DNA of 64,000 nucleotides from a virus. The translations under genes and the position numbers were made by a program. Positions 1 through 64,000 of the stretch are shown piece after piece. Each line of letters begins with the position of its first letter. Positions within the stretch are counted from its first letter, which is position 1. Below the pieces are notes generated by a model. The model was not told the DNA's origin and did not search any database. It saw nothing but the letters and a program-made list of their open reading frames with translations. The DNA lies in the IMG/VR virus record IMGVR_UViG_3300017971_000185, positions 359,683-423,682 of that record. The stretch is one strand, 5' to 3'.

Positions 1-3
1 TCG

Positions 4-450
4 GTGCTTCCGAAGGAGCTACACGGCAACATCCATGACATCAGTCAGGTTTCGCGTCACTTCCACCATGGCGGTGTCTTGGAAGTGATCATGGCCGGCA
101 CGGGGGCTGCTCAGAAGGACTACGCCGCCATCGCTACGGGCATTGGGATCTGTTGGGCTCGCGAGCGTCCTCCCACGGGACGGGATTGCGACTCGGAGAT
201 CATTGGTGGGTTCGCGGCCGAGTTTGTCCAGCGATACACGGCCCAGATAGATGCTCAGATAGCCCAGGCCGAAGCCCACATGTGGCTCACGAAGTCCCTG
301 ACCCATGAGTTGAAGATCCGCAAGCTCTTCAAGCACGGGGAGTTTGAGTTTTTCGTCAACTGGACGAACATCAGCGAGCGATTCGGCTACTGCCTCACGG
401 CTCTGGGCTTCTTGAATTTCATGTGGACAGAGCCGATTGGGTTAGTTTAG
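4..450 (+). CDS. hypothetical protein, possibly 5'-truncated by window edge
   Basis: An open frame of about 148 codons begins with GTG at position 4. The frame is also open to the window edge, so the true start may lie outside. I recognise no family. The product is mixed helical with many Trp, Phe and His residues and has no signal peptide or membrane segment. It ends 9 nt before the exonuclease gene on the same strand, which suggests one transcription unit. Function unknown. Confidence 0.6.
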   Translation: MLPKELHGNIHDISQVSRHFHHGGVLEVIMAGTGAAQKDYAAIATGIGICWARERPPTGRDCDSEIIGGFAAEFVQRYTAQIDAQIAQAEAHMWLTKSLTHELKIRKLFKHGEFEFFVNWTNISERFGYCLTALGFLNFMWTEPIGLV

Positions 451-459
451 GATTCCAGC

Positions 460-981
460 ATGAGTTACATCATGGTCGATATCGAGGCCGATGGCCCGAT
501 CCCTGGCGACTACTCGATGATCTGCTTCGGGGCAGTAGTCGTGCGTCCGGGGTTGAAGGACACGTTCTACGGGACCTGCAAACCGATCTCAGACAAGTGG
601 GTCCCCGAGGCTCTAGCCGTCAGCGGGTTCTCTCGCGAACAGACGTTGGCCTTTGACGATCCCGAGGGGACGATGCGGGAGTTTGCTTCGTGGCTCAAGG
701 TCAGGAGCGAAGGAAAGCCTCGCTTCATCGCGGACAACAACGGTTTCGACTGGATGTTCGTGTGCTGGTATTTCCAGCACTTCTTGGGGAACAACCCGTT
801 CGGTTTCTCGTCCACGAATCTGGGATCGCTCTACAAGGGGCTCGTCAGGGACGTTCGCAAAAACTTCAAGCATCTGCGGAAGACCAAGCACACACACCAC
901 CCGGTCGATGACGCCAAAGGCAACGCTGAGGCTCTGCTCCACATGAAGGAGAAGATGGGTCTCAGGATCCCACTGGACTGA
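460..981 (+). CDS. DEDDh 3'-5' exonuclease (RNase T / DnaQ-like)
   Basis: The 173-aa product has the exonuclease fold signature. Exo I is VDIEADGP near residue 6 and supplies the Asp-x-Glu metal ligands. Exo II is ADNNGFDW near residue 90. Exo III is HHPVDDAKGNAEA near residue 147 and supplies the general-base His and last Asp. The length fits a stand-alone DnaQ/RNase T type nuclease that trims 3' ends of DNA or RNA with two metal ions. Many phages encode such a protein for proofreading, RNA turnover or nucleotide scavenging; the sequence does not show which. The ATG start follows a weak site and gives an intact Exo I motif at the N-terminus. Confidence 0.85.
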   Translation: MSYIMVDIEADGPIPGDYSMICFGAVVVRPGLKDTFYGTCKPISDKWVPEALAVSGFSREQTLAFDDPEGTMREFASWLKVRSEGKPRFIADNNGFDWMFVCWYFQHFLGNNPFGFSSTNLGSLYKGLVRDVRKNFKHLRKTKHTHHPVDDAKGNAEALLHMKEKMGLRIPLD

Positions 982-991
982 AGCCGTCATT

Positions 992-1648
992 ATGCTGAGC
1001 CATAAACGGATGTCGCTAGACGCGCTCGATGTCACTCCGGCGGAGATGGCGGACATCTTTCGAGAGAACCCCAGTTTGTATGCGATGTTGAAGGGCTATG
1101 TAGGGGAGCGGAAGCTAAGAGACTTTCTTTTGGAGCATGAGGACGTGGATGCCTGCGAGAAAATGGATGATCACAATCGAGAACATAAGTACGATTTGCA
1201 GGTTCGGTATCGCGGGCAGCACTTCAAAGTTGAATCGAAAGGGATACAGACGAACACGATCCGACGTACAGGATTGCCTTCGGTACATTGGGGGGCGTGG
1301 CAGTACAACACCAGCAATCGCCGACAGATCCGAGTTGGAGGGGTTCGGCTTGACACGTCGAGTATTCCGTTTGGGATGTGTGACGTGGTGGCCGTCCCTT
1401 TATGGGATTTTCATGGCCGCTGGGAGTTTGCATTTGTACTCAATCGGGATCTGAAGCCGTCGAATTCTCAGTCCTTTCCGCACGAGGTTCGCCATCTGTT
1501 GGTTGCGACTTCGCAGCGTATCCGATACCCTCTCGTGGAACCATATCGCTCTGAGCCCTTCTCTCTGTTTGATGAGCTTTTTGCGGGGAAGTGCGCGGAA
1601 GCCAAACACACGGTGCTGGGTTTCTTTGGAAAGGAAGCCAAGGCATGA
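992..1648 (+). CDS. PD-(D/E)XK-type nuclease-like protein
   Basis: The 218-aa product has a central strand pair, YDLQVRYRG then FKVESKGIQT, near residues 67-87. The Asp followed by a hydrophobic-flanked E-S-K matches the D...ExK core of the PD-(D/E)XK nuclease fold seen in restriction and group-I-like endonucleases. The N-terminal 60 residues are helical. No HNH or zinc motif is present. The gene follows the exonuclease and overlaps the next small gene by ATGA, so it is part of a translationally coupled set. The nuclease assignment rests on the motif alone; the target is unknown. Confidence 0.55.
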   Translation: MLSHKRMSLDALDVTPAEMADIFRENPSLYAMLKGYVGERKLRDFLLEHEDVDACEKMDDHNREHKYDLQVRYRGQHFKVESKGIQTNTIRRTGLPSVHWGAWQYNTSNRRQIRVGGVRLDTSSIPFGMCDVVAVPLWDFHGRWEFAFVLNRDLKPSNSQSFPHEVRHLLVATSQRIRYPLVEPYRSEPFSLFDELFAGKCAEAKHTVLGFFGKEAKA

Positions 1649-1740
1649 CCAGCCCGTATAGAAGCCCGACCGGACTCGACTACGAGCAGCGTGTGAAGGA
1701 TCTGATGGAAGCCTGGGCTCCGCCGCATGCCAAGATCTAA
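1645..1740 (+). CDS. very small protein, 31 aa
   Basis: The ATG overlaps the upstream TGA as ATGA. The frame ends with a TAA whose last base is the first base of the next gene's ATG. This double overlap, the same strand and the lack of any gap support a real, translationally coupled gene of 31 codons (MTSPYRSPTGLDYEQRVKDL and so on). No function is visible. Confidence 0.5.
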   Translation: MTSPYRSPTGLDYEQRVKDLMEAWAPPHAKI

Positions 1741-1991
1741 TGAAGCGGGGATGGCGTTTGAGCGATGGGCAAGGTCTTACCTGGGTCCGCAACGACAAGC
1801 CAGGACTCCTCTTGTCCGACGAGAAGGCGAGAAGCCTCTACAACCGACGCACGCACATCGAGAGCGGTCTCCGGTCAGCGGGAGACTATCGGGACTGGCA
1901 ACAATGTGATCGGCTGGAGAAGCAGCTAGAGGAGTTGCCGACCTACGAGGAAGCAGGACGGGATCGCAGCGTACCTCCAGATCCGTGGTGA
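1740..1991 (+). CDS. hypothetical protein, 83 aa
   Basis: The ATG at 1740 shares its A with the upstream TAA. The product is charged, begins MKRGWRLSDGQGLTWVRNDK, and contains a helical E/R/Q-rich centre. No domain recognised. It lies in a chain of overlapping small genes with its neighbours on both sides. Confidence 0.6.
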   Translation: MKRGWRLSDGQGLTWVRNDKPGLLLSDEKARSLYNRRTHIESGLRSAGDYRDWQQCDRLEKQLEELPTYEEAGRDRSVPPDPW

Positions 1992-1996
1992 GAACG

Positions 1997-2227
1997 ATGA
2001 GCCATTTCCGATGTCCGCGGTGTTCGTTTACCTACCCTGACGATGGTCAGGTTTACTTGTGGCCCAATGTGGGAACAGGAACAACCTGGCACCTATACAA
2101 GTGCCCAGGGTGCGAACGTTTGTTTGCTTGTGAGATGCCAGGCGGCTACATCCCTGAAGCGGCAAAGAACGATCCGACAATCGAGGTTGTCGAATTCAAG
2201 GACTTGACCGCGCCAGGTACGCGCTAG
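1997..2227 (+). CDS. small zinc-ribbon protein
   Basis: Starting at the ATG at 1997, five nt after the upstream stop, the 76-aa product has two CxxC knuckles, CPRCSF near residue 6 and CPGCERLF near residue 38. That is a classic zinc-ribbon spacing. A GTG at 1985 would add four residues and overlap the previous gene; ATG is preferred. Zinc ribbons of this size are common in phage accessory regions as nucleic-acid or protein adaptors. The partner is unknown. The 3' end overlaps the convergent gene by 32 bp. Confidence 0.65.
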   Translation: MSHFRCPRCSFTYPDDGQVYLWPNVGTGTTWHLYKCPGCERLFACEMPGGYIPEAAKNDPTIEVVEFKDLTAPGTR

Positions 2228-2501
2228 CAACTCTCTCGGCAGAGGCCCTGTGCTGCCCTTTGTGCTTTCGCTTGCGATAGGGACGCAGGGACTTTTGCTT
2301 CTTGGACGGGATGACTGTTCCGCGTCCAGCGCCAGCTAGCCCCGCCTGCCCCATTTCCTTGCGCTCTTTGTGAAGAGCCTTCTCGATCGCCTGTTGGTCG
2401 ATCGACTTCGGCTTCTTCCGTTTGCCGGGGCCAAGTTTGGTCCGCCGAGCCCGAGCACGATCTCTACGGCTGCGGCGTTCCTTCTTGCCCGCAGTGGCCA
2501 T
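2196..2501 (-). CDS. small highly basic protein
   Basis: The 101-aa product is extremely rich in Lys and Arg along its whole length (it begins MATAGKKERRSRRDRARARR). It could be a nucleic-acid-binding or DNA-packaging accessory protein, but no family is recognised. It lies directly after the 58-aa zinc protein on the minus strand, with a 3-nt gap, so the two are likely co-transcribed. Its 3' end overlaps the plus-strand zinc-ribbon gene. Confidence 0.6.
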   Translation of the reverse strand: MATAGKKERRSRRDRARARRTKLGPGKRKKPKSIDQQAIEKALHKERKEMGQAGLAGAGRGTVIPSKKQKSLRPYRKRKHKGQHRASAERVASAYLARSSP

Positions 2502-2504
2502 GGC

Positions 2505-2681
2505 CTACTCGGGAACGGCTTTGGTGCAGCCCTTGGTTCTACAGACTAGCTCCCCCGTTTCGTCACGAGCCATTTTGTAGCCACAAGCCTGACAGGTTTC
2601 GGCTGCTTGTTTGGGGAAGTTGTTGATGTCTTCGGCCGCGATCTGTTTCGCGGGTGCTGTACCGGTTTTGAGAAACGCCAT
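2505..2681 (-). CDS. small zinc-binding protein, 58 aa
   Basis: Reading the minus strand from the ATG at 2681 gives 58 codons with the pattern CQACGYKM (about residue 30) and CRTKGC (about residue 47). This is a compact four-cysteine zinc ribbon. It is too short for ordinary ORF cut-offs but has good spacing to its neighbours: it ends 3 nt before the basic protein gene. The role is unknown. Confidence 0.6.
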   Translation of the reverse strand: MAFLKTGTAPAKQIAAEDINNFPKQAAETCQACGYKMARDETGELVCRTKGCTKAVPE

Positions 2682-2718
2682 GTGGTCCCTCCCTACCAGG
2701 GGTTGTGTGATAGACGGA

Positions 2719-3351
2719 CTACTCAGAGTCCGGGTTGCTATGGTGGGCGACTACAGCATGGCAAAATTCCACTAGGCAATCGTCTGTAAAGCGATTCTTG
2801 GCGAAATTAGCGATGCATGCTACGAAGCGCACGTTTCCTTTGACGTAGCCGAGGGCGTTCTCAATGCGATCCAGGCTAGGCTTCCAGGGGTCATTTTTGC
2901 GTTGTTCCCATGCCACCACGGTCGGCGGCAACGTCAATTGGATTCCAGAGATTGCGCAGCGGCCTTGCTGTTTTTCCCACAGGGTCTTGAGGTAAGGAAG
3001 ATCGATATTGACATGATGTTTTCGCTGTCGAGCTTTGCGTAAGAAGTATCGAAAGGGCGAGAATTCATCGCGACGATTGTCCGCGCGAAGCCTGCTTGTA
3101 TCGCAGTCGGGCTTGAGAGGCGCAGCGCCGTGCGCGCCAAAACACTTCAAGGTGCAGTAGAATTTCCGATGGGGGTTGCGTTTTCGCTGGCGTTTGATTT
3201 CAGAGGGATCTTTCTCGAACAATCGCCCGCAACCGTCACAGGAGATCTGTTCTAACAAACGCAACCGTGTGACTGTAGGCTGCTGTCGGAACGCTGTCAA
3301 GCCTAGTCCGCCTATAGAGGCTCCTATGTAGTAGGCCGCGAAGAACGCCAC
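2719..3351 (-). CDS. HNH endonuclease with N-terminal zinc knuckle
   Basis: The 210-aa frame has an N-terminal CDGCG...FYCTLKC cysteine set (about residues 38-70) and a C-terminal HNH-like core (about residues 125-190). The core contains QQGRCAISG, PSLDRIENALGYVKGNV and a final Asn-rich helix. Proteins of this build are usually free-standing phage homing endonucleases that cleave alleles lacking their own insertion. The first 30 residues look poor, so the true start may be downstream of the ATG at 3351. The gene is divergent from the metallopeptidase gene 14 bp away. Confidence 0.75.
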   Translation of the reverse strand: MAFFAAYYIGASIGGLGLTAFRQQPTVTRLRLLEQISCDGCGRLFEKDPSEIKRQRKRNPHRKFYCTLKCFGAHGAAPLKPDCDTSRLRADNRRDEFSPFRYFLRKARQRKHHVNIDLPYLKTLWEKQQGRCAISGIQLTLPPTVVAWEQRKNDPWKPSLDRIENALGYVKGNVRFVACIANFAKNRFTDDCLVEFCHAVVAHHSNPDSE

Positions 3352-3365
3352 ATAGGAGGCGCCAG

Positions 3366-3926
3366 ATGGGCTGGAACCCGTTTCGAGTATTCAGAAAGAA
3401 CCGCAAGCTGAGCAAAAACTTCCTCAAGTGGGCGGGCCAGGACACGTACCTGTATGACGATAAGATCCCTTCGGATCCCCAGAAGTCTCTGGATCTTGCC
3501 AAAGCGCTTCTGAAGAAAGCCGGGTACAAATTCTGTCGGCGCAAAGGCACCTTTGAGCACGGCCGCAAGTTCACCATGACGCTGCGTAGGCGGATTGCAC
3601 TTTCCGCCAATTGGGACAAGTACAGCACGGCCAAGCAAGCTGAGATTCTGTGGCACGAGCTAGTACACGTTCGCCAGCGCAAGAGATGGGGTCACGCGAA
3701 GTTTCTGCGTCGGTACATAACGGCCGAGGGACGCTGGCTCATCGAGGTTCCTGCCTACAGGGAGTCGATCCGGGCCAAGAAGGCCCTGGAGAGCTATAGC
3801 TCCAGCAAGGTCAAGAAGTACGCCGAGTGGAAGGTAGATTCCCTACGCAAGAATTACAAGCTGGGAAGGCTCCACAAGGGCCAGTATGAGAAGGAGACCG
3901 AGAAGATCTGGATGAGAGAGGCGTAG
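3366..3926 (+). CDS. zinc metallopeptidase-like protein (HELVH)
   Basis: The 186-aa product carries ILWHELVHVRQRKRWGHAKF near residue 95. The HExxH pair plus a downstream His and Tyr is the gluzincin/SprT-type zinc site. The rest is basic and helical. Similar small zincin-like proteins occur in phages and are often of unknown substrate. There is no signal peptide, so it should act in the cytoplasm or virion. The stop TAG sits inside GCGTAGAGTCC, which resembles the -10 element seen elsewhere in the window and may start transcription of the next gene. Confidence 0.6.
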   Translation: MGWNPFRVFRKNRKLSKNFLKWAGQDTYLYDDKIPSDPQKSLDLAKALLKKAGYKFCRRKGTFEHGRKFTMTLRRRIALSANWDKYSTAKQAEILWHELVHVRQRKRWGHAKFLRRYITAEGRWLIEVPAYRESIRAKKALESYSSSKVKKYAEWKVDSLRKNYKLGRLHKGQYEKETEKIWMREA

Positions 3927-3942
3927 AGTCCAACAGTCAACA

Positions 3943-3979
3943 GTGGGCCGTACAGCGCGGCCTGGACAGGAGACAGACC
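3943..3979 (+). promoter_or_regulatory. duplicated 5' leader with strong RBS (copy 1)
   Basis: The 37 bases before the gene at 3980 contain GTACAGCGCGGCC and then AGGAGACA just ahead of ATGAG. An almost identical leader occurs before the gene at 5399. The shared sequence extends well beyond the Shine-Dalgarno core, which suggests a common regulatory element or a duplication. Confidence 0.6.
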
Positions 3980-4435
3980 ATGAGTACGCGAGGCGCAGTA
4001 ATCGCGGGCAACGACAGTGTACTGAAAGCAGTACAGAGGGAACGTGCCGCAAAGGCAGGGATCGACACAGAGTACGAGACGCAATTCGTGCTCGAAAGGG
4101 ACCGCAACCTGCCTTTACGGTTCTGGGGGGACAAGATAGGCAGCGGGGTTCGCCAGTTTGAGGACGACAAGGGTTGTGACCGCGGCACGGAAGTGATCAT
4201 TTATGCCACAACCTCTGGCAAGATCGTCACTGAGGTTCACCAGTGGAATAATGACCCAAACGGTGAGAGCCGGAGCAGACGCGATGCTGCGGCCCATTCT
4301 CGACCGGAAGATGCCCTGGAGTGGCTCAGGCAGGACGGAAAAGGGTCTCTAGGCCCCGCTAGCAAGGCAGCATGGCTAGAAGCGTGTGAGACGTTTGAAC
4401 CACTCAAACGCTTTGCCGTGGAAGATGTGGACTAG
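3980..4435 (+). CDS. hypothetical protein, 151 aa
   Basis: The ATG follows an AGGAGACAG ribosome binding site in the duplicated leader. The product has a short helical N-terminus and a probable beta-rich middle (FVLERDRNLPLRFW, TEVIIYATTSGKIVTEVHQW). The C-terminus is helical. No family recognised. The next gene is 350 bp away. Confidence 0.6.
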   Translation: MSTRGAVIAGNDSVLKAVQRERAAKAGIDTEYETQFVLERDRNLPLRFWGDKIGSGVRQFEDDKGCDRGTEVIIYATTSGKIVTEVHQWNNDPNGESRSRRDAAAHSRPEDALEWLRQDGKGSLGPASKAAWLEACETFEPLKRFAVEDVD

Positions 4436-4786
4436 GATTTAGACGCGTTCAAGTCCCATGCGCCTTAAGGCGTATCGAGATTAGACGGGCCAACAGCATG
4501 GATCCGGCTTCTGAGCCCGATCTCTAGCGTTCTGCGGGTTATGATCGTATGGATCGTGCCTGCGGAGTGAACGTGTCGGCATATCGCTAGGAGATATGAC
4601 TAAGACTCAGCTATCCATGACCAAGCAATGAGATAGGTGTTGTGGCCTCGTCGGAAGCACCTGAAATCATTGGCTTTTCCAAGCAACACCTTGACTCATG
4701 CTTTGGTCTTGAACCGTTTCTTATCAAGACGATAACATAAAAAGTCCTGGCGCTGGCCCCCGCACGATCATATAATCCAACTTGTT
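4436..4786 (+). other. 350-bp non-coding stretch with several hairpins
   Basis: No convincing gene is present on either strand. There is a 12-bp perfect palindrome CGCCTTAAGGCG (4461-4472), a hairpin CATATC/GATATG (4580-4598), a further CTATC/GATAG pair (4611-4636) and a TATAAT hexamer near 4772. It directly precedes a free-standing HNH gene. It could be a structured RNA or intron remnant, or promoter and leader sequence for the HNH gene. I cannot assign it. Confidence 0.4.
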
Positions 4787-5332
4787 ATGGCTTACGGTGC
4801 CATACAGGATCGCTTCTGGAAGCATGTCCGCAAACAGTCTGATGGCTGCTGGGTCTGGACGGCATCTCTTGATGATGGGTACGGACGGTTCCGTATCAGT
4901 CCCTATGAGCGTGTCTATGCGCATGTGTGGCTGTATGAGCGCGAGATAGGAGCTGTCCCAGATGGGTACGTCGTTGACCACACATGCCGCAACCGAGCCT
5001 GTGTAAATCCCGCTCATCTGGAAGCCGTGACGAGCGCTGAGAATACGAGACGGGGAGCCTCCACGCCAGGGCAGAACGCTCGTAAGACCCATTGTCATCG
5101 GGGTCACGAGTTTACAGCCGCCAACACCATCTGGAAGGGGAGTCGGCGGAATTGCCGCGAATGCCGACGACTGGACAGAGAAGCTAAGCGGCAAGCTGTC
5201 CAGAAGCGACAACCCAAGCGTCCTCACGCGGCCCAGATCGCAAGAGATCGCAAGAAGGGGCTGACTTGGCAGGAGATCGGTGAGAAGTACGGGGTCGCTG
5301 AATCAACGATTCGGAAGTACGCCAAACGTTAG
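4787..5332 (+). CDS. HNH homing endonuclease with C-terminal HTH
   Basis: The 181-aa product has an HNH_3 type core: VDHTCRNRACVNPAHLEAVT near residue 65, preceded by RVYAHVWLYE. A CHRGHEF...NCRECRR zinc pair follows near residue 104. The C-terminal 40 residues (LTWQEIGEKYGVAESTIRKY) form a helix-turn-helix for DNA recognition. This is the usual layout of phage free-standing homing endonucleases, which spread by double-strand-break repair. It sits after a non-coding hairpin region and before the second copy of the duplicated leader. Confidence 0.85.
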   Translation: MAYGAIQDRFWKHVRKQSDGCWVWTASLDDGYGRFRISPYERVYAHVWLYEREIGAVPDGYVVDHTCRNRACVNPAHLEAVTSAENTRRGASTPGQNARKTHCHRGHEFTAANTIWKGSRRNCRECRRLDREAKRQAVQKRQPKRPHAAQIARDRKKGLTWQEIGEKYGVAESTIRKYAKR

Positions 5333-5360
5333 CTAGCCTATTGAACGATGGGGTTAGAAC

Positions 5361-5398
5361 GTGGGTCGTACAGCGCGGCCCGAAACAGGAGACAAACA
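5361..5398 (+). promoter_or_regulatory. duplicated 5' leader with strong RBS (copy 2)
   Basis: GTGGGTCGTACAGCGCGGCC and then ACAGGAGACA precede ATGAG at 5399. The sequence matches the leader at 3943-3979 except for a few substitutions and one inserted base. The match fixes the start of the downstream gene at 5399 rather than at the earlier in-frame ATG at 5348. Confidence 0.6.
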
Positions 5399-5581
5399 AT
5401 GAGAAACCCCACCGGTTGTGATGTCGTGCTTCGTTGGTTCCTAGCGCACCGAGAGGAGCGTCGTGCCTTGCTTGCTAAGTTGCCTCCCGAGGAGAAACCC
5501 AAGGAGATCCGGGTAGGTCTCGGAGGCAGGTTTCCCGTCGTGTTTACGGATGATTGCCACGATTGTCCGCACCGGAAGTGA
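5399..5581 (+). CDS. small protein, 60 aa
   Basis: The start is chosen from the conserved leader and its AGGAGACA site. The product begins MRNPTGCDVVLRWFLAHREE and ends with CHDCPHRK, possibly half of a metal site. No family recognised. The next small gene starts 3 nt after the stop. Confidence 0.55.
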   Translation: MRNPTGCDVVLRWFLAHREERRALLAKLPPEEKPKEIRVGLGGRFPVVFTDDCHDCPHRK

Positions 5582-5584
5582 TTG

Positions 5585-5734
5585 ATGGGTTGGGCTGATC
5601 GAAGCATTGCCGTCAAGGCTGTTCAAGGCCACGGCAAGAAACGTCGCTTCTTGATCGGAAACAACCGTGGAGGCATCAACGGCTGGGTCAGTCGCAACGG
5701 CGTGTTTGGGGTCGTTACGAAGGTCGCAGATTGA
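5585..5734 (+). CDS. very small protein, 49 aa
   Basis: An ATG 3 nt after the upstream stop opens 49 codons (MGWADRSIAVKAVQGHGKKR and so on) with many Gly, Lys and Asn residues. The protein-like composition and tight spacing support it. Function unknown. Confidence 0.45.
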   Translation: MGWADRSIAVKAVQGHGKKRRFLIGNNRGGINGWVSRNGVFGVVTKVAD

Positions 5735-5754
5735 GGCTATAGGTAGCGGTTGGT

Positions 5755-5976
5755 ATGGACCCGTCCCTGAGACACGAGCCGGTTCTGGACGGCAGCGAGG
5801 AGCCGTACAAATTCATCGTGCGGGCTGAGGGCATCCCCTCGCGGGGTTCTGCCGGATCGGTCCTCGCGATCACAGGTCATGTCTGTCGGCACTGTGGGTG
5901 TCTCTACGACCCTGTGGTGGAGGCGATTTGCGCGACGCGATGGTTCCGGGCAGAGGAACGGAGACGCCATGTCTGA
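5755..5976 (+). CDS. small CxxC protein, 73 aa
   Basis: The product has one CRHCGC motif near residue 44 and a further Cys near residue 59. It may bind a metal. It follows a CTATAG motif (5737-5742), which recurs upstream of several operons in this window. The start ATG is 12 nt downstream of that motif, so the leader would be very short if the motif is a promoter. Confidence 0.5.
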   Translation: MDPSLRHEPVLDGSEEPYKFIVRAEGIPSRGSAGSVLAITGHVCRHCGCLYDPVVEAICATRWFRAEERRRHV

Positions 5977-5985
5977 CGAGGTCTC

Positions 5986-6228
5986 GTGGCCCAGCTCGTT
6001 AGATATCGATTGCTCTATCTCATGCCATCTGAGGGCACCCGCTACGAAAGTGCCTCTAGTGAGTTTCGCACGTTGCGGGGTTTGATCGTCTTCATCAAGA
6101 AGATACAAGAGGACGGAGGATCGGTGCGAAGTGTCGAAAAATGGGAACAGACCGAATGGACCCCACAGGAGTTGCGGATGGTCCGGTCTTTGTTGGGTGT
6201 GGAGTTGCCGGGTAGAATCAAAACATGA
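5986..6228 (+). CDS. hypothetical protein, 80 aa
   Basis: The GTG start at 5986 gives a protein beginning MAQLVRYRLLYLMPSEGTRY with a beta-alpha look. Its TGA overlaps the next gene's ATG as ATGA, which supports this frame over a competing 39-codon frame from the ATG at 5969. No family recognised. Confidence 0.5.
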   Translation: MAQLVRYRLLYLMPSEGTRYESASSEFRTLRGLIVFIKKIQEDGGSVRSVEKWEQTEWTPQELRMVRSLLGVELPGRIKT

Positions 6229-6575
6229 GCCTCCTTCATGATCTACTCGACGCCTTACCCGAGTGGGAACGAAAGCATGCCCTTGCCCGTCTCGATCATG
6301 AGCTTTCTCCTGCTGCACAGGAGGCCGATTGGATTGTCATAGAGCAGCCTTACGGGACTGTTCTGCATCCCGGTCCGCAGGCGGAAGCCGACCTGTATCG
6401 GAGACGGTGTGATACGCGCCGTCGCGTTTACGAGGAGCTAGTCAAGGAGCTAGGTGTTGAGGACAAGCTAGCGATCGAGCAGGACCCGCGATGGAGATAC
6501 CCGCTCGGAGATGGCATTGAGCCTTCTGCGCCGGTCCTCTTGGGTCGCGTGTGGGTAGTGGTTGACGCTCGGTAA
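6225..6575 (+). CDS. hypothetical protein, 116 aa
   Basis: The product is coupled to the previous gene by ATGA. It is acidic and helical (MSLLHDLLDALPEWERKHAL), with an Arg-rich stretch in the middle. No domain is recognised and there is no membrane segment. Confidence 0.55.
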   Translation: MSLLHDLLDALPEWERKHALARLDHELSPAAQEADWIVIEQPYGTVLHPGPQAEADLYRRRCDTRRRVYEELVKELGVEDKLAIEQDPRWRYPLGDGIEPSAPVLLGRVWVVVDAR

Positions 6576-6583
6576 GGTGTGGC

Positions 6584-7198
6584 ATGGCAATTACTCGGAG
6601 GGCTTTTGGCAAGCTGCTTGGAGCAGTAGGGGCGGCGCTCGGCACCGGCTTCGTTCCGTTGGATGTCCTGGCGCGTCCCTCTGTTCTGGAATCGCTCTTG
6701 CCGTTTGTGGGCACCTACGAATTCCGTCGTCTCATTCCGCGTGAGAATTCGATTTACGGAGCCGTTTCCAACGATGGCTCAGAGATCTGGAAAACCATTG
6801 AAGGACGTGATCCTGAATCAGGGATTCGCACACCCGGCACCCGCGAAACTACCACCCTTGCCAAAATGCTTGCGGGAACGTTCAAAACCTCACCAGACGG
6901 GACATTCGCCGTTGTCATAGTTGGTCCCGGTCTGGCAGGCCACGCCAAGAACGTCCGAACGAAAGGCGTGCAAGTGGTGGTCGAGAAATCACAGCCGGAC
7001 CGTGATGTGTTCGTGATTGCCGGACTCAACAAGCCGATCAAGGCTCTCGAAGATCTCGATCCGCGATGCCTGGCACGAGTCACGTTGGGGCATCATGGGC
7101 CTTTCATCGGAGCCACACGCGACGATTACCCCACAGGATGGAAGGCTTCTAGGCCCTGGGCTCCAGTCCTGTTGTACCGGCCCGATCGGGGCAGTTGA
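6584..7198 (+). CDS. putative exported protein with twin-arginine-like signal
   Basis: The 204-aa product opens with MAITRRAFGKLLGAVGAALG. That is a twin-arginine RR pair followed by a hydrophobic Gly/Ala/Leu core and a possible A-x-A-like cleavage area near residue 31. This is the form of a Tat signal peptide. The mature part has no family I know. Tat-exported proteins are unusual in phages. It could modify the envelope, or it could be a gene gained from a bacterium. It lies just upstream of the tRNA-island promoter. Confidence 0.6.
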   Translation: MAITRRAFGKLLGAVGAALGTGFVPLDVLARPSVLESLLPFVGTYEFRRLIPRENSIYGAVSNDGSEIWKTIEGRDPESGIRTPGTRETTTLAKMLAGTFKTSPDGTFAVVIVGPGLAGHAKNVRTKGVQVVVEKSQPDRDVFVIAGLNKPIKALEDLDPRCLARVTLGHHGPFIGATRDDYPTGWKASRPWAPVLLYRPDRGS

Positions 7199-7201
7199 CG
7201 C

Positions 7202-7230
7202 TTGACAAGGGCTCAGAGGGCGCGTAGAGT
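7202..7230 (+). promoter_or_regulatory. near-consensus sigma-70 type promoter of the tRNA island
   Basis: TTGACA (7202-7207), a 17-bp spacer and TAGAGT (7225-7230) form the best housekeeping-type promoter in the window. The -10 is preceded by CGCG, as in the TAAACT-type promoters described below. It is oriented toward the tRNA cluster. Confidence 0.7.
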
Positions 7231-7245
7231 CTCCCTGAGGTCAAA

Positions 7246-7398
7246 ATGTTTACCCCAGTCCAAACCATCGTTGAGAACGCACGCTACGCAGCACCCGCCA
7301 TTGCGGCTGCCGCCGCGGGATCGTGTGCCTCCGATTGGTCAGGACTCGGTACACGGCCCAGTAGTGGTGCTCTGTCCAGGCAGAGACGCTCCGTTTAG
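7246..7398 (+). CDS. possible leader peptide, 50 codons
   Basis: ATG at 7246, six nt after a TGAGG stretch, opens 50 codons ending six bases before the first tRNA. The Ala-rich, Ser-rich product has no recognisable family. The frame may be chance, but its position between the promoter and the tRNAs fits a leader ORF. Confidence 0.25.
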   Translation: MFTPVQTIVENARYAAPAIAAAAAGSCASDWSGLGTRPSSGALSRQRRSV

Positions 7399-7403
7399 CA
7401 CGC

Positions 7404-7479
7404 GGGGCACTAGCTCAAAGGACAGAGCTTCCGGCTTCTAACCGGACGGGTGCGGGTTCAAATCCCGCGTGCCCTACCA
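7404..7479 (+). tRNA. tRNA-Arg(TCT), CCA encoded
   Basis: Full cloverleaf: acceptor GGGGCAC/GTGCCCT, D-arm GCTC/GAGC, anticodon arm TCCGG-CTTCTAA-CCGGA, T-arm GCGGG-TTCAAAT-CCCGC, discriminator A, then CCA. It decodes AGA. Confidence 0.95.
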
Positions 7480-7518
7480 CTACTGGGCGGAACCAAGGAC
7501 GCCGCCCAACGACAACCT

Positions 7519-7607
7519 GGAGCGGTGGCCGAGTCTGGCTGAAGGCATCGCCCTGCTAAGGCGACATACCCGCAAGGGTATCGAGGGTTCAAATCCCTCC
7601 CGCTCCG
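7519..7607 (+). tRNA. tRNA-Ser(GCT)
   Basis: Class II tRNA with a long variable arm (ATACCC/GGGTAT). Acceptor GGAGCGG/CCGCTCC, anticodon loop CTGCTAA. It decodes AGC/AGU. CCA is not encoded. Confidence 0.95.
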
Positions 7608-7616
7608 CAAAATCAA

Positions 7617-7703
7617 GGAACGGTGGCCGAGTCTGGCTGAAGGCGCTCGACTGGAAATCGAGTGTAGGGAAACCTACCGGGGGTTCAAATCCCTCCCGTT
7701 CCG
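7617..7703 (+). tRNA. tRNA-Ser(GGA)
   Basis: Class II tRNA. Acceptor GGAACGG/CCGTTCC, anticodon arm CTCGA-CTGGAAA-TCGAG, variable arm TAGG/CCTA, T-loop TTCAAAT. It decodes UCC/UCU. Confidence 0.95.
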
Positions 7704-7720
7704 CCCGAAAGGAGAATCTA

Positions 7721-7812
<92 letters not shown>

Positions 7813-7958
7813 GCGTATCCAACCGACTAAGCCCTACAAGCACTGTAGCGCGGTGGTTCGAATCCACCCTCCTCCACTCTACGGGGGAGTAGCTCAGAGG
7901 AAGAGCAACAGACATCCAATCTGTGTAAGCAGCAAACAGGCTTACCACTCGGATACGC
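7813..7958 (+). tRNA. candidate circularly permuted tRNA gene (3' half precedes 5' half)
   Basis: The upstream segment (about 7846-7875) is a tRNA 3' half. It has a T-arm GGTGG-TTCGAAT-CCACC, the acceptor 3' strand CTCCTCC, and A. After a 6-nt spacer (CTCTAC) comes a tRNA 5' half (7883-7925). That half has an acceptor 5' strand GGGGGAG, TA, a D-arm GCTC-AGAGGAA-GAGC, and an anticodon arm ACAGA-CATCCAA-TCTGT. The two acceptor strands pair 7 of 7 (one G.U). The flanks pair too: GCGTATCC (7813-7820) with GGATACGC (7951-7958), and nested inside them TAAGCC (7828-7833) with GGCTTA (7939-7944). This is the architecture of permuted tRNA genes known from algae and archaea. The apparent anticodon is TCC, but position 33 is A instead of U. 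The alternative is two decayed halves of tandem tRNAs; the nested flank pairing argues against that. Confidence 0.7.
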
Positions 7959-7991
7959 AACATTTTCACAACAACCCAAACCAAGAACCAA

Positions 7992-8080
7992 GGAGAGTTG
8001 GCCGAGTCTGGCTGAAGGCGTCGCATTCGAAATGCGAAGTGGGTGAAAGCTCACCAGGGGTTCGAATCCCTTACTCTCCG
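7992..8080 (+). tRNA. tRNA-Ser(CGA)
   Basis: Class II tRNA. Acceptor GGAGAGT/ACTCTCC, anticodon arm TCGCA-TTCGAAA-TGCGA, variable arm GGTGA/TCACC, T-loop TTCGAAT. It decodes UCG and completes the Ser set GCT, GGA, TGA, CGA. Confidence 0.95.
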
Positions 8081-8085
8081 CCCAC

Positions 8086-8156
8086 GCGCGCGAAGTGTTA
8101 TGGCTGCACGCTTCCCTGCCTAGGAAGAAGTAGGGGTTCGATTCCCCTTGCGCGCT
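8086..8156 (+). tRNA. tRNA-Gly(GCC)
   Basis: Acceptor GCGCGCG/TGCGCGC (last pair G.U), D-arm GTG/CAC, anticodon arm CTTCC-CTGCCTA-GGAAG, T-arm AGGGG-TTCGATT-CCCCT, discriminator T. It decodes GGC/GGU. Confidence 0.9.
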
Positions 8157-8418
8157 CGAAAGGAACAAGCCATGAACGAAGGAGGCAAGTAAGGAAAAAC
8201 TGGCGTCAGTGCCGCCTAGAACGAAGGGAAGGAAGCTGCACAGTCGAGCACACATGCTGGTTGCCTGAGAAAGTGGTCAAGGTGGGGAAGGTCGTGAAGG
8301 TCATGGGGGCAACCTGGAAGATCACCGCAGCGTGGACAATCCTTTCGTACCGGCCCGACTGGCGAAGGGCTATCCGAAAGCATCGGCACGAAACAGGAGA
8401 CGATCAACCGAAGAAGTC
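8157..8418 (+). other. spacer within the tRNA island, possible short ORFs
   Basis: This 262-bp gap contains no further tRNA cloverleaf. One frame ending at 8428 (start uncertain, for example ATG at 8303) reads MGATWKITAAWTILSYRPDW and so on, and could be a short gene whose stop lies inside the next tRNA. A 6-codon frame after a good ribosome site at 8172 is also present. I do not call either as a gene. Confidence 0.35.
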
Positions 8419-8490
8419 GCGTGTGTAGCTCAGTTGGCAGAGCATCAGCTTCCATGCTGAGGGTCGCGGGTTCGATCCCCGCCACATGCT
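8419..8490 (+). tRNA. tRNA-Gly(TCC)-like gene with a 6-nt anticodon loop
   Basis: Acceptor GCGTGTG/CACATGC, D-arm GCTC/GAGC, T-arm GCGGG-TTCGATC-CCCGC and discriminator T are all normal. The anticodon stem TCAGC/GCTGA encloses only six bases (TTCCAT). The neighbouring tRNA-Gly(TCC) has the same stem with CTTCCAA. Nucleotide 32 therefore seems to be missing and the anticodon is best read as TCC. Function is uncertain. Confidence 0.7.
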
Positions 8491-8509
8491 CGAAAGGAAG
8501 AACATGAAC

Positions 8510-8582
8510 GCGGGAGTAGCTCAACTGGTAGAGCGTCAGCCTTCCAAGCTGAATGTAGCGGGTTCGACCCCCGTCTCCCGCT
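8510..8582 (+). tRNA. tRNA-Gly(TCC)
   Basis: Acceptor GCGGGAG/CTCCCGC, D-arm GCTC/GAGC, anticodon arm TCAGC-CTTCCAA-GCTGA, T-arm GCGGG-TTCGACC-CCCGT (one G.U pair), discriminator T. It decodes GGA (and GGG by wobble). Confidence 0.95.
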
Positions 8583-8585
8583 CAA

Positions 8586-8658
8586 GGGGCCTTAGCTCAG
8601 TTGGGAGAGCGGTGGCTTTGCAAGCCACAGGCCGCCGGTTCGATTCCGGCAGGCTCCA
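8586..8658 (+). tRNA. tRNA-Ala(TGC)
   Basis: Acceptor GGGGCCT/AGGCTCC with a G3.U70 pair, the alanine identity element. Anticodon arm GTGGC-TTTGCAA-GCCAC, discriminator A. Confidence 0.95.
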
Positions 8659-8667
8659 CGGAAGAAC

Positions 8668-8868
8668 ATGAGTCAACGAATCAACCATCGTCGGGAAGGA
8701 AAGAGGCATCAAGACAACGGGCCTCGATGGAAGAGCAGAAACCCCATGGCGGGGGCAAACTCGACACACGTAGCACGCGCACGAAGGGGATGGCGAAACA
8801 TCCTACGACGGAGGAAAAGGCGAAAGATCAAAGATGTGATTCAGCAGCATCTAGCCGAGATGGGGTAG
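8668..8868 (+). CDS. small basic protein, 66 aa
   Basis: The product begins MSQRINHRREGKRHQDNGPR and is rich in Arg, Lys and His, with a C-terminal RRRKRRKIKDVIQQHLAEMG. It lies between tRNA-Ala and the bL12 gene in the same orientation, 9 nt before bL12. Basic proteins in translation islands may bind RNA, but no family is recognised. Confidence 0.55.
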   Translation: MSQRINHRREGKRHQDNGPRWKSRNPMAGANSTHVARARRGWRNILRRRKRRKIKDVIQQHLAEMG

Positions 8869-8877
8869 TAGCGAACA

Positions 8878-9252
8878 ATGGCACAGATCACCAAAGAACA
8901 GGTCATTGACTATCTGGGGGCCCTCTCGCCTTCGGAAATGGCTATCCTCATCGAGAACCTGGAAGAGACGTGGGGCATGGAGATGTCCCGGCCAACTCAG
9001 CAAGCACCGAAGGTCGAGCAAGAGAAGGAGGAAGAACAGACGGAATTCGAGGTCATACTTGAGAGTTTCGGAGACAAGAAGATCGACGTGATCAAGACCG
9101 TTCGCCAGGAGAAGCCGGGGATGGGTCTCAAGGAAGCAAAGGAGTTTGTCGAGTCTGCGCCGGTTACGATCGGTGAGGCGCTCTCAAAGGAGGAAGCAGA
9201 GGAAGCCAAGGCCAAGCTGGAGGAGGCAGGCGCAACGATCACGATCAAGTAA
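8878..9252 (+). CDS. rplL: ribosomal protein bL12 (L7/L12)
   Basis: The 124-aa product has the two-part L7/L12 form. The N-terminal dimerisation helices are in ITKEQVIDYLGALSPSEMAI. An acidic hinge (about residues 44-54) follows. The C-terminal factor-binding domain is in EFEVILESFGDKKIDVIKTV and GLKEAKEFVESAPVTI. Bacterial L7/L12 is about 120 residues, so this looks complete. L7/L12 forms the ribosomal stalk that recruits EF-Tu, EF-G and IF2. A phage copy may replace the host stalk and favour phage translation. Phage-encoded bL12 genes have been reported from uncultivated viruses. Its stop codon is immediately followed by tRNA-Ala(GGC). Confidence 0.93.
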   Translation: MAQITKEQVIDYLGALSPSEMAILIENLEETWGMEMSRPTQQAPKVEQEKEEEQTEFEVILESFGDKKIDVIKTVRQEKPGMGLKEAKEFVESAPVTIGEALSKEEAEEAKAKLEEAGATITIK

Positions 9253-9325
9253 GGGGCAGTAGCTCAGATGGGAGAGCGCGTGTCTGGCAGACACGAAGTC
9301 AGGGGTTCGATCCCCCTCTGCTCCA
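9253..9325 (+). tRNA. tRNA-Ala(GGC)
   Basis: It starts on the base after the bL12 stop codon. Acceptor GGGGCAG/CTGCTCC with G3.U70, anticodon arm CGTGT-CTGGCAG-ACACG, T-arm AGGGG-TTCGATC-CCCCT, discriminator A. Confidence 0.95.
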
Positions 9326-9331
9326 CAATCA

Positions 9332-9390
9332 AGGGACGTAGCTCAATGGAAGAGTGCCGGAAGCTGCGGGTTCGAATCCCGTCGTCTCCA
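9332..9390 (+). tRNA. truncated tRNA lacking the anticodon arm
   Basis: Acceptor AGGGACG/CGTCTCC (first pair A.C), TA, D-arm GCTC/GAGT, T-arm GCGGG-TTCGAAT-CCCGT and discriminator A are present. Only GCCGGAAGCT lies between the D- and T-arms. A 72-nt tRNA with anticodon stem CCGG/CCGG would give exactly this sequence after a 13-nt deletion between the two CCGG copies. It cannot decode as it stands. Confidence 0.7.
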
Positions 9391-9404
9391 CAAAGGCAAG
9401 CAAC

Positions 9405-9962
9405 ATGAGGAAGGACAAACACACACGGACATCGAAGCTGTTGTCCATGCTTCTGCGCCATCGGCCAGAGGCCGCGGGTCTCGTGTTGGATGAGGCCGGC
9501 TGGGTTGGTGTGGATGAGTTGCTCGCGGGAATCGGGAACAAACGAGGATTCGAAGTGACTAAAGACTTGCTTCGGCAAGTCGTAGATACCAACAACAAGA
9601 GGAGGTTTGAATTCAACGAAGACGGGACCAAGATTAGAGCCAGACAAGGCCATAGCGTGCGTGTGGATCTGGGGCACGAAGCCCAGGAGCCGCCCGAGTA
9701 CCTGTACCACGGAACGGCAACTCGAAACCTCGCAGCGATTCGCGAGGGAGGGCTTCAGAAGATGAGCCGACACGCGGTTCATCTCTCACTCGATCTACCA
9801 ACGGCAACCAGTGTTGGATCTCGGCACGGGAAGCCAGCCATTCTCAAGATCCGGGCGAAGCAGATGCACGATGATGGCCACGTGTTCTACCTGACGGAGA
9901 ACAAGGTCTGGTACACCGACAACATCCCCGTCGCCTACATCATCTTTCCAGAGGACTCGTGA
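9405..9962 (+). CDS. kptA: RNA 2'-phosphotransferase, Tpt1/KptA family
   Basis: The 185-aa product matches Tpt1/KptA throughout. SKLLSMLLRHRPEAAGL (residues 10-26) gives the conserved Arg18-His19 pair. KRRFEF (about 65-70), YLYHGTATRNLAAI (about 99-112) and SRHAVHLS (about 121-128) supply the remaining Arg and the NAD+-binding features. The length is typical of bacterial KptA. Tpt1 removes an internal 2'-phosphate left at tRNA splice junctions by healing-and-sealing ligases. It transfers the phosphate to NAD+, giving ADP-ribose cyclic phosphate and nicotinamide. The start at 9405 is chosen over an upstream in-frame codon inside the truncated tRNA. The stop abuts tRNA-Ala(CGC). Its place among abnormal tRNA genes suggests a role in tRNA repair or splicing. 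Confidence 0.92.
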   Translation: MRKDKHTRTSKLLSMLLRHRPEAAGLVLDEAGWVGVDELLAGIGNKRGFEVTKDLLRQVVDTNNKRRFEFNEDGTKIRARQGHSVRVDLGHEAQEPPEYLYHGTATRNLAAIREGGLQKMSRHAVHLSLDLPTATSVGSRHGKPAILKIRAKQMHDDGHVFYLTENKVWYTDNIPVAYIIFPEDS

Positions 9963-10037
9963 GGGGCAGTAGCTCAGTTTCGGGAGAGCGCCACGTTCGC
10001 AACGTGGAAGTCAGGGGTTCGATTCCCCTCTGCTCCA
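9963..10037 (+). tRNA. tRNA-Ala(CGC)
   Basis: It starts directly after the Tpt1 stop codon. Acceptor GGGGCAG/CTGCTCC with G3.U70, anticodon arm CCACG-TTCGCAA-CGTGG, enlarged D-loop, discriminator A. It completes an Ala set of TGC, GGC and CGC. Confidence 0.95.
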
Positions 10038-10105
10038 CAATATTTCGTCACCATCGAAAAGGACAGAAGGAACAACATGTAATCATCAACAAGGAGGTCG
10101 TCATC

Positions 10106-10321
10106 ATGCGTACCGTATATGCAGACCTGAACATGCGTAACCGAACCCGTGACTGGAAGATCCCGCTCGGAGGCAATACCGTTTCCCTGCGTGCGATTGC
10201 AAAGCCGGGCACGGTGGTCCGTGTGACTGACGACGATCTAGAGGTCGAGGCTATGGTCGAGATCCGCAACGGGATGCTCGTTGCGGACGCCCGCTGGAAC
10301 ACGCTGGCGTATGTCCACTAG
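10106..10321 (+). CDS. small protein, 71 aa
   Basis: A strong AAGGAGG site eight bases before the ATG fixes the start. The product begins MRTVYADLNMRNRTRDWKIP and looks like a small beta-barrel (alternating V/R/T strands). No family recognised. It lies between tRNA-Ala and tRNA-Trp. Confidence 0.65.
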   Translation: MRTVYADLNMRNRTRDWKIPLGGNTVSLRAIAKPGTVVRVTDDDLEVEAMVEIRNGMLVADARWNTLAYVH

Positions 10322-10374
10322 ACCAGGCCCGGCTAAGCAAGGAGGAAAGCGTATGGAACACGAACGATGGCGAG

Positions 10375-10392
10375 GCTGTCCGTAAGGACAGC
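10375..10392 (+). other. GNRA-capped hairpin abutting tRNA-Trp
   Basis: GCTGTCC-GTAA-GGACAGC is a perfect 7-bp stem with a GNRA-type tetraloop. It ends one base before tRNA-Trp. It may guide processing of the tRNA precursor. A 10-codon ORF with a strong ribosome site (10353) runs into it. Confidence 0.5.
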
Positions 10393-10393
10393 T

Positions 10394-10466
10394 AGGGCGT
10401 TAGCTCAGTTGGGAGAGCGACGGACTCCAAATCCGTAGGTCGCGGGTTCGATCCCTGCACGCCCTG
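10394..10466 (+). tRNA. tRNA-Trp(CCA)
   Basis: Acceptor AGGGCGT/ACGCCCT, D-arm GCTC/GAGC, anticodon arm ACGGA-CTCCAAA-TCCGT, T-arm GCGGG-TTCGATC-CCTGC (one G.U pair), discriminator G. Confidence 0.95.
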
Positions 10467-10470
10467 CCGC

Positions 10471-10542
10471 GGCTCCGTAGCCAAGTGGGAAGGTAGCGCT
10501 CTGCAAAAGCGCCATTCGTCGGTTCGACTCCGACCGGAGCCT
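10471..10542 (+). tRNA. tRNA-Cys(GCA)
   Basis: Acceptor GGCTCCG/CGGAGCC, D-arm GCC/GGT, anticodon arm GCGCT-CTGCAAA-AGCGC, T-arm GTCGG-TTCGACT-CCGAC, discriminator T. Confidence 0.95.
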
Positions 10543-10613
10543 CCGCGATGAAACAACCGAACGACAACTAGCCCCCAGGGGTCTCGCTGCTCCTGGGCAA
10601 CAGGAGCAAGACG

Positions 10614-11048
10614 ATGACCAGCCTGGCATACAAGACTACCTACGACACTCTGACTACCGAGGGTCTCCCGAAGCGGGGGACTCGTGACTGGTACCTGGCA
10701 AAGCGAGCCAGGAAGCTGGGAAGGGTGAAGGGTCGGGGGCGAGTCGCCAAGTTTCGAGAGATCGCGCGGTACAAGCCCGTGTTGATTGCTGATCTTATTC
10801 TTGGGCGATTGCCCCGTATCCTAGAGAGCGAATTCTGGTTCTACGTCTGGCACGTGGACGGTTTGTGCGTCTACTGCAAGGCCAAGCTCACCAAGCAAAA
10901 CCACACTCTGGATCACGTAATCCCGCGTGCCCAGGGCGGTGGTCAGCTTGGTCGCCAGAACCTCATGCCCTGCTGTCAGGCGTGCAACTGGACCAAGGCC
11001 GACAAGCCTCTATTGGTGTTCCTGTCCGAGCGACTAGAACACCTTTAG
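10614..11048 (+). CDS. HNH endonuclease
   Basis: The 144-aa product has a basic N-terminal half and a C-terminal HNH/McrA-type core. CVYCKAKL is near residue 86, HTLDHVIPRAQGGGQ near 98, and NLMPCCQACNWTKADK near 116. The two CxxC pairs bind structural zinc and the DHV...N...N residues form the metal site. The arrangement fits a free-standing homing endonuclease at the end of the tRNA island. It overlaps the convergent minus-strand gene by 15 bp. Confidence 0.85.
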   Translation: MTSLAYKTTYDTLTTEGLPKRGTRDWYLAKRARKLGRVKGRGRVAKFREIARYKPVLIADLILGRLPRILESEFWFYVWHVDGLCVYCKAKLTKQNHTLDHVIPRAQGGGQLGRQNLMPCCQACNWTKADKPLLVFLSERLEHL

Positions 11049-11432
11049 GATCTCGTTGATCGTGGCCTGCGTGTACTCTTCGACCGCATCACGGCCGGCA
11101 GACAGAGTATCGGGGCTATTCGCTCCGGCGTCTCGATGCTTGTAGCCTACACGCTTGAGATTCTCCAGCGACTTGTGGACTGCACGCGCGAGCGCCTTGC
11201 CTAGCTTGTCGATCTCATTGTTGCCTTTCACCAAGGCGGCGGTGAGATCGCGAGCGGCATCATGGGTGCCTTCGTAGTCCGAGTCGAGGCCCCATGCTTC
11301 GGGCTTGCTACGGTAGATGCTCGGATACTGCGCTTGCTTGAGCAGCGGAAGGATCGCTTCTTGGATATTGGGGTTTTCGTGAGCCAGCCTGATCAACTGG
11401 CCGCGGAGGCTGCGTTTGCGTGTGCCTGCCAT
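11034..11432 (-). CDS. possible virion-associated protein with LIRLAH motif
   Basis: The 132-aa product starts MAGTRKRSLRGQLIRLAHEN and continues to LPLLKQA. This N-terminal helix motif recurs in the products at 31160 and 33295, which lie in a putative structural region. The rest is helical with a Tyr-rich segment and no known domain. The shared motif suggests a common targeting or assembly signal, but that is inference. Confidence 0.55.
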   Translation of the reverse strand: MAGTRKRSLRGQLIRLAHENPNIQEAILPLLKQAQYPSIYRSKPEAWGLDSDYEGTHDAARDLTAALVKGNNEIDKLGKALARAVHKSLENLKRVGYKHRDAGANSPDTLSAGRDAVEEYTQATINEILKVF

Positions 11433-11481
11433 GGTCTACCTACGGTGCGCGATAGGCGAATTAGGCGCGGGGTTTGCGCTG

Positions 11482-11510
11482 TAAACTTCTGTGGGAATCC
11501 CGCGTAGAGG
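11482..11510 (+). promoter_or_regulatory. TAAACT-17-TAGAGG promoter
   Basis: TAAACT (11482-11487), 17 bp, TAGAGG (11505-11510). The bases TAAACTTC at the -35 end and CCGCG before the -10 are shared with sites before 27416 and 30014. It lies 14 bp before the gene at 11524. Confidence 0.6.
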
Positions 11511-11523
11511 GTCGGAGAGAGGA

Positions 11524-11916
11524 ATGGCAAGAACCACTTCAGATCCATGCGGCCGATGCGGCGGAAGCGGCTATCTTCCGCAGTATCGTCATGTCGAGGG
11601 CGGTGTTTGCTTTCGGTGCCGGGGAAGCGGCATTGATCCTGGGGGTCGCCGTGGGGGTCGCCGGGCCAAGAGGCTCTCAGACGAAGCCAGGGGCTTCCTG
11701 GCGGCGTTGGTGGAGAGCAGAATCTCGCTGCCCCCGCAAGAGCCGGAGCCGCTGGACGAGCTTCTGGGCGCTGGGCTCGTTGCTCCCGTGAGGGTGGTGG
11801 ACAAGACCGGGAAAAAGCGCTCCGAGTACTACGCGACGGAGCGTGGGCACGAGAGCTATCAAAAGGCTGTAGAGGCGGGGTTGATTCGGGCCCGGCCAGG
11901 GGAATGGGTGCAGTGA
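11524..11916 (+). CDS. DnaJ-type zinc-finger protein with winged-helix-like C-terminus
   Basis: Start ATG 11524 follows the promoter and a GGAGAGAGG site; the GTG at 11491 lies inside the promoter. The 130-aa product has CGRCGGSG and CFRCRGSG (about residues 9-39), the CxxCxGxG pairs of the DnaJ cysteine-rich domain. A C-terminal 80 residues follow (ARGFLAALVESRI, then LLGAGLVAPVRVV). These suggest a winged helix. It may be a small DNA- or RNA-binding regulator. The next gene overlaps its stop as TGATG. Confidence 0.6.
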   Translation: MARTTSDPCGRCGGSGYLPQYRHVEGGVCFRCRGSGIDPGGRRGGRRAKRLSDEARGFLAALVESRISLPPQEPEPLDELLGAGLVAPVRVVDKTGKKRSEYYATERGHESYQKAVEAGLIRARPGEWVQ

Positions 11917-12104
11917 TGAAGATCCTTCCGTCCTATTTGAGAGCGAAAGCCCTCGATGCGCTGGCACGGCTTGACGGCTTGCCGCCTTACGATGGGCCTT
12001 CCAACATCTGTCGGAACGACGGCTACTACGCGCAGTCCATCGAACAGACGTTTGGCATGTCCATCGTGGATCTGCGCAAGAGTGTGGAGAGAGACAATGG
12101 ATGA
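11916..12104 (+). CDS. small protein, 62 aa
   Basis: The ATG at 11916 overlaps the upstream TGA. The product begins MKILPSYLRAKALDALARLD and is helical. It overlaps the next gene by 8 nt. No family recognised. Confidence 0.5.
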   Translation: MKILPSYLRAKALDALARLDGLPPYDGPSNICRNDGYYAQSIEQTFGMSIVDLRKSVERDNG

Positions 12105-12285
12105 CGTAGCTCGAATTCGTGAGGCGCAGGAGCATCTCTACGTTGCTGTCCTGCAATCGCTCAAGACGGATGATGACATCATCATGGGGCACGTTCGCGA
12201 TGCTCTGGATCAACTGGATCAGGTTCTCGGCGGCAACTATCCGGCGCGAACCCGTGAGATGCTCGAAAGGAAGGGGCTGAGATGA
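12097..12285 (+). CDS. small protein, 62 aa
   Basis: The ATG at 12097 gives MDDVARIREAQEHLYVAVLQ and so on, an amphipathic helical protein. It overlaps both neighbours (8 nt upstream, ATGA downstream), consistent with translational coupling. Function unknown. Confidence 0.5.
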   Translation: MDDVARIREAQEHLYVAVLQSLKTDDDIIMGHVRDALDQLDQVLGGNYPARTREMLERKGLR

Positions 12286-12590
12286 GCGAGTCACCGAGAG
12301 GTAGTATCAAGTCTCCGATTCGTCCGTTTGGCGACGCTTATTGGGAGCGAGTCGAGCGCAGCAGGGACGGACAGACAGGAGCCGAATGTTGTCTTTGCGG
12401 CAGACCGGGACGTGGTGTTGGTCGTTTCTTCATCGCGATTGATCTGGGCGATCATTCGCTCTATCCGGCCACTTTCGACGTGGATACTCTGGGTGGAGAC
12501 TTCTCTGTTGAGCGCGTAGGGAGCACTTGTGCTCGGAAACTTCGCGGGCTCGGGGCGCTACGCGACGTAGACGGAAACCCTGTGGATTGA
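12282..12590 (+). CDS. small cysteine-containing protein, 102 aa
   Basis: Coupled to the previous gene through ATGA. A CCLCGRPGRG motif near residue 36 and a single Cys near residue 82 could bind a metal. The centre is beta-rich. No family recognised. Confidence 0.5.
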   Translation: MSESPRGSIKSPIRPFGDAYWERVERSRDGQTGAECCLCGRPGRGVGRFFIAIDLGDHSLYPATFDVDTLGGDFSVERVGSTCARKLRGLGALRDVDGNPVD

Positions 12591-12617
12591 GACCCGGATC
12601 AGGCGTAGAATCCACTG

Positions 12618-12908
12618 ATGCTGCGCCGATTCCGACAGTGGGTTCGCCAATGGCTCGACGTTCCGACTGTGGGGCGTGAGTCCGAGGACTTTGCTCGGAG
12701 TGAGACAATGGCTGTAGTGGGTGCTCTGGTGCAGCAGTGTCCCTCGTTGATCTACTATCCTGAGCTTATTCGCTTCATGGTCGGCGGCATCGGCGGCATC
12801 AACGGAATCTACGAGTTTACCCACGTGGCGACTGGCCGCTGGGTCTGGACCGGAGGCCGCTGGGTTCACGAGTCGCGGCAGAAACCGGGTCTGAAGGTGG
12901 TGAAATGA
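12618..12908 (+). CDS. hypothetical protein, 96 aa
   Basis: The gene follows GGCGTAGAATCC, which contains a TAGAAT -10-like hexamer 6 bp before the ATG, although a matching -35 is weak. The product begins MLRRFRQWVRQWLDVPTVGR, has a Gly-rich centre and a Trp-rich end. It overlaps the next gene by ATGA. Confidence 0.5.
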   Translation: MLRRFRQWVRQWLDVPTVGRESEDFARSETMAVVGALVQQCPSLIYYPELIRFMVGGIGGINGIYEFTHVATGRWVWTGGRWVHESRQKPGLKVVK

Positions 12909-13630
12909 CACAAGACGAGCAGAGACAACAGTTGTTCGATGCGCTGCCCGGTGACATCCGTCAGCAGTTTCATGATCTTCTACAGAGTCGCCAAATTTCC
13001 ATCTACTGGTCCGATGGCGAGTACGGCGCGAGACCGTTGACGCATAGTGAAATGTCGGCCATTCTCGATCTCTTGATCGACTCGATCGGATCGGAGGTTG
13101 CGCTTCGCTTCACGAAGGAAGCGAGGTTCCGGTCTCCGCGGGATGAACCAACCGGGGAGGAGTTGGAAGAGGTCATCAAGGCGGGATGGGACCGCACGAA
13201 ACTCTGGCCCTCGCAGAAGCCGGAGCCCGTGGAGATCACGGACGTGAGAGCAAAGCTCTGGCAGAGAGGGCAGCTTGCTTCCTATCTGTACTCGACAGAT
13301 TGGCAATTCCAGAACGAAGACCGTCCCTTTATCGCTGTGTCTCGTTCTCCAGGGTATCTGGCGCACCTAGAGACGGGGGTTCTTGACGCACAGTCCTACG
13401 AAGGGCTGCTGCGCCAGATAGACTTCGGCCGGTGGGGGTTTCCATTCGACGGCGTGGTGTACGAGCGTTTTTTCAATCGGGGTTCGCAGGTCTGGTTCAA
13501 GATCAGAGGATCGTTCAATTTTTGGCGAAAGTACTGGCCTGATGACGACGTGTTGATGAAGGCTCGCAAAACCGTTCTGCCTCCGGGGGCAGAGATCAAC
13601 GATGGTGACAGGGGCAGGGGCAGGGGATGA
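12905..13630 (+). CDS. hypothetical protein, 241 aa
   Basis: ATGA overlap with the previous gene. The product starts with a helical segment (MTQDEQRQQLFDALPGDIRQ) and continues into a mixed domain. A Trp- and Phe-rich region lies near residues 170-220, followed by a Gly/Arg tail. No domain recognised. Confidence 0.55.
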   Translation: MTQDEQRQQLFDALPGDIRQQFHDLLQSRQISIYWSDGEYGARPLTHSEMSAILDLLIDSIGSEVALRFTKEARFRSPRDEPTGEELEEVIKAGWDRTKLWPSQKPEPVEITDVRAKLWQRGQLASYLYSTDWQFQNEDRPFIAVSRSPGYLAHLETGVLDAQSYEGLLRQIDFGRWGFPFDGVVYERFFNRGSQVWFKIRGSFNFWRKYWPDDDVLMKARKTVLPPGAEINDGDRGRGRG

Positions 13631-13758
13631 CCAAAATTCTCCGCTTTCTCCGTTTCTTTTCCCTGCGCTGTTATCCGTTTTTGGCTTGTAGCAGGCATGG
13701 GCGTTGCTGGACACATTCGGAGTGGGCAGACGATGGAGATCACAGACGAGATCGGTAG
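13627..13758 (+). CDS. very small protein, 43 aa
   Basis: The ATG overlaps the upstream TGA (ATGA). The 43-codon frame begins MTKILRFLRFFSLRCYPFLA, then has Cys/His residues (CSRHGRCWTH) that resemble part of a small zinc protein. It overlaps the start region of the IS-interrupted gene. Plausible but weak. Confidence 0.4.
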   Translation: MTKILRFLRFFSLRCYPFLACSRHGRCWTHSEWADDGDHRRDR

Positions 13759-13954
13759 GGAGATCTGGAACAAGCTGATCGAGCACTGTGGCGCTCGCGA
13801 CATGCCTGAGTGGGAGCTTGCCAGTACGTTCACTCGTGCGCTTCGTGAGTACTTCATAGAGCGTCGTGAGAAGGTCGGCCGTGCTAGCTGGCCTTTCGAG
13901 TGGCGCTTTCAAGGAGTGCTAGGGTTTCGCCACCAAGACGGCGATGGGTTCTAC
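13733..13954 (+). pseudogene. 5' part of a gene interrupted by an IS605-type element
   Basis: The frame (start ATG 13733, or ATG 13697 in the same frame) reads up to ...DGDGFYVNY in its original form. It now runs into the element's terminal hairpin and ends at 13993. Joining TAC at 13952-13954 to GTG at 15582 restores a continuous frame that ends at 15689. The two parts are therefore one gene split by a clean insertion. The ancestral product was about 110 residues and unrecognised. Confidence 0.75.
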
Positions 13955-14150
13955 GTCAACTACCTCCGGCTAAAGCCGGAGGCTTGTACCTGAGATCTCC
14001 CCATGGAGTTGTCCCGATACCTTGATCTCCTGACGGAGACCGTTTGGCCGATTGACTGCGGCCCTGGCACGGATGTTCCGCGCCGCGATGATGTCGGCAG
14101 GCCCAGCGTGCCCGCACGACTCACAACAAAACCTGTCCCTCGTCGGCCTG
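13955..14150 (-). ncRNA. probable TnpB guide RNA (omega/right-end RNA) region
   Basis: In IS605 elements the guide RNA spans the tnpB 3' end and the right end of the element, with the guide read from flanking DNA. Here the tnpB stop codon lies in the right-end hairpin, as is typical. The guide would begin at GTAGAACCCATCGCC on the minus strand, left of 13955. The 5' limit given is approximate and inferred. Confidence 0.45.
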
Positions 14151-15103
14151 TTCTTCCTCGAACAATGCCCGCACTCAGGACAGGTCTGGCTCGTGTACGC
14201 GGGATCGACGGCAACCACGGGAACCCCAGCCAACAACGCCTTGTACTCGATGAATGCGCGCTGTTGATGAAAGGACCAGCCGTGCAGTCGTGCTCGCTGT
14301 CGGCGGCGGGCCGTTACCCGGTCACGGATTCCCTGGAGGTCTTCCAGGGCGATGCCGCGGCCGGTGCGTTGCGCCTTCTGCACGAGTGCCTTGCTGATCC
14401 GGTGGTTGACGTCTCGCCTGAAACGAGCCTCTCTACCGGAAATCTGTCGGAGTTTCCTTGTTGCCGCCTTCGTTCTTTTCCTCTGGAGATTGCGGCGACG
14501 GTGGGCATACCGACGCCTCACGAGTTCGACGCCATCGCCGGAGTAAGTGTCGCCGTCAGAGTCGGCGGCGAGGTTGACAATCCCGAGGTCAACGCCAAGG
14601 AAATTGTCCACGTCCTGCTGGGGCTTCTCTTCGACTGCGCAAGGGATAACGAGGAGCCACTTGCCAGTCCTTGTACGGACGAGATCGACTTCGCCAACAC
14701 GAGACTCCAGCATCTCGCGCTGACGTGCGCTGCACTTGAACGGCACCTTGATGCGGCCGTTGAGCGTCCAGATCGAGACGTGCGACTTCCCCCACGTCAG
14801 GATGCGGGGATCGTAGGGCTGTGCCCCGTGTCGTCGGAACTTCCTGGGCTTGGTTCGTTTTCCCACGGTGTGGGAAGCCGCTACCTTGGCGATGCACCGG
14901 ACAGCGGCTTGGGCGCCGAGGCCGAAACGAGAACGCACGTCGCCGTAGACGGCCTTCTGGATGGCGATTTTGTGGTAGTGGCCGAGGGCCACAGCCTGCT
15001 CGGAGATCCAGGAGCACGCTTCGTTGCACCGCTCCAGAGTGGTCTGGAGGAGGGTGTCCTGTTCCGCAGAAGGGAGCAGGCGGACTTGCACGACGAGGTG
15101 CAC
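13970..15103 (-). CDS. tnpB: TnpB RNA-guided endonuclease (IS605 OrfB)
   Basis: The 377-aa product begins with GTG. The RuvC catalytic residues are all visible: Asp172 in FLGVDLGIVNLA, Glu254 in IALEDLQG, and Asp337 in PADIIAARN. The zinc finger is CPECGHC...CCESCG (Cys308, 311, 327, 330). The length is normal for a complete, probably active TnpB. TnpB cuts DNA next to a transposon-adjacent motif under guidance of a right-end RNA and so helps the element persist after excision. Its stop codon lies in the terminal hairpin. Confidence 0.93.
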   Translation of the reverse strand: MHLVVQVRLLPSAEQDTLLQTTLERCNEACSWISEQAVALGHYHKIAIQKAVYGDVRSRFGLGAQAAVRCIAKVAASHTVGKRTKPRKFRRHGAQPYDPRILTWGKSHVSIWTLNGRIKVPFKCSARQREMLESRVGEVDLVRTRTGKWLLVIPCAVEEKPQQDVDNFLGVDLGIVNLAADSDGDTYSGDGVELVRRRYAHRRRNLQRKRTKAATRKLRQISGREARFRRDVNHRISKALVQKAQRTGRGIALEDLQGIRDRVTARRRQRARLHGWSFHQQRAFIEYKALLAGVPVVAVDPAYTSQTCPECGHCSRKNRPTRDRFCCESCGHAGPADIIAARNIRARAAVNRPNGLRQEIKVSGQLHGEISGTSLRL

Positions 15104-15122
15104 GAGATTAGTCTGCCAGAGG

Positions 15123-15554
15123 ATGAAACGGGATGCAAGCCAGTTTCGGAGGGGCAGGCACGTCGTCTACGACTTACACGCTCATTTGGTCTTCGTGACC
15201 AAGTACCGGAGGGGATGCATCACGGAACGGGTGGCGGCCGTGTTGGAGGAAAGTTTCACGAAGGTCTGCGGGGACTTCGATGTGGTTTTGGAGGAAGTCG
15301 GATGGGAAGAAGACCACGCGCATCTTCTGATTTCGTATCCCCCGAAGGTGGCGCTGTCAGTCCTGGTCAACTCTCTCAAGGGTGCGAGCAGCAGGAAGTT
15401 ACGAGAACGAGGATTCAAGGAAGTGCAGGATGCTCTGTGGGGGAAGGCGTTTTGGTCACCGAGTTACTGCGTAGTGTCTTGCGGAGGCGCTCCGCTCGAA
15501 AGGATCAAGAAGTATGTTGAGAATCAGAAAGGGCCCCTTTCCTCCTCGGCCTGA
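15123..15554 (+). CDS. tnpA: TnpA Y1 transposase (IS200/IS605)
   Basis: The 143-aa product starting at ATG 15123 has the HUH motif in EEDHAHLLISYPP (about residue 66) and the catalytic Tyr with its partner Gln in KKYVENQKG (near residue 130). YDLHAHLVFVTKYRRGC opens the family fold. The length is normal. It cleaves and rejoins single-stranded element ends at the subterminal hairpins. It is divergent from tnpB, with 19 bp between the starts. Confidence 0.92.
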   Translation: MKRDASQFRRGRHVVYDLHAHLVFVTKYRRGCITERVAAVLEESFTKVCGDFDVVLEEVGWEEDHAHLLISYPPKVALSVLVNSLKGASSRKLRERGFKEVQDALWGKAFWSPSYCVVSCGGAPLERIKKYVENQKGPLSSSA

Positions 15555-15581
15555 AGGCCGAGGCTTCCCCGGGGCTACACG

Positions 15582-15689
15582 GTGAATTACTATCCCGAGG
15601 ACCGGACACCCGAGCGGGACGCGATGTGCAAGCACATGCAAGCGTGGCTCGATGAGCGGTTTCCCGAGGTCAAGCACTGGCTTCGGTAG
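15582..15689 (+). pseudogene. 3' part of the IS-interrupted gene
   Basis: In frame after excision, this encodes VNYYPEDRTPERDAMCKHMQ and ends EVKHWLR before TAG at 15687-15689. It has no start of its own except the junction GTG. It is the C-terminal third of the gene that begins at 13733. The stop is next to the tRNA-Gln gene on the other strand. Confidence 0.75.
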
Positions 15690-15760
15690 ATCGGGGACTG
15701 GGATTCGAACCCAGATTACGAGAACCAAAATCTCGTGTCCTGCCGTTAGACGATCCCCGA
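15690..15760 (-). tRNA. tRNA-Gln(TTG)
   Basis: Minus strand. Acceptor TCGGGGA/TCCCCGA, D-arm GTCT/AGGAC, anticodon arm CGAGA-TTTTGGT-TCTCG, T-loop TTCGAAT, discriminator T. The stop codon of the upstream HNH gene lies inside its 5' portion. Confidence 0.93.
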
Positions 15761-16369
15761 AAAGGGGTAGGGAGGCTCTTCTGCTCTTCGTCGTTTCTGC
15801 TTTTCACGCTGTAGAGATGCACACTTTTGGCATCTAACGCTCGTTCTCCAAATCTCCGTTTCACAATCAAGACAGCGCTTATTACTGCCGTTGCTATTAC
15901 TCCCGGCGCCGATGTTTCGACCTGCAAAAGTGGGAGTTTGACTGTTGCAGTTGGGGCATAAAAACCGAAGGTTCTCTCTCCGGTGGTCGTTGTTTATGCC
16001 GTTGATGTGGTCGATCACCAGCGTCAGCGGTTTCCCCCGCCATTCTGGGTCGAGGCCGCACTCTGCACACCGGTATTCAATAAGTCCTTCCTCGATGACT
16101 CTGCGTTTTAGGAGATGTCTACGATATGTTGATTCTTCGACCATTACTTCGGTTAGTGGGATCTTCGCTTTTTTCTGACGGCGGCCCAGCGAGGCTTTGG
16201 CAAATGCTTTATAGTCCAGGCCCTCCAATTTCATTCTGCGCCGGATTGTTGCGTATGCGCCGCTTCCCGGTAAGCCGCACTCATCGAGAATCTGACGCAC
16301 TGACGTACACCGTCCCACTATCTCTCGGAATTCTTCGGAGGTTAACTTCCACAGCTTGCTCCGCGCCAT
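15746..16369 (-). CDS. HNH homing endonuclease between two tRNA-Gln genes
   Basis: The 207-aa product has an N-terminal helix-turn-helix-like half (FREIVGRCTSVRQILDECGL). The HNH core is at about residues 95-150 (YRCAECGL, LTLVIDHINGINNDHRRENL, RFLCPNCNSQT). A C-terminal zinc knuckle CLDCETE...CQKC follows. All HNH metal residues are present. It lies between tRNA-Gln(CTG) and tRNA-Gln(TTG), and its last codons and stop are made from the first bases of the downstream tRNA, a compact arrangement seen when mobile endonucleases settle beside tRNA genes. Confidence 0.88.
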   Translation of the reverse strand: MARSKLWKLTSEEFREIVGRCTSVRQILDECGLPGSGAYATIRRRMKLEGLDYKAFAKASLGRRQKKAKIPLTEVMVEESTYRRHLLKRRVIEEGLIEYRCAECGLDPEWRGKPLTLVIDHINGINNDHRRENLRFLCPNCNSQTPTFAGRNIGAGSNSNGSNKRCLDCETEIWRTSVRCQKCASLQREKQKRRRAEEPPYPFSGIV

Positions 16370-16387
16370 GTGGAATTGTACCAGAAG

Positions 16388-16458
16388 CTCCGGGGCCAGG
16401 AATTGAACCCAGATCTGCGGGACCAGAGCCCGCCGTCCTGCCGTTGGACTACCCCGGA
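16388..16458 (-). tRNA. tRNA-Gln(CTG)
   Basis: Minus strand. Acceptor TCCGGGG/CCCCGGA, D-arm GTCC/GGAC, anticodon arm GCGGG-CTCTGGT-CCCGC, T-arm closing TCTGG/CCTGG with loop GTTCAATT region, discriminator G. It decodes CAG. Confidence 0.9.
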
Positions 16459-16578
16459 AGGGTTTGGGCTACTCCCCAGTGCGCACGGGTCATGCCGTCT
16501 GGAGAGGCTCCCCAGACGGCTAAGTCTGGTCTTGTTGGCGACGCATTTGTTCCCTTGTATCAGCCCTCAGGACGCTCG

Positions 16579-17769
16579 TCAAGCCTCGTAGAGAGCCTCC
16601 ATGATCATTCCGATATTGGCCCAATCAAGGAGCCTCTGGTCGATGATGTCGTTGAGAGAGCGCACTTCTACATACGTCCGCTCTGTGTTCCCCGCGCCGA
16701 AGGACCGGCCCGATTGAGCCGTTTCGACGGCTTGTTGAAACTCCTCGCGGCGCAATTCGACCGTGTAGACGTGGGCCATGTGGGTGAGTAGCGTAGACAC
16801 CATTTGTCGAGGCCGCAAAGCGACGAAACGTCCAGAGGGGATTTTGAGACCCGTCTCTTCCTCTAGCTCCGCGGCAGCTACCTCCCAAGGATCTTCTGCG
16901 ACGTTGAAGCTGGAGCCGCCAGGAAGCTCGTGTACGAAGCCGTCAGCGGTTCTGGCTGGAGAGCGAAACTCTTTGATCAACAGAATGTGTGTTCTTCCCG
17001 TGAAGTATGTGTCGTCATCCCCCCACATTTCGTCTTGCCGATAATAGGCCACGATGGTGGAGATGTCCGTGCGCGAGAAGATAACTTCGTTTTCCTTGTG
17101 TCGTTTCTCGCTTTCGATCCAAACCTTGACCCACACCACGAAGCAGAAGAGAAACTGGCGGTTGGGGCCGACTCGGTATCGCCACAGAACCTCGGCATCA
17201 TCGAGTCTGTTTCCTGCCTCTCGTTGTGCTCGATACCAGGACTGAAACTGTGGAGCGTTCCACACGTCGATCGGGACGTTACGTTCGCCTCCCGTGCGCG
17301 GCGCCGGCTCTGCGAATTTGGCGACAGCGGCTTGAGCTAGCTCATCGAGGCTCGAAAACGGCGTGAGCCCTTGCTGTTGCTCGTAGAGCGTGTCAAGGTA
17401 GCGAGTCTTGGGCGCGCCATCGGGTCGTCCGTAGAGGAGCTTTCCAGAGGCGAGGAAGGCACCAAACTCTACGTTGGTCGAGAAGGCAGGCATCGTTTTC
17501 AGGTCACGCGGAACCCATGCGATGATGAGATCGGCTGCGTGAAGGAAACGCTGCTCCCAGCGAGTCTGGGTGGTGTAGTCGTGATCCCAGCTTCCATCTC
17601 CTGGCTCGGGGACGTAGACCATTCCATCGTAGCCCGCTCGATCCAGGGCATCGATCATGGCCGCGCGCCAGGATTCGCCGCCGGTCTCGGTACGAGGCGT
17701 GGGGCCTACCAGGAAGATAGACTTGGCGACGGTCTCAGGAGGTTCTTGGAGTGCGTAGATGATCTTCAT
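16579..17769 (-). CDS. nucleoside deoxyribosyltransferase-like / Nudix hydrolase fusion
   Basis: The 396-aa product has two parts. Residues 1-140 resemble the nucleoside 2-deoxyribosyltransferase-2 type fold: KSIFLVGPTPR, SWRAAMIDALDRAGYDGMVYVPEP, and ADLIIAWVPRDLKTMPAFST followed by NVEFG. Residues 240-390 are a Nudix hydrolase with the box GGSSFN...AAAELEEETGL. The catalytic glutamates are kept, but the usual Arg before the first Glu is Ala. A role in cleaving nucleoside or ADP-ribose-type products is likely from family knowledge. It is the last gene of the NAD operon. Confidence 0.75.
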   Translation of the reverse strand: MKIIYALQEPPETVAKSIFLVGPTPRTETGGESWRAAMIDALDRAGYDGMVYVPEPGDGSWDHDYTTQTRWEQRFLHAADLIIAWVPRDLKTMPAFSTNVEFGAFLASGKLLYGRPDGAPKTRYLDTLYEQQQGLTPFSSLDELAQAAVAKFAEPAPRTGGERNVPIDVWNAPQFQSWYRAQREAGNRLDDAEVLWRYRVGPNRQFLFCFVVWVKVWIESEKRHKENEVIFSRTDISTIVAYYRQDEMWGDDDTYFTGRTHILLIKEFRSPARTADGFVHELPGGSSFNVAEDPWEVAAAELEEETGLKIPSGRFVALRPRQMVSTLLTHMAHVYTVELRREEFQQAVETAQSGRSFGAGNTERTYVEVRSLNDIIDQRLLDWANIGMIMEALYEA

Positions 17770-17804
17770 GAGTGGAGTCCGGCATCGCGAGGATCTTAGC
17801 TAGC

Positions 17805-18800
17805 TCATTCGTAGAATTGCTCATACAGCTTGCTCCCAAGATCGCATAGGAAGTCGTAGCCGTGTTCTCCCTTGTCGTTGACGAGCTTGGCGACATCCTC
17901 CGGTATGCCCTTGAGTCCGACACGAGCGCCCGAGATTGCTCCGGCCATGGCAGCAGTGGTGTCCACGTCTCCACCCGGCGTGATGGATGTGATGATGGTC
18001 TCCCAAAACGACTCGGGCGTTTTCACGAAGCTGTAGAGAGCCCAGAGCACGGAAGAGATGACGTAGGGGCTGATCCCCGGCCACTTGTCGCCCTCTTGGA
18101 ACGTCCTGCACCACTCCACCACCGCATCGTCGCCCTCGTCCATCATCGTGGGGATCAGAAGAACGTAGTCGGCAAACCGGGGGTCGATCTTCTTGACGAC
18201 CGAGGAGACGGTCTTGAGGAACCGGAGCGGCTCGACTTCATCTACCTGCATTCCGAGAGCAACAGCCGAAGCGATGGCTGCGGCTCCAGCAGAGGCTTGA
18301 TCGGATTGGTGCGTCACGAACCCTTGGATCTTGGCCGCAGTGGCCAGAGACGAGAGCGTGGAGTCATAGAAAGCTAAGCCGATGGGAGCGGCTCGCATGG
18401 CTGAGCCATTGCCCGCGGATGGATGGGGCTCGCCAGAATGTTCCCAAGGGCACTTGGCCGCGAGACGCAAGGCAGCGTTCTTGGTTGCGTTACCGTAGCC
18501 GACCATGCGTTTGTTCTTGAACATGTCGGCAATGCGCTCACCCCAGGCTTCGGGGTCAAGGCTGCCATGCTCGACCAATGAGATTGCAAGCTCGCGTGTG
18601 AGTTGCGTGTCGTCGGTGTACTGACCGAAGTCGTACTTGTCTCGTATCTGGACGCCGCTGAACGCTCGCGGACGGACCATGTTCTTGATGTAGGGCTCGA
18701 CGCTCTCTGGCCCGTGTGCTTCGACAGGCGCTCCTACAGCGTCACCGACCGCACAGCCGATGAGACAGCCTTGGAATTGCTCGACAGTAGGCTCAGGCAT
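17805..18800 (-). CDS. ADP-ribosylglycohydrolase (ARH/DraG family)
   Basis: The 331-aa product carries the family's metal and ribose site motifs. They are GCLIGCAVGDAVGAPVE at the N-terminus, YTDDTQLT near residue 61, SAGNGSAMRAAPIG near residue 127, and the C-terminal GGDVDTTAAMAGAISGARVG. The length is typical. Members remove ADP-ribose from proteins, nucleic acids or small molecules using two Mg2+ ions. In this operon it could reverse defence-linked ADP-ribosylation or recycle ADP-ribose. It overlaps the NrtR-like gene by 8 nt. Confidence 0.92.
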   Translation of the reverse strand: MPEPTVEQFQGCLIGCAVGDAVGAPVEAHGPESVEPYIKNMVRPRAFSGVQIRDKYDFGQYTDDTQLTRELAISLVEHGSLDPEAWGERIADMFKNKRMVGYGNATKNAALRLAAKCPWEHSGEPHPSAGNGSAMRAAPIGLAFYDSTLSSLATAAKIQGFVTHQSDQASAGAAAIASAVALGMQVDEVEPLRFLKTVSSVVKKIDPRFADYVLLIPTMMDEGDDAVVEWCRTFQEGDKWPGISPYVISSVLWALYSFVKTPESFWETIITSITPGGDVDTTAAMAGAISGARVGLKGIPEDVAKLVNDKGEHGYDFLCDLGSKLYEQFYE

Positions 18801-19494
18801 TCACAATCCTGTAGAGAACACCGTGGCGTCCTCCGAGTGGTCGCTGCTTGCCAGTTTTGGTGATTCGGCCGTCTGACAACATGCGGTGGAAACGTTTGTT
18901 GAAGTTGGATCGGTCAAACTTCACGCCCTTGACAATCTCATGGACGCGGCGGAATTCGGCTTGAGTGAATTCTTCGGGGAGAAGGTTCGTGACAATTTGG
19001 GGCTCGTAGTCGCATTTGCCTCGGATGCGCTCCACGGCAACATCGAGGATCTTCATGTGGTCAAATGCGAGGGTTTCGAGGGAGGCAACGTCATGCCAAA
19101 TAGCCTCTACGGCATCATCTCCGCCTTTTCGTCTGACCTTCGCCATCAAGGTTGGAGGTACGAGTGCATAGTAGGCCACAGAGATCACCCGGCCTCGCGG
19201 ATCGCGACCCGGATCTCCGAAGGTGTAAAGCTGCTCTATGTAGACTTGGTAGGCGGAGAGGCCCGTTTCTTCCTCTAGCTCTCGTCTGGCAGCAACCGGA
19301 AGGCTCTCCCCTTGTTCGTTGTCGCCCTCGTTCTCTCTGACCACCTTGACGAAGCCTCCAGGGAGAGCGAGACGGTCTTTGAAAGGCGCCTTCCCTCGTC
19401 GGATGAGCAACACCTTGAGGGCCATGCCGTCGATGGTGAAGATCACCAAGTCAACGGCGTTGTCTGCCTTGGGGTAGTCGTATGTGTAGGGCAT
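18793..19494 (-). CDS. NrtR-like Nudix transcriptional regulator
   Basis: The 233-aa product has an N-terminal Nudix fold (LALPGGFVKVVRENEGDNEQ and then AARRELEEETGL, about residues 43-80). A C-terminal winged helix follows (FRRVHEIVKGVKFDRSNFNK and GRITKTGKQRPLGGRHGVLY). This is the layout of NrtR, the bacterial regulator that senses ADP-ribose and represses NAD-biosynthesis genes. A regulator of NAD genes inside an NAD operon fits. Whether it still hydrolyses a nucleotide cannot be told. Confidence 0.85.
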   Translation of the reverse strand: MPYTYDYPKADNAVDLVIFTIDGMALKVLLIRRGKAPFKDRLALPGGFVKVVRENEGDNEQGESLPVAARRELEEETGLSAYQVYIEQLYTFGDPGRDPRGRVISVAYYALVPPTLMAKVRRKGGDDAVEAIWHDVASLETLAFDHMKILDVAVERIRGKCDYEPQIVTNLLPEEFTQAEFRRVHEIVKGVKFDRSNFNKRFHRMLSDGRITKTGKQRPLGGRHGVLYRIVNA

Positions 19495-19495
19495 G

Positions 19496-20284
19496 CTACT
19501 TCAGGAGAGCCGGAACGATTCCTTTGGGTCGTCCTCGTAGGTTTGCCAATTCGGGAGGTAGATCTCCAAAGGACATCTGCTCCAGCAGTGAGTCGGCCTC
19601 GGCTTCGAGTAGCTCGTCAAACCGGCTGCAACAGTCATCCGCCGCATCGGGCAGCACCTTGATGACTTGTCCGTCGTTGTCGCAATAGGAGCGAAAGGCT
19701 CGGACACGAGCGCTTTGAATGGCGTACTCTACGATGTTGTCGATCGTTTGTTGGATTTTGGATGTCATTGGTGGTGGTTCCTTGAAGTCCTCGGAGAGAT
19801 TAAGCTCGCTGTTGTCACGTTGGGTTGTCGGCAGACCGAGGTTCTGTAGCGTGGTTTCGTGAAACTCTCGTGCCGTGTAGCGTTGTAGCCCTAGAGCATT
19901 CAGGAGCCACATGCCGCTAAGGCCCGATTCGAGAATGTGGCGTGAGCACTGCCAACACGACGGCGGTCCGCTCGGTATGGGTTTTGAGCCTTCGACTTCG
20001 ACATGGAGCATGTCGAACTTGGAGAGATCTTTTCCGCAGTTGAAAATGTAGAAATCTTGGAGAGCCGCTTGTTCGGCGTGTATGTTGATCTTACTGCACG
20101 CTTCACGGCACTGCTCATCTACGCCGCACTTGTACGGGTGGGGAGGATGGTTGTAGCCCTGGGCAACCACTCCGAGATCGCGATTCCAAATGACCGCGCC
20201 GCGCTTGCTTTTCGCACATGGAGAATGCACGGCGGTGGCGATGGCTGCTTTGAGGGCATCTTGCTCTGTGAATTGAAATCCCAT
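19496..20284 (-). CDS. cytidine/deoxycytidylate deaminase-like protein
   Basis: The start ATG at 20284 follows the nadD stop directly. The 262-aa product has an N-terminal deaminase domain (about residues 5-140): HAEQAAL is the zinc-ligand/proton-shuttle motif and PSCWQCSRHIL the PCxxC-like zinc pair. The extended HPYKCGVDEQCREACSKIN loop resembles dCMP deaminases. The C-terminal 100 residues are unrecognised and acidic. It could make dUMP for thymidylate synthesis or act on another nucleotide. Its position between nadD and nrtR is unusual. Confidence 0.75.
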   Translation of the reverse strand: MGFQFTEQDALKAAIATAVHSPCAKSKRGAVIWNRDLGVVAQGYNHPPHPYKCGVDEQCREACSKINIHAEQAALQDFYIFNCGKDLSKFDMLHVEVEGSKPIPSGPPSCWQCSRHILESGLSGMWLLNALGLQRYTAREFHETTLQNLGLPTTQRDNSELNLSEDFKEPPPMTSKIQQTIDNIVEYAIQSARVRAFRSYCDNDGQVIKVLPDAADDCCSRFDELLEAEADSLLEQMSFGDLPPELANLRGRPKGIVPALLK

Positions 20285-20285
20285 C

Positions 20286-20852
20286 TCATGTCTCCACGTC
20301 GTAAAGCCCGTGCATCTTGATGTAGGCCGCGACCTGAGTAGGTACATGCCTAATCCATGTGCTTACCCCGTTTCGGATCATGTCACGAATCGCTTGAGAG
20401 TGAATTCCCATCATGGGCACTTGGTAGAAGCCAAACTCTTCGCGAATCTCCTCCACGTACTCCCAGCGGTCTAGCTCGTCCAGAATGTCAGGTCCGATCA
20501 CGAAACGGTAGTCGTTCTCCTTGCCGCGGTGACCTGTCTTGAAGTGGCGGAGCAACTGGATGGTGTAGATGGGTCCCGGTTGCTGCTTGAGCATGTGTAG
20601 CTCGTCAATGGCTATCGTGATCGTCACTCTCTCAGGGAAACTAGGACACTCGTGATAGCGGCTTTCTATTCCCAGCGCGGTCATGTTGAAGCGGTGCTCA
20701 AAAGGCAGGATGCCTGTCTTGAGTGCGTGCGCGGCTGAGGGCACAACGATGATGTGCTGAAACTCTCCGCTCTCCGCCAGATAGCGAAGCACGTCCAGGT
20801 GCTGGTTCCCGAACGGGTTGAAGCTACCTCCGTAGACTGCGACTTTGGTCAT
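20286..20852 (-). CDS. nadD: nicotinate-nucleotide adenylyltransferase (NadD-like)
   Basis: From ATG 20852 the 188-aa product opens MTKVAVYGGSFNPFGNQHLD, the nucleotidyltransferase signature GxFxPxxxxH. HSQAIRDMIRNGVSTW near the C-terminus is the second ATP site (ISxxxIR type). The size matches bacterial NadD. It would adenylate nicotinate mononucleotide to NaAD, the third step from nicotinamide to NAD+. The canonical GH of the first motif is QH here, which is tolerated in the superfamily. Confidence 0.87.
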   Translation of the reverse strand: MTKVAVYGGSFNPFGNQHLDVLRYLAESGEFQHIIVVPSAAHALKTGILPFEHRFNMTALGIESRYHECPSFPERVTITIAIDELHMLKQQPGPIYTIQLLRHFKTGHRGKENDYRFVIGPDILDELDRWEYVEEIREEFGFYQVPMMGIHSQAIRDMIRNGVSTWIRHVPTQVAAYIKMHGLYDVET

Positions 20853-20878
20853 GGGCAGATCTCCGCAGTGTCGATACC

Positions 20879-21166
20879 TCACGGCTTCGCGAGGTTGAGA
20901 TCAACGATCGTTCGCTGCTGGAGAGTTTCCTTCTCAAAGTTGACAACGCTGCGAATCAGACGCCACGCCGCATCATCTACCGTGGTGAAGCGCTCTTGCG
21001 AGAAAGCCGGGCTGTCGATGATCCAGTCGCGATAAGCGTTTCGTTCGTCCCCGCTCTGGTCAGGAGAGAGGATGACCCTTCCAATCTTGTGGTCGTTGAT
21101 GCGCACGTCCCAGAAAGTGTCTGCGCGGCAAAGGGGGACTCTTCTCACTTCGACGGTGAATTTCAT
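20879..21166 (-). CDS. hypothetical protein, 95 aa
   Basis: The start ATG at 21166 overlaps the nicotinamidase stop as ATGA. The product begins MKFTVEVRRVPLCRADTFWD, with a beta-rich first half and a helical end. No family recognised. It lies inside the NAD operon with nadD 26 nt downstream, so it may be a small accessory factor. Confidence 0.6.
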   Translation of the reverse strand: MKFTVEVRRVPLCRADTFWDVRINDHKIGRVILSPDQSGDERNAYRDWIIDSPAFSQERFTTVDDAAWRLIRSVVNFEKETLQQRTIVDLNLAKP

Positions 21167-21861
21167 GGTTTCTCTACCCATTCTGCGCCAAGTTTGGTTA
21201 GCGCTTCCTTGGACTTCGCCATGCCCTCTGCGCCACCGATGGCAGCCGCCGCATAGGCCAGAACACGGATGTCTGCGTGTTTGATACCGGGAAGGTCCAG
21301 AAGTCCCTCGACAGCAGCATCGACACAGTAACCTCCGGTCGCATATCCGATCACGTCAACCTGAACATCGCTCCAATCCACGCAGTCGAGTACGTTGCCG
21401 ATCGCCTGGAGAACGGGAGCTGCGAATTGGTTGTAGAATATGCTGTAGACTTCTTTTTCAAAATACAATCCGACGTTGCCGTGGACTGCTTCTTGGGCGA
21501 GAGCGTGGGGGTTTAGAACCCGACGCCCTTGGCCCTTAATACGTTCCCCAACAAACACTACAGAGTCAGCGTGTGTCATTGGGATGAACCGTTGTTTGGC
21601 GGGACGGTCAGGAAAGACGCGGAGCCAACCCCGTGTTCCTTTGACACAATGTGCTGGAAAGGGTCCTCCGTTTTCTTGAAACTCCCAGGCATCGTAGGCG
21701 TGAGAGTCCACGGAACCGATGATGGCATCGTAGGAGCCGTCCCTGAGCAGTTTATGGATGTGAAGGGAGACTTCTGAATCCGCTTCGACGTACAAGGCCC
21801 CGGCCGGGTCCATGAAGTCGAATTGGGTGTCCACATCGATGAGGATGCGTTTCATGGTCAT
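21163..21861 (-). CDS. pncA: nicotinamidase / isochorismatase-family hydrolase
   Basis: The 232-aa product has ILIDVDTQFDFMDPAGALYV at the N-terminus with the catalytic Asp. A substrate-loop segment PAHCVKGTRGW follows, and the nucleophile lies in GYATGGYCVDAAVEGLLDLP. The length and triad fit PncA, which converts nicotinamide to nicotinate. The isochorismatase fold is used by several amidases, so the function is inferred from the operon: the next three enzymes of the nicotinate route are alongside. Confidence 0.8.
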   Translation of the reverse strand: MTMKRILIDVDTQFDFMDPAGALYVEADSEVSLHIHKLLRDGSYDAIIGSVDSHAYDAWEFQENGGPFPAHCVKGTRGWLRVFPDRPAKQRFIPMTHADSVVFVGERIKGQGRRVLNPHALAQEAVHGNVGLYFEKEVYSIFYNQFAAPVLQAIGNVLDCVDWSDVQVDVIGYATGGYCVDAAVEGLLDLPGIKHADIRVLAYAAAAIGGAEGMAKSKEALTKLGAEWVEKP

Positions 21862-22121
21862 GTCTCCTTGTGAAACTTCTTATGGAGCCTCTGGTACTCA
21901 GCCCACTCTGGGTCGCTCTTGTTTTCAACCGTGTGGGCGTGCTCTTTCCATTCAGCGGGTATCTCGCCTCGTTGTCCGTGCTTGTAAAACTTGACCTGAG
22001 CCTCCAGTATGGAGGCTCCTCCGTCGTCCCACTTGTCTTTGTATCCTGCGTCGGTGCGCCGTTCCTCGGCCTCGCGGAGAACCATTGCCATGATGGCTTC
22101 GATGAGTTTTTCACGCTCCAT
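21858..22121 (-). CDS. hypothetical protein, 87 aa
   Basis: The product begins MEREKLIEAIMAMVLREAEE and is charged and helical, with a Lys/His-rich end (RLHKKFHKET). It overlaps nadE by 11 nt and pncA by 4 nt. No known domain. Its conserved position in the operon would be worth checking. Confidence 0.6.
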   Translation of the reverse strand: MEREKLIEAIMAMVLREAEERRTDAGYKDKWDDGGASILEAQVKFYKHGQRGEIPAEWKEHAHTVENKSDPEWAEYQRLHKKFHKET

Positions 22122-23133
22122 TGCATACCTCCGGCAGTACGTCGGTCAGAACGCCAGCGTTGAGAAGCTCTCGCCGGGTTCCGAGAGTTGGGATGTTGGG
22201 GTTCATCTTGTGGCGGGTGCTTCGCTCCCACTTGCGGGCCGACGCAAGGTGCTCACGGGTAAGCCCGAAAGCCTTGGCGTTTTCCATGAGCGCGTCGAGG
22301 GCAGCGGTCTCGTTGCTTTCCCCAAGCAGGATGTGGTCCACGGCGTAGGGGCGCATCCCTGCTTCCAAACGGGTGTCGAGGAACCGGCTCATACGCTCGA
22401 TGGTTCCGACTTTCATGTATTCACTCGTGTCGGGATCTACGCGGCTGTAGCTCCATTCGACGCCGGAAAGCTGCGACAACTCATCTTCATCGTTGTGCTC
22501 GTCACCAACGCCCCAAAGGTCGGGGGTCGGGAGCGCCTTGATGATCTCGTGGGGGACGCCGAGGGCCAGAGCCAGTTGGTAGACCTCGCCCTTGCTGAGC
22601 ATCGCGATCGGGTTCGTGTCGACCTCGCCATCGCCACCCTTCTGATAGAAACGGAGCCAGCGGTCTTCGCACTCGTTGCCGGTGCCGTGTCGGATGCCGC
22701 CGCCGGTCAGTCGGCCCATGAAGCGGCCGAGCGGCGCGCGGAGGGTTGAGCGAAGCGAGCCCATGATGGTCGGCTCGGCCTCGCAGCGGGCCTCTATTTC
22801 GTCCTGGTCGTACCCCGCAGCCACGAGGGCCTGGCGGGCACTCTGGACGAGGACGCTGTATGCGAGGCCCGCATCCACTTCGCAGAGACTCACGCCAGCA
22901 ACCTTGGCCACCATGCGGGCATGCAGTCGGGACTCGTCGCTGCTGTGGATCGAGGAGTAGACTGCGGTGACATTCTCGGCACCGAGAGCCCGGACCAGCA
23001 GGAGGAGTACCACGGCCGAGTCCACGCCGCCAGAAACATCAAGCTCAGCGCGCGCAACCCCGCACTGTGCGTGGAAGATGCGGATGGCTTCTATGCGGTT
23101 GGTGAAGAGGGCTTGTGGGTCAAGTACGGGCAT
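22111..23133 (-). CDS. nadE: NAD+ synthetase (NadE-like)
   Basis: The product (about 340 aa from ATG 23133, or 348 from 23157) has the PP-loop LDVSGGVDSAVVLLLL near residue 40. The NaAD/Mg site is in GTGNECEDRWLRFYQKGGDG, followed by VDTNPIAMLSKGEVYQLA near residue 170. These are NadE hallmarks. No glutaminase domain is present, so it should use ammonia. It amidates NaAD to NAD+, the last step of the pathway. Its start overlaps the pncB stop. Confidence 0.9.
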   Translation of the reverse strand: MPVLDPQALFTNRIEAIRIFHAQCGVARAELDVSGGVDSAVVLLLLVRALGAENVTAVYSSIHSSDESRLHARMVAKVAGVSLCEVDAGLAYSVLVQSARQALVAAGYDQDEIEARCEAEPTIMGSLRSTLRAPLGRFMGRLTGGGIRHGTGNECEDRWLRFYQKGGDGEVDTNPIAMLSKGEVYQLALALGVPHEIIKALPTPDLWGVGDEHNDEDELSQLSGVEWSYSRVDPDTSEYMKVGTIERMSRFLDTRLEAGMRPYAVDHILLGESNETAALDALMENAKAFGLTREHLASARKWERSTRHKMNPNIPTLGTRRELLNAGVLTDVLPEVCNGA

Positions 23134-24586
23134 GGGATTTCTCGCGTAGCTGATCAACGAGCCTTTGGGTTTCGGGGCTCAGTGTGTAGGGACACGGCCT
23201 GCCACGGACTTGGTGCAGGAAGCTTCCTCTGGTGAGGAAATCTCCCGAGTCCATGCCGTTGAGCACGATGTAGTTTTCGGGGACAGGTTCGCCAGCCTGG
23301 GCAATGATCCCCGGAGGGCCGCCCTGGGAGAGCGTGTAGCGCCAGATGACCGGATCACCGGGAACGCTGACTTTCCCAAGACCCACGTCGTCGGCAAACT
23401 TCATTCGAGGCTCCCCAGCCGTCGCAGATAGTTTGTAGACGGCCGATACGCGATCTCGCGTGAGGGGATTGGTCATCGGCTTGGACACGATGTAGCCCCC
23501 ATAGCCATAGATCTGCCTGGCTTTGGGCACCTGCGTGAATTCCCGAAGCATCTCGCATTTGCAAGTCATTTCCAAATCGAAGCCATCCTCCAAGATGTGA
23601 ATGGGGCTGAGCCCAGCCTGCGAGAAGGCTCCGTGAGCGTACATGTACTGTGCATACTTGTCGCCAGAGTCGTAACGAATGCTGGCGGTGTGCTCCTGTT
23701 CGCGCATGACTTGGATCGCGGCAGGAATCCCAGAACGGACGGTATCGAAAGTGTCGAGTAGGTAGCTCGGAACGCCAAGGCGCATGTCTCTCATGGCCCG
23801 GAAGGCATCGAGATCGTTGCCCCACCGTTGGGTATGCTCATGGCCCATTGTGCCGACAGGCGTCATGTCTAGAAGCTGAGCCAGGGCAACGTTGCTGGTT
23901 TTGGTGACCTTGTTCTCTCGACAGGCATCGAGTGCTATGCAATGATGCTCCAAGCATGTAGCTGCCCGCATCCCTACCTCGAAAAGTCGGTTGGGGTCTT
24001 CCACTGCTTGAACGAGTTGCCGGACTCGTTGACAGACACGATCGGAGTAGGCTTCTTTCTCGACGCGAATCTCAGGACACTTGGTCACGTTGAATGTGAT
24101 TCCGCAAGCGTCGTAGACTTCACGGATGATCTCGGCGTGTCGCTCGCAGACCGCAACGAGATACTCCATGGGCATCTCTTTTTGCTTCTCTGCGATCGTA
24201 GTCGCAAGCTGGATGGGGAACGACAGCCACAGAAGCATGGGCTCCAGCCAGGACACGAGAAAGCTAGGACCGGTGACCGTCAGGATCGGCTCTCGCTCGT
24301 AGACCCAAGCTCCTTTCGGCACTGCTCGTATGGTGCAGCGATATCGCAAGGCTTCTGCCATCGCAGGCGTGAGTCCGTATCCGTGCTCTTGGAGGAACTT
24401 TTCGTGGACAGCACCGGCCGGCTTTGCCAACCATTCCTGAAGGAGTGCGTTGACCTTCGCCTCCAGATCGAAAGGAATGTACTGCCAGCCGCCTTTGCGG
24501 AAACTCAGATAGAACGTCTCCTCCCGAAGCGGGAAGCCAGCCTGAGCCATCGAAAACTTGTAGGCATCGGTCGCGAGAATGGTCAT
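23120..24586 (-). CDS. pncB: nicotinate phosphoribosyltransferase
   Basis: From ATG 24586 the 488-aa product starts MTILATDAYKFSMAQAGFPL, the NAPRTase N-terminal motif. It also has PVGTMGHEHTQRWGNDLDAF, SYLLDTFDTVRSGIP and SIRYDSGDKYAQYM, which form the PRPP and nicotinate site. GYGGYIVSKP precedes a C-terminal domain. It makes nicotinate mononucleotide from nicotinate and PRPP. As the first gene of the minus-strand operon it probably follows the promoter region at 24600-24720. Confidence 0.9.
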   Translation of the reverse strand: MTILATDAYKFSMAQAGFPLREETFYLSFRKGGWQYIPFDLEAKVNALLQEWLAKPAGAVHEKFLQEHGYGLTPAMAEALRYRCTIRAVPKGAWVYEREPILTVTGPSFLVSWLEPMLLWLSFPIQLATTIAEKQKEMPMEYLVAVCERHAEIIREVYDACGITFNVTKCPEIRVEKEAYSDRVCQRVRQLVQAVEDPNRLFEVGMRAATCLEHHCIALDACRENKVTKTSNVALAQLLDMTPVGTMGHEHTQRWGNDLDAFRAMRDMRLGVPSYLLDTFDTVRSGIPAAIQVMREQEHTASIRYDSGDKYAQYMYAHGAFSQAGLSPIHILEDGFDLEMTCKCEMLREFTQVPKARQIYGYGGYIVSKPMTNPLTRDRVSAVYKLSATAGEPRMKFADDVGLGKVSVPGDPVIWRYTLSQGGPPGIIAQAGEPVPENYIVLNGMDSGDFLTRGSFLHQVRGRPCPYTLSPETQRLVDQLREKSHART

Positions 24587-24599
24587 GGATGTGTCCTTA

Positions 24600-24720
24600 T
24601 GGTAGTCATACCCTATTTTGGGTGCCAGCACCATGCCTGTGGTAGAGGTACCACGTGAGAAGCCTCACGCGAGTCGGTTGGGTTGAGCGTGAATTACTCC
24701 CTACTACCCCATCTAGGAGG
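24600..24720 (-). promoter_or_regulatory. upstream region of the NAD operon with two inverted repeats
   Basis: Before pncB there is ACCC-TATTTT-GGGT (about 24610-24623) and a hairpin CGTGAG-AAGC-CTCACG (24654-24669). Either could be an operator for the NrtR-like protein encoded downstream or a terminator between units. I cannot identify clear -35/-10 boxes. Confidence 0.35.
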
Positions 24721-24785
24721 CGATGAGCCGTAAAATCCCACGGGCGGCTCAGACGGCTCCCAGAGCCCGCTGGCCTGGGCCTACG

Positions 24786-24980
24786 TCAGAGCCGTTCGCG
24801 GTACCGGACGAGCACCAGGCGAGCCTGGTGGAACGCAGAGCAGAAGTTTGGGTCGTCTCTGCCGTGGGGCTCGCTGGCTATGAGGAGATCCCGCAGGGCC
24901 TCAAGGAGCATTCGGAAGTCCTCGGGCTCGACCGCGTAGATCGTTGGCTGGGTCCTAGAAAAACTGGAGTGGCTTGACAT
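24786..24980 (-). CDS. small helical protein, 64 aa
   Basis: The minus-strand frame reads MSSHSSFSRTQPTIYAVEPE and then an amphipathic helical stretch (LLEALRDLLIASE, AFHQARLVLVRYRERL). It overlaps the upstream gene by 26 nt in the same direction. An 84-codon plus-strand frame (24723-24977) covers the same DNA but has an ill-spaced ribosome site. The minus-strand frame is preferred. Confidence 0.5.
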   Translation of the reverse strand: MSSHSSFSRTQPTIYAVEPEDFRMLLEALRDLLIASEPHGRDDPNFCSAFHQARLVLVRYRERL

Positions 24981-25281
24981 AGTTTTTCAACTCAGAGGGC
25001 ACGTCCTCATCGTCTGCCTTGGCCGGTTTGGGCTCGGGCTTGGGTTGGTTGACGGTGGGTCGTTTAGGCTTAGGCACAGGCTCGGAGTCGTGTCCAATTT
25101 TCTGCGAAACTGGCGGCGTGTATGCCGCCAGTTCTTCGGGAGTCGGCTCACCCAGCTTGTTCCTAACCAATGATTCCAGGTAGGCGCTAGTTGTCATGCC
25201 GTGGTCCTTGGCATACAACTCGATGCGCGCTTTTGACCAGTAGCGGAATGAAATGCTGCGGCGAGTCTGTTTGCTAGACAC
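24955..25281 (-). CDS. ribbon-helix-helix-like DNA-binding protein
   Basis: The 108-aa product begins MSSKQTRRSISFRYWSKARI. A helix pair follows (ELYAKDHGMTTSAYLESLVRNKL). The beta strand plus two helices matches the Arc/CopG ribbon-helix-helix fold. A Pro/Lys-rich linker leads to a short C-terminal tail. It may be a local repressor. It lies downstream of the zinc-rich gene on the minus strand. Confidence 0.6.
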   Translation of the reverse strand: MSSKQTRRSISFRYWSKARIELYAKDHGMTTSAYLESLVRNKLGEPTPEELAAYTPPVSQKIGHDSEPVPKPKRPTVNQPKPEPKPAKADDEDVPSELKNYVKPLQFF

Positions 25282-25321
25282 GATTTTAATTCTACCCCTC
25301 TACAGTTGTCATGTGCATAGC

Positions 25322-26083
25322 CTAGTCAGGCCAGCACTTGAGATGGAAAGCCCCCAAAGACTCCACGAACATGCATTGAGGCTCCTCTATTTTCTGGGCA
25401 CACATCTGGCAGTGGAACGTGCGCGTTTTTGGCTTGAGGAGCACGCCTTCGCTGATTTGATCTGGTGTGAGCGTGACCAGGCGCATCGGTTCGGTTTTCG
25501 GCTCCTCAGATTCGTCAGGCTCGGGCTCGTCCGTATCAGACGGCTTTGCGTCTTGGATTGCAAGGGCGGCTTGCTTGTATGCGTCGTACATGGCCTCGCG
25601 GCAGAAGGAGGCGATGGGACACGACTGACAAGTAGAGTCCTTTGGATCATAGAGTAGTCCGTAGCAGAGAGAGCAAGGAGATTGGCAAACTGCAAGCCCG
25701 CGGAGGTACGGATCGTCGTAAGGATTGGTCAACGACGCGATCTGCTGTTCGGGCTTGGGCTCAGCCTCGGGGATGGGATCAGACATGAGCTTTGCAGCTT
25801 CCTCTACCCCACGTCGCGTCAGAGCCCACAGGTTCTTGCCCGGACTGCTGGTGAGAGGATCAGCTAGTGTGCGAATACCCCGGAACGCGAGCCCGATCAG
25901 CCGATGTGTTTCCCGCTTTCCGTGCTTCTTCCCCAACGCGTCTTCATTCATCTGAAGCTGCTCTAGCACAGCCTTGATCACAGTCTCTCTCGCTATCGGT
26001 ACATCAGCCTTGAAACCGGACAACTGCCCAAGAGCAGTCAGAAGATGCGGGCGGAAGTACGTTGCTGTGGGCTTGTCTTTCAT
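25322..26083 (-). CDS. winged-helix and cysteine-rich protein
   Basis: The 253-aa product has an N-terminal region of about 100 residues (HLLTALGQLSGFKADVPIAR, LWALTRRGVEEAAKL) resembling a winged helix of the Mrr-N type. A cysteine cluster CSLCYGL...CQSCPIASFC follows near residue 135, then an acidic linker, then CQMCAQKI...C...HLKC. It may be a DNA-binding regulator. It overlaps the CobS-like gene stop by 1 nt. Confidence 0.5.
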   Translation of the reverse strand: MKDKPTATYFRPHLLTALGQLSGFKADVPIARETVIKAVLEQLQMNEDALGKKHGKRETHRLIGLAFRGIRTLADPLTSSPGKNLWALTRRGVEEAAKLMSDPIPEAEPKPEQQIASLTNPYDDPYLRGLAVCQSPCSLCYGLLYDPKDSTCQSCPIASFCREAMYDAYKQAALAIQDAKPSDTDEPEPDESEEPKTEPMRLVTLTPDQISEGVLLKPKTRTFHCQMCAQKIEEPQCMFVESLGAFHLKCWPD

Positions 26084-27318
26084 CAGATTGACAGGCTCTC
26101 GTCACTGACTCCCTGCACGTCACCCGAATCGAGCAAGCCACCCGTGATATGACCATGAATCAGACGCTTTGCACGAAGGCGAGTCTCTTCATCTGGGTAT
26201 CCATCAAACACGCAGCGGCTTGCTTGTCGCATCAGGTCTTCAGGAGGCTTGCGGCGGGGGTGAAGGCTGAGGATGTCCTCGGCGGCTTGTACCCAATTAC
26301 ATAGTTCGCGGTGAGAAAACTCTGCGAAGAGATCACCAGACTCGATGTGTTCGCGTAGCGTGTGGGTTGCCATGCCAAGCCCCGTGGTCATTCGGCCCGT
26401 GTGTGCTTCGCGATGACCCGTAAGCTCGTCACCCATTTTCTCCGCAAAGAGAGGAAACTTGGCACGAAGGATCGGTTCCTCATCTCGCCAATCCATCATG
26501 TGAAAGCGCAGCTTCCGCTGGAACCGAGAAAGGATCGAGAAGTCGATGATGGTGCTGGATGTGTAACGTCCGGTCTCGTCACCCTGGCCCGCAGTGTTGG
26601 CGGTCGCCACGAAGTGCGTGCCTGGTAGAACAGGCCACGAACCACCGTCGGGTCGTGGCACCCGTCCCTGGATCGTGTCCAAGAGCAAGCGAACGATCTC
26701 GATCTGGCTTTTGGTGGCGCGGTCCAGGTCGGTGATGAGAATGAGAGCGGGAATCTGCCGACCGGTAGTGGTCTTGTAGCCATCGCGTGCGAGTCTGAGG
26801 AGCCGTCCCTCTTCCCAGTAGGTTCCCCCACGGTTGATCGACTTACTCCACAACCACGGCTGTAGGTCTGTGTTGGGGATCACTTGAAACTCTTCGCCGG
26901 GCACGCGGTGCAACGCCGACCATGCCGAGACGAATCCATCTTTACCGCAACCGGACGCTCCGTGGATGTAGAGGGAGCGCGCGTTCTTGAGTGCTATGCT
27001 GGCGGCACTCACGTCCTCGGCCAAGGCACCATAAGAAGGGATGCGGTAGTGATCGGGAAGCGGCAGGCAGACTTCGGGAGGCACATCGTGATTGACTTTG
27101 TGAACGACGCCAGCGAAATCGGCGGTCAGGTGGGTCGGTGCCGGGGGATGCGCACGTTTGCCGTTTGCTGTTTTCTGTAGCTCGGCAACGATCTCTGGAG
27201 CCACAACCTCGGCAGCGGGGTATTTCCCCAAATACTGCTCTACGTTGAGCTTATGGGCCTCAGAGAGATGATCCCCGAGCCACGGGCTTTCGTGTCCGCA
27301 GATCTGGCAAATGGGCAT
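26083..27318 (-). CDS. CobS-like AAA+ ATPase
   Basis: The 411-aa product starts with a zinc knuckle, CQICGHES...HLSEAHKLNVEQYL. An AAA+ core follows: Walker A IHGASGCGKDGF near residue 118, Walker B-like ALILITDLDRA near residue 190, and sensor region THFVATANTAG. A C-terminal helical domain completes it. This is the MoxR/CobS type that works with a VWA partner. The divergent gene next door encodes such a partner. The pair is common in large phages but its substrate there is not known; cobalt chelation is unlikely to be its job. Confidence 0.85.
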   Translation of the reverse strand: MPICQICGHESPWLGDHLSEAHKLNVEQYLGKYPAAEVVAPEIVAELQKTANGKRAHPPAPTHLTADFAGVVHKVNHDVPPEVCLPLPDHYRIPSYGALAEDVSAASIALKNARSLYIHGASGCGKDGFVSAWSALHRVPGEEFQVIPNTDLQPWLWSKSINRGGTYWEEGRLLRLARDGYKTTTGRQIPALILITDLDRATKSQIEIVRLLLDTIQGRVPRPDGGSWPVLPGTHFVATANTAGQGDETGRYTSSTIIDFSILSRFQRKLRFHMMDWRDEEPILRAKFPLFAEKMGDELTGHREAHTGRMTTGLGMATHTLREHIESGDLFAEFSHRELCNWVQAAEDILSLHPRRKPPEDLMRQASRCVFDGYPDEETRLRAKRLIHGHITGGLLDSGDVQGVSDESLSI

Positions 27319-27333
27319 GTCCTGGCCTATGTC

Positions 27334-27362
27334 TCTCTACGCCAGATGAGCCCAAGAGTTTA
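27334..27362 (-). promoter_or_regulatory. TAAACT-17-TAGAGA promoter, minus strand
   Basis: On the minus strand TAAACT (27362-27357), 17 bp, TAGAGA (27339-27334), 15 bp before the cobS-like start. It is the mirror of the plus-strand promoter for the VWA gene, so the 97-bp intergenic region is a bidirectional promoter. Confidence 0.6.
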
Positions 27363-27379
27363 CAAATGGCTGAGATTTC

Positions 27380-27408
27380 TAAACTTCCTCGCAAAACCCG
27401 CGTAGAGA
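27380..27408 (+). promoter_or_regulatory. TAAACT-17-TAGAGA promoter, plus strand
   Basis: TAAACT (27380-27385), 17 bp, TAGAGA (27403-27408), 7 bp before the ATG at 27416. It shares TAAACTTC and CCGCG with the sites at 11482 and 29980. Confidence 0.6.
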
Positions 27409-27415
27409 GTTTGCG

Positions 27416-29473
27416 ATGACTGACCGCTCTGCGATCGGAATTCCTCCGACGTTCCCAGGAGCACCATGGCTCGCTACACACCAAGCGACGGTGGATGGCG
27501 TCTTGGCTGGAACAGGTGTGTCGCGTCGAGTCATCAGCCGGGGAGCCCGTTTCGAGAATGAGGATCACTGGACGGCCCTTCGCTTTTCCAACCTGATGAT
27601 CGAGTGGGCTCGAAAGCATCCTCGCGCAGCGCCTTCCTTTGAAGTGATTACGGGGTGGGTCAACAAGGCCAACAAACCGCCGAAGGACTACCAGCCGCGC
27701 ATCATTATCGCCCGCACGCCGAAGAAACTCAATCATCGAGTTGCCCTGGCGCTCGTTGGCGGAGGAAATCACGAGGCATGGCACACGTTGTTCGGCCGTC
27801 GTAAGCCTCTACATGAGAACGAAATGGGGAGGCTTGTGAATCCTCGCTGGGCGAAGTTGAAGGATTGGTCATGCCGAGTCCGGCTTCTGAGGCTGTTGTT
27901 CCGTATCATCGAGGACATCCGCATCGAGCGTCGCGGTATCGAGCGGCAGCCCGCGACGCGACAATCGATGATCGACCTACAGGATTACATTCTCGCGCAG
28001 GAGGAGCAAGACCGGCTGCGTGCTCAGGCTCAGGGTTTGTCCGAAGAGGACTGCTTCAATCCCTTCAGCGTTCTGACCGGGACGTTTCGGGACCTGGGGT
28101 TTGGGTACAACACCAGGGCTTCTCGCGAGATCCTGACGCGGCGCAAGCTGCATCAACCAGAGATCGTGAGTCTCGTTGGAGCCGTGCTGCAAGAGCACCT
28201 GCAAGAGTGTATCGAGCTTGCTGGCGATGACGATCTGGGTTTCATTCGCAAGGGGATGGATGTGGTTATCGCTTTGGAGGAGCATCTGGAGATTCAGGAG
28301 GAGAGCGAAGGAGGAGACGAGACTACCGAGGATTCCTCTGCCGTGCCGGATGAGGGCGAAGGCGAGGGCGAGGGCGAAGGCGCGGGAACGGCATCTCTCC
28401 AAGAGGCTCTGGACTCAGCGAAGAACGATGCGCCGAAGCTGCGTGAAGTAGGAGATGCTTTGGGCGAAGCTTTCGCGCAGGCCAACCTCAAGGAAGAGGA
28501 TCTTCAAGGGGACGAGTTGCCGTGGCGTCCCTTTGACACGAGCTTGGACGTGGCCGAGTTTCCTGCGGGAGCCGATCTCAGTAAGGAACAGGACCAAGCG
28601 AACGAATTGCTGGCGAAGGTCAAGCGGCCCATCGCTGACTTGCGTGCCAAGTTTCGAGTGCTCATGCGCGCTCTGGAGATGCGAGAAGATGAGCACGGTT
28701 TGCGGAAGGGTCCAAGGCTTTCCGAGCGAATGCTAGTTGATACCTACGTGGAGATCATGGACGACGTGCCGCCCACGCGAGCATACTCGGACATTGCTGA
28801 AGAGATCGACACGAGCGTGGCTCTGGTGCTCAGCAGGGATCAGTCCTCATCGACGGTCTCGATCAAAGACCAGCTAGACCAGTGCATGTTCGCCATGGCT
28901 GAGCCAGTCGAGAACATCGGTGGTCAGGTCATGGCGTTTGGTTGGCGCACGGGGCAACCGGGCTCGGAGCCCGCAGATCCTCACAAGGGAATCTATCACC
29001 GTTACCACGGCATGCAGTACGACGTGTTCAAGACATTCGGGGAGCGTCTGGCGAACGTCAAGGCGAGATTCACTCGCACAGTTTCCAAAGGCGGGACGCC
29101 GATGGCGGACGGAATCGAGTACGGGCTGATGGCGCTCAGCGATCGGCCCGAGGCTCACCGTCTGCTGTTCGTGATCACGGACGGCAAGCCGCCTTCTCAG
29201 TTGTTGCCCATCATTCGCAACCAGGTTCGACGTGCAAAGAAGGCTGGTGTGCATGTGGTGGGTGTGGGGTGTGGGGAAGCAGGGATGAAGAAGCGCACGT
29301 TGGCAGAGCCCAATCCACTGCCATACGTTGCCGATGTTTTCGAGGATTGGGTGTACGAAGAGGACGTGGCTGACTTGCCGCAACCTCTCGTGCGCAAACT
29401 GTCGCAGATCTTGCACAAGACCGCGCATAAGCGAGGGCATAGAGTCCCTCAGGAGTCGATAGATGAAGCATGA
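27416..29473 (+). CDS. CobT-like VWA-domain protein
   Basis: The 685-aa product has an N-terminal helical region with LVGGGNHEAWHTLFGRR, then an acidic Glu/Gly linker (about residues 295-330). A C-terminal von Willebrand A domain follows, with a MIDAS-like DQSSS near residue 478 and TPMADGIEYGLMAL near residue 563. This is the CobT layout. It is divergent from the CobS-like ATPase and shares its promoter region, which suggests the two proteins act together as an ATPase-VWA machine. The stop overlaps the next gene by 11 nt. Confidence 0.85.
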   Translation: MTDRSAIGIPPTFPGAPWLATHQATVDGVLAGTGVSRRVISRGARFENEDHWTALRFSNLMIEWARKHPRAAPSFEVITGWVNKANKPPKDYQPRIIIARTPKKLNHRVALALVGGGNHEAWHTLFGRRKPLHENEMGRLVNPRWAKLKDWSCRVRLLRLLFRIIEDIRIERRGIERQPATRQSMIDLQDYILAQEEQDRLRAQAQGLSEEDCFNPFSVLTGTFRDLGFGYNTRASREILTRRKLHQPEIVSLVGAVLQEHLQECIELAGDDDLGFIRKGMDVVIALEEHLEIQEESEGGDETTEDSSAVPDEGEGEGEGEGAGTASLQEALDSAKNDAPKLREVGDALGEAFAQANLKEEDLQGDELPWRPFDTSLDVAEFPAGADLSKEQDQANELLAKVKRPIADLRAKFRVLMRALEMREDEHGLRKGPRLSERMLVDTYVEIMDDVPPTRAYSDIAEEIDTSVALVLSRDQSSSTVSIKDQLDQCMFAMAEPVENIGGQVMAFGWRTGQPGSEPADPHKGIYHRYHGMQYDVFKTFGERLANVKARFTRTVSKGGTPMADGIEYGLMALSDRPEAHRLLFVITDGKPPSQLLPIIRNQVRRAKKAGVHVVGVGCGEAGMKKRTLAEPNPLPYVADVFEDWVYEEDVADLPQPLVRKLSQILHKTAHKRGHRVPQESIDEA

Positions 29474-29729
29474 CTGTGGAGGAACATGGGAACCATTGCC
29501 GAGATGGAATGGTCGTTACCGTTGCAACCGGTGTGGGGTATTCGGGTATCGTGGTGTGGCTCGCAGAGGCATGGCGTCTGAGAAGTGCGGAGACATCATC
29601 CCCTACAAGTGCAGCAAGCGAGTAGGCAAGACCAAGTGTTCGCGTCCGGCCGTGGGTAAGAACAAGAAGAAAGCATGGGTTTGTAGCGAGCACCATGAAG
29701 TTGAAGAAGAGAAAGCCGCCGCCGGATGA
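29463..29729 (+). CDS. small zinc-binding protein, 88 aa
   Basis: The product begins MKHDCGGTWEPLPRWNGRYR and has CNRCGVFG near residue 21 and later CSKR, CSR and CSEHH groups. It probably binds one or two zinc ions. It overlaps the VWA gene and the next gene. Confidence 0.6.
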   Translation: MKHDCGGTWEPLPRWNGRYRCNRCGVFGYRGVARRGMASEKCGDIIPYKCSKRVGKTKCSRPAVGKNKKKAWVCSEHHEVEEEKAAAG

Positions 29730-29982
29730 TCCGGGCAACCGGGCTGGCCGCAAGCTACACGCACGAGCAAAGGCGTGGATCGAGGCTTGCGGCGGCGTTC
29801 GCATCGAGGTAGCAAACGTAAACAGCCGGTCGGAGGCGCGCTCTGTGGGCGTCTACAAGCCTCCAGACGACGCGCAGCAGAAGGTCGGGGAGATCCTTGC
29901 TCGCAAGGAAAACGAGCCCAAGGCCAAGGCTAAGCCCAAAGAAAAGGTGAGTTTCTTCAAATTTGCCAGGAGTCAGAGGTAA
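29695..29982 (+). CDS. small basic protein, 95 aa
   Basis: The product is Lys- and Pro-rich at both ends (MKLKKRKPPPDDPGNRAGRK; KAKAKPKEKVSFFKFARSQR). Its middle is mixed. It overlaps the zinc protein by 35 nt. Its stop lies just before the TAAACT promoter. Function unknown. Confidence 0.5.
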   Translation: MKLKKRKPPPDDPGNRAGRKLHARAKAWIEACGGVRIEVANVNSRSEARSVGVYKPPDDAQQKVGEILARKENEPKAKAKPKEKVSFFKFARSQR

Positions 29983-30008
29983 ACTTCTCGCGAGATTCCG
30001 CGTAGGGG
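29980..30008 (+). promoter_or_regulatory. TAAACT-17-TAGGGG promoter
   Basis: TAAACT (29980-29985), 17 bp, TAGGGG (30003-30008), 5 bp before the ATG at 30014. It has the shared TAAACTTC and CCGCG blocks. The very short leader implies either a leaderless transcript or a downstream start. Confidence 0.5.
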
Positions 30009-30013
30009 AGTTG

Positions 30014-31099
30014 ATGGCCCGGAAGCAAGAGCGCTTTCCAGTCCTGCACTACGACACCGTTCTCCGGTCCTCGGATGTGTTGGCGGACCGGCTCGGGACG
30101 GCGCGAAGGGTTTGGGCCGGAGATGACATTCAGGAGCACCTGGAGAATCCCGAGTTTCGGTTCTGCTTGATGGATGCGTGTAGGAACCACGGAGATCCTC
30201 CATCGTTGAGCGTGTGTGTCGAGGCGATGTTCTGGTACGAAATGTTCGGCCAGCAAAACTACGTCGTCGGTCCTCGCCTTCAGGAGATGTTTATCAACAC
30301 GAGTCTCAAGGGAATCCCGAAGGAAGATTTCAAGCTGCCCTACAAGAGTTTCTACGTCGTGGTCGAGAATTGCGAGGCGCAGATCTGGGGCGGCCCTAGG
30401 ACGCAGTGGCACCAACTGGCTGGCTTCTATGTGACGCAGCACGATGACGGCAGGATCTTCGTGTACATGTGGGGCAAACCAAACAGCCGGTCCTTTAGCG
30501 ACGAGGACAACGCGACAGGGTGGATGCGGTTCGATCTCGATGAGATCTACGGGAGCTTCGATGACATCGAGGCGTACATCGAGGATTCAGTTACGAAGGG
30601 CAAGTCAGAAGACGACTTGCCGGAGTTTACGACTCCCGATACCGAGATAAAGAAATCGGTGGAGAGCTACATGATCACGGCACGGATCGCGTTCAACCTG
30701 ATCATGTACCTCCAGAGTCCAAATCGTGAAGTCGAAACCGAGACTCCCGAGCAGCGCAAGAAGGAGTTTCTGCGCAAGTACGGTCGCAAGAAGAACCTCA
30801 GCAAAGGGCGCGCGGGCCTGGCCCGTCGTGACCTGGAACGTGCCGGAAAGGCGACCGTGACTTGGATTGGGCGCTCTGTCGAGGAAATCGAGCGCCCGAG
30901 GGGCTCTGGCTCACAGCCCCAGATGAGGCATTGGGTCGTGGGGCACTGGCAACGGTATTGGGTCGGCTCTGGCCCCAACCGGCGACGGGAATGGCGACAC
31001 AAACTGGCGTTTGAGCGCAATATCGCCGCCGCTGTGGCTGTCGAGCGTCGATACTACAAGTCTGTCGAGGACAAGCCCGACGAGCCTGACGATTCGTAG
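30014..31099 (+). CDS. conserved-looking phage protein, possibly AcrVA2-related
   Basis: The start at ATG 30014 is set by the promoter and a GGGAG site. The 361-aa product has a C-terminal signature WVVGHWQRYWVGSGPNRRRE. That resembles a GHWRxxxYGxG-type motif I associate with a widespread phage and plasmid family that includes the Cas12a inhibitor AcrVA2. This is recall of a motif, not a search, so the link is weak. The rest is a mixed alpha/beta fold without signal peptide or membrane segment. Confidence 0.4.
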   Translation: MARKQERFPVLHYDTVLRSSDVLADRLGTARRVWAGDDIQEHLENPEFRFCLMDACRNHGDPPSLSVCVEAMFWYEMFGQQNYVVGPRLQEMFINTSLKGIPKEDFKLPYKSFYVVVENCEAQIWGGPRTQWHQLAGFYVTQHDDGRIFVYMWGKPNSRSFSDEDNATGWMRFDLDEIYGSFDDIEAYIEDSVTKGKSEDDLPEFTTPDTEIKKSVESYMITARIAFNLIMYLQSPNREVETETPEQRKKEFLRKYGRKKNLSKGRAGLARRDLERAGKATVTWIGRSVEEIERPRGSGSQPQMRHWVVGHWQRYWVGSGPNRRREWRHKLAFERNIAAAVAVERRYYKSVEDKPDEPDDS

Positions 31100-31159
31100 G
31101 CGGTAGGGTGCCTATAGAACGCCTTGGGGTAAGGCGTGTCTTGCGCCTAGAGGTTTTCT

Positions 31160-32134
31160 ATGCCCACGCTCAGACAAGCAACCATCCGCCTGGCCCACGA
31201 AGATGAGGAATTGCGTCCCCTCCTGCTCCCGTTGTTGAAGGCTGCGGAAGATGATGAAGATGAGGACGAGAAAGAGGGCAAGTTTGAACGAGGCGAGGAT
31301 GTGCCTCTTTCGGAGATGCCCAAGAAGTTGCAGGACAACGCCAAGAATCCTCCTCCTTCGGTCCAGAAGGTGAAGGAGAAGATCAAGTCCAAGTCGAAGA
31401 AGGGAAGTATCCCCGAGCAAGAGCTTTTCGACGCGGCCTTGAAGCTGGCGAGCGAGTCGCCCGAGTACGAGGAGCATCTGCTGCCTGTGCTCGAAAAGTT
31501 TGCCGACAGCGTGGTGCCAGGAGACCCCCCCAATCCATCGGATGAGCGTGCCAATGAAATGGGCTGGGATCCCGGCAAGACGGAAGATGAGGATGAGGGG
31601 AAGAAGGCGGCGGATTTGGATGATGAGCGCGCGCTCCTCCATGGTGCGATCAAGCTCGCCACGGACAACCCCGACATCCGTGACCGGCTGCTGCCGGCGA
31701 TTCGCGAGGCAACGGTTCTGCCGCTACTCGATGAGGACGTTGAGATGCTGCGGCAGGCGAAGGGTCCTGCGCCCGAGGCACCGTCCGGGTCCAAGTGGGA
31801 GAAGATGCCAAAGGGCTGGACCGCGGAATCCCGCAAGAAGTTTTGGGAGTCCCTGACTGCCAAAGCTCCGAAGCACAAGGTTACGGAGTGCATGAAGCGG
31901 ATGGAGGGGAAGGTGGATGACACGGGTGCTTTTTGTGCGTCATTGGCTGATCGTGTCGTGGGCAAGAAGTGGCGGAGCGAGTCTCGGAAGAAAGCCGATG
32001 ACGAGTGGCTCGGCATCGAGGAAGTGCGAGAGCTTTGCCCGTCGTGCGCCGATCGGATGGCGAGTTACAACATGAGGGTGGTCAAAGCCTCGGTGATCCG
32101 GCGAGCCGTCGAGATTCAAAAAAAAAGTAGGTAA
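31160..32134 (+). CDS. possible virion protein with three LxRLA-type repeats (upstream frame)
   Basis: The 324-aa product begins MPTLRQATIRLAHEDEELRP then LLLPLLKA. It repeats the same pattern near residues 96 (LFDAALKLASESPEYEEHLL) and 158 (LLHGAIKLATDNPDIRDRLL). Acidic linkers lie between the repeats. The C-terminal half has KWEKMPKGWTAESRKKFWES, a segment typical of processed phage proteins, and a CPSC motif. The frame ends just after a run of nine A (32118-32126), beyond which the coding sequence appears to continue in another frame. Confidence 0.6.
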   Translation: MPTLRQATIRLAHEDEELRPLLLPLLKAAEDDEDEDEKEGKFERGEDVPLSEMPKKLQDNAKNPPPSVQKVKEKIKSKSKKGSIPEQELFDAALKLASESPEYEEHLLPVLEKFADSVVPGDPPNPSDERANEMGWDPGKTEDEDEGKKAADLDDERALLHGAIKLATDNPDIRDRLLPAIREATVLPLLDEDVEMLRQAKGPAPEAPSGSKWEKMPKGWTAESRKKFWESLTAKAPKHKVTECMKRMEGKVDDTGAFCASLADRVVGKKWRSESRKKADDEWLGIEEVRELCPSCADRMASYNMRVVKASVIRRAVEIQKKSR

Positions 32135-32525
32135 GGACTGGGAAGAGAAGGCGGTCAAGCATCCAGGCCGTGTCCACAAGTACCTCGGTATCCCCGAGGA
32201 CCAGGACATCCCGATGGGTAAGCTGGATGCGGCGATCGAAAAGGCAAAGAAGGAGGACGACAAGTCCATCCTCGATGCGCTTCTGCTTGCCAAGAAATTC
32301 AAGACGCAAGACAAGCGTGCCTACGAGGTCACAAAGAAGGAATGGGAAGAGGCGCTTCGGCACGATGAGCAGATGCTCAAGAAGTATGAGGAGAACCTCA
32401 AGAGACTTCAGCGCGGCGAGAAGGTTGAGAACCTGACGGCTGAGGGGGCCAGGTCCACGATCTCTGGATTGAGGACGGTAATCCAGAACAAGAAGAAGCT
32501 GATCAGGAAGCTGGACAAGCTGTAG
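32118..32525 (+). CDS. downstream frame of the A9 slippage or frameshift
   Basis: In the +1 frame after the A-run the sequence encodes VGKDWEEKAVKHPGRVHKYL, then GIPEDQDIP and a coiled-coil-like helix region to 32525. The domain starts upstream of the first ATG (32214). It therefore looks like the C-terminal part of the 31160 product, reached by losing one A (slippage, or an error in the sequence). If it is instead a separate gene, translation could start at 32214 and give a 103-aa product. Confidence 0.6.
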   Translation, partial: KKKVGKDWEEKAVKHPGRVHKYLGIPEDQDIPMGKLDAAIEKAKKEDDKSILDALLLAKKFKTQDKRAYEVTKKEWEEALRHDEQMLKKYEENLKRLQRGEKVENLTAEGARSTISGLRTVIQNKKKLIRKLDKL

Positions 32526-32539
32526 CGGTACAGTAGTAC

Positions 32540-32956
32540 ATGCCCGCCGCTCCTTCGTACCCCTGGACCAAGGGGAAACAGGCCGAGTACACCTGCTTCG
32601 TGATTGAGATCGAGGTCGCCGTCGATCAGAACGGCACGCCTTGGTCCAATCATAAGCTCCAGAGTCAGGAAGACATGGACCTGACGATGGAGATGGACAA
32701 AAGCGGCCAAGAGCACGTTGCTCACGCGCTGTTGATGGAAGCCGTGAAGCGTGAGGCTCTTTTGGAGGTACTGCTCAAGTTGTCTAACGACGCGGAATTC
32801 AAGGAAAGAGTCCTCGATCCTGCGCCTGATGCGCAAGAAAAGCTAGTTTCTGAGGTCTCGACTGCTATGATGCGCGTCGTCAACCGAGTAACGGCTGTGC
32901 TAGCCCCGGATGCTGCGCGTGCCGCGCTAGATATGGTTCGGCAAGACCCACCGTGA
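32540..32956 (+). CDS. hypothetical protein, 138 aa
   Basis: The product begins MPAAPSYPWTKGKQAEYTCF, has a beta-type first third and then long helices with many Glu, Lys and Ala residues. No domain recognised. It overlaps the next gene by 4 nt, so the pair is coupled. Confidence 0.5.
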   Translation: MPAAPSYPWTKGKQAEYTCFVIEIEVAVDQNGTPWSNHKLQSQEDMDLTMEMDKSGQEHVAHALLMEAVKREALLEVLLKLSNDAEFKERVLDPAPDAQEKLVSEVSTAMMRVVNRVTAVLAPDAARAALDMVRQDPP

Positions 32957-33243
32957 GCGACGATCCCCAGAGAGTTTGCGCGATGCTTGGGATCTCAAAG
33001 GACGATCTCAAAGCCCAGATGGAGCAGCGGTATGCCAACAGCCGCAGCGAAATCATGCAACGCGTCAAGGACCATCTCAAGAGCGGAGAGTTGACGATCG
33101 AGGAGTTGGTCCGTCTGGTCATCCGAGAGAGCTACTGGCGGGCAGCTATCGATCTGGTAGAGCTAGACGTTTCGAGGCCCCGAGGGCAGCGGCCCAAGCG
33201 GGCAAAGATCGGCCCCGGCATTGACGTAAGCGGCCACCGGTAA
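32953..33243 (+). CDS. hypothetical protein, 96 aa
   Basis: The product begins MSDDPQRVCAMLGISKDDLK and is helical, with a basic C-terminus. Start GTG or ATG choice: the frame opens with GTG at 32953 overlapping the upstream TGA. No family recognised. Confidence 0.5.
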   Translation: MSDDPQRVCAMLGISKDDLKAQMEQRYANSRSEIMQRVKDHLKSGELTIEELVRLVIRESYWRAAIDLVELDVSRPRGQRPKRAKIGPGIDVSGHR

Positions 33244-33294
33244 GCGATCTGGCCGGTTTTTCGTCTATGCCCGGCTTCGGGTAGGAGCCTTCGT

Positions 33295-33957
33295 ATGTCC
33301 TCTCTCCGAGCACTGGTGATCAAGCTGGCCTACACGCGGCCGGATCTTCGATCGAAGCTGTTGCCGCTTGTCGCCAAAGAGGCGATGAGCGTGGGAAAGA
33401 CGGTGGAGAACGAGAAGTCGATGCTTCGCATCCACCGTTTCATGCACTCGCTGAGGGTGACGGATCTGACCAACGCCGGGAAACGTGGCAAGAGGGTCGA
33501 TGAGTTTGCACTCTACGATCTCGATTACGTGAGAGATCCCGATGCGCAGCGTGCTCTTGAGAAGGTCATTGGAAACATCGGCAAGGCTCGAAACTACAAG
33601 GATGCTCTGAGCAAGGCCAAGAAGTACGTCGAGGGTTTGGAGCCCGGAGGCGTCCTGCCGAAGATCGAAGAGATGACGTACAAGGGGGTCGAGGTCACGC
33701 CCGCTGGCTTCAAGCCGATCAAGATCGACGGCAAGTACATCTCCATCGAGGCTGGCTATCGCGACTTCGTGGTTCGCGACAAGGAAGACAGGGCCAACTA
33801 TCCGGTCTGCATGGCTCGCGGGAAAAAGGGCATCAAGCTGTTCTATCGCTGGGTGCAAGACAACCTCAGCAAGTTGCCGAACATGAGATTCAACCAACTG
33901 ACCAAGGCGATCGGTGCGGCGGGCATCGACTTTCACGAGTATTGTTCGATGGACTGA
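33295..33957 (+). CDS. possible virion-associated protein with IKLAY motif
   Basis: The 220-aa product opens MSSLRALVIKLAYTRPDLRS then KLLPLVAK, the same N-terminal motif as in the products at 11034 and 31160. The rest is a mixed fold ending GAAGIDFHEYCSMD. A TCTATG element lies about 30 bp upstream. Its stop overlaps the peptidase gene as TGATG. Confidence 0.55.
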   Translation: MSSLRALVIKLAYTRPDLRSKLLPLVAKEAMSVGKTVENEKSMLRIHRFMHSLRVTDLTNAGKRGKRVDEFALYDLDYVRDPDAQRALEKVIGNIGKARNYKDALSKAKKYVEGLEPGGVLPKIEEMTYKGVEVTPAGFKPIKIDGKYISIEAGYRDFVVRDKEDRANYPVCMARGKKGIKLFYRWVQDNLSKLPNMRFNQLTKAIGAAGIDFHEYCSMD

Positions 33958-34511
33958 TGCCGCGTAGGACCGCCAAAGCAGACGTGGAGCCCGTTCGGCA
34001 GCGAAGCCAATACAGTTGTATGGCTACGAGCCTGATGATGTGCCTCAGAGCCAACGGGGTCGACTGCGATGAGGATGAAGTCAATGCTGTCCTGGGCGCG
34101 AAGCCTCTGAAGGGGGCGGCGTGGGAGGATGCCATCGCGGCGGCGCAGCACTACGGCATGCGGGTCACGTTGGTCTGTCCTGCAACGGTCAAGCAACTCA
34201 AGAAGTGGACGGACGACAAGATCCCCGTGATGATCGCGTGGAATCCAGAGGGACGCCCGTGGTCGCACGCGAGTGTGGTCTTCGACGTGGACAAGGACGA
34301 CAACGTTCACGTGGCGGACTCAAACATCCCCGATCCCGACGAAACGGAGCGGGTCGTTCCCAAGAGCGACTTCTACGACAAGTGGTACGAGAAGTGGCCG
34401 AATTACTTGGTTCGGCGCCCCGCCATGGCAGTGGAGCGCGAGATCACGTCGGACGGTCGGCAAGTCGTTGCGTCACACCAGAAGGTTGCGTTGCGTTACC
34501 TATCACGGTGA
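33957..34511 (+). CDS. C39-like papain-fold peptidase
   Basis: The ATG at 33957 overlaps the upstream stop. The 184-aa product has RQRSQYSCMATSLMMCLRAN near residue 18, with the Q...C pair of papain-fold C39 peptidases. WSHASVVFDVDKDDNVHVAD near residue 96 supplies the catalytic His and Asp. It ends SHQKVALRYLSR, a KVAxRYL motif also seen at the start of the next product. It could process a virion or host protein. C39 enzymes usually cut after double glycine, but nothing here shows the substrate. Confidence 0.75.
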   Translation: MPRRTAKADVEPVRQRSQYSCMATSLMMCLRANGVDCDEDEVNAVLGAKPLKGAAWEDAIAAAQHYGMRVTLVCPATVKQLKKWTDDKIPVMIAWNPEGRPWSHASVVFDVDKDDNVHVADSNIPDPDETERVVPKSDFYDKWYEKWPNYLVRRPAMAVEREITSDGRQVVASHQKVALRYLSR

Positions 34512-34514
34512 AGC

Positions 34515-35006
34515 ATGCTTCCGTGTGCCGAGAAAGTTGCTGCGAGGTATGTCCAGGCAGCGACGATTGCGGGGAAGAAATTCTACCATGGCACGTACCT
34601 AGAGGATGCGAAGAAGATCAAACGAGGAGGCTTTGTTCTCGCCCGAAGGCGTGGCAGAGGAGCATCGATGGGACCCGCCGTCTACATGTCCGCGAAACGA
34701 AGCTGGGCATTGGACTATGTCAACGACATCGTGAATTGGGAAGGCAAACCGGGGGCACTTCTGACTCTTCGTTTGAGGCCAGGCATCAAGTTTCTCGACG
34801 TGAGTGATGTGAAGAAGTGGCCTCCAGAAGTTGCAAAGGAGTACGCGGGACCCTTCAAGGTGGTCCGAGAACCAATCGATTGGCGAAAAGTGGGGATAAT
34901 AGCCCGACGACAGAAGTACGATGCGGCGGGAAACCCGGATGGAACCGTGGCGGTCTTCGACCCACGGAGTATTCAAGTTGTGGGCATGGAGGAGTTTCAG
35001 CCGTGA
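34515..35006 (+). CDS. ADP-ribosyltransferase-like protein
   Basis: The 163-aa product begins MLPCAEKVAARYVQAATIAG. It then shows KFYHGTYLEDAKKIKRGGFV (the HGT NAD-site strand), MGPAVYMSAKRSWALDYV (the YxS-like second motif) and GALLTLRLRPGIKFLD. This order matches the PARP/ART fold found in several phage proteins, some injected to modify host targets. The third catalytic residue is not clear. The assignment is by motif only. The window also holds an ADP-ribosylglycohydrolase with the opposite chemistry. Confidence 0.65.
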   Translation: MLPCAEKVAARYVQAATIAGKKFYHGTYLEDAKKIKRGGFVLARRRGRGASMGPAVYMSAKRSWALDYVNDIVNWEGKPGALLTLRLRPGIKFLDVSDVKKWPPEVAKEYAGPFKVVREPIDWRKVGIIARRQKYDAAGNPDGTVAVFDPRSIQVVGMEEFQP

Positions 35007-38000
35007 GCCTAGAGGACAGATGGGCGACGGCGAATACGGCTTTCAAGCGAGCCGAGGCGCCGTTGCCATCTGAGGATGAGGAGCAGCGGCTCAAGAAGAT
35101 CAAGAAGGAAGTTGCCCGGCTCTTGTCGCAGTCGGCCATGGCGAAGATCCGTTCCAAGTTTGGTCCTCTGGGGCTCTCCTTCTTCCAATTCTATCGTGAT
35201 CTGGCCGAGGCTCGACACCTTCGTGACGTAGAGGCCAAGTTTCCGGGCGGTGCGTGGCCGGAGTTGCGGCGACGGGCTCGCATGCTTGCCAGGACCAAGA
35301 TCTCCCCGGCCGCGCAGAACCAAGTGAGCGCTGTGGTGGACGAGATTCGGCCATGGCTGCGGGCGATCGAGCGCGATCCCTACAACCGAATGGCATGGCT
35401 CAAAGTCATTCGGAACATCGGGCCTTTGCTCGCTTTGGTGGCGAAGGATAAGGGTCTCTATCTCAAGGCTCAAGAACGTGGGCCGGAGCGTTGGGTCGTG
35501 TTCCGGGTCATGCGTCCCAAAGAGAAGCAACTGGAGACGATCAAGGACAACGATCCCGCTCTGTATGACGCAATCCAACGGCATCGCGGCAAGCTGCGGG
35601 AGATCGAGGACCACATCCAGCTAAGCCTGGAAGAAGAGGGTCTGAATCCCAAGCGCAAATTCATCATGGGGCGCGCAGCGTTTGTCGGCACCGATCCCGC
35701 AACCGGCGAGGAGGTTGTCTACGATTGGGCGAACGAAGCGATGCCGATGCGGGAGTATCTGGAGAAGCGCAAGCGAGAGAATCGTGCTGTGGCACGGCAG
35801 TCGAGGGTGTTCCCCGAAACACGCGCGCTCAATCAGATGCGTCGTGTAGATGAGGAAGCCATTACGGAGCTAGAGGGTGACATCGAGTTTGTCTCGCTCA
35901 CGGACGACAAGGCCAAGAGCAGCGGCCTGACCCGTATCTTTCCCGTCAAGATGGACGCGAACGGCAGGCAAGTCATCGTCAAGGGGCGGTTCAAGGGGTT
36001 CTACCTGGATGAGATGGTCAACGCCGCGGGGCGTATGATCGAAGGGACCGCTTACAACTACAACCCTCGCACCAATCGTTTCGAGCACATCGAGAGTCAC
36101 GGCCCCAAGGGACAACTCACGGTACGGGCTGAGCGCGAGCCCTACGTGACCGTGGCCGAACGTAAGGTCAAGGTTCGGGGGAAGAAGCGTCCGGTCAAGG
36201 TCAAAAAGCTGTTCGTGAAGATCCCTGGTGGCCGTGCATTCACGGAGATGCGCCAGGCGATCTCTAAACTCGCCAAGCTCGTCCCTTCTATCGAGTATCT
36301 GGAGGGCACGCGCCGGAGCGAATTCTACTTCGACCCCAAGGACTTCAACATTGTTCGTGACGCGTTGCAGAGCATGTCGATGTCCGAGGGCGCTGCGAAG
36401 CTGATTCGGGACTACTTCAAGCAGCTTGCCCAGGCGGAGCAGGCCACGGCAGATGAAAACTTGGGCTACTACACGATGGAAGCCATCGGCGGGTTCAAGC
36501 AGACCGTGCGTGGCCCGGACAAGGGGCTCCTCACCAAACAGAAGCAAGCCTTGGCCTGGATGGAGGCACGCGGGAACAGTGGGGTGTGTGCTCTTGGCAC
36601 TGGTGTCGGGAAGACGGCGACGGCCATTGCCATGATGCAGAAGCTCAAGCGCGATGGGTTGGAGGAAGAGGGGAACGGCCGCTATCTGTACGTGTGTCCC
36701 AAGGCGCTGCGCGGGAACATCAAGAAGGAGATCTGGAAGTTTCTGACAGACGACGCGCGGAAGGATCTGATGTCTCGTCTCGACATCATGACCTATCCGC
36801 AGTTTCGCAATGCGTGGAAGAAGAACCCCAAGTTTGCAGACGACTACGTGGCGATCTTCTTTGATGAAGCCCAGCAGTTGCGCAGCGGAACCACGCAGAC
36901 ATCCAAGGCAGCGCTTCAAATTCGTCATCCGCGGAAGATCTTGCTCACGGCTTCGCCCATCGAGAAGGAGCCGATGGATGCCTACGTGTTGTCGGCCATC
37001 GCCAACAACGTGGACGTGAGCCCGAGGACCGAGGGCCGCAGGGACATGCTCAAGTTTCAGCGGCGCTTCACGGAGACCATTGGCGGACGGACGGTTGGAG
37101 TCAAGCAAGATCCTCTGACCAAGAACGATCTCCAGACCTTCATGAAGCAAAACGTGTTCTACGGGGACAAGCAGGACGTGGAGGAATTCGAGCTACCCAA
37201 GCTCACACAGCAGACCGTTGCGTTGGAGATGCCGCCCGAGATCGAGGAAGCCTATCGAGAGACCATCAGCGAAGTGAAGGATGTGCTCCGCGGGATGGTG
37301 GCTCGGTTCAAGTTTCGAGGTGTCGATCCCGAGACGGGCAGACGCATCCCAGAGGCCAGGGACAGGCGCATCGGGCTCATGTTCTCTGCGAAGCTGGCGC
37401 CTCTGATCAAGAAGCTAAACGACTTGGCAAACTTTCCCGAGCGGTACGTGTCTGAAGTAGCAGAGCGCGATCCTGATGGCTCTCCGGTGCGTGATTGGTC
37501 TGGGAATCCGGTCATGGTGCGTACCTCGAATCCCAAGATGGACGAGAGCCTGCGGATCGTGAGCGAGGAGTGGATGAACAGCGCCGGGAGAACGGTGCTG
37601 TACACGGACGACGCTCAGTTTGTCATGTCGGCTGCCCAAATGCTGTCCGCACGGATGCCCGGTCCGTATCATCTGGCAGCGATCAGCAAGGGCATCTACG
37701 TGTTTCAGAACGGGCAGCAGTTGTCCTTCTACATGGGCTTCGACATGCCGTTTCGGGAGAAGAAGTACAAGCGGCACATGGACGAGCCCGCGAACGACAC
37801 GTGGAACAAGAATTATGAGCGTGCCTTCTGGCAGAGTTTCGTGTTCAACGAGATCGTCGCGCCGAACAACAACATCGTGTCAGCTACTCTGCACGGTCAG
37901 GTGTACCAGACCGGGCAGAATCTCCAGGCATTCAGCAATGTCGTGCATCTCGACCGCGACACTTGGAATTCGGAGGACATGAAACAGCGGACGGCTCGGG

Positions 38001-38287
38001 CATGGCGGCAAGGGCAGCAGAACCCGGTTCAAGAGTACACGCTGGACATGACGTATGGCCGCTCGACGGATGCTCTGGATCGGACCTTGGATGAGATCCG
38101 TGGCATCTTGCAGGAGATGGACTCGGATTTGTTCAAGCAGATCATCAAGGACAGCCAGAACGTCGTGCTGGGTGAAGAGTACTACAGTATGCGACGTACC
38201 CAAGCGCGCCTCTTCGACATAGATCACAAGAGCCTGGCTCTTGTGTTGTCCCCCTACGTGGAGCAGAGCACTACTCCCATGCGGTGA
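35003..38287 (+). CDS. SNF2-family helicase-like protein, 1,094 aa
   Basis: GTG at 35003 overlaps the ART-like stop and is in frame. The helicase core starts near residue 505 (GLLTKQKQALAWMEAR). It has Walker A ALGTGVGKTATA near 530, a DEAQ box IFFDEAQQLR near 617, motif III ILLTASPIEKEP and a C-terminal motif VI-like QRTARAWRQGQ near 992. The 500-residue N-terminal part is unrecognised and basic. SNF2-type enzymes translocate on DNA and may displace proteins. Their place among likely virion genes leaves open a role after injection or in packaging. Confidence 0.85.
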   Translation: MSLEDRWATANTAFKRAEAPLPSEDEEQRLKKIKKEVARLLSQSAMAKIRSKFGPLGLSFFQFYRDLAEARHLRDVEAKFPGGAWPELRRRARMLARTKISPAAQNQVSAVVDEIRPWLRAIERDPYNRMAWLKVIRNIGPLLALVAKDKGLYLKAQERGPERWVVFRVMRPKEKQLETIKDNDPALYDAIQRHRGKLREIEDHIQLSLEEEGLNPKRKFIMGRAAFVGTDPATGEEVVYDWANEAMPMREYLEKRKRENRAVARQSRVFPETRALNQMRRVDEEAITELEGDIEFVSLTDDKAKSSGLTRIFPVKMDANGRQVIVKGRFKGFYLDEMVNAAGRMIEGTAYNYNPRTNRFEHIESHGPKGQLTVRAEREPYVTVAERKVKVRGKKRPVKVKKLFVKIPGGRAFTEMRQAISKLAKLVPSIEYLEGTRRSEFYFDPKDFNIVRDALQSMSMSEGAAKLIRDYFKQLAQAEQATADENLGYYTMEAIGGFKQTVRGPDKGLLTKQKQALAWMEARGNSGVCALGTGVGKTATAIAMMQKLKRDGLEEEGNGRYLYVCPKALRGNIKKEIWKFLTDDARKDLMSRLDIMTYPQFRNAWKKNPKFADDYVAIFFDEAQQLRSGTTQTSKAALQIRHPRKILLTASPIEKEPMDAYVLSAIANNVDVSPRTEGRRDMLKFQRRFTETIGGRTVGVKQDPLTKNDLQTFMKQNVFYGDKQDVEEFELPKLTQQTVALEMPPEIEEAYRETISEVKDVLRGMVARFKFRGVDPETGRRIPEARDRRIGLMFSAKLAPLIKKLNDLANFPERYVSEVAERDPDGSPVRDWSGNPVMVRTSNPKMDESLRIVSEEWMNSAGRTVLYTDDAQFVMSAAQMLSARMPGPYHLAAISKGIYVFQNGQQLSFYMGFDMPFREKKYKRHMDEPANDTWNKNYERAFWQSFVFNEIVAPNNNIVSATLHGQVYQTGQNLQAFSNVVHLDRDTWNSEDMKQRTARAWRQGQQNPVQEYTLDMTYGRSTDALDRTLDEIRGILQEMDSDLFKQIIKDSQNVVLGEEYYSMRRTQARLFDIDHKSLALVLSPYVEQSTTPMR

Positions 38288-38289
38288 CT

Positions 38290-39213
38290 ATGAGCATCGA
38301 GCATCCCGATAATCTGGCCGAGTGGCAAGACCACATAGCTGGTCTAGAAGGGGAAGCTCTGCGAAGCAAGGCCATCGCCGCCAACTCGTACCGGTTCGTC
38401 CAGACACTCCAGACGGATGGTTTCACGGCTCAAGACATAGGTGAGATTCTGCGCATGATCGCACGTCAGTTTGTCGCGACGGGGCAAGAACCCGTCCAAG
38501 ACGGCTACGTGGACTACAAAGCGCTGATTGCGGAAGACCCGGAGCTAAACGCTCTATACGAAACCCTAGATGACGAGGATCCCATGGCAAGGCAAAGACT
38601 GACCCAGACCCTCCCTCATAGATGGGGCAGCACCATGGTCGAGGATGCTTCCCAAGACAAGACAGCCGCGCGAGCGCCCGGAGGTCTATACGGCTACCCC
38701 AAGGCGATTCAAGCATCTTGCGAGAGTGCAAGTCGAAAGCTCAAGAAGGCGGCGATCACGATCGCCAAGAATGCCTACCAGAAGGACGCCAAGGTCATTG
38801 AGTTTCTGAGCGCTCACCAGAGGCGGGCCAAGTCCACACCGGCTCGCGTCCTGCTGGCGGCTCTGAAGGAGTCTGCGCCGGTCCTGGCTTCGATGGGGGT
38901 CAAGGGAGGCCATCCAGAGAAGACCGCCGGACGTGCGCGCTATGGACTCTACGGATTCCGAGCCCGGACTGCGGCGCTGGGGCTTGGGGCGTGCTCACAA
39001 CTTCGGGGACATGCCGGGATGATTGCTTCGGATCTGCATGTGCGGAAGGCGGCGCTCCATGAGCGTCTCACTGGTTTTCTCGATATGCACGCCAAGAAGG
39101 CTCGATGCGGTTACAGCCGCATGCTCCGCATGGCTTATCCCGAGGCCGGGATGAAGCTGGCTTCTCAGGGAGAGCCCCAGAGCGTAGACGACTGGCTGGC
39201 CTGGGAAGAGTAG
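38290..39213 (+). CDS. hypothetical protein with internal GLYG repeats
   Basis: The ATG at 38290 (or GTG at 38284) starts a product of about 307 aa. After a helical first third come GLYGYPKAIQASC and GRARYGLYGFRARTAALGLG, two related segments, followed by Cys/Lys-rich helices. The composition suggests a structural or DNA-associated protein. No family is named. It is convergent with the sigma-like gene, with 2 bp between stops. Confidence 0.5.
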   Translation: MSIEHPDNLAEWQDHIAGLEGEALRSKAIAANSYRFVQTLQTDGFTAQDIGEILRMIARQFVATGQEPVQDGYVDYKALIAEDPELNALYETLDDEDPMARQRLTQTLPHRWGSTMVEDASQDKTAARAPGGLYGYPKAIQASCESASRKLKKAAITIAKNAYQKDAKVIEFLSAHQRRAKSTPARVLLAALKESAPVLASMGVKGGHPEKTAGRARYGLYGFRARTAALGLGACSQLRGHAGMIASDLHVRKAALHERLTGFLDMHAKKARCGYSRMLRMAYPEAGMKLASQGEPQSVDDWLAWEE

Positions 39214-39215
39214 GC

Positions 39216-40334
39216 TTAGCTCAGGCCGAGATCCTGAGCCAGCGATCCGTGCTCAAACTCGCGGATGACGATCTTCCTGGCTGAGCGGATCATCGTCGCC
39301 GCCTGATTGCGGCTGATGCCTCGCTTTTCGGCGCATTCCTTGATTGACATTTCCATGACGAAACGATCCTGAAGGATCGACAGGTACTCGTCAGCCTGGG
39401 ATGGCGCGCGTTTCTTGAGGGCGGCGAGGAAAGCTGCAAACCCTTGCTCAAATCCGATCTTCTCCTCGATCGTCGTTTCGGCAGAGGGGTCGGGCATCTC
39501 CTCCAGGCTCTTGACCCAGCTTTCGTCATCTTCGTTCCACGTCCATTGTGACCACGGGTCGGACTGCTTGACGTGGATTCGCCGGGACCAGTCCTCCAGG
39601 CTCATGTAAGCCTCGCGCTCCTTCTTGGTGCGGGCTCCCTGCATGATCCGGTGGAGAGGGCGACGGGCGTTGTCGCGGATCTGGCTGTTCGTGCTGTTGC
39701 GCGCGTAGACACAGATCTTGGAGAAGGGGATGTTTTGTCCTTCCTCCAGCCGAGAGCGAAGTGAGTCGCGCTCGATGAGGTTCTTGTAGAACGTCTGGAT
39801 GTGCTCTTCAAGAAGGTTATGTTCGCGCGAGGTCACGTAGCGTCCGCCGAGATACTTGATCAGCTTCTCGGAGAGCGCAGGTTCTTGCTCACGAAGCCAC
39901 TGAGCAGTGAGCGTTTCTCCCTGGGAAGCATCGATTACCTCGATCTTGGCTCCGCTGGCCTTCTTTCTGTCTTGGACCGTCTTGGGGCGCCATTTGGGCA
40001 GGTGGGTGCCTTGCAATTCCCTGGCTCTCTTGGCTCCGAGCCAGGAAAGAGCCCAGGTTCCGTCTTCCTTCAGAACGGTCAGCCATCCGTTTGGTTTGTA
40101 TGCTTCGCGCAGGTTACGGTGCGAGAAACCCACGAGGCGAGCGGGCGAAAGGGCCTTTTTGCCGTTGGTCTTCCAGGGCGGGTGCTTAGAAGAGATTCCC
40201 GCGAGCTTGAGAACCTCATTGGTGACCCTCGTCAGGTCCACTCCCTGGAGCGGGCGACAATCAGTGAGTTTTCCGAGAACGAAGAGAAGATGGTTGTTGA
40301 ACCATGAGCCGGTCGGCCGTACAGTGCGAAACAT
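39216..40334 (-). CDS. RNA polymerase sigma-70-like factor
   Basis: The 372-aa product has an N-terminal region of about 130 residues unlike bacterial sigma. A middle part (SLRSRLEEGQNIPFSKICVY, ARNSTNSQIRDNARRPLHRI) resembles region 2. The C-terminal region 4-type helix-turn-helix is DEYLSILQDRFVMEMSIKEC, AEKRGISRNQAATMIRSARK. It probably redirects host RNA polymerase to phage promoters. The window has recurrent non-consensus promoter elements it might read. Many phage sigma-like factors are similarly divergent. Confidence 0.7.
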   Translation of the reverse strand: MFRTVRPTGSWFNNHLLFVLGKLTDCRPLQGVDLTRVTNEVLKLAGISSKHPPWKTNGKKALSPARLVGFSHRNLREAYKPNGWLTVLKEDGTWALSWLGAKRARELQGTHLPKWRPKTVQDRKKASGAKIEVIDASQGETLTAQWLREQEPALSEKLIKYLGGRYVTSREHNLLEEHIQTFYKNLIERDSLRSRLEEGQNIPFSKICVYARNSTNSQIRDNARRPLHRIMQGARTKKEREAYMSLEDWSRRIHVKQSDPWSQWTWNEDDESWVKSLEEMPDPSAETTIEEKIGFEQGFAAFLAALKKRAPSQADEYLSILQDRFVMEMSIKECAEKRGISRNQAATMIRSARKIVIREFEHGSLAQDLGLS

Positions 40335-40646
40335 GTTGTCCTTCCCGTCCCTCCGGCGAACCGAGAGAGGATGGAAAACAGAGTGCGTGTTGAAGCTGCT
40401 AGGACACCCGGAGGGTCAGAATGCAGCGCAAGCACCGTAGGCGGCGGCTTCGGTCGTGTCAAGAAATCAGCGAACCCGAGAGTCCACAGGGTCAGCGCGG
40501 CGAAAAGCTAGTGAAACCCTCGGCTTGTCGCTTACGGGTGCAAGTTGTCCACAAGCATCGGCCGGCGAGAATTTCTATAGGTGGTCGTCGGGCAGATCTG
40601 CCCGGCTGGTCTGGGTAGGCTGTCTATAGATCGTCGTCAGTAGCTC
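40335..40646 (+). promoter_or_regulatory. 312-bp intergenic region with palindrome and two CTATAG boxes
   Basis: Between the divergent sigma-like gene and the 40647 gene lie a 14-bp perfect palindrome GGGCAGATCTGCCC (40590-40603) and two CTATAG motifs (40575-40580, 40624-40629). Each motif is followed by a GTCGTC block. This looks like a regulated promoter region. A 65-codon basic frame (40421-40618, start MQRKHRRRRL after GGAGGG) could also be a gene but overlaps these signals. Confidence 0.5.
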
Positions 40647-41864
40647 ATGCAGGATCTATTCCTTGCGCTCGACAATGTGCTGCGCCGCTGTGCCTCGGAG
40701 CCCCGGACACGGCCCTCAGCGCTCCGTGTGGCCTCTCGGGTGCTCCAGGCCCGGATTGACCTGGGCATGGACCTACTCGCTCGTGTGTCGTTTCTGGAGG
40801 GTGTGGCGTGGAGTGAAAACAAGAGCATGAAGCCGGGGACGTGGGTGCGCAAAGGGCGTGCTGGGCGCAAGGAGGCCGAGAAGTACTTTGGCAAGCTGAA
40901 TCCGGCGTGGACTTCCAATCAGAATTCTGGTTTCTTCAACGCAGCCATCATCGGGGTCAGGAGACGGCTCGGGGATGATGATGATGCTCAGCGAAAGTAC
41001 GGCCGCACCCCAGAGGAAGTTGCGGGTGATTTTGCGTTCGGCTATTTTCCCATTGCGAAGAAACGACAGCCGACCTTCTTTGAAGTAGGAAAGACACTTC
41101 TTAAACCCTCGGAGGTCGAGGGTGTGCATGAAGGAACAACAACGCCAGCGACGCCCGGTATCACAGGAGCAATCGCCAAGAAGTTTACCCAGCGCGCGGC
41201 TGATTTTGTGCGGAGCGAGGAAGGCGGCAAGAAGAAGCAAGAGACGTTCCAGCGCGTTTCTCCTCGGACAGAGTCGGTGTACGAGCGACAGAGGGGCGCC
41301 CCGGATCTGAATCCTCTCTACCTGGAGTTACGAAAGCACCATAGCCCGAAGGCGGACAAGATTCGTGAGATTCTCAAGAGCATGGTCCGCCAGTCGGGAC
41401 GCCGAGTCGAGGCTGACATCTTCTGTGCATATCTCGACTACATCAAGGGATCGGGCCGGACAACAACGCCCACGGGAAGAGGAGAACCCGAGGGCTTTCT
41501 CAAGGATCTCGTAGAGATCACGGGGAAGCCAAAGGCGCAGGTCACTAACTCCATCAAGAAAATGAAGCAGTGGCTAGTCGAGAATGCTCAAAAGACGGGA
41601 GCGCTCTGGAAGAATCTCCAGAGCTTGGTGAGCGACATCGAAGTGCTCGGTGAGCCGGGCTGGGCTACCCGACGCGCCACGGAAGATGAGGATCTTGAGG
41701 AAGTCTTGGCCGAGTGGCTGAAGATCGAGGAAGAATTACTTTCTGGCGATCGAACAGTCAACGTTGGGCCTTTGTCGATCACAATCGGAGACTTTCCTGG
41801 CGCTGGCGCGGGAGCGTACAAGCATGGTGGGAAAGATCTCTCGGCGGCCAGCAAGGGTCGGTGA
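40647..41864 (+). CDS. hypothetical protein, 405 aa
   Basis: The product begins MQDLFLALDNVLRRCASEPR. It is basic and helical, with WVRKGRAGRKEAEKYFGKLN near residue 65 and a C-terminal acidic stretch. No domain recognised. It follows the palindromic promoter region and precedes a long non-coding stretch. Confidence 0.6.
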   Translation: MQDLFLALDNVLRRCASEPRTRPSALRVASRVLQARIDLGMDLLARVSFLEGVAWSENKSMKPGTWVRKGRAGRKEAEKYFGKLNPAWTSNQNSGFFNAAIIGVRRRLGDDDDAQRKYGRTPEEVAGDFAFGYFPIAKKRQPTFFEVGKTLLKPSEVEGVHEGTTTPATPGITGAIAKKFTQRAADFVRSEEGGKKKQETFQRVSPRTESVYERQRGAPDLNPLYLELRKHHSPKADKIREILKSMVRQSGRRVEADIFCAYLDYIKGSGRTTTPTGRGEPEGFLKDLVEITGKPKAQVTNSIKKMKQWLVENAQKTGALWKNLQSLVSDIEVLGEPGWATRRATEDEDLEEVLAEWLKIEEELLSGDRTVNVGPLSITIGDFPGAGAGAYKHGGKDLSAASKGR

Positions 41865-42484
41865 GTCTGACGTGCGTCGCGCATAGATGGCGTGAGTGAA
41901 ACGCGCTGCTTGACAGCGCACTTCGCATGAGTAAGGTGCTCCGGCTGCTCTCCCTCCGGTGTTGCCGGAGGCAGTCCTTGTGACACATCGAGGACGGAGC
42001 ATCGGACCAACCTTGTGCTCACGCCGACTCCAAACTGTGATCGGTCAATCCTGATGTCGCCAGGATACGTGGAGGGATCTGCGACCGAACGAACGTGGGG
42101 GAACCCCAGGCAAGGTCGGCATTGTATACGTTGGGATCGGTGGTCGGGAAACCGATCTGGGCAGGACGCCAGCGGAGTGGTGTCGTCTCCAAGACGACTT
42201 CGAGTACCAATACGAGTAGGCCCTTCGGGGCACGCGAACAGGGGAGCCCTCTGGACTAGAGACGTAACCCGCTGTTCTGCTCTCTTCCTCTCTCCGTAGG
42301 GGAACCAATTGGTTGTTAACTAATTGGAGAGAGTGATCGTCACGATCACGATAATGCAAACGAAGATAATCTCAAAACTGCAACCAGTACGAATGCCAGT
42401 ACGAACCCAAGTAACGAGAGAACAAGCAACGGAAGCCCTACCCACATAGCCCCTGATTATCCTATCCCGACCCACATAGTAGAC
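41865..42484 (+). other. 620-bp non-coding, hairpin-rich region
   Basis: No convincing gene on either strand. Hairpins are frequent: GCGCTG/CAGCGC (41903-41919), CCTCCGG/CCGGAGG (41953-41971), GATCGG/CCGATC (42135-42157), GTCGTCT/AGACGAC (42182-42198), a UUCG-capped GCCC/GGGC (42220-42231), a 10-bp stem CCAATTGGTT/AACTAATTGG with one G.U (42305-42327), and GTGATCGT/ACGATCAC (42333-42349). The right part is A+T-rich and has direct repeats CCAGTACGAA (42384, 42396) and ACCCACATAG (42440, 42470). It may be a large structured RNA, an origin, or both. Confidence 0.5.
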
Positions 42485-43669
42485 ATGGGCTCTCACAGGT
42501 TTGGCCTGGGAAAGAACCGGACGCCCCAAGAGGCTAGAGAGGAGCTTACGCTCCCTTGTCTGCTGATCCTCTTGGATGCTGCGAAGCTAGACTTCGGGCT
42601 GTCTACGATCGCCAAACCCGCACCCCTTGTCTACATCCGAAGGTCTACGCGGACAAGATCTGTAGTTAACTCGCTGGACGGGATCGACTACGCGCTGGAC
42701 TCAAACTACGTTGCCGTGAACCAGAAACAGTGGGACACAGCCGTTGCTCCCGTGTTGGACTCCTTCGACATGAGAAGTCCTCTCAACCAACGCTTGTTGG
42801 AGTCGAATGTGGGTCAGGTCTTGGATGTGTTGGGAGCTTCGTTGGAGGCCAGTTTCACTCGCGCTGGTTACGGACCGGGGTCGAACACGTTTCCTGTCGC
42901 ACCCGTGCCTTTTGTACCGAGTGATTTGGAGGGGCTGGTTGGATGGTTCGATGCTGGCGATTCGAGCACGATCTTGTTGAACGGTCCTGCTGGTGTTCGG
43001 AGATGGGCAAACAAGGTCACCAATGTTCATGCGAGTCAGCAAGTCTTGGCGGATCAGCCCCAGGTTGTCGCGGCCGATCTCAACGGTCGTGACGTGATCT
43101 CTTTCGATGGCGTCACCCAACATCTGACGCTTCCGCTACGGGTGCTTGATGACTTCACCTTGTTCGTGGTCGGAAAGTATCAAGTGACTGGCTCAGCCAT
43201 CGGGACGTGGTTTGCTGCGACCGGATTTGAGGGGTCCTTTGGAGGCCCTGATTGTCGTGTTCATCAGGATGGTTCAGGAGCCCCTTCTGGGACTCCAGTC
43301 ATGGCGGTGAAGACGGTTGACTATATTCCTACGTCTCTTGCTCTTGCCGCCAACACTTACGGAATCGTGGAGTACCGAGAGAGCATTGGTGGGGCGGGAA
43401 CGATGGCTGTGGGGGTTGACGATTCAGCGACCACGATCTTCACGGGCGACACGACCGACGATCACTGGGACCCTGGCCAGGAGTTGTTTGGCCAGTCGCC
43501 GCCCATCCTTGCCGCTATCGGTCGTCGGAATGCTGGAATCAACGGGGCCGCATCCTACGACTACCTGGAAGGATCTCTCGCGGAGATAGTCTTGTATGAG
43601 CGGGTATTGTCTGATGACGAGCGGGCTTTCGTCCACTTGTACCTTCAGACTGCGTGGGGACTGCCATGA
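42485..43669 (+). CDS. LamG/concanavalin-like virion protein
   Basis: The 394-aa product has an N-terminal region of 150 residues and a C-terminal laminin-G-like jelly roll. The signs are LEGLVGWFDAGDSSTILLNG, VRRWANKVTN, VISFDGVTQHLTLP, DFTLFVVGKYQ and the closing LAEIVLYERVLSDDERAFVH. This domain is typical of phage tail fibres and decoration proteins that bind glycans. The enclosing operon position fits a structural gene. Confidence 0.8.
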   Translation: MGSHRFGLGKNRTPQEAREELTLPCLLILLDAAKLDFGLSTIAKPAPLVYIRRSTRTRSVVNSLDGIDYALDSNYVAVNQKQWDTAVAPVLDSFDMRSPLNQRLLESNVGQVLDVLGASLEASFTRAGYGPGSNTFPVAPVPFVPSDLEGLVGWFDAGDSSTILLNGPAGVRRWANKVTNVHASQQVLADQPQVVAADLNGRDVISFDGVTQHLTLPLRVLDDFTLFVVGKYQVTGSAIGTWFAATGFEGSFGGPDCRVHQDGSGAPSGTPVMAVKTVDYIPTSLALAANTYGIVEYRESIGGAGTMAVGVDDSATTIFTGDTTDDHWDPGQELFGQSPPILAAIGRRNAGINGAASYDYLEGSLAEIVLYERVLSDDERAFVHLYLQTAWGLP

Positions 43670-43866
43670 CCGACAAAGCGAAGCCGAAGCCGAAGCCGAA
43701 GAATACCGTCCACATGCCATGCCGTGCCAAGCACGACATCACGGGCGAGTCCAACTGCCCAGGCACGGAAGCCGTGGTGGTGTCTACGGTGAACATCCCC
43801 GGCGGCGGGAGACGAGCCACCTATAAGTGTCTGACGTGCGGCAAGGCATACGCGATCTCGTTCTGA
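43666..43866 (+). CDS. small zinc-ribbon protein, 66 aa
   Basis: The ATG at 43666 overlaps the upstream TGA. The product begins MTDKAKPKPKPKNTVHMPCR, with a Lys-Pro repeat, and has C...C then CLTCGKAYAISF, a zinc ribbon of four cysteines. Partner unknown. Confidence 0.6.
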   Translation: MTDKAKPKPKPKNTVHMPCRAKHDITGESNCPGTEAVVVSTVNIPGGGRRATYKCLTCGKAYAISF

Positions 43867-43913
43867 GACCATCTATAGTGTGCCGGAGATCGGCGGGAAG
43901 CGTATAGGCCGAC

Positions 43914-44531
43914 GTGCGGTACACGTCGGCACTGCTGTTTCATGGGCCTCGGGCTCGCCAGGAGGTCGGACAGCAGCTTCCCCGAATCGGCCGCTGTGTT
44001 GGCGGTCCCTTCGGAGAAGAGGGGCTCAAGATCGATGATGCCCGTTCGATCATCGCGTTGATGCAGTCGGCAACGGTGGGCGATGAACCGGGGGCGTTTA
44101 TCGTGGGGCCCTTGGACCTGGCACAGCAGAACGCGACGGACGTGTTGCTGAAGGTCATCGAGGAATTCGATCCCGAGGTCGTGCGTCCTGTTCTGTGGGC
44201 TAACGATTTGGGTGCGATTTCCTCGACCATCCGATCCAGGTGCATCCACAGATGGTGCCCAGGGCTGGAGGAACACGATGAAGAGATGCTGGCGTTTGCG
44301 CTGGATCTGGTGAAGGCGGCTGTAGATAAGGATCGAGCACGCGCCATCGAATTGCTTCGGGAAACCAAGGCGTCGCCGGGAGACATCATCGATGCCTGTG
44401 TGCGTGCGATGTCTCTCGACCCAGATCAGATGAGCGGAAAGCGCTACATGTTTTGGGAACGGTTGCGGCGGTTAGGTGGTTATCGGTACGTGGGGAAGAA
44501 TGAGATTCTGGCTGTGTTCGCGGGAGGCTGA
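43914..44531 (+). CDS. clamp-loader subunit, DNA polymerase III delta'-like
   Basis: A GTG start gives a 205-aa product with LLFHGPRARQEVGQQLPRIG, LKIDDARSIIALMQ, GAFIVGPLDLAQQNATDVLL, KVIEEFDPEVVRPVLWANDL and STIRSRCIHRW. The last is the SRC sensor of clamp loaders. The P-loop is degenerate, as in delta'. It would load a sliding clamp with the delta-like protein encoded next. It follows a CTATAG motif (43873-43878). Confidence 0.8.
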   Translation: MRYTSALLFHGPRARQEVGQQLPRIGRCVGGPFGEEGLKIDDARSIIALMQSATVGDEPGAFIVGPLDLAQQNATDVLLKVIEEFDPEVVRPVLWANDLGAISSTIRSRCIHRWCPGLEEHDEEMLAFALDLVKAAVDKDRARAIELLRETKASPGDIIDACVRAMSLDPDQMSGKRYMFWERLRRLGGYRYVGKNEILAVFAGG

Positions 44532-44532
44532 C

Positions 44533-44811
44533 ATGAATCCAGAAGCCTATACGTTTTGGCGAGAGTATCCTGTTTCGGTCACGCGGTCCCTCTGCTGGAA
44601 CAAGGAGTGGACGGCGCGGTTTGTGACACCCTCTTCCTTCGGACGAGAGATCTCCGCTACGTCGCGAATGAGCCCCGACGATGCGCTTCTCAAACTCAAG
44701 AAAGTGGTTCTGTCTGAGCCGTGCAAGCCGTTTGTTGAGGAGTGGTTCGCGAAGCAGGCGGATTGGGAACCTTATCGGCAGGACCATATTCGGCGCTCAT
44801 GTCCTGGCTAG
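44533..44811 (+). CDS. hypothetical protein, 92 aa
   Basis: The ATG at 44533 follows GGAGGC. The product begins MNPEAYTFWREYPVSVTRSL and is Trp-rich. No family recognised. It sits between the two clamp-loader genes and overlaps the second by 13 nt. Confidence 0.55.
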   Translation: MNPEAYTFWREYPVSVTRSLCWNKEWTARFVTPSSFGREISATSRMSPDDALLKLKKVVLSEPCKPFVEEWFAKQADWEPYRQDHIRRSCPG

Positions 44812-45794
44812 ACCCTCCGCCTGTTGTGCTCATCTCGGGGGCGCAGGATTTCATGCAACACCGTGAGATTCAGAAAGCCGTCGCGGCGGCGGCGCGCTCG
44901 GGTCGTCGGGTTGAGTACATCAAGGGATCGGACAAGCAGCAGTTGACTCGCACGCTAGGTGCGGGAAGTCTCTTCAAGGACAAAACTCTTGTCATCGTTC
45001 GTGAGCCCCAAAAGGCGGACGCAGATCTGCTCCTGAAGCACCACCACAGCGGGTCCAAAAAGATCTGCCTGGTTTTGGATCATCGAGGCGATCTCAAGGC
45101 CAAGGGGAGTTTGGCGACCGTTGCAAAGACGCTCCCCAACGAGGTCCACATCCGTTTCGAGGCGATCCCGGCCTGGAAACAGGGGCAGCATGCAGTTGGA
45201 TTCGTAGTTGCCGAGGCCAAACGTCGGAAAATTCGGCTGAGCGAAAAACTCGCCCAAGTTATGGTCCAGGCGGCTGGAATTGACGTGGGGATCCTGGCTT
45301 TTGAGGTCCAGAAAATTGCCGCCCTACTCCATGCTACGGGCGGCCAAGAAGTGCAGGCGGCGCACTTGCGGCTGACGCTCTCCACGCTCTCTCAGGTGGG
45401 TGCCATCGCCGTGGCCGATGCTCTGGGTGCTATGCACCCGTCACGTCTTGTGAGGGCTCTCGCGGCCATGAGGAGGACGCATGCTGGAGACCCCACGATG
45501 AAGGCGTGCGGGCTGCTCGCACGCAACGTCTCGCAGTGGCTCCATGCGGCTGCACTTCTCGGACAAAAGGCTGAGATCGAAGAAATTTCCGCACGTCTCA
45601 AGTTACACTCCTACGTTTGCAAAACGAAAGTCGTTCCGGTGGCGCAAAAGTGGGGCGAAAAAAGTCTGGCGAGACTTTTAACCTCCCTCGGAGAAATTGA
45701 GAGAGGGGTGAAGTCGGGTCACGTTAATTCTTGGGTGGAATTGGAGTGCGCACTTCTCAAGGCTATACAAGAGCGCACACACCCGGTACAGTGA
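44799..45794 (+). CDS. DNA polymerase III delta-like subunit (HolA type)
   Basis: The 331-aa product has VVLISGAQDFMQHREIQKAV at the start, RTLGAGSLFKDKTLVIVREP near residue 45, and the helical C-terminal collar (VADALGAMHPSRLVRALAAM, LLARNVSQWLHAAALL). This order is diagnostic for delta. It opens the clamp during loading. The ATG is chosen because MSWLDPPPVVLISG aligns with the family's N-terminus. Confidence 0.8.
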   Translation: MSWLDPPPVVLISGAQDFMQHREIQKAVAAAARSGRRVEYIKGSDKQQLTRTLGAGSLFKDKTLVIVREPQKADADLLLKHHHSGSKKICLVLDHRGDLKAKGSLATVAKTLPNEVHIRFEAIPAWKQGQHAVGFVVAEAKRRKIRLSEKLAQVMVQAAGIDVGILAFEVQKIAALLHATGGQEVQAAHLRLTLSTLSQVGAIAVADALGAMHPSRLVRALAAMRRTHAGDPTMKACGLLARNVSQWLHAAALLGQKAEIEEISARLKLHSYVCKTKVVPVAQKWGEKSLARLLTSLGEIERGVKSGHVNSWVELECALLKAIQERTHPVQ

Positions 45795-45897
45795 CGTGGC
45801 TCGTTTGTCGGTCTATACCCTGTCCTTGGTTGCGCGCAACCATGCTCCGGGCATGTCGGTCGCGACAACGACACACACAGGTGAGTGAGGGTTCCTG
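45795..45897 (+). promoter_or_regulatory. upstream region of the ribonucleotide reductase gene
   Basis: This region holds TCTATACC (45812-45819) and a perfect 14-bp palindrome GGTTGCGCGCAACC (45828-45841). A short CATGC/GCATG hairpin follows. An 18-codon frame ends TGATG onto the reductase start. It is likely a regulated promoter; the binding protein is unknown. Confidence 0.4.
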
Positions 45898-48800
45898 ATG
45901 CTGCAACAGAGGCTTCCTGACGACTGTGTTCCTGTGCCTTCTAAGAAGAAGCCAACCAACGGAGCGCGGCCTCCGGGTGAGGCACAGCAAGCGCACGTCG
46001 AGGCGGTTCGTCCGACGTATACATTCGCAGAAGTCATGGAGGCTTCGCTTGCATACTTCGGTGGTGACGAGTTGGCGGCTAACGTGTTCGCCACGAAGTA
46101 CGCGTTGAAGAACAACGCCAACCAGTATGTCGAGAAAACTCCTGAGGACATGCATCGTCGGTTAGCGCGCGAATTCGCACGCGCCGAGGCGAAGTATCCC
46201 AACTCGCTGTCAGAGGAGGAGATCTTCGATCTCTTCGATCACTTTCGCTACGTCGTGCCGCAAGGATCGCCCATGTCAGCGATCGGGAACCCATACAGGT
46301 ATCAGAGCGCGAGCAACTGCTACGTCGTGCCGCCACCGTACGATTCCTACGGTGGAATCTTCGTGACGGACCAGCAGCAGGCACAGATCATGAAGCGTCG
46401 TGGTGGTGTCGGTTTCGACATTTCTACGTTGCGTCCGAAAGGACAGCCGACCACCAACGCAGCCGAGACCACGGATGGCATCGGCGTGTTCATGGAGAGG
46501 TACTCGCGAACGTGCAAGGAGGTTGCACAGTGTTTGGCGGCTGGTACTCTGGTTCTCACGTCTAAAGGACTCAAGCCGATTGAGCGGATTCAACAACGCA
46601 GTGACTTGGTGTGGACGGCCGAGGGTTGGAGAAGGGTTGCGAAGGTACTAAAGAACCGGAAGTCGGTGGTTCAGGTTCGAACGTCTCGCGGATTGGAGGT
46701 CTGGGCTTCGGGGGATCATGTGTTTCACAGCATGAGTGGTGAGATTGCCGTGGGTGAGATGATGGTTGGCGATCCCATTACAAATCTGTTAGGGGAGGGC
46801 TGGGAGGGGAGTGCGATTCCGTTGGAACCTCCGTTTATGGGCATGAGCGGGAACAGGCTGAAGAGGTGGCGTTTTCCTTCCACGCTAACTGCGGAGTTGG
46901 CTTATTTGGTTGGGCAGTTTTGTGGGGATGGTTGTGTGGAGGTAGCTGAGAAAAAGATCACAACAAACCACTGTGTCAGCGTGGCTTTGTCTAACGATTG
47001 GCCGGAAGTAACCGAGAAGGTTACAACGCTTGTTGAGCGTGTCTTTGGGTACTCTGGGCGCCTTAAACCCGGAGATGGGGACCTACAGCGACTGCGGATT
47101 TCTTCAGAACAGATCTACTTGTTTTTGACTGTTAATGGTCTTTTTCAGAGAGAGCCTGAAGTTGCGTTTCCTCAGTGTTTCCTTCGGGCGAAACGGGAAG
47201 TCTTGGCTGCTTTCGTTGCTGGATACTTTGATGCGGACGGCTATGCGTCCGGCTCGAAGAAGGGCTACAGTTTTAGCTCCACTTCTCGGCGTTTCTTGAC
47301 TACTCTTAAGATTGTTTTGGCCGCGTATGGAATTGCGACGAGCTGGCATGAAGAGGACAGGTCTGAGAAGGGTTGGAAAACTCTTTATTCGGCCAATGTG
47401 GTGGGGGCTTCTAGTCAGCGTCGGTTCATCGAGTTTCTTGGCGGACAGAGTGTGAAGGTGGCTTCGCTCGGGTTTGTAGCCAAGCGCGATAACGTGTTGT
47501 CAATTTTCAATGCTGCTGACTTGGGCGTCCGATATAGCAAGTTTGCATACTGCCCCGATCCGTCTCACCTTCTTTCGCGAAACACCCTCGATCGTCTTGC
47601 TGTAGAGGGTGTTGATATTCCGTCGTGTGCGATGAGAATGTCCAACGACGAGATTGTACAGGTGGTAGAGGGGGGAGAGGAGGAGACCTACGATCTCGTT
47701 CTTGATGACACTCATCTGTTTTTCGCTAACGGATTGTATGCCCACAACAGCGGTCGGCGCGGCGCTTTGATGATTACGTGCGATGTTCACCACCCCGAAA
47801 TCATGACGTTCGTTCGCATCAAGAACGAAAAGACAGCGTGTCGGGCGTGTGGACATGAGGAACGAACGAAGGTTACGCACGCGAACATCAGCGTGCGGCT
47901 CTCCGACGAATTCCTGAAGGCAGTCGAGGAGGGCAAGGAGTACCATCTCCGCTGGCCGTGTGACGAGAAGGAGAATCCGAAAATCGAGGGGTGGCTGGAT
48001 GCTCGCGAGGTCTGGGCGGAGATTATGAAGGGGGCTCGCGACAGCGCCGAGCCTGGGCTTCTCTTCTGGGACACCATCCTGCGCGAGAGCCCGGCCGACT
48101 GCTACGCTGAGGAAGGTTACCGGACGGTCAGCACGAACCCGTGCATGACGGGAGATACGCTTGTGGCGGTTGCCGACGGTCGCGGATTTGTGTCATTTGA
48201 GACCTTGGCGGATGAGGGGTGCGATGTCCCCGTGTACGCGTGTGGAGAAGAAGGGCGCATTGTCATCAAGATGATGCGGAATCCGGGGATTAGTGGTCGT
48301 AAGCCAGTCTACAAGATCAAGCTAGAGGATGGCACGATTTTCCGTGCGACAAAAGAGCACCAGTTCCTTCTCCGTGCGGGGGTCTACGCTTCAGTAGATG
48401 AATTGATGGTGGGGGATAGCCTTCATGTAGGTTATCGGTACGAGGCATCCATTAAAGATCGCTGGCCTAAGAGAGATAAACGAGGTCAGGATTACTTGTG
48501 GCTGCGAAATTGCAACCGATCCTATTCTCGTGCAGAACATCGGATGATTTGGGAATTTGCGACTGGGAAAGAAATCCCGAAGCATCACCGATTGCCGCTA
48601 AAGAGGAGCTTGGACAGGCGTATTGCTTACGCGAAATCGGTGACCGATCTTCCGTTGGTTGTCGAGGGTCGTGAAATCTTGGTTCGTAAGACTTGTCCAC
48701 AGTGCGGCAAGAACTTTTCCTTGCCGCTGACTCGAAGAGGACAAGAGTGTTGTAGCAGCGCTTGTCAGAATTCGCGCCGTGCGCGTTTGGAGGGGTTCCG

Positions 48801-50778
48801 AAAGAAGCATTTACAAGGGGTTCGCACAGGACATCGAAAGCGAATGCGTTGTGTTCGCGACGAGCAGCTCAGAGTATTTACAGCAGTGCAATTCCGGTTG
48901 GGGCGTGTTCCTTACAGAAGAGAGTGGGAACGGAGCTGCTCAGAAGAAGGCGTGCCTTTCAATATCCGAAAAAGCAATGTTAACGGCTTTCGGAGCTATG
49001 CTGCCCTCAAGGAGGCCGCGCAGAACTATAATCATCGCATTGTCTCCATTGAGGAAGACGGAACCGCGGATGTGTACAACGGTGCTGTTGATGGGGTAAG
49101 CAATTATTATATCGGGGGGGTGGAGTCTCTTTCTAAGTATGGTAAACCGCAACGGGTTCTCATCAATAGCCATAACTGTGCAGAGATTCCGCTGTCCGCG
49201 AACGCAGATTCGTGTCGTCTGCTGGCGCTCAACCTGACGAGTTTCGTTTCCGATCCGTTCACGGACCAGGCCGCATTCGAGTGGGAGAAATTCCGCCAGG
49301 TCGCCAACAAGGCTCAGCGGCTCTTAGACGATCTCGTTGACATCGAGCTAGAGCTAGTGGAGAAGATCCTCGCCAAGATTGACAAGGATCCAGAGCCCGA
49401 TTGGGTCAAGGCCCCGGAACGAATGTTGTGGGAGGAGACCCATAAGGCTGGTCTCACCGGGCGTCGTACTGGCCTGGGGATCACGGGACTTGGCGACACG
49501 GTTGCTATGCTCGGGGTTCGCTACGGGACAGATGAGAGCATCGAGGTCGTGCGGGAGATCTACAAGGCGTTGGCGGTGGGTTCGTATGAGGCATCTGTAG
49601 AGATGGCAGGAGAACGCGGTTGTTTCCCGATCTATAACTACGCCAAAGAGAAGGACCATCCCTTCATTCAGCGCATCATGGAGGCGGGCGGTCCTGAGTT
49701 GCGGATGCGCTGGGAGCAGAACGGGCGGCGCAATATCGCCAATCTCACGACGGCTCCCACGGGGTCCGTTTCGATGATGACCCAGACTACGAGTGGGATT
49801 GAGCCTCTCTACAAGGCGCTTTACACGCGCTCAAAGAAGATCAATCCCAACGATCAAGGCGCTCGGGTCGATCGCGTCGATAACGAGGGGGTCGCGTGGC
49901 AGGACTACACAGTTAGCGAGCACGGGTTCCGCAAGTGGAAGGAAGTCACCGGCAAGACCGACGATGATTTTGAAGAGAGTCCCTACCACATGGCTGAGGC
50001 TGAATCGATGGATTGGCAGCAACGTGTTCGGCTACAGGCGGCAGCGGGTCAGTACGTTGATCATGCAATCTCCAGCACGTTGAATCTGCCCGAAACCGTC
50101 ACGGTGGAAGAGGTAGAGAAGATCTACACCGAAGCGTGGAAGGCGGGGTGCAAGGGCATCACGATCTATCGCGAGGGTAGTAGGGAAGATGCTCCGATCA
50201 AGAAGAAGTCGGCGTTTGTGCAGCACAATGCTCCCAAGCGGCTGGAGAAACTTGCCTGTGACATCCACCGCTCACGGGTCAAGATTGGTGAAAAAGAGTA
50301 TACCGATTGGATGATTCTCGTTGGTCTGTACGACGGCAAGCCCTACGAGATCTTCGGTGGCTTCTCGGAAAACATCGAGATCCCGAAGAAGATCACGCAA
50401 GGCGTGATTGTCAAGCGGTCTTTCAAGGATGGTGGGAAGTACGATCTTTGGTACGGGGATGAGGACGACCCCAACAAGATCAAGAACATCGTGAAGATGT
50501 TTGACAACCCGCAGCAAGGGGACTTTACGCGCATCCTCAGCCTGTCGTTGCGCCACGGTGCTCCTGTTCAATTCATCGCGGAGCAGCTTGGGCGAACGGC
50601 CGACGCAGATATGTACGATTTTGCCAAGGTGATTGCCCGCGTGCTGAAGAAGTACATCGCGGACGGGACCGAGGTTAAGGCCGTGAAGGTCTGCCCTGAT
50701 TGTGGCGGGAAGGGCACGATGGTCTACCAGGAGAATTGCCCGCGATGCAGGCAATGTGGTAGCACCAAGTGCGGGTAG
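45898..50778 (+). CDS. nrdJ: adenosylcobalamin-type (class II) ribonucleotide reductase with two inteins
   Basis: The precursor is 1,626 aa. Removing two inteins (residues 212-617 and 749-1093) leaves about 875 aa. Extein motifs include GSPMSAIGNPYRYQSASNCY, QAQIMKRRGGVGFDISTLRP, the NPC-AEIPLSA site, and TSGIEPLYKALYTR. The C-terminal CPDCGG...CPRCRQCG redox/zinc cluster is that of class II NrdJ. The enzyme makes deoxynucleotides with B12 and needs no oxygen. Phage copies supply DNA precursors. A palindrome upstream may control it. Confidence 0.92.
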   Translation: MLQQRLPDDCVPVPSKKKPTNGARPPGEAQQAHVEAVRPTYTFAEVMEASLAYFGGDELAANVFATKYALKNNANQYVEKTPEDMHRRLAREFARAEAKYPNSLSEEEIFDLFDHFRYVVPQGSPMSAIGNPYRYQSASNCYVVPPPYDSYGGIFVTDQQQAQIMKRRGGVGFDISTLRPKGQPTTNAAETTDGIGVFMERYSRTCKEVAQCLAAGTLVLTSKGLKPIERIQQRSDLVWTAEGWRRVAKVLKNRKSVVQVRTSRGLEVWASGDHVFHSMSGEIAVGEMMVGDPITNLLGEGWEGSAIPLEPPFMGMSGNRLKRWRFPSTLTAELAYLVGQFCGDGCVEVAEKKITTNHCVSVALSNDWPEVTEKVTTLVERVFGYSGRLKPGDGDLQRLRISSEQIYLFLTVNGLFQREPEVAFPQCFLRAKREVLAAFVAGYFDADGYASGSKKGYSFSSTSRRFLTTLKIVLAAYGIATSWHEEDRSEKGWKTLYSANVVGASSQRRFIEFLGGQSVKVASLGFVAKRDNVLSIFNAADLGVRYSKFAYCPDPSHLLSRNTLDRLAVEGVDIPSCAMRMSNDEIVQVVEGGEEETYDLVLDDTHLFFANGLYAHNSGRRGALMITCDVHHPEIMTFVRIKNEKTACRACGHEERTKVTHANISVRLSDEFLKAVEEGKEYHLRWPCDEKENPKIEGWLDAREVWAEIMKGARDSAEPGLLFWDTILRESPADCYAEEGYRTVSTNPCMTGDTLVAVADGRGFVSFETLADEGCDVPVYACGEEGRIVIKMMRNPGISGRKPVYKIKLEDGTIFRATKEHQFLLRAGVYASVDELMVGDSLHVGYRYEASIKDRWPKRDKRGQDYLWLRNCNRSYSRAEHRMIWEFATGKEIPKHHRLPLKRSLDRRIAYAKSVTDLPLVVEGREILVRKTCPQCGKNFSLPLTRRGQECCSSACQNSRRARLEGFRKKHLQGVRTGHRKRMRCVRDEQLRVFTAVQFRLGRVPYRREWERSCSEEGVPFNIRKSNVNGFRSYAALKEAAQNYNHRIVSIEEDGTADVYNGAVDGVSNYYIGGVESLSKYGKPQRVLINSHNCAEIPLSANADSCRLLALNLTSFVSDPFTDQAAFEWEKFRQVANKAQRLLDDLVDIELELVEKILAKIDKDPEPDWVKAPERMLWEETHKAGLTGRRTGLGITGLGDTVAMLGVRYGTDESIEVVREIYKALAVGSYEASVEMAGERGCFPIYNYAKEKDHPFIQRIMEAGGPELRMRWEQNGRRNIANLTTAPTGSVSMMTQTTSGIEPLYKALYTRSKKINPNDQGARVDRVDNEGVAWQDYTVSEHGFRKWKEVTGKTDDDFEESPYHMAEAESMDWQQRVRLQAAAGQYVDHAISSTLNLPETVTVEEVEKIYTEAWKAGCKGITIYREGSREDAPIKKKSAFVQHNAPKRLEKLACDIHRSRVKIGEKEYTDWMILVGLYDGKPYEIFGGFSENIEIPKKITQGVIVKRSFKDGGKYDLWYGDEDDPNKIKNIVKMFDNPQQGDFTRILSLSLRHGAPVQFIAEQLGRTADADMYDFAKVIARVLKKYIADGTEVKAVKVCPDCGGKGTMVYQENCPRCRQCGSTKCG
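46531..47748 (+). other. intein 1 in NrdJ (406 codons) with LAGLIDADG homing domain
   Basis: It begins CLAAGTLVLTSKGLKPIERI after extein EVAQ and ends FFANGLYAHN before extein Ser. That is Cys1 and terminal His-Asn with Ser+1. LVGQFCGDGCVE and FVAGYFDADGYASG are the two dodecapeptides of a LAGLIDADG homing endonuclease. The insertion lies in the conserved CKEVAQ-SGRRGA strand of the reductase. Confidence 0.9.
48142..49176 (+). other. intein 2 in NrdJ (345 codons) at the NPC active-site region
   Basis: It begins CMTGDTLVAVADGRGFVSFE after STNP and ends KPQRVLINSHN before extein CAEIPLSA, so Cys1 and terminal His-Asn with Cys+1. It has no LAGLIDADG pair. The middle has a zinc group CPQCGKNF...CCSSAC and a segment like the start of an HNH domain (AEHRMIWEFATGK), so the endonuclease may be HNH-derived or decayed. 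It splits the conserved NPC(A/G)E strand next to a catalytic cysteine. Confidence 0.88.
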
Positions 50779-50829
50779 CTGCCCATCTATCGCCTCGATA
50801 CTTCGCCTGTTGGGCGTAGTGGTAGGTGA

Positions 50830-51363
50830 ATGGTCAAGGCCAAAGCACAGGTCGTTGTGTTGTCGGGAGTCTTTTACCGGCAAGACGACAATCTGTTGGT
50901 TGCGGACGATGAGCTTGGAACTGTCTCGGTAGAGAAGGCCCTGGAGCCGATGCTTGGGGAGACGGTGACTTTCGTTGCTCACCACTGCCCTCCCGATCCG
51001 CCGCTCCCAGACCGTTGGGGTGGTGGTTGTTGTCTGGAGGAACCGTCTGGGCATTGTCATGTGGGGCACCACGACCGACCCAACTACTTGTACGAGGTCA
51101 ACAGCAAGGGCGTGCTCCGGTACGATGCTGGGGAGTGGTCGCTCACGAAAGAGGATGGGTCGAAAGTCAGGCTCTATTTCGACTTCCTCGTCGGGCACCA
51201 GAGCCAGATCGTCGCAACCGTGTTGCCGGACCTGGAGGAGCTTACGGCCGAGATTGAGGACGACATGAAGAACCCCTCCATAGAGCGTCTTCAAGAGAGG
51301 ATCGGCCAGTTGCGTGACTTTCTGTCGATGATTCAGAAAGAGAAGGACGAGTTGAAGCCATGA
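50830..51363 (+). CDS. hypothetical protein, 177 aa
   Basis: The product begins MVKAKAQVVVLSGVFYRQDD. It has a Cys/His-rich loop (GGGCCLEEPSGHCHVGHH) in the middle and a coiled-coil-like C-terminus. The loop could bind a metal. No family recognised. It overlaps the next gene by ATGA. Confidence 0.55.
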   Translation: MVKAKAQVVVLSGVFYRQDDNLLVADDELGTVSVEKALEPMLGETVTFVAHHCPPDPPLPDRWGGGCCLEEPSGHCHVGHHDRPNYLYEVNSKGVLRYDAGEWSLTKEDGSKVRLYFDFLVGHQSQIVATVLPDLEELTAEIEDDMKNPSIERLQERIGQLRDFLSMIQKEKDELKP

Positions 51364-51602
51364 GAACCTTAATGTGGACAGTCCGCCATCGTATCTACAA
51401 GTGGAAAGAGAATGCGTTGTTTTGGGTTGTCTGGAAGCTTCCGAGACGGCTCATTGAAGTTGCTGTCGTGCGGGCATGGGCGAATGCCACCACGGGACCG
51501 TTTTCACACGAGCTTTCCTGTGGAGTTTCGTGTGATGAAGTGTTGCGGCGATGGATGTGTGGTGTAGGTGGCGATCCCCATTCGAGCACTGTGTCCTACT
51601 AG
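51360..51602 (+). CDS. small phage protein, 80 aa
   Basis: Coupled through ATGA. MRTLMWTVRHRIYKWKENAL leads to FWVVWKLPRRLIEVAVVRAW, then ANATTGPFSHE. A short protein with a 'WKLPRRL...W...A.ATTG' pattern is common in phages, but I know no function. The helical, Trp-rich part may touch a membrane. Confidence 0.6.
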   Translation: MRTLMWTVRHRIYKWKENALFWVVWKLPRRLIEVAVVRAWANATTGPFSHELSCGVSCDEVLRRWMCGVGGDPHSSTVSY

Positions 51603-54600
51603 ATGACGGAGTACTACACAGGCCGAGTCCATTCGGTCATCTTTGAGAACGCAGGGCAAGCGTTCTACATTCTCAAGATCAAGATCGATGATGCGGATGA
51701 TGCTGGTCCGGCCAGCCGCAGCTTCAGGCGTGAGAGGGATGATCCAGCAGAGGACTATTCTCCCCTTGCCGGAGCGCTGGTGACAATTCGAGGCAACATC
51801 CCCGGTCTGAATGTGGATGTCGGTACGTGGTTTGGGTTTGAAGGCAAATGGGTCAAGCACCCGGAGTACGGACGCCAGATCGAGATCACGCGCGCCCCTG
51901 TCATCCGAGGTCCCTGGACGGTCTCCACGATCAAGAAGATCCTGAGCGCGCACGGAGTGGGTCGTCTGACTCTTCAGATATTGTCCGACCACTTCGGCGA
52001 CGAGATGGAAACCGCTCTTGGAGATGCCGAGCGGCTGCAAGAGGTTCGAGGCATCGATCAGTTGTCAGCCGAGCACATCGTTTCGCGGTGGCAAGCGGTC
52101 AAGGCGATGTTCCAGGCACTCAGCTTCCTGAGCGAGTTTGATTTGCCGAAGGTGAAGATTGATCGGGTGTGGAGCCTGTTTGGAGATCGCGTGGAGCAGG
52201 TGCTCGCGGAGGATCCGTGGAGTCTTGTTCAGATCGACGGGATCGAATTCAAGCAGGCAGACGAGATTGCCATGCGCATGGGGCTGTCGTTGGATTCGGA
52301 CAAGAGGATTCGAGGCGCAGTGCTTCACATGGTGAAGAGTCGGCGGGGGATGGGGCATCTGTACATGCTTTCGGGTGATCTCTTTGCTGCGGTCAAGGAG
52401 ATCATTCCCAATGTGACGACCGAGCAAATCGCTCACACGCTCAAGGCGTGTCACCAGGAAGGCGCGGTCACCCTCGACCGCAAGACCAAGCCCGGAACGG
52501 TAGCCATCTACGAGCCGTGGCCGTTTCTGATCGAGGATGAGTCGGCAAAGCTCCTGGTAGAGAGGATGGAGCGCGCGCAGATCTGCGGAGAGGACATTCA
52601 GGAATACACCAAGAGGCTAGGAGAGGTTGGAGTCAAAACCGCCGAGCACGCAAAAGAGAACCCGCTGGATCTTGAGGGCACTGCGAAGCTAGCTCTGGAC
52701 GAATGGACGGGCGGAAGCAAGGTGTCGCTGGAGCGCCTTCAGATGCAAGCGGCCCTCAATGCGCTTATTCATCCGGTTTCCATCATTACGGGGTCACCTG
52801 GAACGGGAAAGACGTTTTGTCTGCGGACGGTCGTGAGGGTTTTGCAAGACGCAGGGGTGTCGTTCTTGCTCGTTGCGCCCACGGGGATTGCTGCCAAACG
52901 TGTCCAGTCTGTTACGGGCTCGGAGGCGTCCACGATTCACAGGGCATTTCAGGCACGTGGGATTGATGGGGAGGACGATCGCGAGTCTACATACGCGGGC
53001 ATCGTCGGGACCAGCGAAGGAGCGTCGGGCGACGGGTCTGGAGAGCTTTGGGGCTACGATGAAGGATCGCCCCATCCTGCCGAAGTGCTCATTGTGGACG
53101 AGTCCTCGATGGTTGATCAGCACTTGCTGTACCGGATCCTGTCTTGCACGCAGAAGAAGTGTCGCATCGTGTTCGTGGGAGATGCGGCGCAGCTTCCCCC
53201 GGTAGGCCCCGGCAACGTGCTGCGGGACATGATTGCTACCGAGTTGTTTCCCGTGACGAGACTGACAGAGATCTATCGTCAGGAGGACACGTCGGACATC
53301 GTTCTGGCAGCGCACGCGATCAACAGCGGCGAGATCCCACAACCGACTCCAGGCAAGACGGACTTTGCTCTGTTTGAGATCCAGACAGAAGAGAAGGTGC
53401 TGGAGACGTTGCTGGCTACCGTCATGAAACTCTATGACAAGCACGCCAACTTCCAGGTGCTCAGCCCACGTCATGCTGGGACTCTCGGAGTCACGAACCT
53501 GAATTCGCGTATCCGGGGTTTGCTCAACCCCAAACAGCCAGGTCTGCGAGAGATGCGGTTGGGGGCGGAGACGGTTCGTGAAGGTGATCGGGTGATGGTG
53601 GTCAAGAACAACTATCAGTACGATATCTTCAACGGCGACGTGGGTAAGATTGTGCGTCTGGACCGGAAGAAGAAAGAAGTCAAGATCAGGATTTGGGGAC
53701 CGCCAGAGACGGAGGTTTTCCTCCCGTTCCGCACGGCATCCTCACATCTCCGACTGGCTTACGCGATCACGTGTCACAAATGTCTCCACCCCGACACTTT
53801 GGTGGAGACAACCAAAGGGCTTCTTCCGATTGCTTCATTGCCGGGGGCGGGAATGGTTGGTGCGCCAGGAGGCCCGAGGGCCTACGAACGGAAGGTCGTC
53901 AACCCAGAAGCTCCGATGCTGAAAATCACGACCAAAGACGGCTACTCCGTCAGCGTTACTCCAGACCATGGCTTGGATGTTTGGGATGCTGAGACGGAAA
54001 CCTATGAGCGGAAGGTGGCTCAGGGGATCAAGATCGGGGATTTTCTGCGATTGCGAATGCGGCCGGAGCTAGATGCCATTGAGCCGGCCGTGTTACCGTC
54101 TCCTCCGCAAGAGACGGACGTTCGGACTCGGTTGTATTCGGTCCCGTCTGTACTCAACAACAGCGGCGCGGAGTTTTTGGGGTTGTTTGTGGCTGACGGT
54201 ACGCTTTCCCCCGCAGGGTTTCGTTTGGCCAAGAGGCACCGAGAAGTGGTGGATCGGTTTGCTGAGCTTTGTCGGGAGCTATTTGGTGTGGAAGCGTCGC
54301 GATTCCACGAATTGGGAGCGTACCATGCCGAGGTAAGCTCCGTTTTCCTATCCCAATGGTTGTCCCGACTTGGTGGGTTGCTGCCGCACGCGAAGGATGT
54401 TCCTTCTTGTGTCTTGCAGTCTCCGGTGGAGGTTCAGCGGTGGTTTCTACGTGGGTTGTTTGAGGATGGGTCGGTGCATCTTCGTTCGGGTGACCCTACG
54501 AAACTCGATCACATTGAGCTGGCCAGTAAGTTTGCAGGAGTGCGGGAGAAGGTTCGGGTGCTTCTTTTGCGTATGGGTATCATTGCTGGAAGAACAACGA

Positions 54601-55247
54601 GCCGCACCCCTTCTCTTCAGCTTTACGGCGTTAATGCCAGAAAGTTCGGTGAGGAAATTGGTTTCATCACACGTGAGAAGCAAGAGAGGGCGAGATTGGC
54701 GGTGGGGCCGGAGCGCTATGTTTTTCCGTGTAGCAGGAGGTTAGTCAAGGCTCTGCGTGCAGAGTTGGGGTCTCGGGTTCCGTTGCCGGTGTATCGGAAT
54801 GGCATCAATAGGGGGTGTATCAGCCGACATGCAGCCGCCGAGATCTTGAAGTACTCGACAGGGACACAGGCCCAGCGGGAGTTGGCTTCGTTTTTGGAGG
54901 ACCACCATAGTGTGGTGGCGTCGGTTGAGCCTTGCGTCTCTTCTTCTGTCTGTGTCGAAGTGCCGGACGGGCATCGTTTTCTACAAAATGGGTTTTACGG
55001 GTGGAACAGCCAGGGCCAGGAGTACGATGTCATTCTGATGCCCTGGGTCAGCGGTTTCCGGCGTCAGCTACAGCGCAACCTCATCTATACGGCAATTACG
55101 CGGGCTCGCCGGAAGGTCTGCCTTTTTGGGCACCCCACGGCGTTGGCGCGGGCTGTGGGGAACAGGGAGGTCGATACGCGGAACACGCTCTTCCCTGACC
55201 GGCTAATTGCGCTCGCTGGGTGCTCAAGTGAGGCGGCCGAGGCGTAA
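51603..55247 (+). CDS. RecD2-like superfamily 1 helicase with one intein
   Basis: The precursor is 1,214 aa; without the intein (residues 727-1135) it is about 805 aa. It has an N-terminal domain with helix-hairpin-helix-like repeats. Walker A is IITGSPGTGKTFCL near residue 400, motif II EVLIVDESSMVD near 497, and VFVGDAAQLPPVGPG near 525. The last motifs are split by the intein (ITCHK then SQGQEYDVILMPW, and TAITRARRKVCLFG). RecD2 enzymes unwind DNA 5'-3'. The gene starts 0 nt after the previous stop. Confidence 0.9.
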   Translation: MTEYYTGRVHSVIFENAGQAFYILKIKIDDADDAGPASRSFRRERDDPAEDYSPLAGALVTIRGNIPGLNVDVGTWFGFEGKWVKHPEYGRQIEITRAPVIRGPWTVSTIKKILSAHGVGRLTLQILSDHFGDEMETALGDAERLQEVRGIDQLSAEHIVSRWQAVKAMFQALSFLSEFDLPKVKIDRVWSLFGDRVEQVLAEDPWSLVQIDGIEFKQADEIAMRMGLSLDSDKRIRGAVLHMVKSRRGMGHLYMLSGDLFAAVKEIIPNVTTEQIAHTLKACHQEGAVTLDRKTKPGTVAIYEPWPFLIEDESAKLLVERMERAQICGEDIQEYTKRLGEVGVKTAEHAKENPLDLEGTAKLALDEWTGGSKVSLERLQMQAALNALIHPVSIITGSPGTGKTFCLRTVVRVLQDAGVSFLLVAPTGIAAKRVQSVTGSEASTIHRAFQARGIDGEDDRESTYAGIVGTSEGASGDGSGELWGYDEGSPHPAEVLIVDESSMVDQHLLYRILSCTQKKCRIVFVGDAAQLPPVGPGNVLRDMIATELFPVTRLTEIYRQEDTSDIVLAAHAINSGEIPQPTPGKTDFALFEIQTEEKVLETLLATVMKLYDKHANFQVLSPRHAGTLGVTNLNSRIRGLLNPKQPGLREMRLGAETVREGDRVMVVKNNYQYDIFNGDVGKIVRLDRKKKEVKIRIWGPPETEVFLPFRTASSHLRLAYAITCHKCLHPDTLVETTKGLLPIASLPGAGMVGAPGGPRAYERKVVNPEAPMLKITTKDGYSVSVTPDHGLDVWDAETETYERKVAQGIKIGDFLRLRMRPELDAIEPAVLPSPPQETDVRTRLYSVPSVLNNSGAEFLGLFVADGTLSPAGFRLAKRHREVVDRFAELCRELFGVEASRFHELGAYHAEVSSVFLSQWLSRLGGLLPHAKDVPSCVLQSPVEVQRWFLRGLFEDGSVHLRSGDPTKLDHIELASKFAGVREKVRVLLLRMGIIAGRTTSRTPSLQLYGVNARKFGEEIGFITREKQERARLAVGPERYVFPCSRRLVKALRAELGSRVPLPVYRNGINRGCISRHAAAEILKYSTGTQAQRELASFLEDHHSVVASVEPCVSSSVCVEVPDGHRFLQNGFYGWNSQGQEYDVILMPWVSGFRRQLQRNLIYTAITRARRKVCLFGHPTALARAVGNREVDTRNTLFPDRLIALAGCSSEAAEA
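53781..55007 (+). other. intein in the RecD2-like helicase (409 codons), LAGLIDADG type
   Basis: It begins CLHPDTLVETTKGLLPIASL after extein TCHK and ends FLQNGFYGWN before extein SQGQEYD. Cys1, terminal Asn and Ser+1 are present. The residue before the terminal Asn is Trp instead of the usual His. Homing motifs are LGLFVADGTLSPAG and FLRGLFEDGSVHL. It interrupts the conserved HKSQG motif of the motor. Confidence 0.88.
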
Positions 55248-55258
55248 AGGAGTGTGGA

Positions 55259-55681
55259 ATGGCTGCCGACGATGAGCTAAGGGAAGTCCTATCTTCGATC
55301 AGACGGAAGCTGCGTATCACGAAGGTCGTGGCAACTCGGGCATACAAGCACCGAGACGGTGATTCGTTTGCGGGCTTTGCTGCCGCCTGGGAATCCATAC
55401 AGGATGATGCGGGCGGCCGAGGCGCCGACGTGATCGGAGTGCTTGAAGACGATGATCGGATAGCTGCACAGGGGATGACCATGTTTGAAGCCCGAATTGC
55501 TCATCTGCTGGTGGCGATGCAGGCTGACATTGCCGCGACCGAGGCGGCGATGGCTGGCGGCGGGATTGGTCCCGAGGTGTGTCAGGCGCGGGTTCGGATG
55601 TACAAGAACAACTATGCCAAGCTGATTCGCGACTTGCTTAGTCGAGGAAAGAATGTCGGAAGCAGCGACGACCATGAGTAG
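55259..55681 (+). CDS. hypothetical protein, 140 aa
   Basis: ATG follows GGAGTG. The product begins MAADDELREVLSSIRRKLRI and is mostly helical. No domain. It overlaps the following gene by 29 nt. Confidence 0.55.
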   Translation: MAADDELREVLSSIRRKLRITKVVATRAYKHRDGDSFAGFAAAWESIQDDAGGRGADVIGVLEDDDRIAAQGMTMFEARIAHLLVAMQADIAATEAAMAGGGIGPEVCQARVRMYKNNYAKLIRDLLSRGKNVGSSDDHE

Positions 55682-56675
55682 CGATCTCGTACCGGACAAG
55701 CCCGTTGTTGATGAGGCCCGGATTCGGCGCATCCACAAGGAGCTTCGCTCGATGCCCGCCATCGATCTGGACGCCGATCCTCTGGCGGTTGGGCCGAAGG
55801 CGATGAATAACAAGAAGGCCGCGATCAGCAATCAGCTTCGGCGCTGTACGGCGTTGCAATTGCAGCTATTGGAAGATCGGGGCTGGTTCGAGCACGAATT
55901 GGCTCGTGAGAAGGGCAAGTACGAGATCGCTTACACGGATTTGCTGGCGCACAATCCACATGTTCGTGCTGGGCGAAGCACGGCCGACCGCGAAGCCGCA
56001 GCCAGGGTGATTTTGGCCGAGTCGGTCGTGCGAATCAAAGAGCTAGAGCTTTCGGTCGAGGATCTGGAGAGGCTGCTCGTTGCTGTCAAGACCAAAGTGA
56101 CTGATCTGCGGAACAAGCAAGCCCAGTTACGAGACCAGTTGAAGATCTGCGAGCACGAATTGGGGCTCGGGGCTCATTGGGGGCAGCCCACCGGAGCGGC
56201 CTATCCGATGTCAAAACCCGAAGCTGTCACGGCTGACGATGTTGCTGTGGTCGATGACCTGATTGCCCAGGTTGATGCCGCGGACAATGGCGATTTGGAG
56301 GAGGAGTCGGAGGAGTCGGAGGAAGAGGAGTCGGAGGAAGAGGAGCCGGAGGAAGAGGGGTCGGAGGAAGAGGGGTCGGAGGAAGAGGGGTCGGAGGAAG
56401 AGGGGTCGGAGGAAGAGGAGCCGGAGGAAGAGGGGTCGGAGGAGGAACCCGAGCTAGGGCACGAGTCAGATGTCATGTCACAGTTGGATGAGGATGGCAG
56501 GACATTGTTGGACGCGCATGCGGAAGAGGATATTTTGCCCTCGACCACGACGGCTGAGGAAGTGGACACCTTTCTGGAAGGTCTCGATGTGGAGGATGCC
56601 GAGCCCGAGCCGCCCTCGGACCCAGGCAGCATCGATGTCGATACGATTCTAGAGGGTCTAGAGTACGACGATTAG
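55653..56675 (+). CDS. coiled-coil protein with an acidic SEEEG-type repeat tract
   Basis: The 340-aa product has a long helical and coiled-coil part (about residues 60-190, RIKELELSVEDLERLLVAVK). A low-complexity acidic tract (about 215-270) follows, made of EE-S/P-EEEG units, then an acidic tail. The tract is coded by a 15-bp tandem repeat. Acidic tails are common in single-strand-binding or recombination-mediator proteins. The surrounding genes make such a role possible. No named family is recognised. Confidence 0.55.
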   Translation: MSEAATTMSSDLVPDKPVVDEARIRRIHKELRSMPAIDLDADPLAVGPKAMNNKKAAISNQLRRCTALQLQLLEDRGWFEHELAREKGKYEIAYTDLLAHNPHVRAGRSTADREAAARVILAESVVRIKELELSVEDLERLLVAVKTKVTDLRNKQAQLRDQLKICEHELGLGAHWGQPTGAAYPMSKPEAVTADDVAVVDDLIAQVDAADNGDLEEESEESEEEESEEEEPEEEGSEEEGSEEEGSEEEGSEEEEPEEEGSEEEPELGHESDVMSQLDEDGRTLLDAHAEEDILPSTTTAEEVDTFLEGLDVEDAEPEPPSDPGSIDVDTILEGLEYDD

Positions 56676-56796
56676 GGCCATCTATTGCCATCAATCGCCT
56701 GACGGGCGGGGTATGGTCAATCGTTGGCCCGGTTCCTTGTACTGTTCCAAAGGAAACCACAAACCCAGTGCCGGGCCACGGTCAAGGAGAAAGCAC

Positions 56797-57624
56797 ATGA
56801 GTGACGATGCGTTTTTTGAGTTTGGCATCGGGCAGAATGACGACAAGGTGGGCAAGAAGATCGCTCGCTTCAGCGCCGAGAAGCGTACCTATCGGATTGG
56901 GTTTTCCCATTGGGATGGGGCGGAGAACGAGAATCTCGATGAGGCCATGAAGACGCTCCTCAAGTCGATGACGACGGAGGACGAGGCTGAGCCTGCAACG
57001 CCGAAATTCATCGGTGCCCCGCGGCACTACAAGCCTGGCGTCGGTTATTTCCTTCACAAGGGGCCGGAGTATGCGGAGATCTCTGGTGAGCCGCCCAAGA
57101 CCTACGTGGCAACCATCATCATCGTCTGGCCAACCGACCCGCAGGGGAATGTGACGAAAGAGTCTCTGTCTCGGATGCCCGACTTGTATCCGTGGGTGAT
57201 GAGTAAGGACAAGTACCAGCCGATCTCGGCGGCTCATCGCCAATGGCCTTTCGGGGACCACGACCTGATGGCTACGTGTACCGACACGCAGTATCAGAAG
57301 ATGGACTTCTTGCCTGCAAAGACCAGCCTGTTCCGTTCGCTCATCGAGCGGGCTCTGGGCGATGAGGTTCTGGAGGCAGAGTTTGGTACCAAGACCAAGG
57401 GCGATCCCCGTGCGCCGGACAAGCGGTCGCGGGAAGTGATCGAGCACATTCTCGCCATGACGCGAGAGATCATGGCGGACTTGCGCAACTTCATTGCGCG
57501 TGACATGACGCTCGATCAGATTCGGGAGCGGTTGGGACAGCAGACGGCTTCTCCTACCGGAGTCTCTGCACCTGCGGCCGACACAGAGATCGACGGGCTG
57601 CTGGGAGACATCTTGGAAGAATAG
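56797..57624 (+). CDS. possible single-stranded-DNA-binding protein
   Basis: The ATG at 56797 follows AAGGAGA. The 275-aa product begins MSDDAFFEFGIGQNDDKVGK. It has an aromatic- and basic-rich centre (RTYRIGFSHWDG, RHYKPGVGYFLHKGP, ATIIIVWPTDPQGN) and an acidic C-terminus ending DGLLGDILEE. An OB-fold core with an acidic tail is the usual SSB form. This and its place before RuvC-like and RecA-like genes suggest SSB. I do not recognise the family directly. Confidence 0.45.
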   Translation: MSDDAFFEFGIGQNDDKVGKKIARFSAEKRTYRIGFSHWDGAENENLDEAMKTLLKSMTTEDEAEPATPKFIGAPRHYKPGVGYFLHKGPEYAEISGEPPKTYVATIIIVWPTDPQGNVTKESLSRMPDLYPWVMSKDKYQPISAAHRQWPFGDHDLMATCTDTQYQKMDFLPAKTSLFRSLIERALGDEVLEAEFGTKTKGDPRAPDKRSREVIEHILAMTREIMADLRNFIARDMTLDQIRERLGQQTASPTGVSAPAADTEIDGLLGDILEE

Positions 57625-57632
57625 GCGTCCGT

Positions 57633-58283
57633 ATGCTCGTGCTCGGGCTGGACCCTTCGTTGACCAATTTCGGCTGGGTCGTTCACGACACCGAAGCGAA
57701 GGGGAAGGCCCGAGTCGTTGGGCGAGGGCGCTGGTCAACACCAGCCAAGATGGAATTCATTGACCGCTACACGCAGATGCGGGAATGGCTCCGTGAGAAG
57801 ATTCAGGAGTACCGGCCAGACCACATGGGGATCGAGTACCCCGTGTTCCACGATCTCTGGTCAGAGGGGATGTATGGTCTGTTTTTGTTCTCCTGCGAGG
57901 CCATCAAGAGCGAGAAGCAGGATGTGGTGTTCTTCTCTCCAGGGCAGACGAAAGCACATGCTCGTTTGTTTCTCAAGCGACCACGGGTAGCCGGACGACT
58001 GTGGAAGATGGTGAAGGCTGACATGCGTGAGGCTGCCAAGGAGGACACGGGAGGTAAGGGCCGATGGTCTAGTGATGAAGCAGATGCCTATTGGGTTGCA
58101 CGGACGGCGGGCCGGTTCTGGAGTTTCTGGGAAGGGATTTTGAAGGAAGAGGATCTCACGCCCGCCGAGCGTGAGCAGTTTCTCAAGATCCACACGTTCA
58201 AGCGAGGAAAGCGGGCTGGCGAGGTCGTCAAAAAGGGCATCATCCATCGCGAGGATGAGCGGTTTTTCCTCTGGTCTGCGTAG
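57633..58283 (+). CDS. RuvC-like Holliday junction resolvase
   Basis: The 216-aa product has VLGLDPSLTNFGWVVHD (Asp7), HMGIEYPVF (Glu68) and RWSSDEADAYWVARTAG (Asp/Glu pair near residue 147). These form the RNase H-like acidic site of RuvC. It would cut branched DNA before packaging or in recombination. It starts 8 nt after the SSB-like gene. Confidence 0.85.
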   Translation: MLVLGLDPSLTNFGWVVHDTEAKGKARVVGRGRWSTPAKMEFIDRYTQMREWLREKIQEYRPDHMGIEYPVFHDLWSEGMYGLFLFSCEAIKSEKQDVVFFSPGQTKAHARLFLKRPRVAGRLWKMVKADMREAAKEDTGGKGRWSSDEADAYWVARTAGRFWSFWEGILKEEDLTPAEREQFLKIHTFKRGKRAGEVVKKGIIHREDERFFLWSA

Positions 58284-58292
58284 GAGATCGTC

Positions 58293-59570
58293 GTGTCTAA
58301 GAAAACCAAGAAAAAAGTAGCGAAGCGGACCAAGGTCACTGCTAAGCAAGGGAGCGCGGTTCAACGAGCGACCACGTTGATCGATGATACGCTCAAGACG
58401 CAAGAATGGCGCGTGGTTGACGTCCAGTCGCTTAAGGAGTCGCTGCCCTACATTCCCACGGGCAGCATCGTCATCGACTACCTCATCGGAGGTAAGCAGA
58501 ACGACCACGGAGTCGCTCCGTGTCCTGGGATGCCTCGAAAGCGCATCATGCAGTTGTACGGGCATGAGGGAAGCGGTAAGACGACTCTGGCTCTCAGCGT
58601 CGCAGCTTCAGCCATCGCCAACGGCGGCACTGTGTGTTTCATCGACTACGAGAACGCCATCGTGCCCCACTACGCTGCCGCGCTGGGCGTCCCTATCGGA
58701 GACAAGAGTAAGTTTGTGTTGGCTCAGCCTACATCTCTCGACATCGGCATGACGATTGCCTACGCGATGGCGAGAGAAGGCGTTGATCTGGTAGTGTTCG
58801 ATTCGGTGGGTGTTGGTGTTCCGCAGAAGGTTCTGGACAGCGATCTCAAGGACGTAGCGGAGCTTGGGCAGATTGGATTGGTGGCGGCTATGTGGTCGAA
58901 GTATCTGCCTAAGCTGCGTAGCGTGGCAGGCAAGACAGGCACGGCTCTCATTGGCATTGCTCAGCTTCGCACGAAGATCAACACGGCGGGTGGTAAGGGT
59001 GCTACCGGAGACACGATCCAGGGCGGAAGAACGTGGGGTCATCAGTCTGATCTGCGGCTCAAGCTGACGCGTATCCAAACCGAGAAGGCAAAGGCTGTCA
59101 ATCCGCTGACCAACCAGATACAGGAACGGGTCATCGGTGCTGTAATTAAGGCGAAGCTCGAAAAGTGTCGTGTCAGTGCTCAACAAGGAAACGAGGAGAC
59201 TCTCTACATTCGGCATGGCGAGGGCTTTGACGACTACCGGACCCTCATTGAGATTGGGATTGCGCATAATCTCGTCCACAAGGGAGGCGCTTGGTTGGAG
59301 TGGAGCAGCCCCAAGGGCGACACGAATGTCAAGACTCAAGGCATGGACAAGTTTCGGCGGCAGATGATGGCGGAAGAAGGTGCGATGCAGACGCTTTACG
59401 ATCAGGTCATGCCGTACCTGGGATCTACGGTTACGCCTGTAGTGGATGACGACGATCTTGTGTATGAGGGGGATGATGGCGATGACGACCTAGATGAGTT
59501 GACTGAGATGCTTGCGAACGTGAGTGCGCCGGGGACCGCACCGGAGCCCGAATCTGATACCGAGGCGTAA
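58293..59570 (+). CDS. RecA/UvsX-like recombinase
   Basis: GTG start; 425 aa. Walker A is MQLYGHEGSGKTTLALSVAA near residue 85. GTVCFIDYENAIVPHYAAAL, VDLVVFDSVGVGV (Walker B) and the L2-like ALIGIAQLRTKINTAGGKGA follow. The C-terminus is acidic. This is the RecA fold of phage recombinases, which pair homologous DNA. It overlaps the SbcC-like gene by 1 nt. Confidence 0.92.
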   Translation: MSKKTKKKVAKRTKVTAKQGSAVQRATTLIDDTLKTQEWRVVDVQSLKESLPYIPTGSIVIDYLIGGKQNDHGVAPCPGMPRKRIMQLYGHEGSGKTTLALSVAASAIANGGTVCFIDYENAIVPHYAAALGVPIGDKSKFVLAQPTSLDIGMTIAYAMAREGVDLVVFDSVGVGVPQKVLDSDLKDVAELGQIGLVAAMWSKYLPKLRSVAGKTGTALIGIAQLRTKINTAGGKGATGDTIQGGRTWGHQSDLRLKLTRIQTEKAKAVNPLTNQIQERVIGAVIKAKLEKCRVSAQQGNEETLYIRHGEGFDDYRTLIEIGIAHNLVHKGGAWLEWSSPKGDTNVKTQGMDKFRRQMMAEEGAMQTLYDQVMPYLGSTVTPVVDDDDLVYEGDDGDDDLDELTEMLANVSAPGTAPEPESDTEA

Positions 59571-60829
59571 TGCTTCACATTCGGGTTCGCAACTTTCAGA
59601 GCATCAAGGATGCGACCGTCGTCATCGACGGGTTCACGGCTCTCACCGGCACGAACAACGCAGGCAAGTCGGCGCTGGTTCGGGCGATCCAGGGAACCTT
59701 CACAAACCCCGCGCCGTCGTTCGTCCGTTACGGGGCGAAGCACTCCACGGTGGAGATCACGGACAGCAAGAACGATCTCTACGTCAAGTGGGAAAAGGGT
59801 GGCGGCAAGAACGATTATGAGTTGCGTGTTGGGGACAGCACTGAGAAGTTTGTGAAGGTGGGGAAGACCGGGGCTCCGCCGCAGGTCTTGGAGGCTTTCG
59901 GGGTTGGCTCTCTCCAAGCTGGCAATGCGACTCTGTGGCCGCAGTTTGCGGCGTGGAAGTCGGGACCGTTGTTTCTGTTGGACAAGCCGGGAAGCGCAAT
60001 TGCTGATGGGGTTGCCAACATCGATCGTATTACGGTGCTCAACAAGGCGCTCAAGGCGTGCGAATCAGATCGTCGTCAGACTATGGCGACGCTCAAGCTG
60101 CGCAAGACAGATCAGGAGACGATTGAAGAACAACTGGCTATGTTTGATGGGCTTGATGGGGTTGTCGCGACACTGGAGGGGCTCCAGACGAAACGCGATC
60201 AGGCCGATCGCGTCAAAGCTGGGCGTGAGAAGTTGGTTTCTCTCAAGCGGCAATACACGGAGGCTCGGGAGCAGGTTGATCGGCTGGAGGGTTTCGATGA
60301 AGTGGCGGCGATGGTGCCGACCAAAGAGCGGGTGCGGGAAGGCCGCGATCTGGGCCAGGAGTTACAGGAATACTGGAAACTTCAACGCGATTTGAGAGCC
60401 GCCAGGGAGCGTGTGGAGGCGCTCAAGAAACTCGGGGACGTGGCCAGCCAAATCCCGTCTCAAGACGTTGTGACGGGCCTCCAGCGGCTTCAAGAGGGTC
60501 TCCAGAAGCTCCTCCAGCTACGTGATCGGCTTAAGCCTCTGCAAGAGGAGATTGTGAAGTTGAGGGGGGCCGCGGAGATCGCGCGCGCCTCCAAACTCGG
60601 CGACGACTCGGTGCTTAAGAAGGCCAACAAGCTACGCCAAATTCTCAAGTGGATTTACGGGATGCGCACCGAAGTCCAGACGAGTCGCGATCTGATTGAA
60701 GGTTACGAGGGAGACTTGGCAGAGAAGCGAAAAGAGCTAGATGCTCTCCTCGACGCCTTGGGTTCTGTGTTGGAGCAGTACGATGAGTGCCCACTATGCG
60801 GTGCGTCTATCGAACACGAGGAAGAGTGA
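59570..60829 (+). CDS. SbcC/Rad50-like ATPase half-protein with zinc hook
   Basis: The 419-aa product has MLHIRVRNFQSIKDATVVID and the Walker A LTGTNNAGKSALVRAIQ near residue 26. A long coiled coil (about 160-400) ends with the hook CPLCGAS at residue 410. Normal SbcC/Rad50 continues past the hook with a second coil and a Walker B/signature lobe of several hundred residues. That lobe is absent here. The ATPase would be completed only by another protein, or the protein works in a different way. The partner nuclease gene is at 62595. Confidence 0.85.
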   Translation: MLHIRVRNFQSIKDATVVIDGFTALTGTNNAGKSALVRAIQGTFTNPAPSFVRYGAKHSTVEITDSKNDLYVKWEKGGGKNDYELRVGDSTEKFVKVGKTGAPPQVLEAFGVGSLQAGNATLWPQFAAWKSGPLFLLDKPGSAIADGVANIDRITVLNKALKACESDRRQTMATLKLRKTDQETIEEQLAMFDGLDGVVATLEGLQTKRDQADRVKAGREKLVSLKRQYTEAREQVDRLEGFDEVAAMVPTKERVREGRDLGQELQEYWKLQRDLRAARERVEALKKLGDVASQIPSQDVVTGLQRLQEGLQKLLQLRDRLKPLQEEIVKLRGAAEIARASKLGDDSVLKKANKLRQILKWIYGMRTEVQTSRDLIEGYEGDLAEKRKELDALLDALGSVLEQYDECPLCGASIEHEEE

Positions 60830-60860
60830 GTGGTAAAGAGGCTATTGAAGGAGCGTCTGT

Positions 60861-62249
60861 GTGACCATGCACACTTGTGGTAAGGGCTACACGTTTCCGA
60901 TCGCTGGCTGGGACTACCTGCACTGTGAAGGGAGTCCTTTTCAGCGCGGTTTTCAGCATGGCTATTTGTTGGCGGAGCGTCTGCGGACCATCTTCAAAGC
61001 GCTCTCATTCATGACGCCCTACAGCACAGGCAAGTCGTGGGCGTTCTTCAGAGAAGCCGCAGCGAACATGTGGAAGGGGAAGATCCCGACTGAGCTACAG
61101 CAAGAGATGCAGGGAATCGCGGAAGGAGCCTGCGAAGCGGGAGTCGAGATCACGTATGAGGACATCCTCGCGTGGAACGGACAAGAGGAGTTGACGGACT
61201 ATTGGTGGCCCAATGAGCAGAAGCGGTTGGGTTACGACCCGGTGTATCCCGAGAGCGACCACTGCTCTGCGTTCTTGGCCGGCGGCCCGACTACGAAGGG
61301 TGACCAGATCGTGATGGCGCACAACTCGTTCAACGAGTTTGCCCTTGGTCAGTACAGCAACCTCATCCTGGACATCGTACCATCCACGGGCAATCGGATG
61401 TTCATGCAGAGCAGTCCGGGTTGGGTTGATTCGTTTTCCGACTTTTTCGTTACGTCCGGCGGCATCATGGGAACGGAGACCACTATCGGTGGGTTTGGTC
61501 TCTACGATCCCACGGGCACGCCCGAGTTTGTTCGTGTGCGTCAGGCGATGCAATACGCGACCGAGCTTGGCGAGTTTGTCAAGCACATGCTCGACCACAA
61601 CAATGGAGGCTACGCCAATAGTTGGCTGCTTGCGGACTACCGGAGCGGAGACATCCTGCGGTTTGAGCTTGGGCTTGAGCTGTACAACGTCGAGATGAAT
61701 CCTCAGTTGGAGGGGCCAGGGAAGGGGCCGGGCTACTTCATTGGCTTCAACGCTCCCCTTGACCCGGCGATTCGGAACATCGAGTGCTCCAACACGGGAT
61801 ACTGTGACATTCGGCGTCACCAAGGAGCCAGGCAGGTTCGCTTGCGTCAGATGATGCAGCAGTGGCGCGGGAAGATCGATCACCACATGGCTCAGAGTCT
61901 CATTGGCGATCACCATGACGTGTATCACGAACAGATGGGGATAGAGCCCGTTGACAACCCGTCCTCTCGTACCGTGTGCTCGCACTACTATCTCGATCCG
62001 CGGCAGTACATGTCCGATCCCACGCGCCCGTTCCCGTTCCAGCCGCGCGGTGCTGTGGATGGGAAGGTCATGACCCAGGAAAGTGCTCGGAAGCTGCGAT
62101 TCTGGGCACGATGGGGCAATAGCTGTGGCATGGTTTTCGACAAGGACGCTTTCATCCAGGAACATCCTCAATGGCTGGATCTGAAGGACATTTTGGAGAC
62201 TCGCGGGGGGAATCCGTGGGTCGAGGTTCAAGCAGACATGTGCCCGTAA
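60861..62249 (+). CDS. C45-like Ntn hydrolase / phospholipase B-like protein
   Basis: The 462-aa frame (GTG 60861 or ATG 60867) shows GSPFQRGFQHGYLLAERLRT near residue 24 and DHCSAFLAGGPTTKGDQIVM near residue 133, where the Cys would be the N-terminal nucleophile after self-cleavage. IVPSTGNRMFMQSSPGWVDS and HNNGGYANSWLLADYRSGDI follow. This order fits the C45/acyltransferase and phospholipase-B-like Ntn fold. It could hydrolyse an amide such as an acyl-homoserine lactone or lipid. Such a gene inside a recombination block is unexpected. Confidence 0.65.
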   Translation: MTMHTCGKGYTFPIAGWDYLHCEGSPFQRGFQHGYLLAERLRTIFKALSFMTPYSTGKSWAFFREAAANMWKGKIPTELQQEMQGIAEGACEAGVEITYEDILAWNGQEELTDYWWPNEQKRLGYDPVYPESDHCSAFLAGGPTTKGDQIVMAHNSFNEFALGQYSNLILDIVPSTGNRMFMQSSPGWVDSFSDFFVTSGGIMGTETTIGGFGLYDPTGTPEFVRVRQAMQYATELGEFVKHMLDHNNGGYANSWLLADYRSGDILRFELGLELYNVEMNPQLEGPGKGPGYFIGFNAPLDPAIRNIECSNTGYCDIRRHQGARQVRLRQMMQQWRGKIDHHMAQSLIGDHHDVYHEQMGIEPVDNPSSRTVCSHYYLDPRQYMSDPTRPFPFQPRGAVDGKVMTQESARKLRFWARWGNSCGMVFDKDAFIQEHPQWLDLKDILETRGGNPWVEVQADMCP

Positions 62250-62256
62250 GGAGACT

Positions 62257-62472
62257 ATGGTCTCTCCCACACACGCAGGAAACCCCGCTAGGACGTGCAA
62301 TTGGGATCGCGCTTCTGAAGAAGCACGTATCGAGGCACAACAGATTCAAGAATCTCAAGCAAAGTTGTCTGGCGAAGCGGCTCCCATCGATATTGGCCAT
62401 CATCCGGTCTATGGGTGGTTTGTGATTGAAACCACTCTCGGGACTATTTTGTGGGCAGAAAGAGGAGAGTGA
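62257..62472 (+). CDS. small protein, 71 aa
   Basis: The ATG follows AGGAGAC. The product begins MVSPTHAGNPARTCNWDRAS, has a helical middle, and ends in a beta-like WFVIETTLGTILWAERGE. No family recognised. Confidence 0.5.
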   Translation: MVSPTHAGNPARTCNWDRASEEARIEAQQIQESQAKLSGEAAPIDIGHHPVYGWFVIETTLGTILWAERGE

Positions 62473-62594
62473 CTAAGAAGCCAAGGCCGAGGCAGTCCGG
62501 CAGCGCGTTACAACGTCGGGATGTGCGTAGCGCAGGTTCCGCTGTAGCGTCACCTATAGGGAGCAACCTGTTTACTTCGTGGGTATAGCGGAGT

Positions 62595-63581
62595 GTGGGC
62601 ATTCGCTTCGTCACTCGTTCCGACGTTCACATCTCGGACCACACTCCGCAGTCGAGAACGGATAACTGGATCGAGACCGTCGCGGAGAAGCTCGCTCAGG
62701 TTGGCGAGATTGCTCGCGAGGTTGATGCCCATGCTGTCCTAGACAATGGGGATTTCTTCGATGTGAAGTCTCCTGGGCGCAACTCTCACGCGATGGTGCG
62801 GCTTGTAGCGGATGTCCATGCCAAGTACCCCTGTTCGGTCTGGGGAAACGTCGGCAACCACGATTGCGTCTACGGCAACCTCGACTACCTGGACCAGCAA
62901 CCGTTGGGCGTGTTGTTCTCGACGGGAGTCTTTCAGCGTTGCTACGGAGAGCACACGCGGAGGCTGACTGACCCGGATAGTGGTGTCGAGGTCCGTGTCG
63001 TGGGCATTCCTTACCACGGTCCCAAGTACGACATGGGGCGGTTCGAGGTACGCAAAGAGAAGGAGGACTATCTCGTTGTCATGGCGCATGTTCTCGCGTC
63101 GCCGCGTGGAGGGACGATGTTTGAGGGCGAGGACATCGTGAAGTACGATGACGCGCTCAACCTGTCGCCCGATGTGGATGTCTGGGTCTTTGGGCATTGG
63201 CACAAGGATCAAGGCATCGTAGAGCACAGACCGGGCAAGTGGATCGTCAACATCGGCGCGCTCACGCGAGGTTCGTTGAGCCAGGACGATCTCGATCGTG
63301 AACCTGGGGTTGCCATTCTCACGTTCGCAAAAGATGGTTTCCAGATCGAGCGTCGTAACCTCAAGGTTCGCCCTGTAGATGACGTGTTCAACCTGGAGCG
63401 CCGCGTTCAGGCCGAGACGCGAGCAATGACGATGGAAGCGTTTGTGTCGTCTCTGCGCGAGACGCTGGGCAAGGAAGCCAACTCGGAGTCCCTCCAAGAG
63501 AGGATCGATCGGATGGGTGTTCCCGACAACGTGCGTGAGCGGGCCATTCTCTACATCGAGGAAGCTGAAAACAGTAGGTGA
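62595..63581 (+). CDS. SbcD/Mre11-like metallophosphoesterase
   Basis: GTG start; 328 aa. The phosphoesterase motifs are in order: RFVTRSDVHISDH (D, H), VLDNGDFFD (GD), WGNVGNHDCVYGN (GNHD), LVVMAHVLA (H) and VFGHWHKDQG (GHxH). The C-terminal 60 residues are helical and may contact the SbcC-like partner. It would act on DNA ends in recombination or repair. A CTATAG motif (62554-62559) lies 36 bp before the start codon. Confidence 0.88.
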   Translation: MGIRFVTRSDVHISDHTPQSRTDNWIETVAEKLAQVGEIAREVDAHAVLDNGDFFDVKSPGRNSHAMVRLVADVHAKYPCSVWGNVGNHDCVYGNLDYLDQQPLGVLFSTGVFQRCYGEHTRRLTDPDSGVEVRVVGIPYHGPKYDMGRFEVRKEKEDYLVVMAHVLASPRGGTMFEGEDIVKYDDALNLSPDVDVWVFGHWHKDQGIVEHRPGKWIVNIGALTRGSLSQDDLDREPGVAILTFAKDGFQIERRNLKVRPVDDVFNLERRVQAETRAMTMEAFVSSLRETLGKEANSESLQERIDRMGVPDNVRERAILYIEEAENSR

Positions 63582-63616
63582 GGCCATGGGTAGAATGGTT
63601 GTGAATAGAAGGAGGG

Positions 63617-63666
63617 CCTCCCTTGGCGGCGGCGTAACGTGTGTGCTGCGCCGTCGTCTTGGGAGG
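63617..63666 (+). other. long imperfect hairpin between SbcD-like and PD-(D/E)XK genes
   Basis: CCTCCC pairs with GGGAGG, and after a 2-nt internal loop GGCGGCGGCG pairs with CGCCGTCGTC (with G.U pairs), leaving a 14-nt loop. It is followed by TTTGCTATT. It could be a weak terminator or a processing site. A 31-codon frame (63586-63681) overlaps it but looks like read-through of the hairpin. Confidence 0.5.
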
Positions 63667-63692
63667 TTTGCTATTCGGTAGAGTGAGATCAC

Positions 63693-64000
63693 GTGGCTGC
63701 GAAGCACGATTTTACGCTCTACTGGAACAACCTCATCACGTATGAGGGCTGTCCGCAGTGCTTTCTCTGGAACCGTGGGTGGGGTGATATCGACGTAGGC
63801 GGCGGGCCTGGGCGTAAGAAGCCCAAGCCAGTCAAGAAGTCTGCCCACCACAAGATCATGGGGCTCGTCATCCAGTCGGCTGTCGAGACCTTTTACAACG
63901 AGGAGCTATGGCGGAAGCCGGAAGGGCTCAAGCATCGGTTGGTGCGGATGACCAAGGCCGCTTTCACGCAGGAATTGGCGAAGCACTACGTCGATTGGAG
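63693..64000 (+). CDS. PD-(D/E)XK nuclease-superfamily protein (Cas4/RecB-like), partial
   Basis: The GTG at 63693 opens a frame that runs off the window (over 102 codons). The start FTLYWNNLITYEGCPQCFLW then WNRGWGDIDVGGGP and a Lys-rich SAHHKIMGLVIQSAVE helix match the N-terminus of Cas4/RecB-type nucleases. The catalytic D/ExK part should lie past the window end. It continues the recombination block. Confidence 0.65.
   Translation, partial: MAAKHDFTLYWNNLITYEGCPQCFLWNRGWGDIDVGGGPGRKKPKPVKKSAHHKIMGLVIQSAVETFYNEELWRKPEGLKHRLVRMTKAAFTQELAKHYVDW

What the first reader, a model, noticed from the sequence alone, without database searches (positions are those of the whole stretch)
7813..7958. 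Candidate circularly permuted tRNA gene in a phage tRNA island
A tRNA 3' half (T-arm and acceptor strand) comes before a tRNA 5' half (acceptor strand, D-arm, anticodon arm), with a 6-nt spacer. The two acceptor strands pair over 7 positions, one of them G.U. The leader and trailer pair in two nested helices, 8 bp (7813-7820 with 7951-7958) and 6 bp (7828-7833 with 7939-7944), separated by 7- and 6-nt internal loops. Permuted tRNA genes are established in red and green algae and a few archaea. I know of no established phage case. Position 33 of the apparent anticodon loop is A, and the loop would read TCC.
Basis: partly seen in the sequence, partly recalled or inferred. Interest (0 to 1): 0.95.

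Follow-up and report, generated by a model that had tools for sequence, protein, structure and literature searches.

The report
Circularly permuted tRNA gene in phage
A huge bacterial virus carries tRNA genes written back to front (second half before first half), held together by a small conserved RNA structure that recurs, closed or opened, inside tRNA genes of many other huge viruses; nothing like this had been established in bacteria or their viruses.

Summary
The same 497-kb virus holds three more permuted tRNA genes, at least two normal-order tRNAs interrupted by the same insert, and two tRNAs enclosed by it. Pattern scans of IMG/VR found about 22 permuted and about 30 interrupted tRNA genes in about 29 viral records. 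Across 21 permuted genes the two halves pair as one cloverleaf: acceptor 97% paired, all seven pairs with changes on both sides. The gene ends pair too: 18 of 22 genes reach a helix score found in 7% of mismatched leader/trailer pairs. An ortholog in a 619-kb virus keeps the window's gene with a compensatory change. The insert is a conserved element, P2-CACUC-P1...P1'-P2'-ACAAGC. Closed, it interrupts a normal tRNA; opened at P1, it gives a permuted gene. It has no Rfam match and is not the bulge-helix-bulge motif of algal and archaeal permuted tRNAs. How the halves are joined, or whether they are joined, is not shown: excision plus ligation is my preferred model, a two-piece tRNA the main rival. 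Odd anticodon loops make ordinary decoding uncertain.

The parts
7812..7820 (+). P1' (leader strand of closing helix), UGCGUAUCC; begins right after the CCA end of tRNA-Ser(UGA)
   Evidence: pairs 9/9 with 7951-7959; control
7828..7833 (+). P2' UAAGCC
   Evidence: P2 covaries in relatives
7836..7841 (+). conserved ACAAGC motif of the element
   Evidence: present in nearly all copies; partly ascertainment because it was in the search pattern
7842..7851 (+). start of the 3' tRNA piece (variable region)
   Evidence: inferred; boundary not known
7852..7868 (+). T-arm GGTGG-TTCGAAT-CCACC
   Evidence: 100% paired in 21 permuted genes
7869..7876 (+). acceptor 3' strand CTCCTCC plus discriminator A
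7877..7882 (+). spacer between mature 3' and 5' ends
   Evidence: in 8 of 22 permuted genes the letters after the discriminator are CCA, not in this one
7883..7889 (+). acceptor 5' strand GGGGGAG
   Evidence: 96.6% paired, all 7 bp with double changes
7892..7906 (+). D-arm GCTC-AGAGGAA-GAGC (G18 G19 present)
7908..7924 (+). anticodon arm ACAGA-CATCCAA-TCTGT (A33; reads UCC, or CCA if shifted as in ortholog L169 ATCCAAA)
7939..7944 (+). P2 GGCUUA
7946..7950 (+). conserved CACUC motif of the element
   Evidence: partly ascertainment
7951..7959 (+). P1 (trailer strand) GGAUACGCA
9375..9962 (+). KptA/Tpt1 RNA 2'-phosphotransferase gene in the same island (possible accessory; link inferred only)
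   Evidence: PF01885 166 bits

Best explanation
This is a real circularly permuted tRNA gene, kept by selection, and one of a family. A conserved RNA element of about 55 nt acts like a tRNA intron. Closed, with a P1 hairpin, it sits inside tRNAs, mostly between the anticodon arm and the T-arm. Opened in the P1 loop, its two halves become leader and trailer and the tRNA is read 3' half first. Most likely maturation: leader and trailer fold into P1/P2; the element is cut at its base near ACAAGC; the tRNA halves are joined into a circle; RNase P and 3' processing cut the acceptor spacer and free a 5' end and a CCA end. Shown by sequence: gene order, one cloverleaf, P1/P2 conservation, recurrence. 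Inferred: cutting, joining, circular intermediate, aminoacylation, use in decoding. My estimates: real permuted gene under selection 0.93; halves joined by excision of the element 0.5.
For: Cloverleaf across the halves: 95.6% of cells paired, 109 double-change cells against 26.9 shuffled. Gene-end helix; orthologs with compensatory changes. The same element closed in normal-order tRNAs: 71 double-change cells against 27.7, covariation 0.669 against 0.274; CM hits in held loci. CCA encoded exactly after the discriminator in 8/22 permuted genes, expected about 1/64. Rejoined halves are called as tRNA by ARAGORN in 21/22 (junction was chosen permissively). Intron-like scatter of sites: variable region on either side of a complete variable-arm hairpin, D-loop (G000 342.9-343.05 kb), about 38/39 of the anticodon loop (L087, L089, L117), acceptor ends. 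RtcB ligase in 11/29 element-bearing records, 9 of the 11 of at least 288 kb, often within about 5-40 kb of the elements; KptA in 7/29.
Against: No RNA data. No fixed splice boundary could be deduced; the distance from the element to the tRNA arms varies. G000 itself has no RtcB, no clear other RNA ligase, and no EndA was found in any record. Control records also carry RtcB (4/16), so the link is only suggestive. Copies that enclose a whole tRNA at its acceptor ends do not need joining. Only 18 of 51 element-bearing tRNAs have a 7-nt anticodon loop with U33, so a normal elongator role is doubtful.
Confidence: 0.6

Rival explanations
1. Two-piece tRNA without ligation. RNase P and 3' processing cut the acceptor spacer, and the two pieces stay together through P1 and P2, as in two-piece tmRNA. 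In normal-order genes the element is simply an extended variable arm.
For: Needs only host enzymes. Closed and opened forms coexist, as for one-piece and two-piece tmRNA. Most insertions are in the length-tolerant variable region and P1/P2 are long and stable. G000 lacks RtcB.
Against: Insertions in the anticodon loop and D-loop, and beside an already complete variable arm, are hard to accommodate in a working tRNA. Conserved internal-loop letters are more than a clamp needs.
Confidence: 0.25
2. The tRNA-like RNAs are not ordinary translators. [quoted passage not shown]
For: Non-U33 or 8-nt loops in most element tRNAs, some conserved between phages (CGTGTAAA, CATGTAAA). Phage tRNAs with altered anticodon loops and defences cutting the variable loop are reported (PMC10264068; PMC13096335).
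Against: Does not explain why genes are permuted. Does not exclude joining or two-piece maturation. ARAGORN, used for the comparison set, favours canonical loops.
Confidence: 0.12
3. Two decayed tandem tRNA halves whose pairing is inherited or accidental.
For: A degenerate tRNA without an anticodon arm lies nearby (window 9332-9390); tandem duplication is a plausible origin.
Against: Conserved with compensatory changes in many viruses; CCA kept in place in 8/22.
Confidence: 0.03

Closest known systems
Circularly permuted tRNA genes of red and green algae and a few archaea (Soma 2014, PMC3978253)
   Same: 3' half precedes 5' half; short spacer between the acceptor strands; leader and trailer pair; junction sites vary
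   Different: No bulge-helix-bulge motif as the general junction (3/22 genes against 3.5% in mismatched controls); no EndA family in the viruses; conserved CACUC and ACAAGC loops instead; found in bacterial viruses, with an intron-like closed form in the same genomes
Permuted (two-piece) tmRNA of cyanobacteria and alpha-/beta-proteobacteria
   Same: Permuted order with a spacer at the acceptor end; ends held by helices; a weak Rfam cyano_tmRNA hit at 7852-7891 (26 bits against a cut-off of 70)
   Different: Full D-arm and anticodon arm; no tmRNA call by ARAGORN; no complete tmRNA match
Group I introns in tRNA genes (and engineered permuted intron-exon constructs)
   Same: Normal and permuted forms of an intron around a tRNA exon is the same logic
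   Different: Element is about 55 nt; no group I match in Rfam scans

Membership tests
circularly permuted tRNA gene (general) | 3' half encoded upstream of 5' half | tested here: met
   21 aligned genes
circularly permuted tRNA gene (general) | the halves fold as one cloverleaf | tested here: met
circularly permuted tRNA gene (algal/archaeal, BHB type) | bulge-helix-bulge at the termini | tested here: not met
   strict BHB in 3/22 against 3.5% in mismatched controls
circularly permuted tRNA gene (algal/archaeal, BHB type) | tRNA-splicing endonuclease (EndA) available | tested here: not met
   0/41 viral records; the host is unknown
circularly permuted tRNA gene (general) | circular intermediate and joined mature tRNA | not testable with these tools
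   needs RNA from infected cells
permuted two-piece tmRNA | tmRNA match and tag reading frame | tested here: not met
   Rfam below cut-off; ARAGORN calls no tmRNA
group I intron | group I core (Rfam) | tested here: not met
   no match at E<=1 in window 1-30000, L003, L004
BHB-independent tRNA intron joined by RtcB | RtcB encoded with the element | tested here: inconclusive
   11/29 element records against 4/16 controls; absent from G000

The most novel reading that the evidence does not exclude
A new class of small intron-like RNA element, possibly self-processing, lives in tRNA genes of huge phages. Opening its P1 hairpin makes natural permuted intron-exon tRNA genes, the first in bacterial viruses, matured without bulge-helix-bulge splicing.
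Probability: 0.45. Interest if true: 0.96.

Novelty: new variant of a known kind. Interest (0 to 1): 0.9.

Why it matters
Permuted tRNA genes have been tied to eukaryotic and archaeal splicing machinery. Finding a conserved family of them in bacterial viruses, with a different junction element and an intron-like closed form in the same genomes, implies an unknown way to mature tRNAs, or a two-piece tRNA. It also shows that tRNA finders miss a class of phage tRNAs, which affects counts of phage tRNA repertoires and ideas about evading tRNA-cutting defences.

Tried and rejected
Direct BLAST of the window gene in named phages: only single arms of ordinary tRNAs matched. A strict pattern built on this gene: no hit in IMG/VR. 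The same virus in other samples is identical, so it gives no comparative signal. KptA relatives L027-L030: only two of the four contigs have tRNAs. 118 bacterial genome hits of the normal-order pattern: the element parser found none with a credible element, most being ordinary tRNAs that read ..UACAAGC such as tRNA-Val. LR745208 (485-kb phage, DNA polymerase 46% identical) shows no element by the pattern. EndA: none. T4-type or other RNA ligase in G000: none clear (the PF09511 control rang nowhere, so absence is not shown). A constant splice boundary from distances between element and arms: none found. RNAfold's local hairpins as the functional fold: not conserved in L169. Papers: no report of permuted tRNAs in phages or bacteria in the library searched.

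Full report
What is there. The gene lies in a tRNA island of a 497-kb virus record with more than 40 ARAGORN tRNAs. The leader strand of the closing helix starts at 7812, the base after the CCA end of tRNA-Ser(UGA), so processing of that tRNA would by itself create the 5' end of this transcript (inference from sequence). A second IMG/VR record is identical over 19,959 bases.

It is not alone. A scan for T-arms outside ARAGORN tRNAs in the same genome turned up further genes (G000 coordinates). Permuted: B, about 349416-349556; C, about 349613-349772; D, about 342901-343050, where the break falls in the D-loop. Normal order but interrupted between anticodon arm and T-arm: E, about 348847-348975, and F, about 349146-349275. 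Two more tRNAs (near 349004 and 349304) are enclosed at their acceptor ends by the opened element. All share one structure: P2, a few bases, CACUC, P1, then (after a hairpin loop, or after the ends of the gene) P1', 7-11 bases, P2', one or two bases, ACAAGC. In the interrupted genes P1 is a closed hairpin. In the permuted genes its loop is where the gene begins and ends.

It recurs in other viruses. Two degenerate-pattern scans of IMG/VR plus a structural parser gave about 22 permuted and about 30 interrupted tRNA genes in about 29 records; many of the records are 150-620 kb long. A covariance model of the interrupted form found many more copies in the held loci, including variants with ACACGC or CCUCG. 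In bacterial genomes the same pattern gave 118 hits, none of which I could read as a real element. Because ACAAGC, CTC and the T-loop were in the search pattern, their invariance is partly built in. The pairing of P1 and P2, the acceptor and the anticodon stem was not part of the pattern, although the parser did select for pairing.

Tests against chance. (i) Acceptor, T-, D- and anticodon arms across 21 permuted genes: 95.6% of cells paired against 68.6% shuffled, 109 double-change cells against 26.9, and every acceptor pair changes on both sides somewhere. Acceptor complementarity was a selection criterion, but the variety of pair types was not. (ii) Gene-end helix P1 in candidates chosen without it: 18 of 22 score at least 20, against 7.1% of 462 mismatched leader/trailer pairs. 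(iii) Orthologs of B and C in four other viral records: P1 and P2 are 100% paired with five pairs changed on both sides. (iv) The ortholog of the window gene in a 619-kb virus: a T-A to C-G change in P1. (v) The interrupted form: covariation score 0.669 against 0.274 shuffled. (vi) CCA directly after the discriminator in 8 of 22 permuted genes, as expected if this end is a working tRNA 3' end. (vii) Rejoined halves are called tRNA by ARAGORN in 21 of 22, with a permissive choice of junction.

How it may work. Excision and joining is suggested because the element sits at many different places, as introns do: in the variable region before or after a complete variable-arm hairpin, in the D-loop (D), near position 38/39 of the anticodon loop (L087, L089, L117), and at the acceptor ends. 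Retention as an extended variable arm, or as a two-piece tRNA, would fit the commonest site but not the anticodon-loop ones. RtcB, which joins ends left by many cleavage reactions, is encoded by 11 of 29 element-bearing records and by 9 of the 11 of at least 288 kb, often within tens of kilobases of the elements; KptA by 7 of 29, including this virus, where it lies in the same island. Controls also have RtcB (4 of 16), G000 has none, and RNA-repair genes near tRNA islands may serve other ends, so this is suggestive only. No EndA homologue was found, and the bulge-helix-bulge motif is not the general junction. I could not deduce exact cleavage sites.

Odd anticodon loops. Of 51 element-bearing tRNAs only 18 have a 7-nt loop with U33; 11 have A33, 3 G33, 2 C33, 14 an 8-nt loop and 3 a 6-nt loop, against 169 of 177 with U33 among ARAGORN tRNAs of the same loci (ARAGORN favours canonical loops). 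Some odd loops are conserved between viruses. They may weaken decoding, or protect against tRNA-cutting defences of the kind described in PMC10264068 and PMC13096335. The window's own loop CATCCAA reads UCC with A33, or CCA with U33 if shifted as in its ortholog (ATCCAAA, called Trp).

Known or new. Permuted tRNA genes are known from algae and archaea with bulge-helix-bulge junctions and, in algae, a circular intermediate (PMC3978253). I found no report of any in bacteria or phages in the library searched; subscription papers and most preprints are not covered. The huge-phage survey (PMC7162821) used tRNAscan-SE and ARAGORN and does not contain the words intron, permuted or RtcB in its main text. 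I therefore file this as a new variant of permuted tRNA genes; the element itself may prove categorically new if it is shown to be excised.

A second system. BLAST with a permuted gene hit cultured Gordonia phages (Ronaldovirus). Keelan, Fryberger, Ronaldo and Ziko carry two adjacent, unannotated permuted tRNA-like genes whose acceptor and anticodon stems show paired changes between phages, e.g. CGTGCCC/GGGCACG and CGTGGCC/GGCCATG, ATCCA/TGGAT and ATTCA/TGAAT. Their break is in the anticodon loop and their flanks differ from the huge-phage element. They offer a laboratory host.

Noticed in passing
Gordonia phage Keelan MN586014 61549-61939 (L417 1250-1640) and relatives Fryberger, Ronaldo, Ziko, Volt, Guey18: Two adjacent unannotated permuted tRNA-like genes with ACCA after the first acceptor strand, a break in the anticodon loop and compensatory changes between phages; long conserved flanks of unknown type.
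   Followed up: partly
G000 349004 and 349304 (L178 53, L096 5565), L122 3897, L148 6895 and 7169, L042, L248, L123, L087 535: Complete tRNAs enclosed at their acceptor ends by the opened element (leader P1'-P2'-ACA[AC]GC, trailer P2-CTC-P1), with ACA[AC]GC overlapping the tRNA 5' end.
   Followed up: partly
51 element-bearing tRNAs in several records: Systematic loss of U33 or 8-nt anticodon loops, e.g. Tyr CGGTAAA in several genes, Glu TATTCAA, Asp CAGTCAA, Asn CAGTTAA.
   Followed up: partly
L004 4768-4860 (G000 349767-349859): Bacterial small SRP RNA encoded by the virus within the tRNA island (Rfam 57.7 bits, cut-off 40).
   Followed up: no
window 9332-9390: Degenerate tRNA lacking an anticodon arm, above the Rfam tRNA cut-off (44 bits).
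   Followed up: no
window 8419-8491: tRNA with a 6-nt anticodon loop (TTCCAT), anticodon called only as 'cc' by ARAGORN.
   Followed up: no
window 8878-9252: Ribosomal protein L7/L12-like gene inside the tRNA island.
   Followed up: no
window 16579-19494, minus strand: Gene cluster with NUDIX/deoxyribosyltransferase, ADP-ribosylglycohydrolase and NrtR-like NUDIX proteins, suggesting NAD or ADP-ribose metabolism.
   Followed up: no
L143 2965-3020 (record 3300028177_000001): A weak copy of the closed element between two tRNA genes rather than inside one.
   Followed up: no
G000 313830 and 335988: Further T-arms outside ARAGORN tRNAs, not resolved.
   Followed up: no
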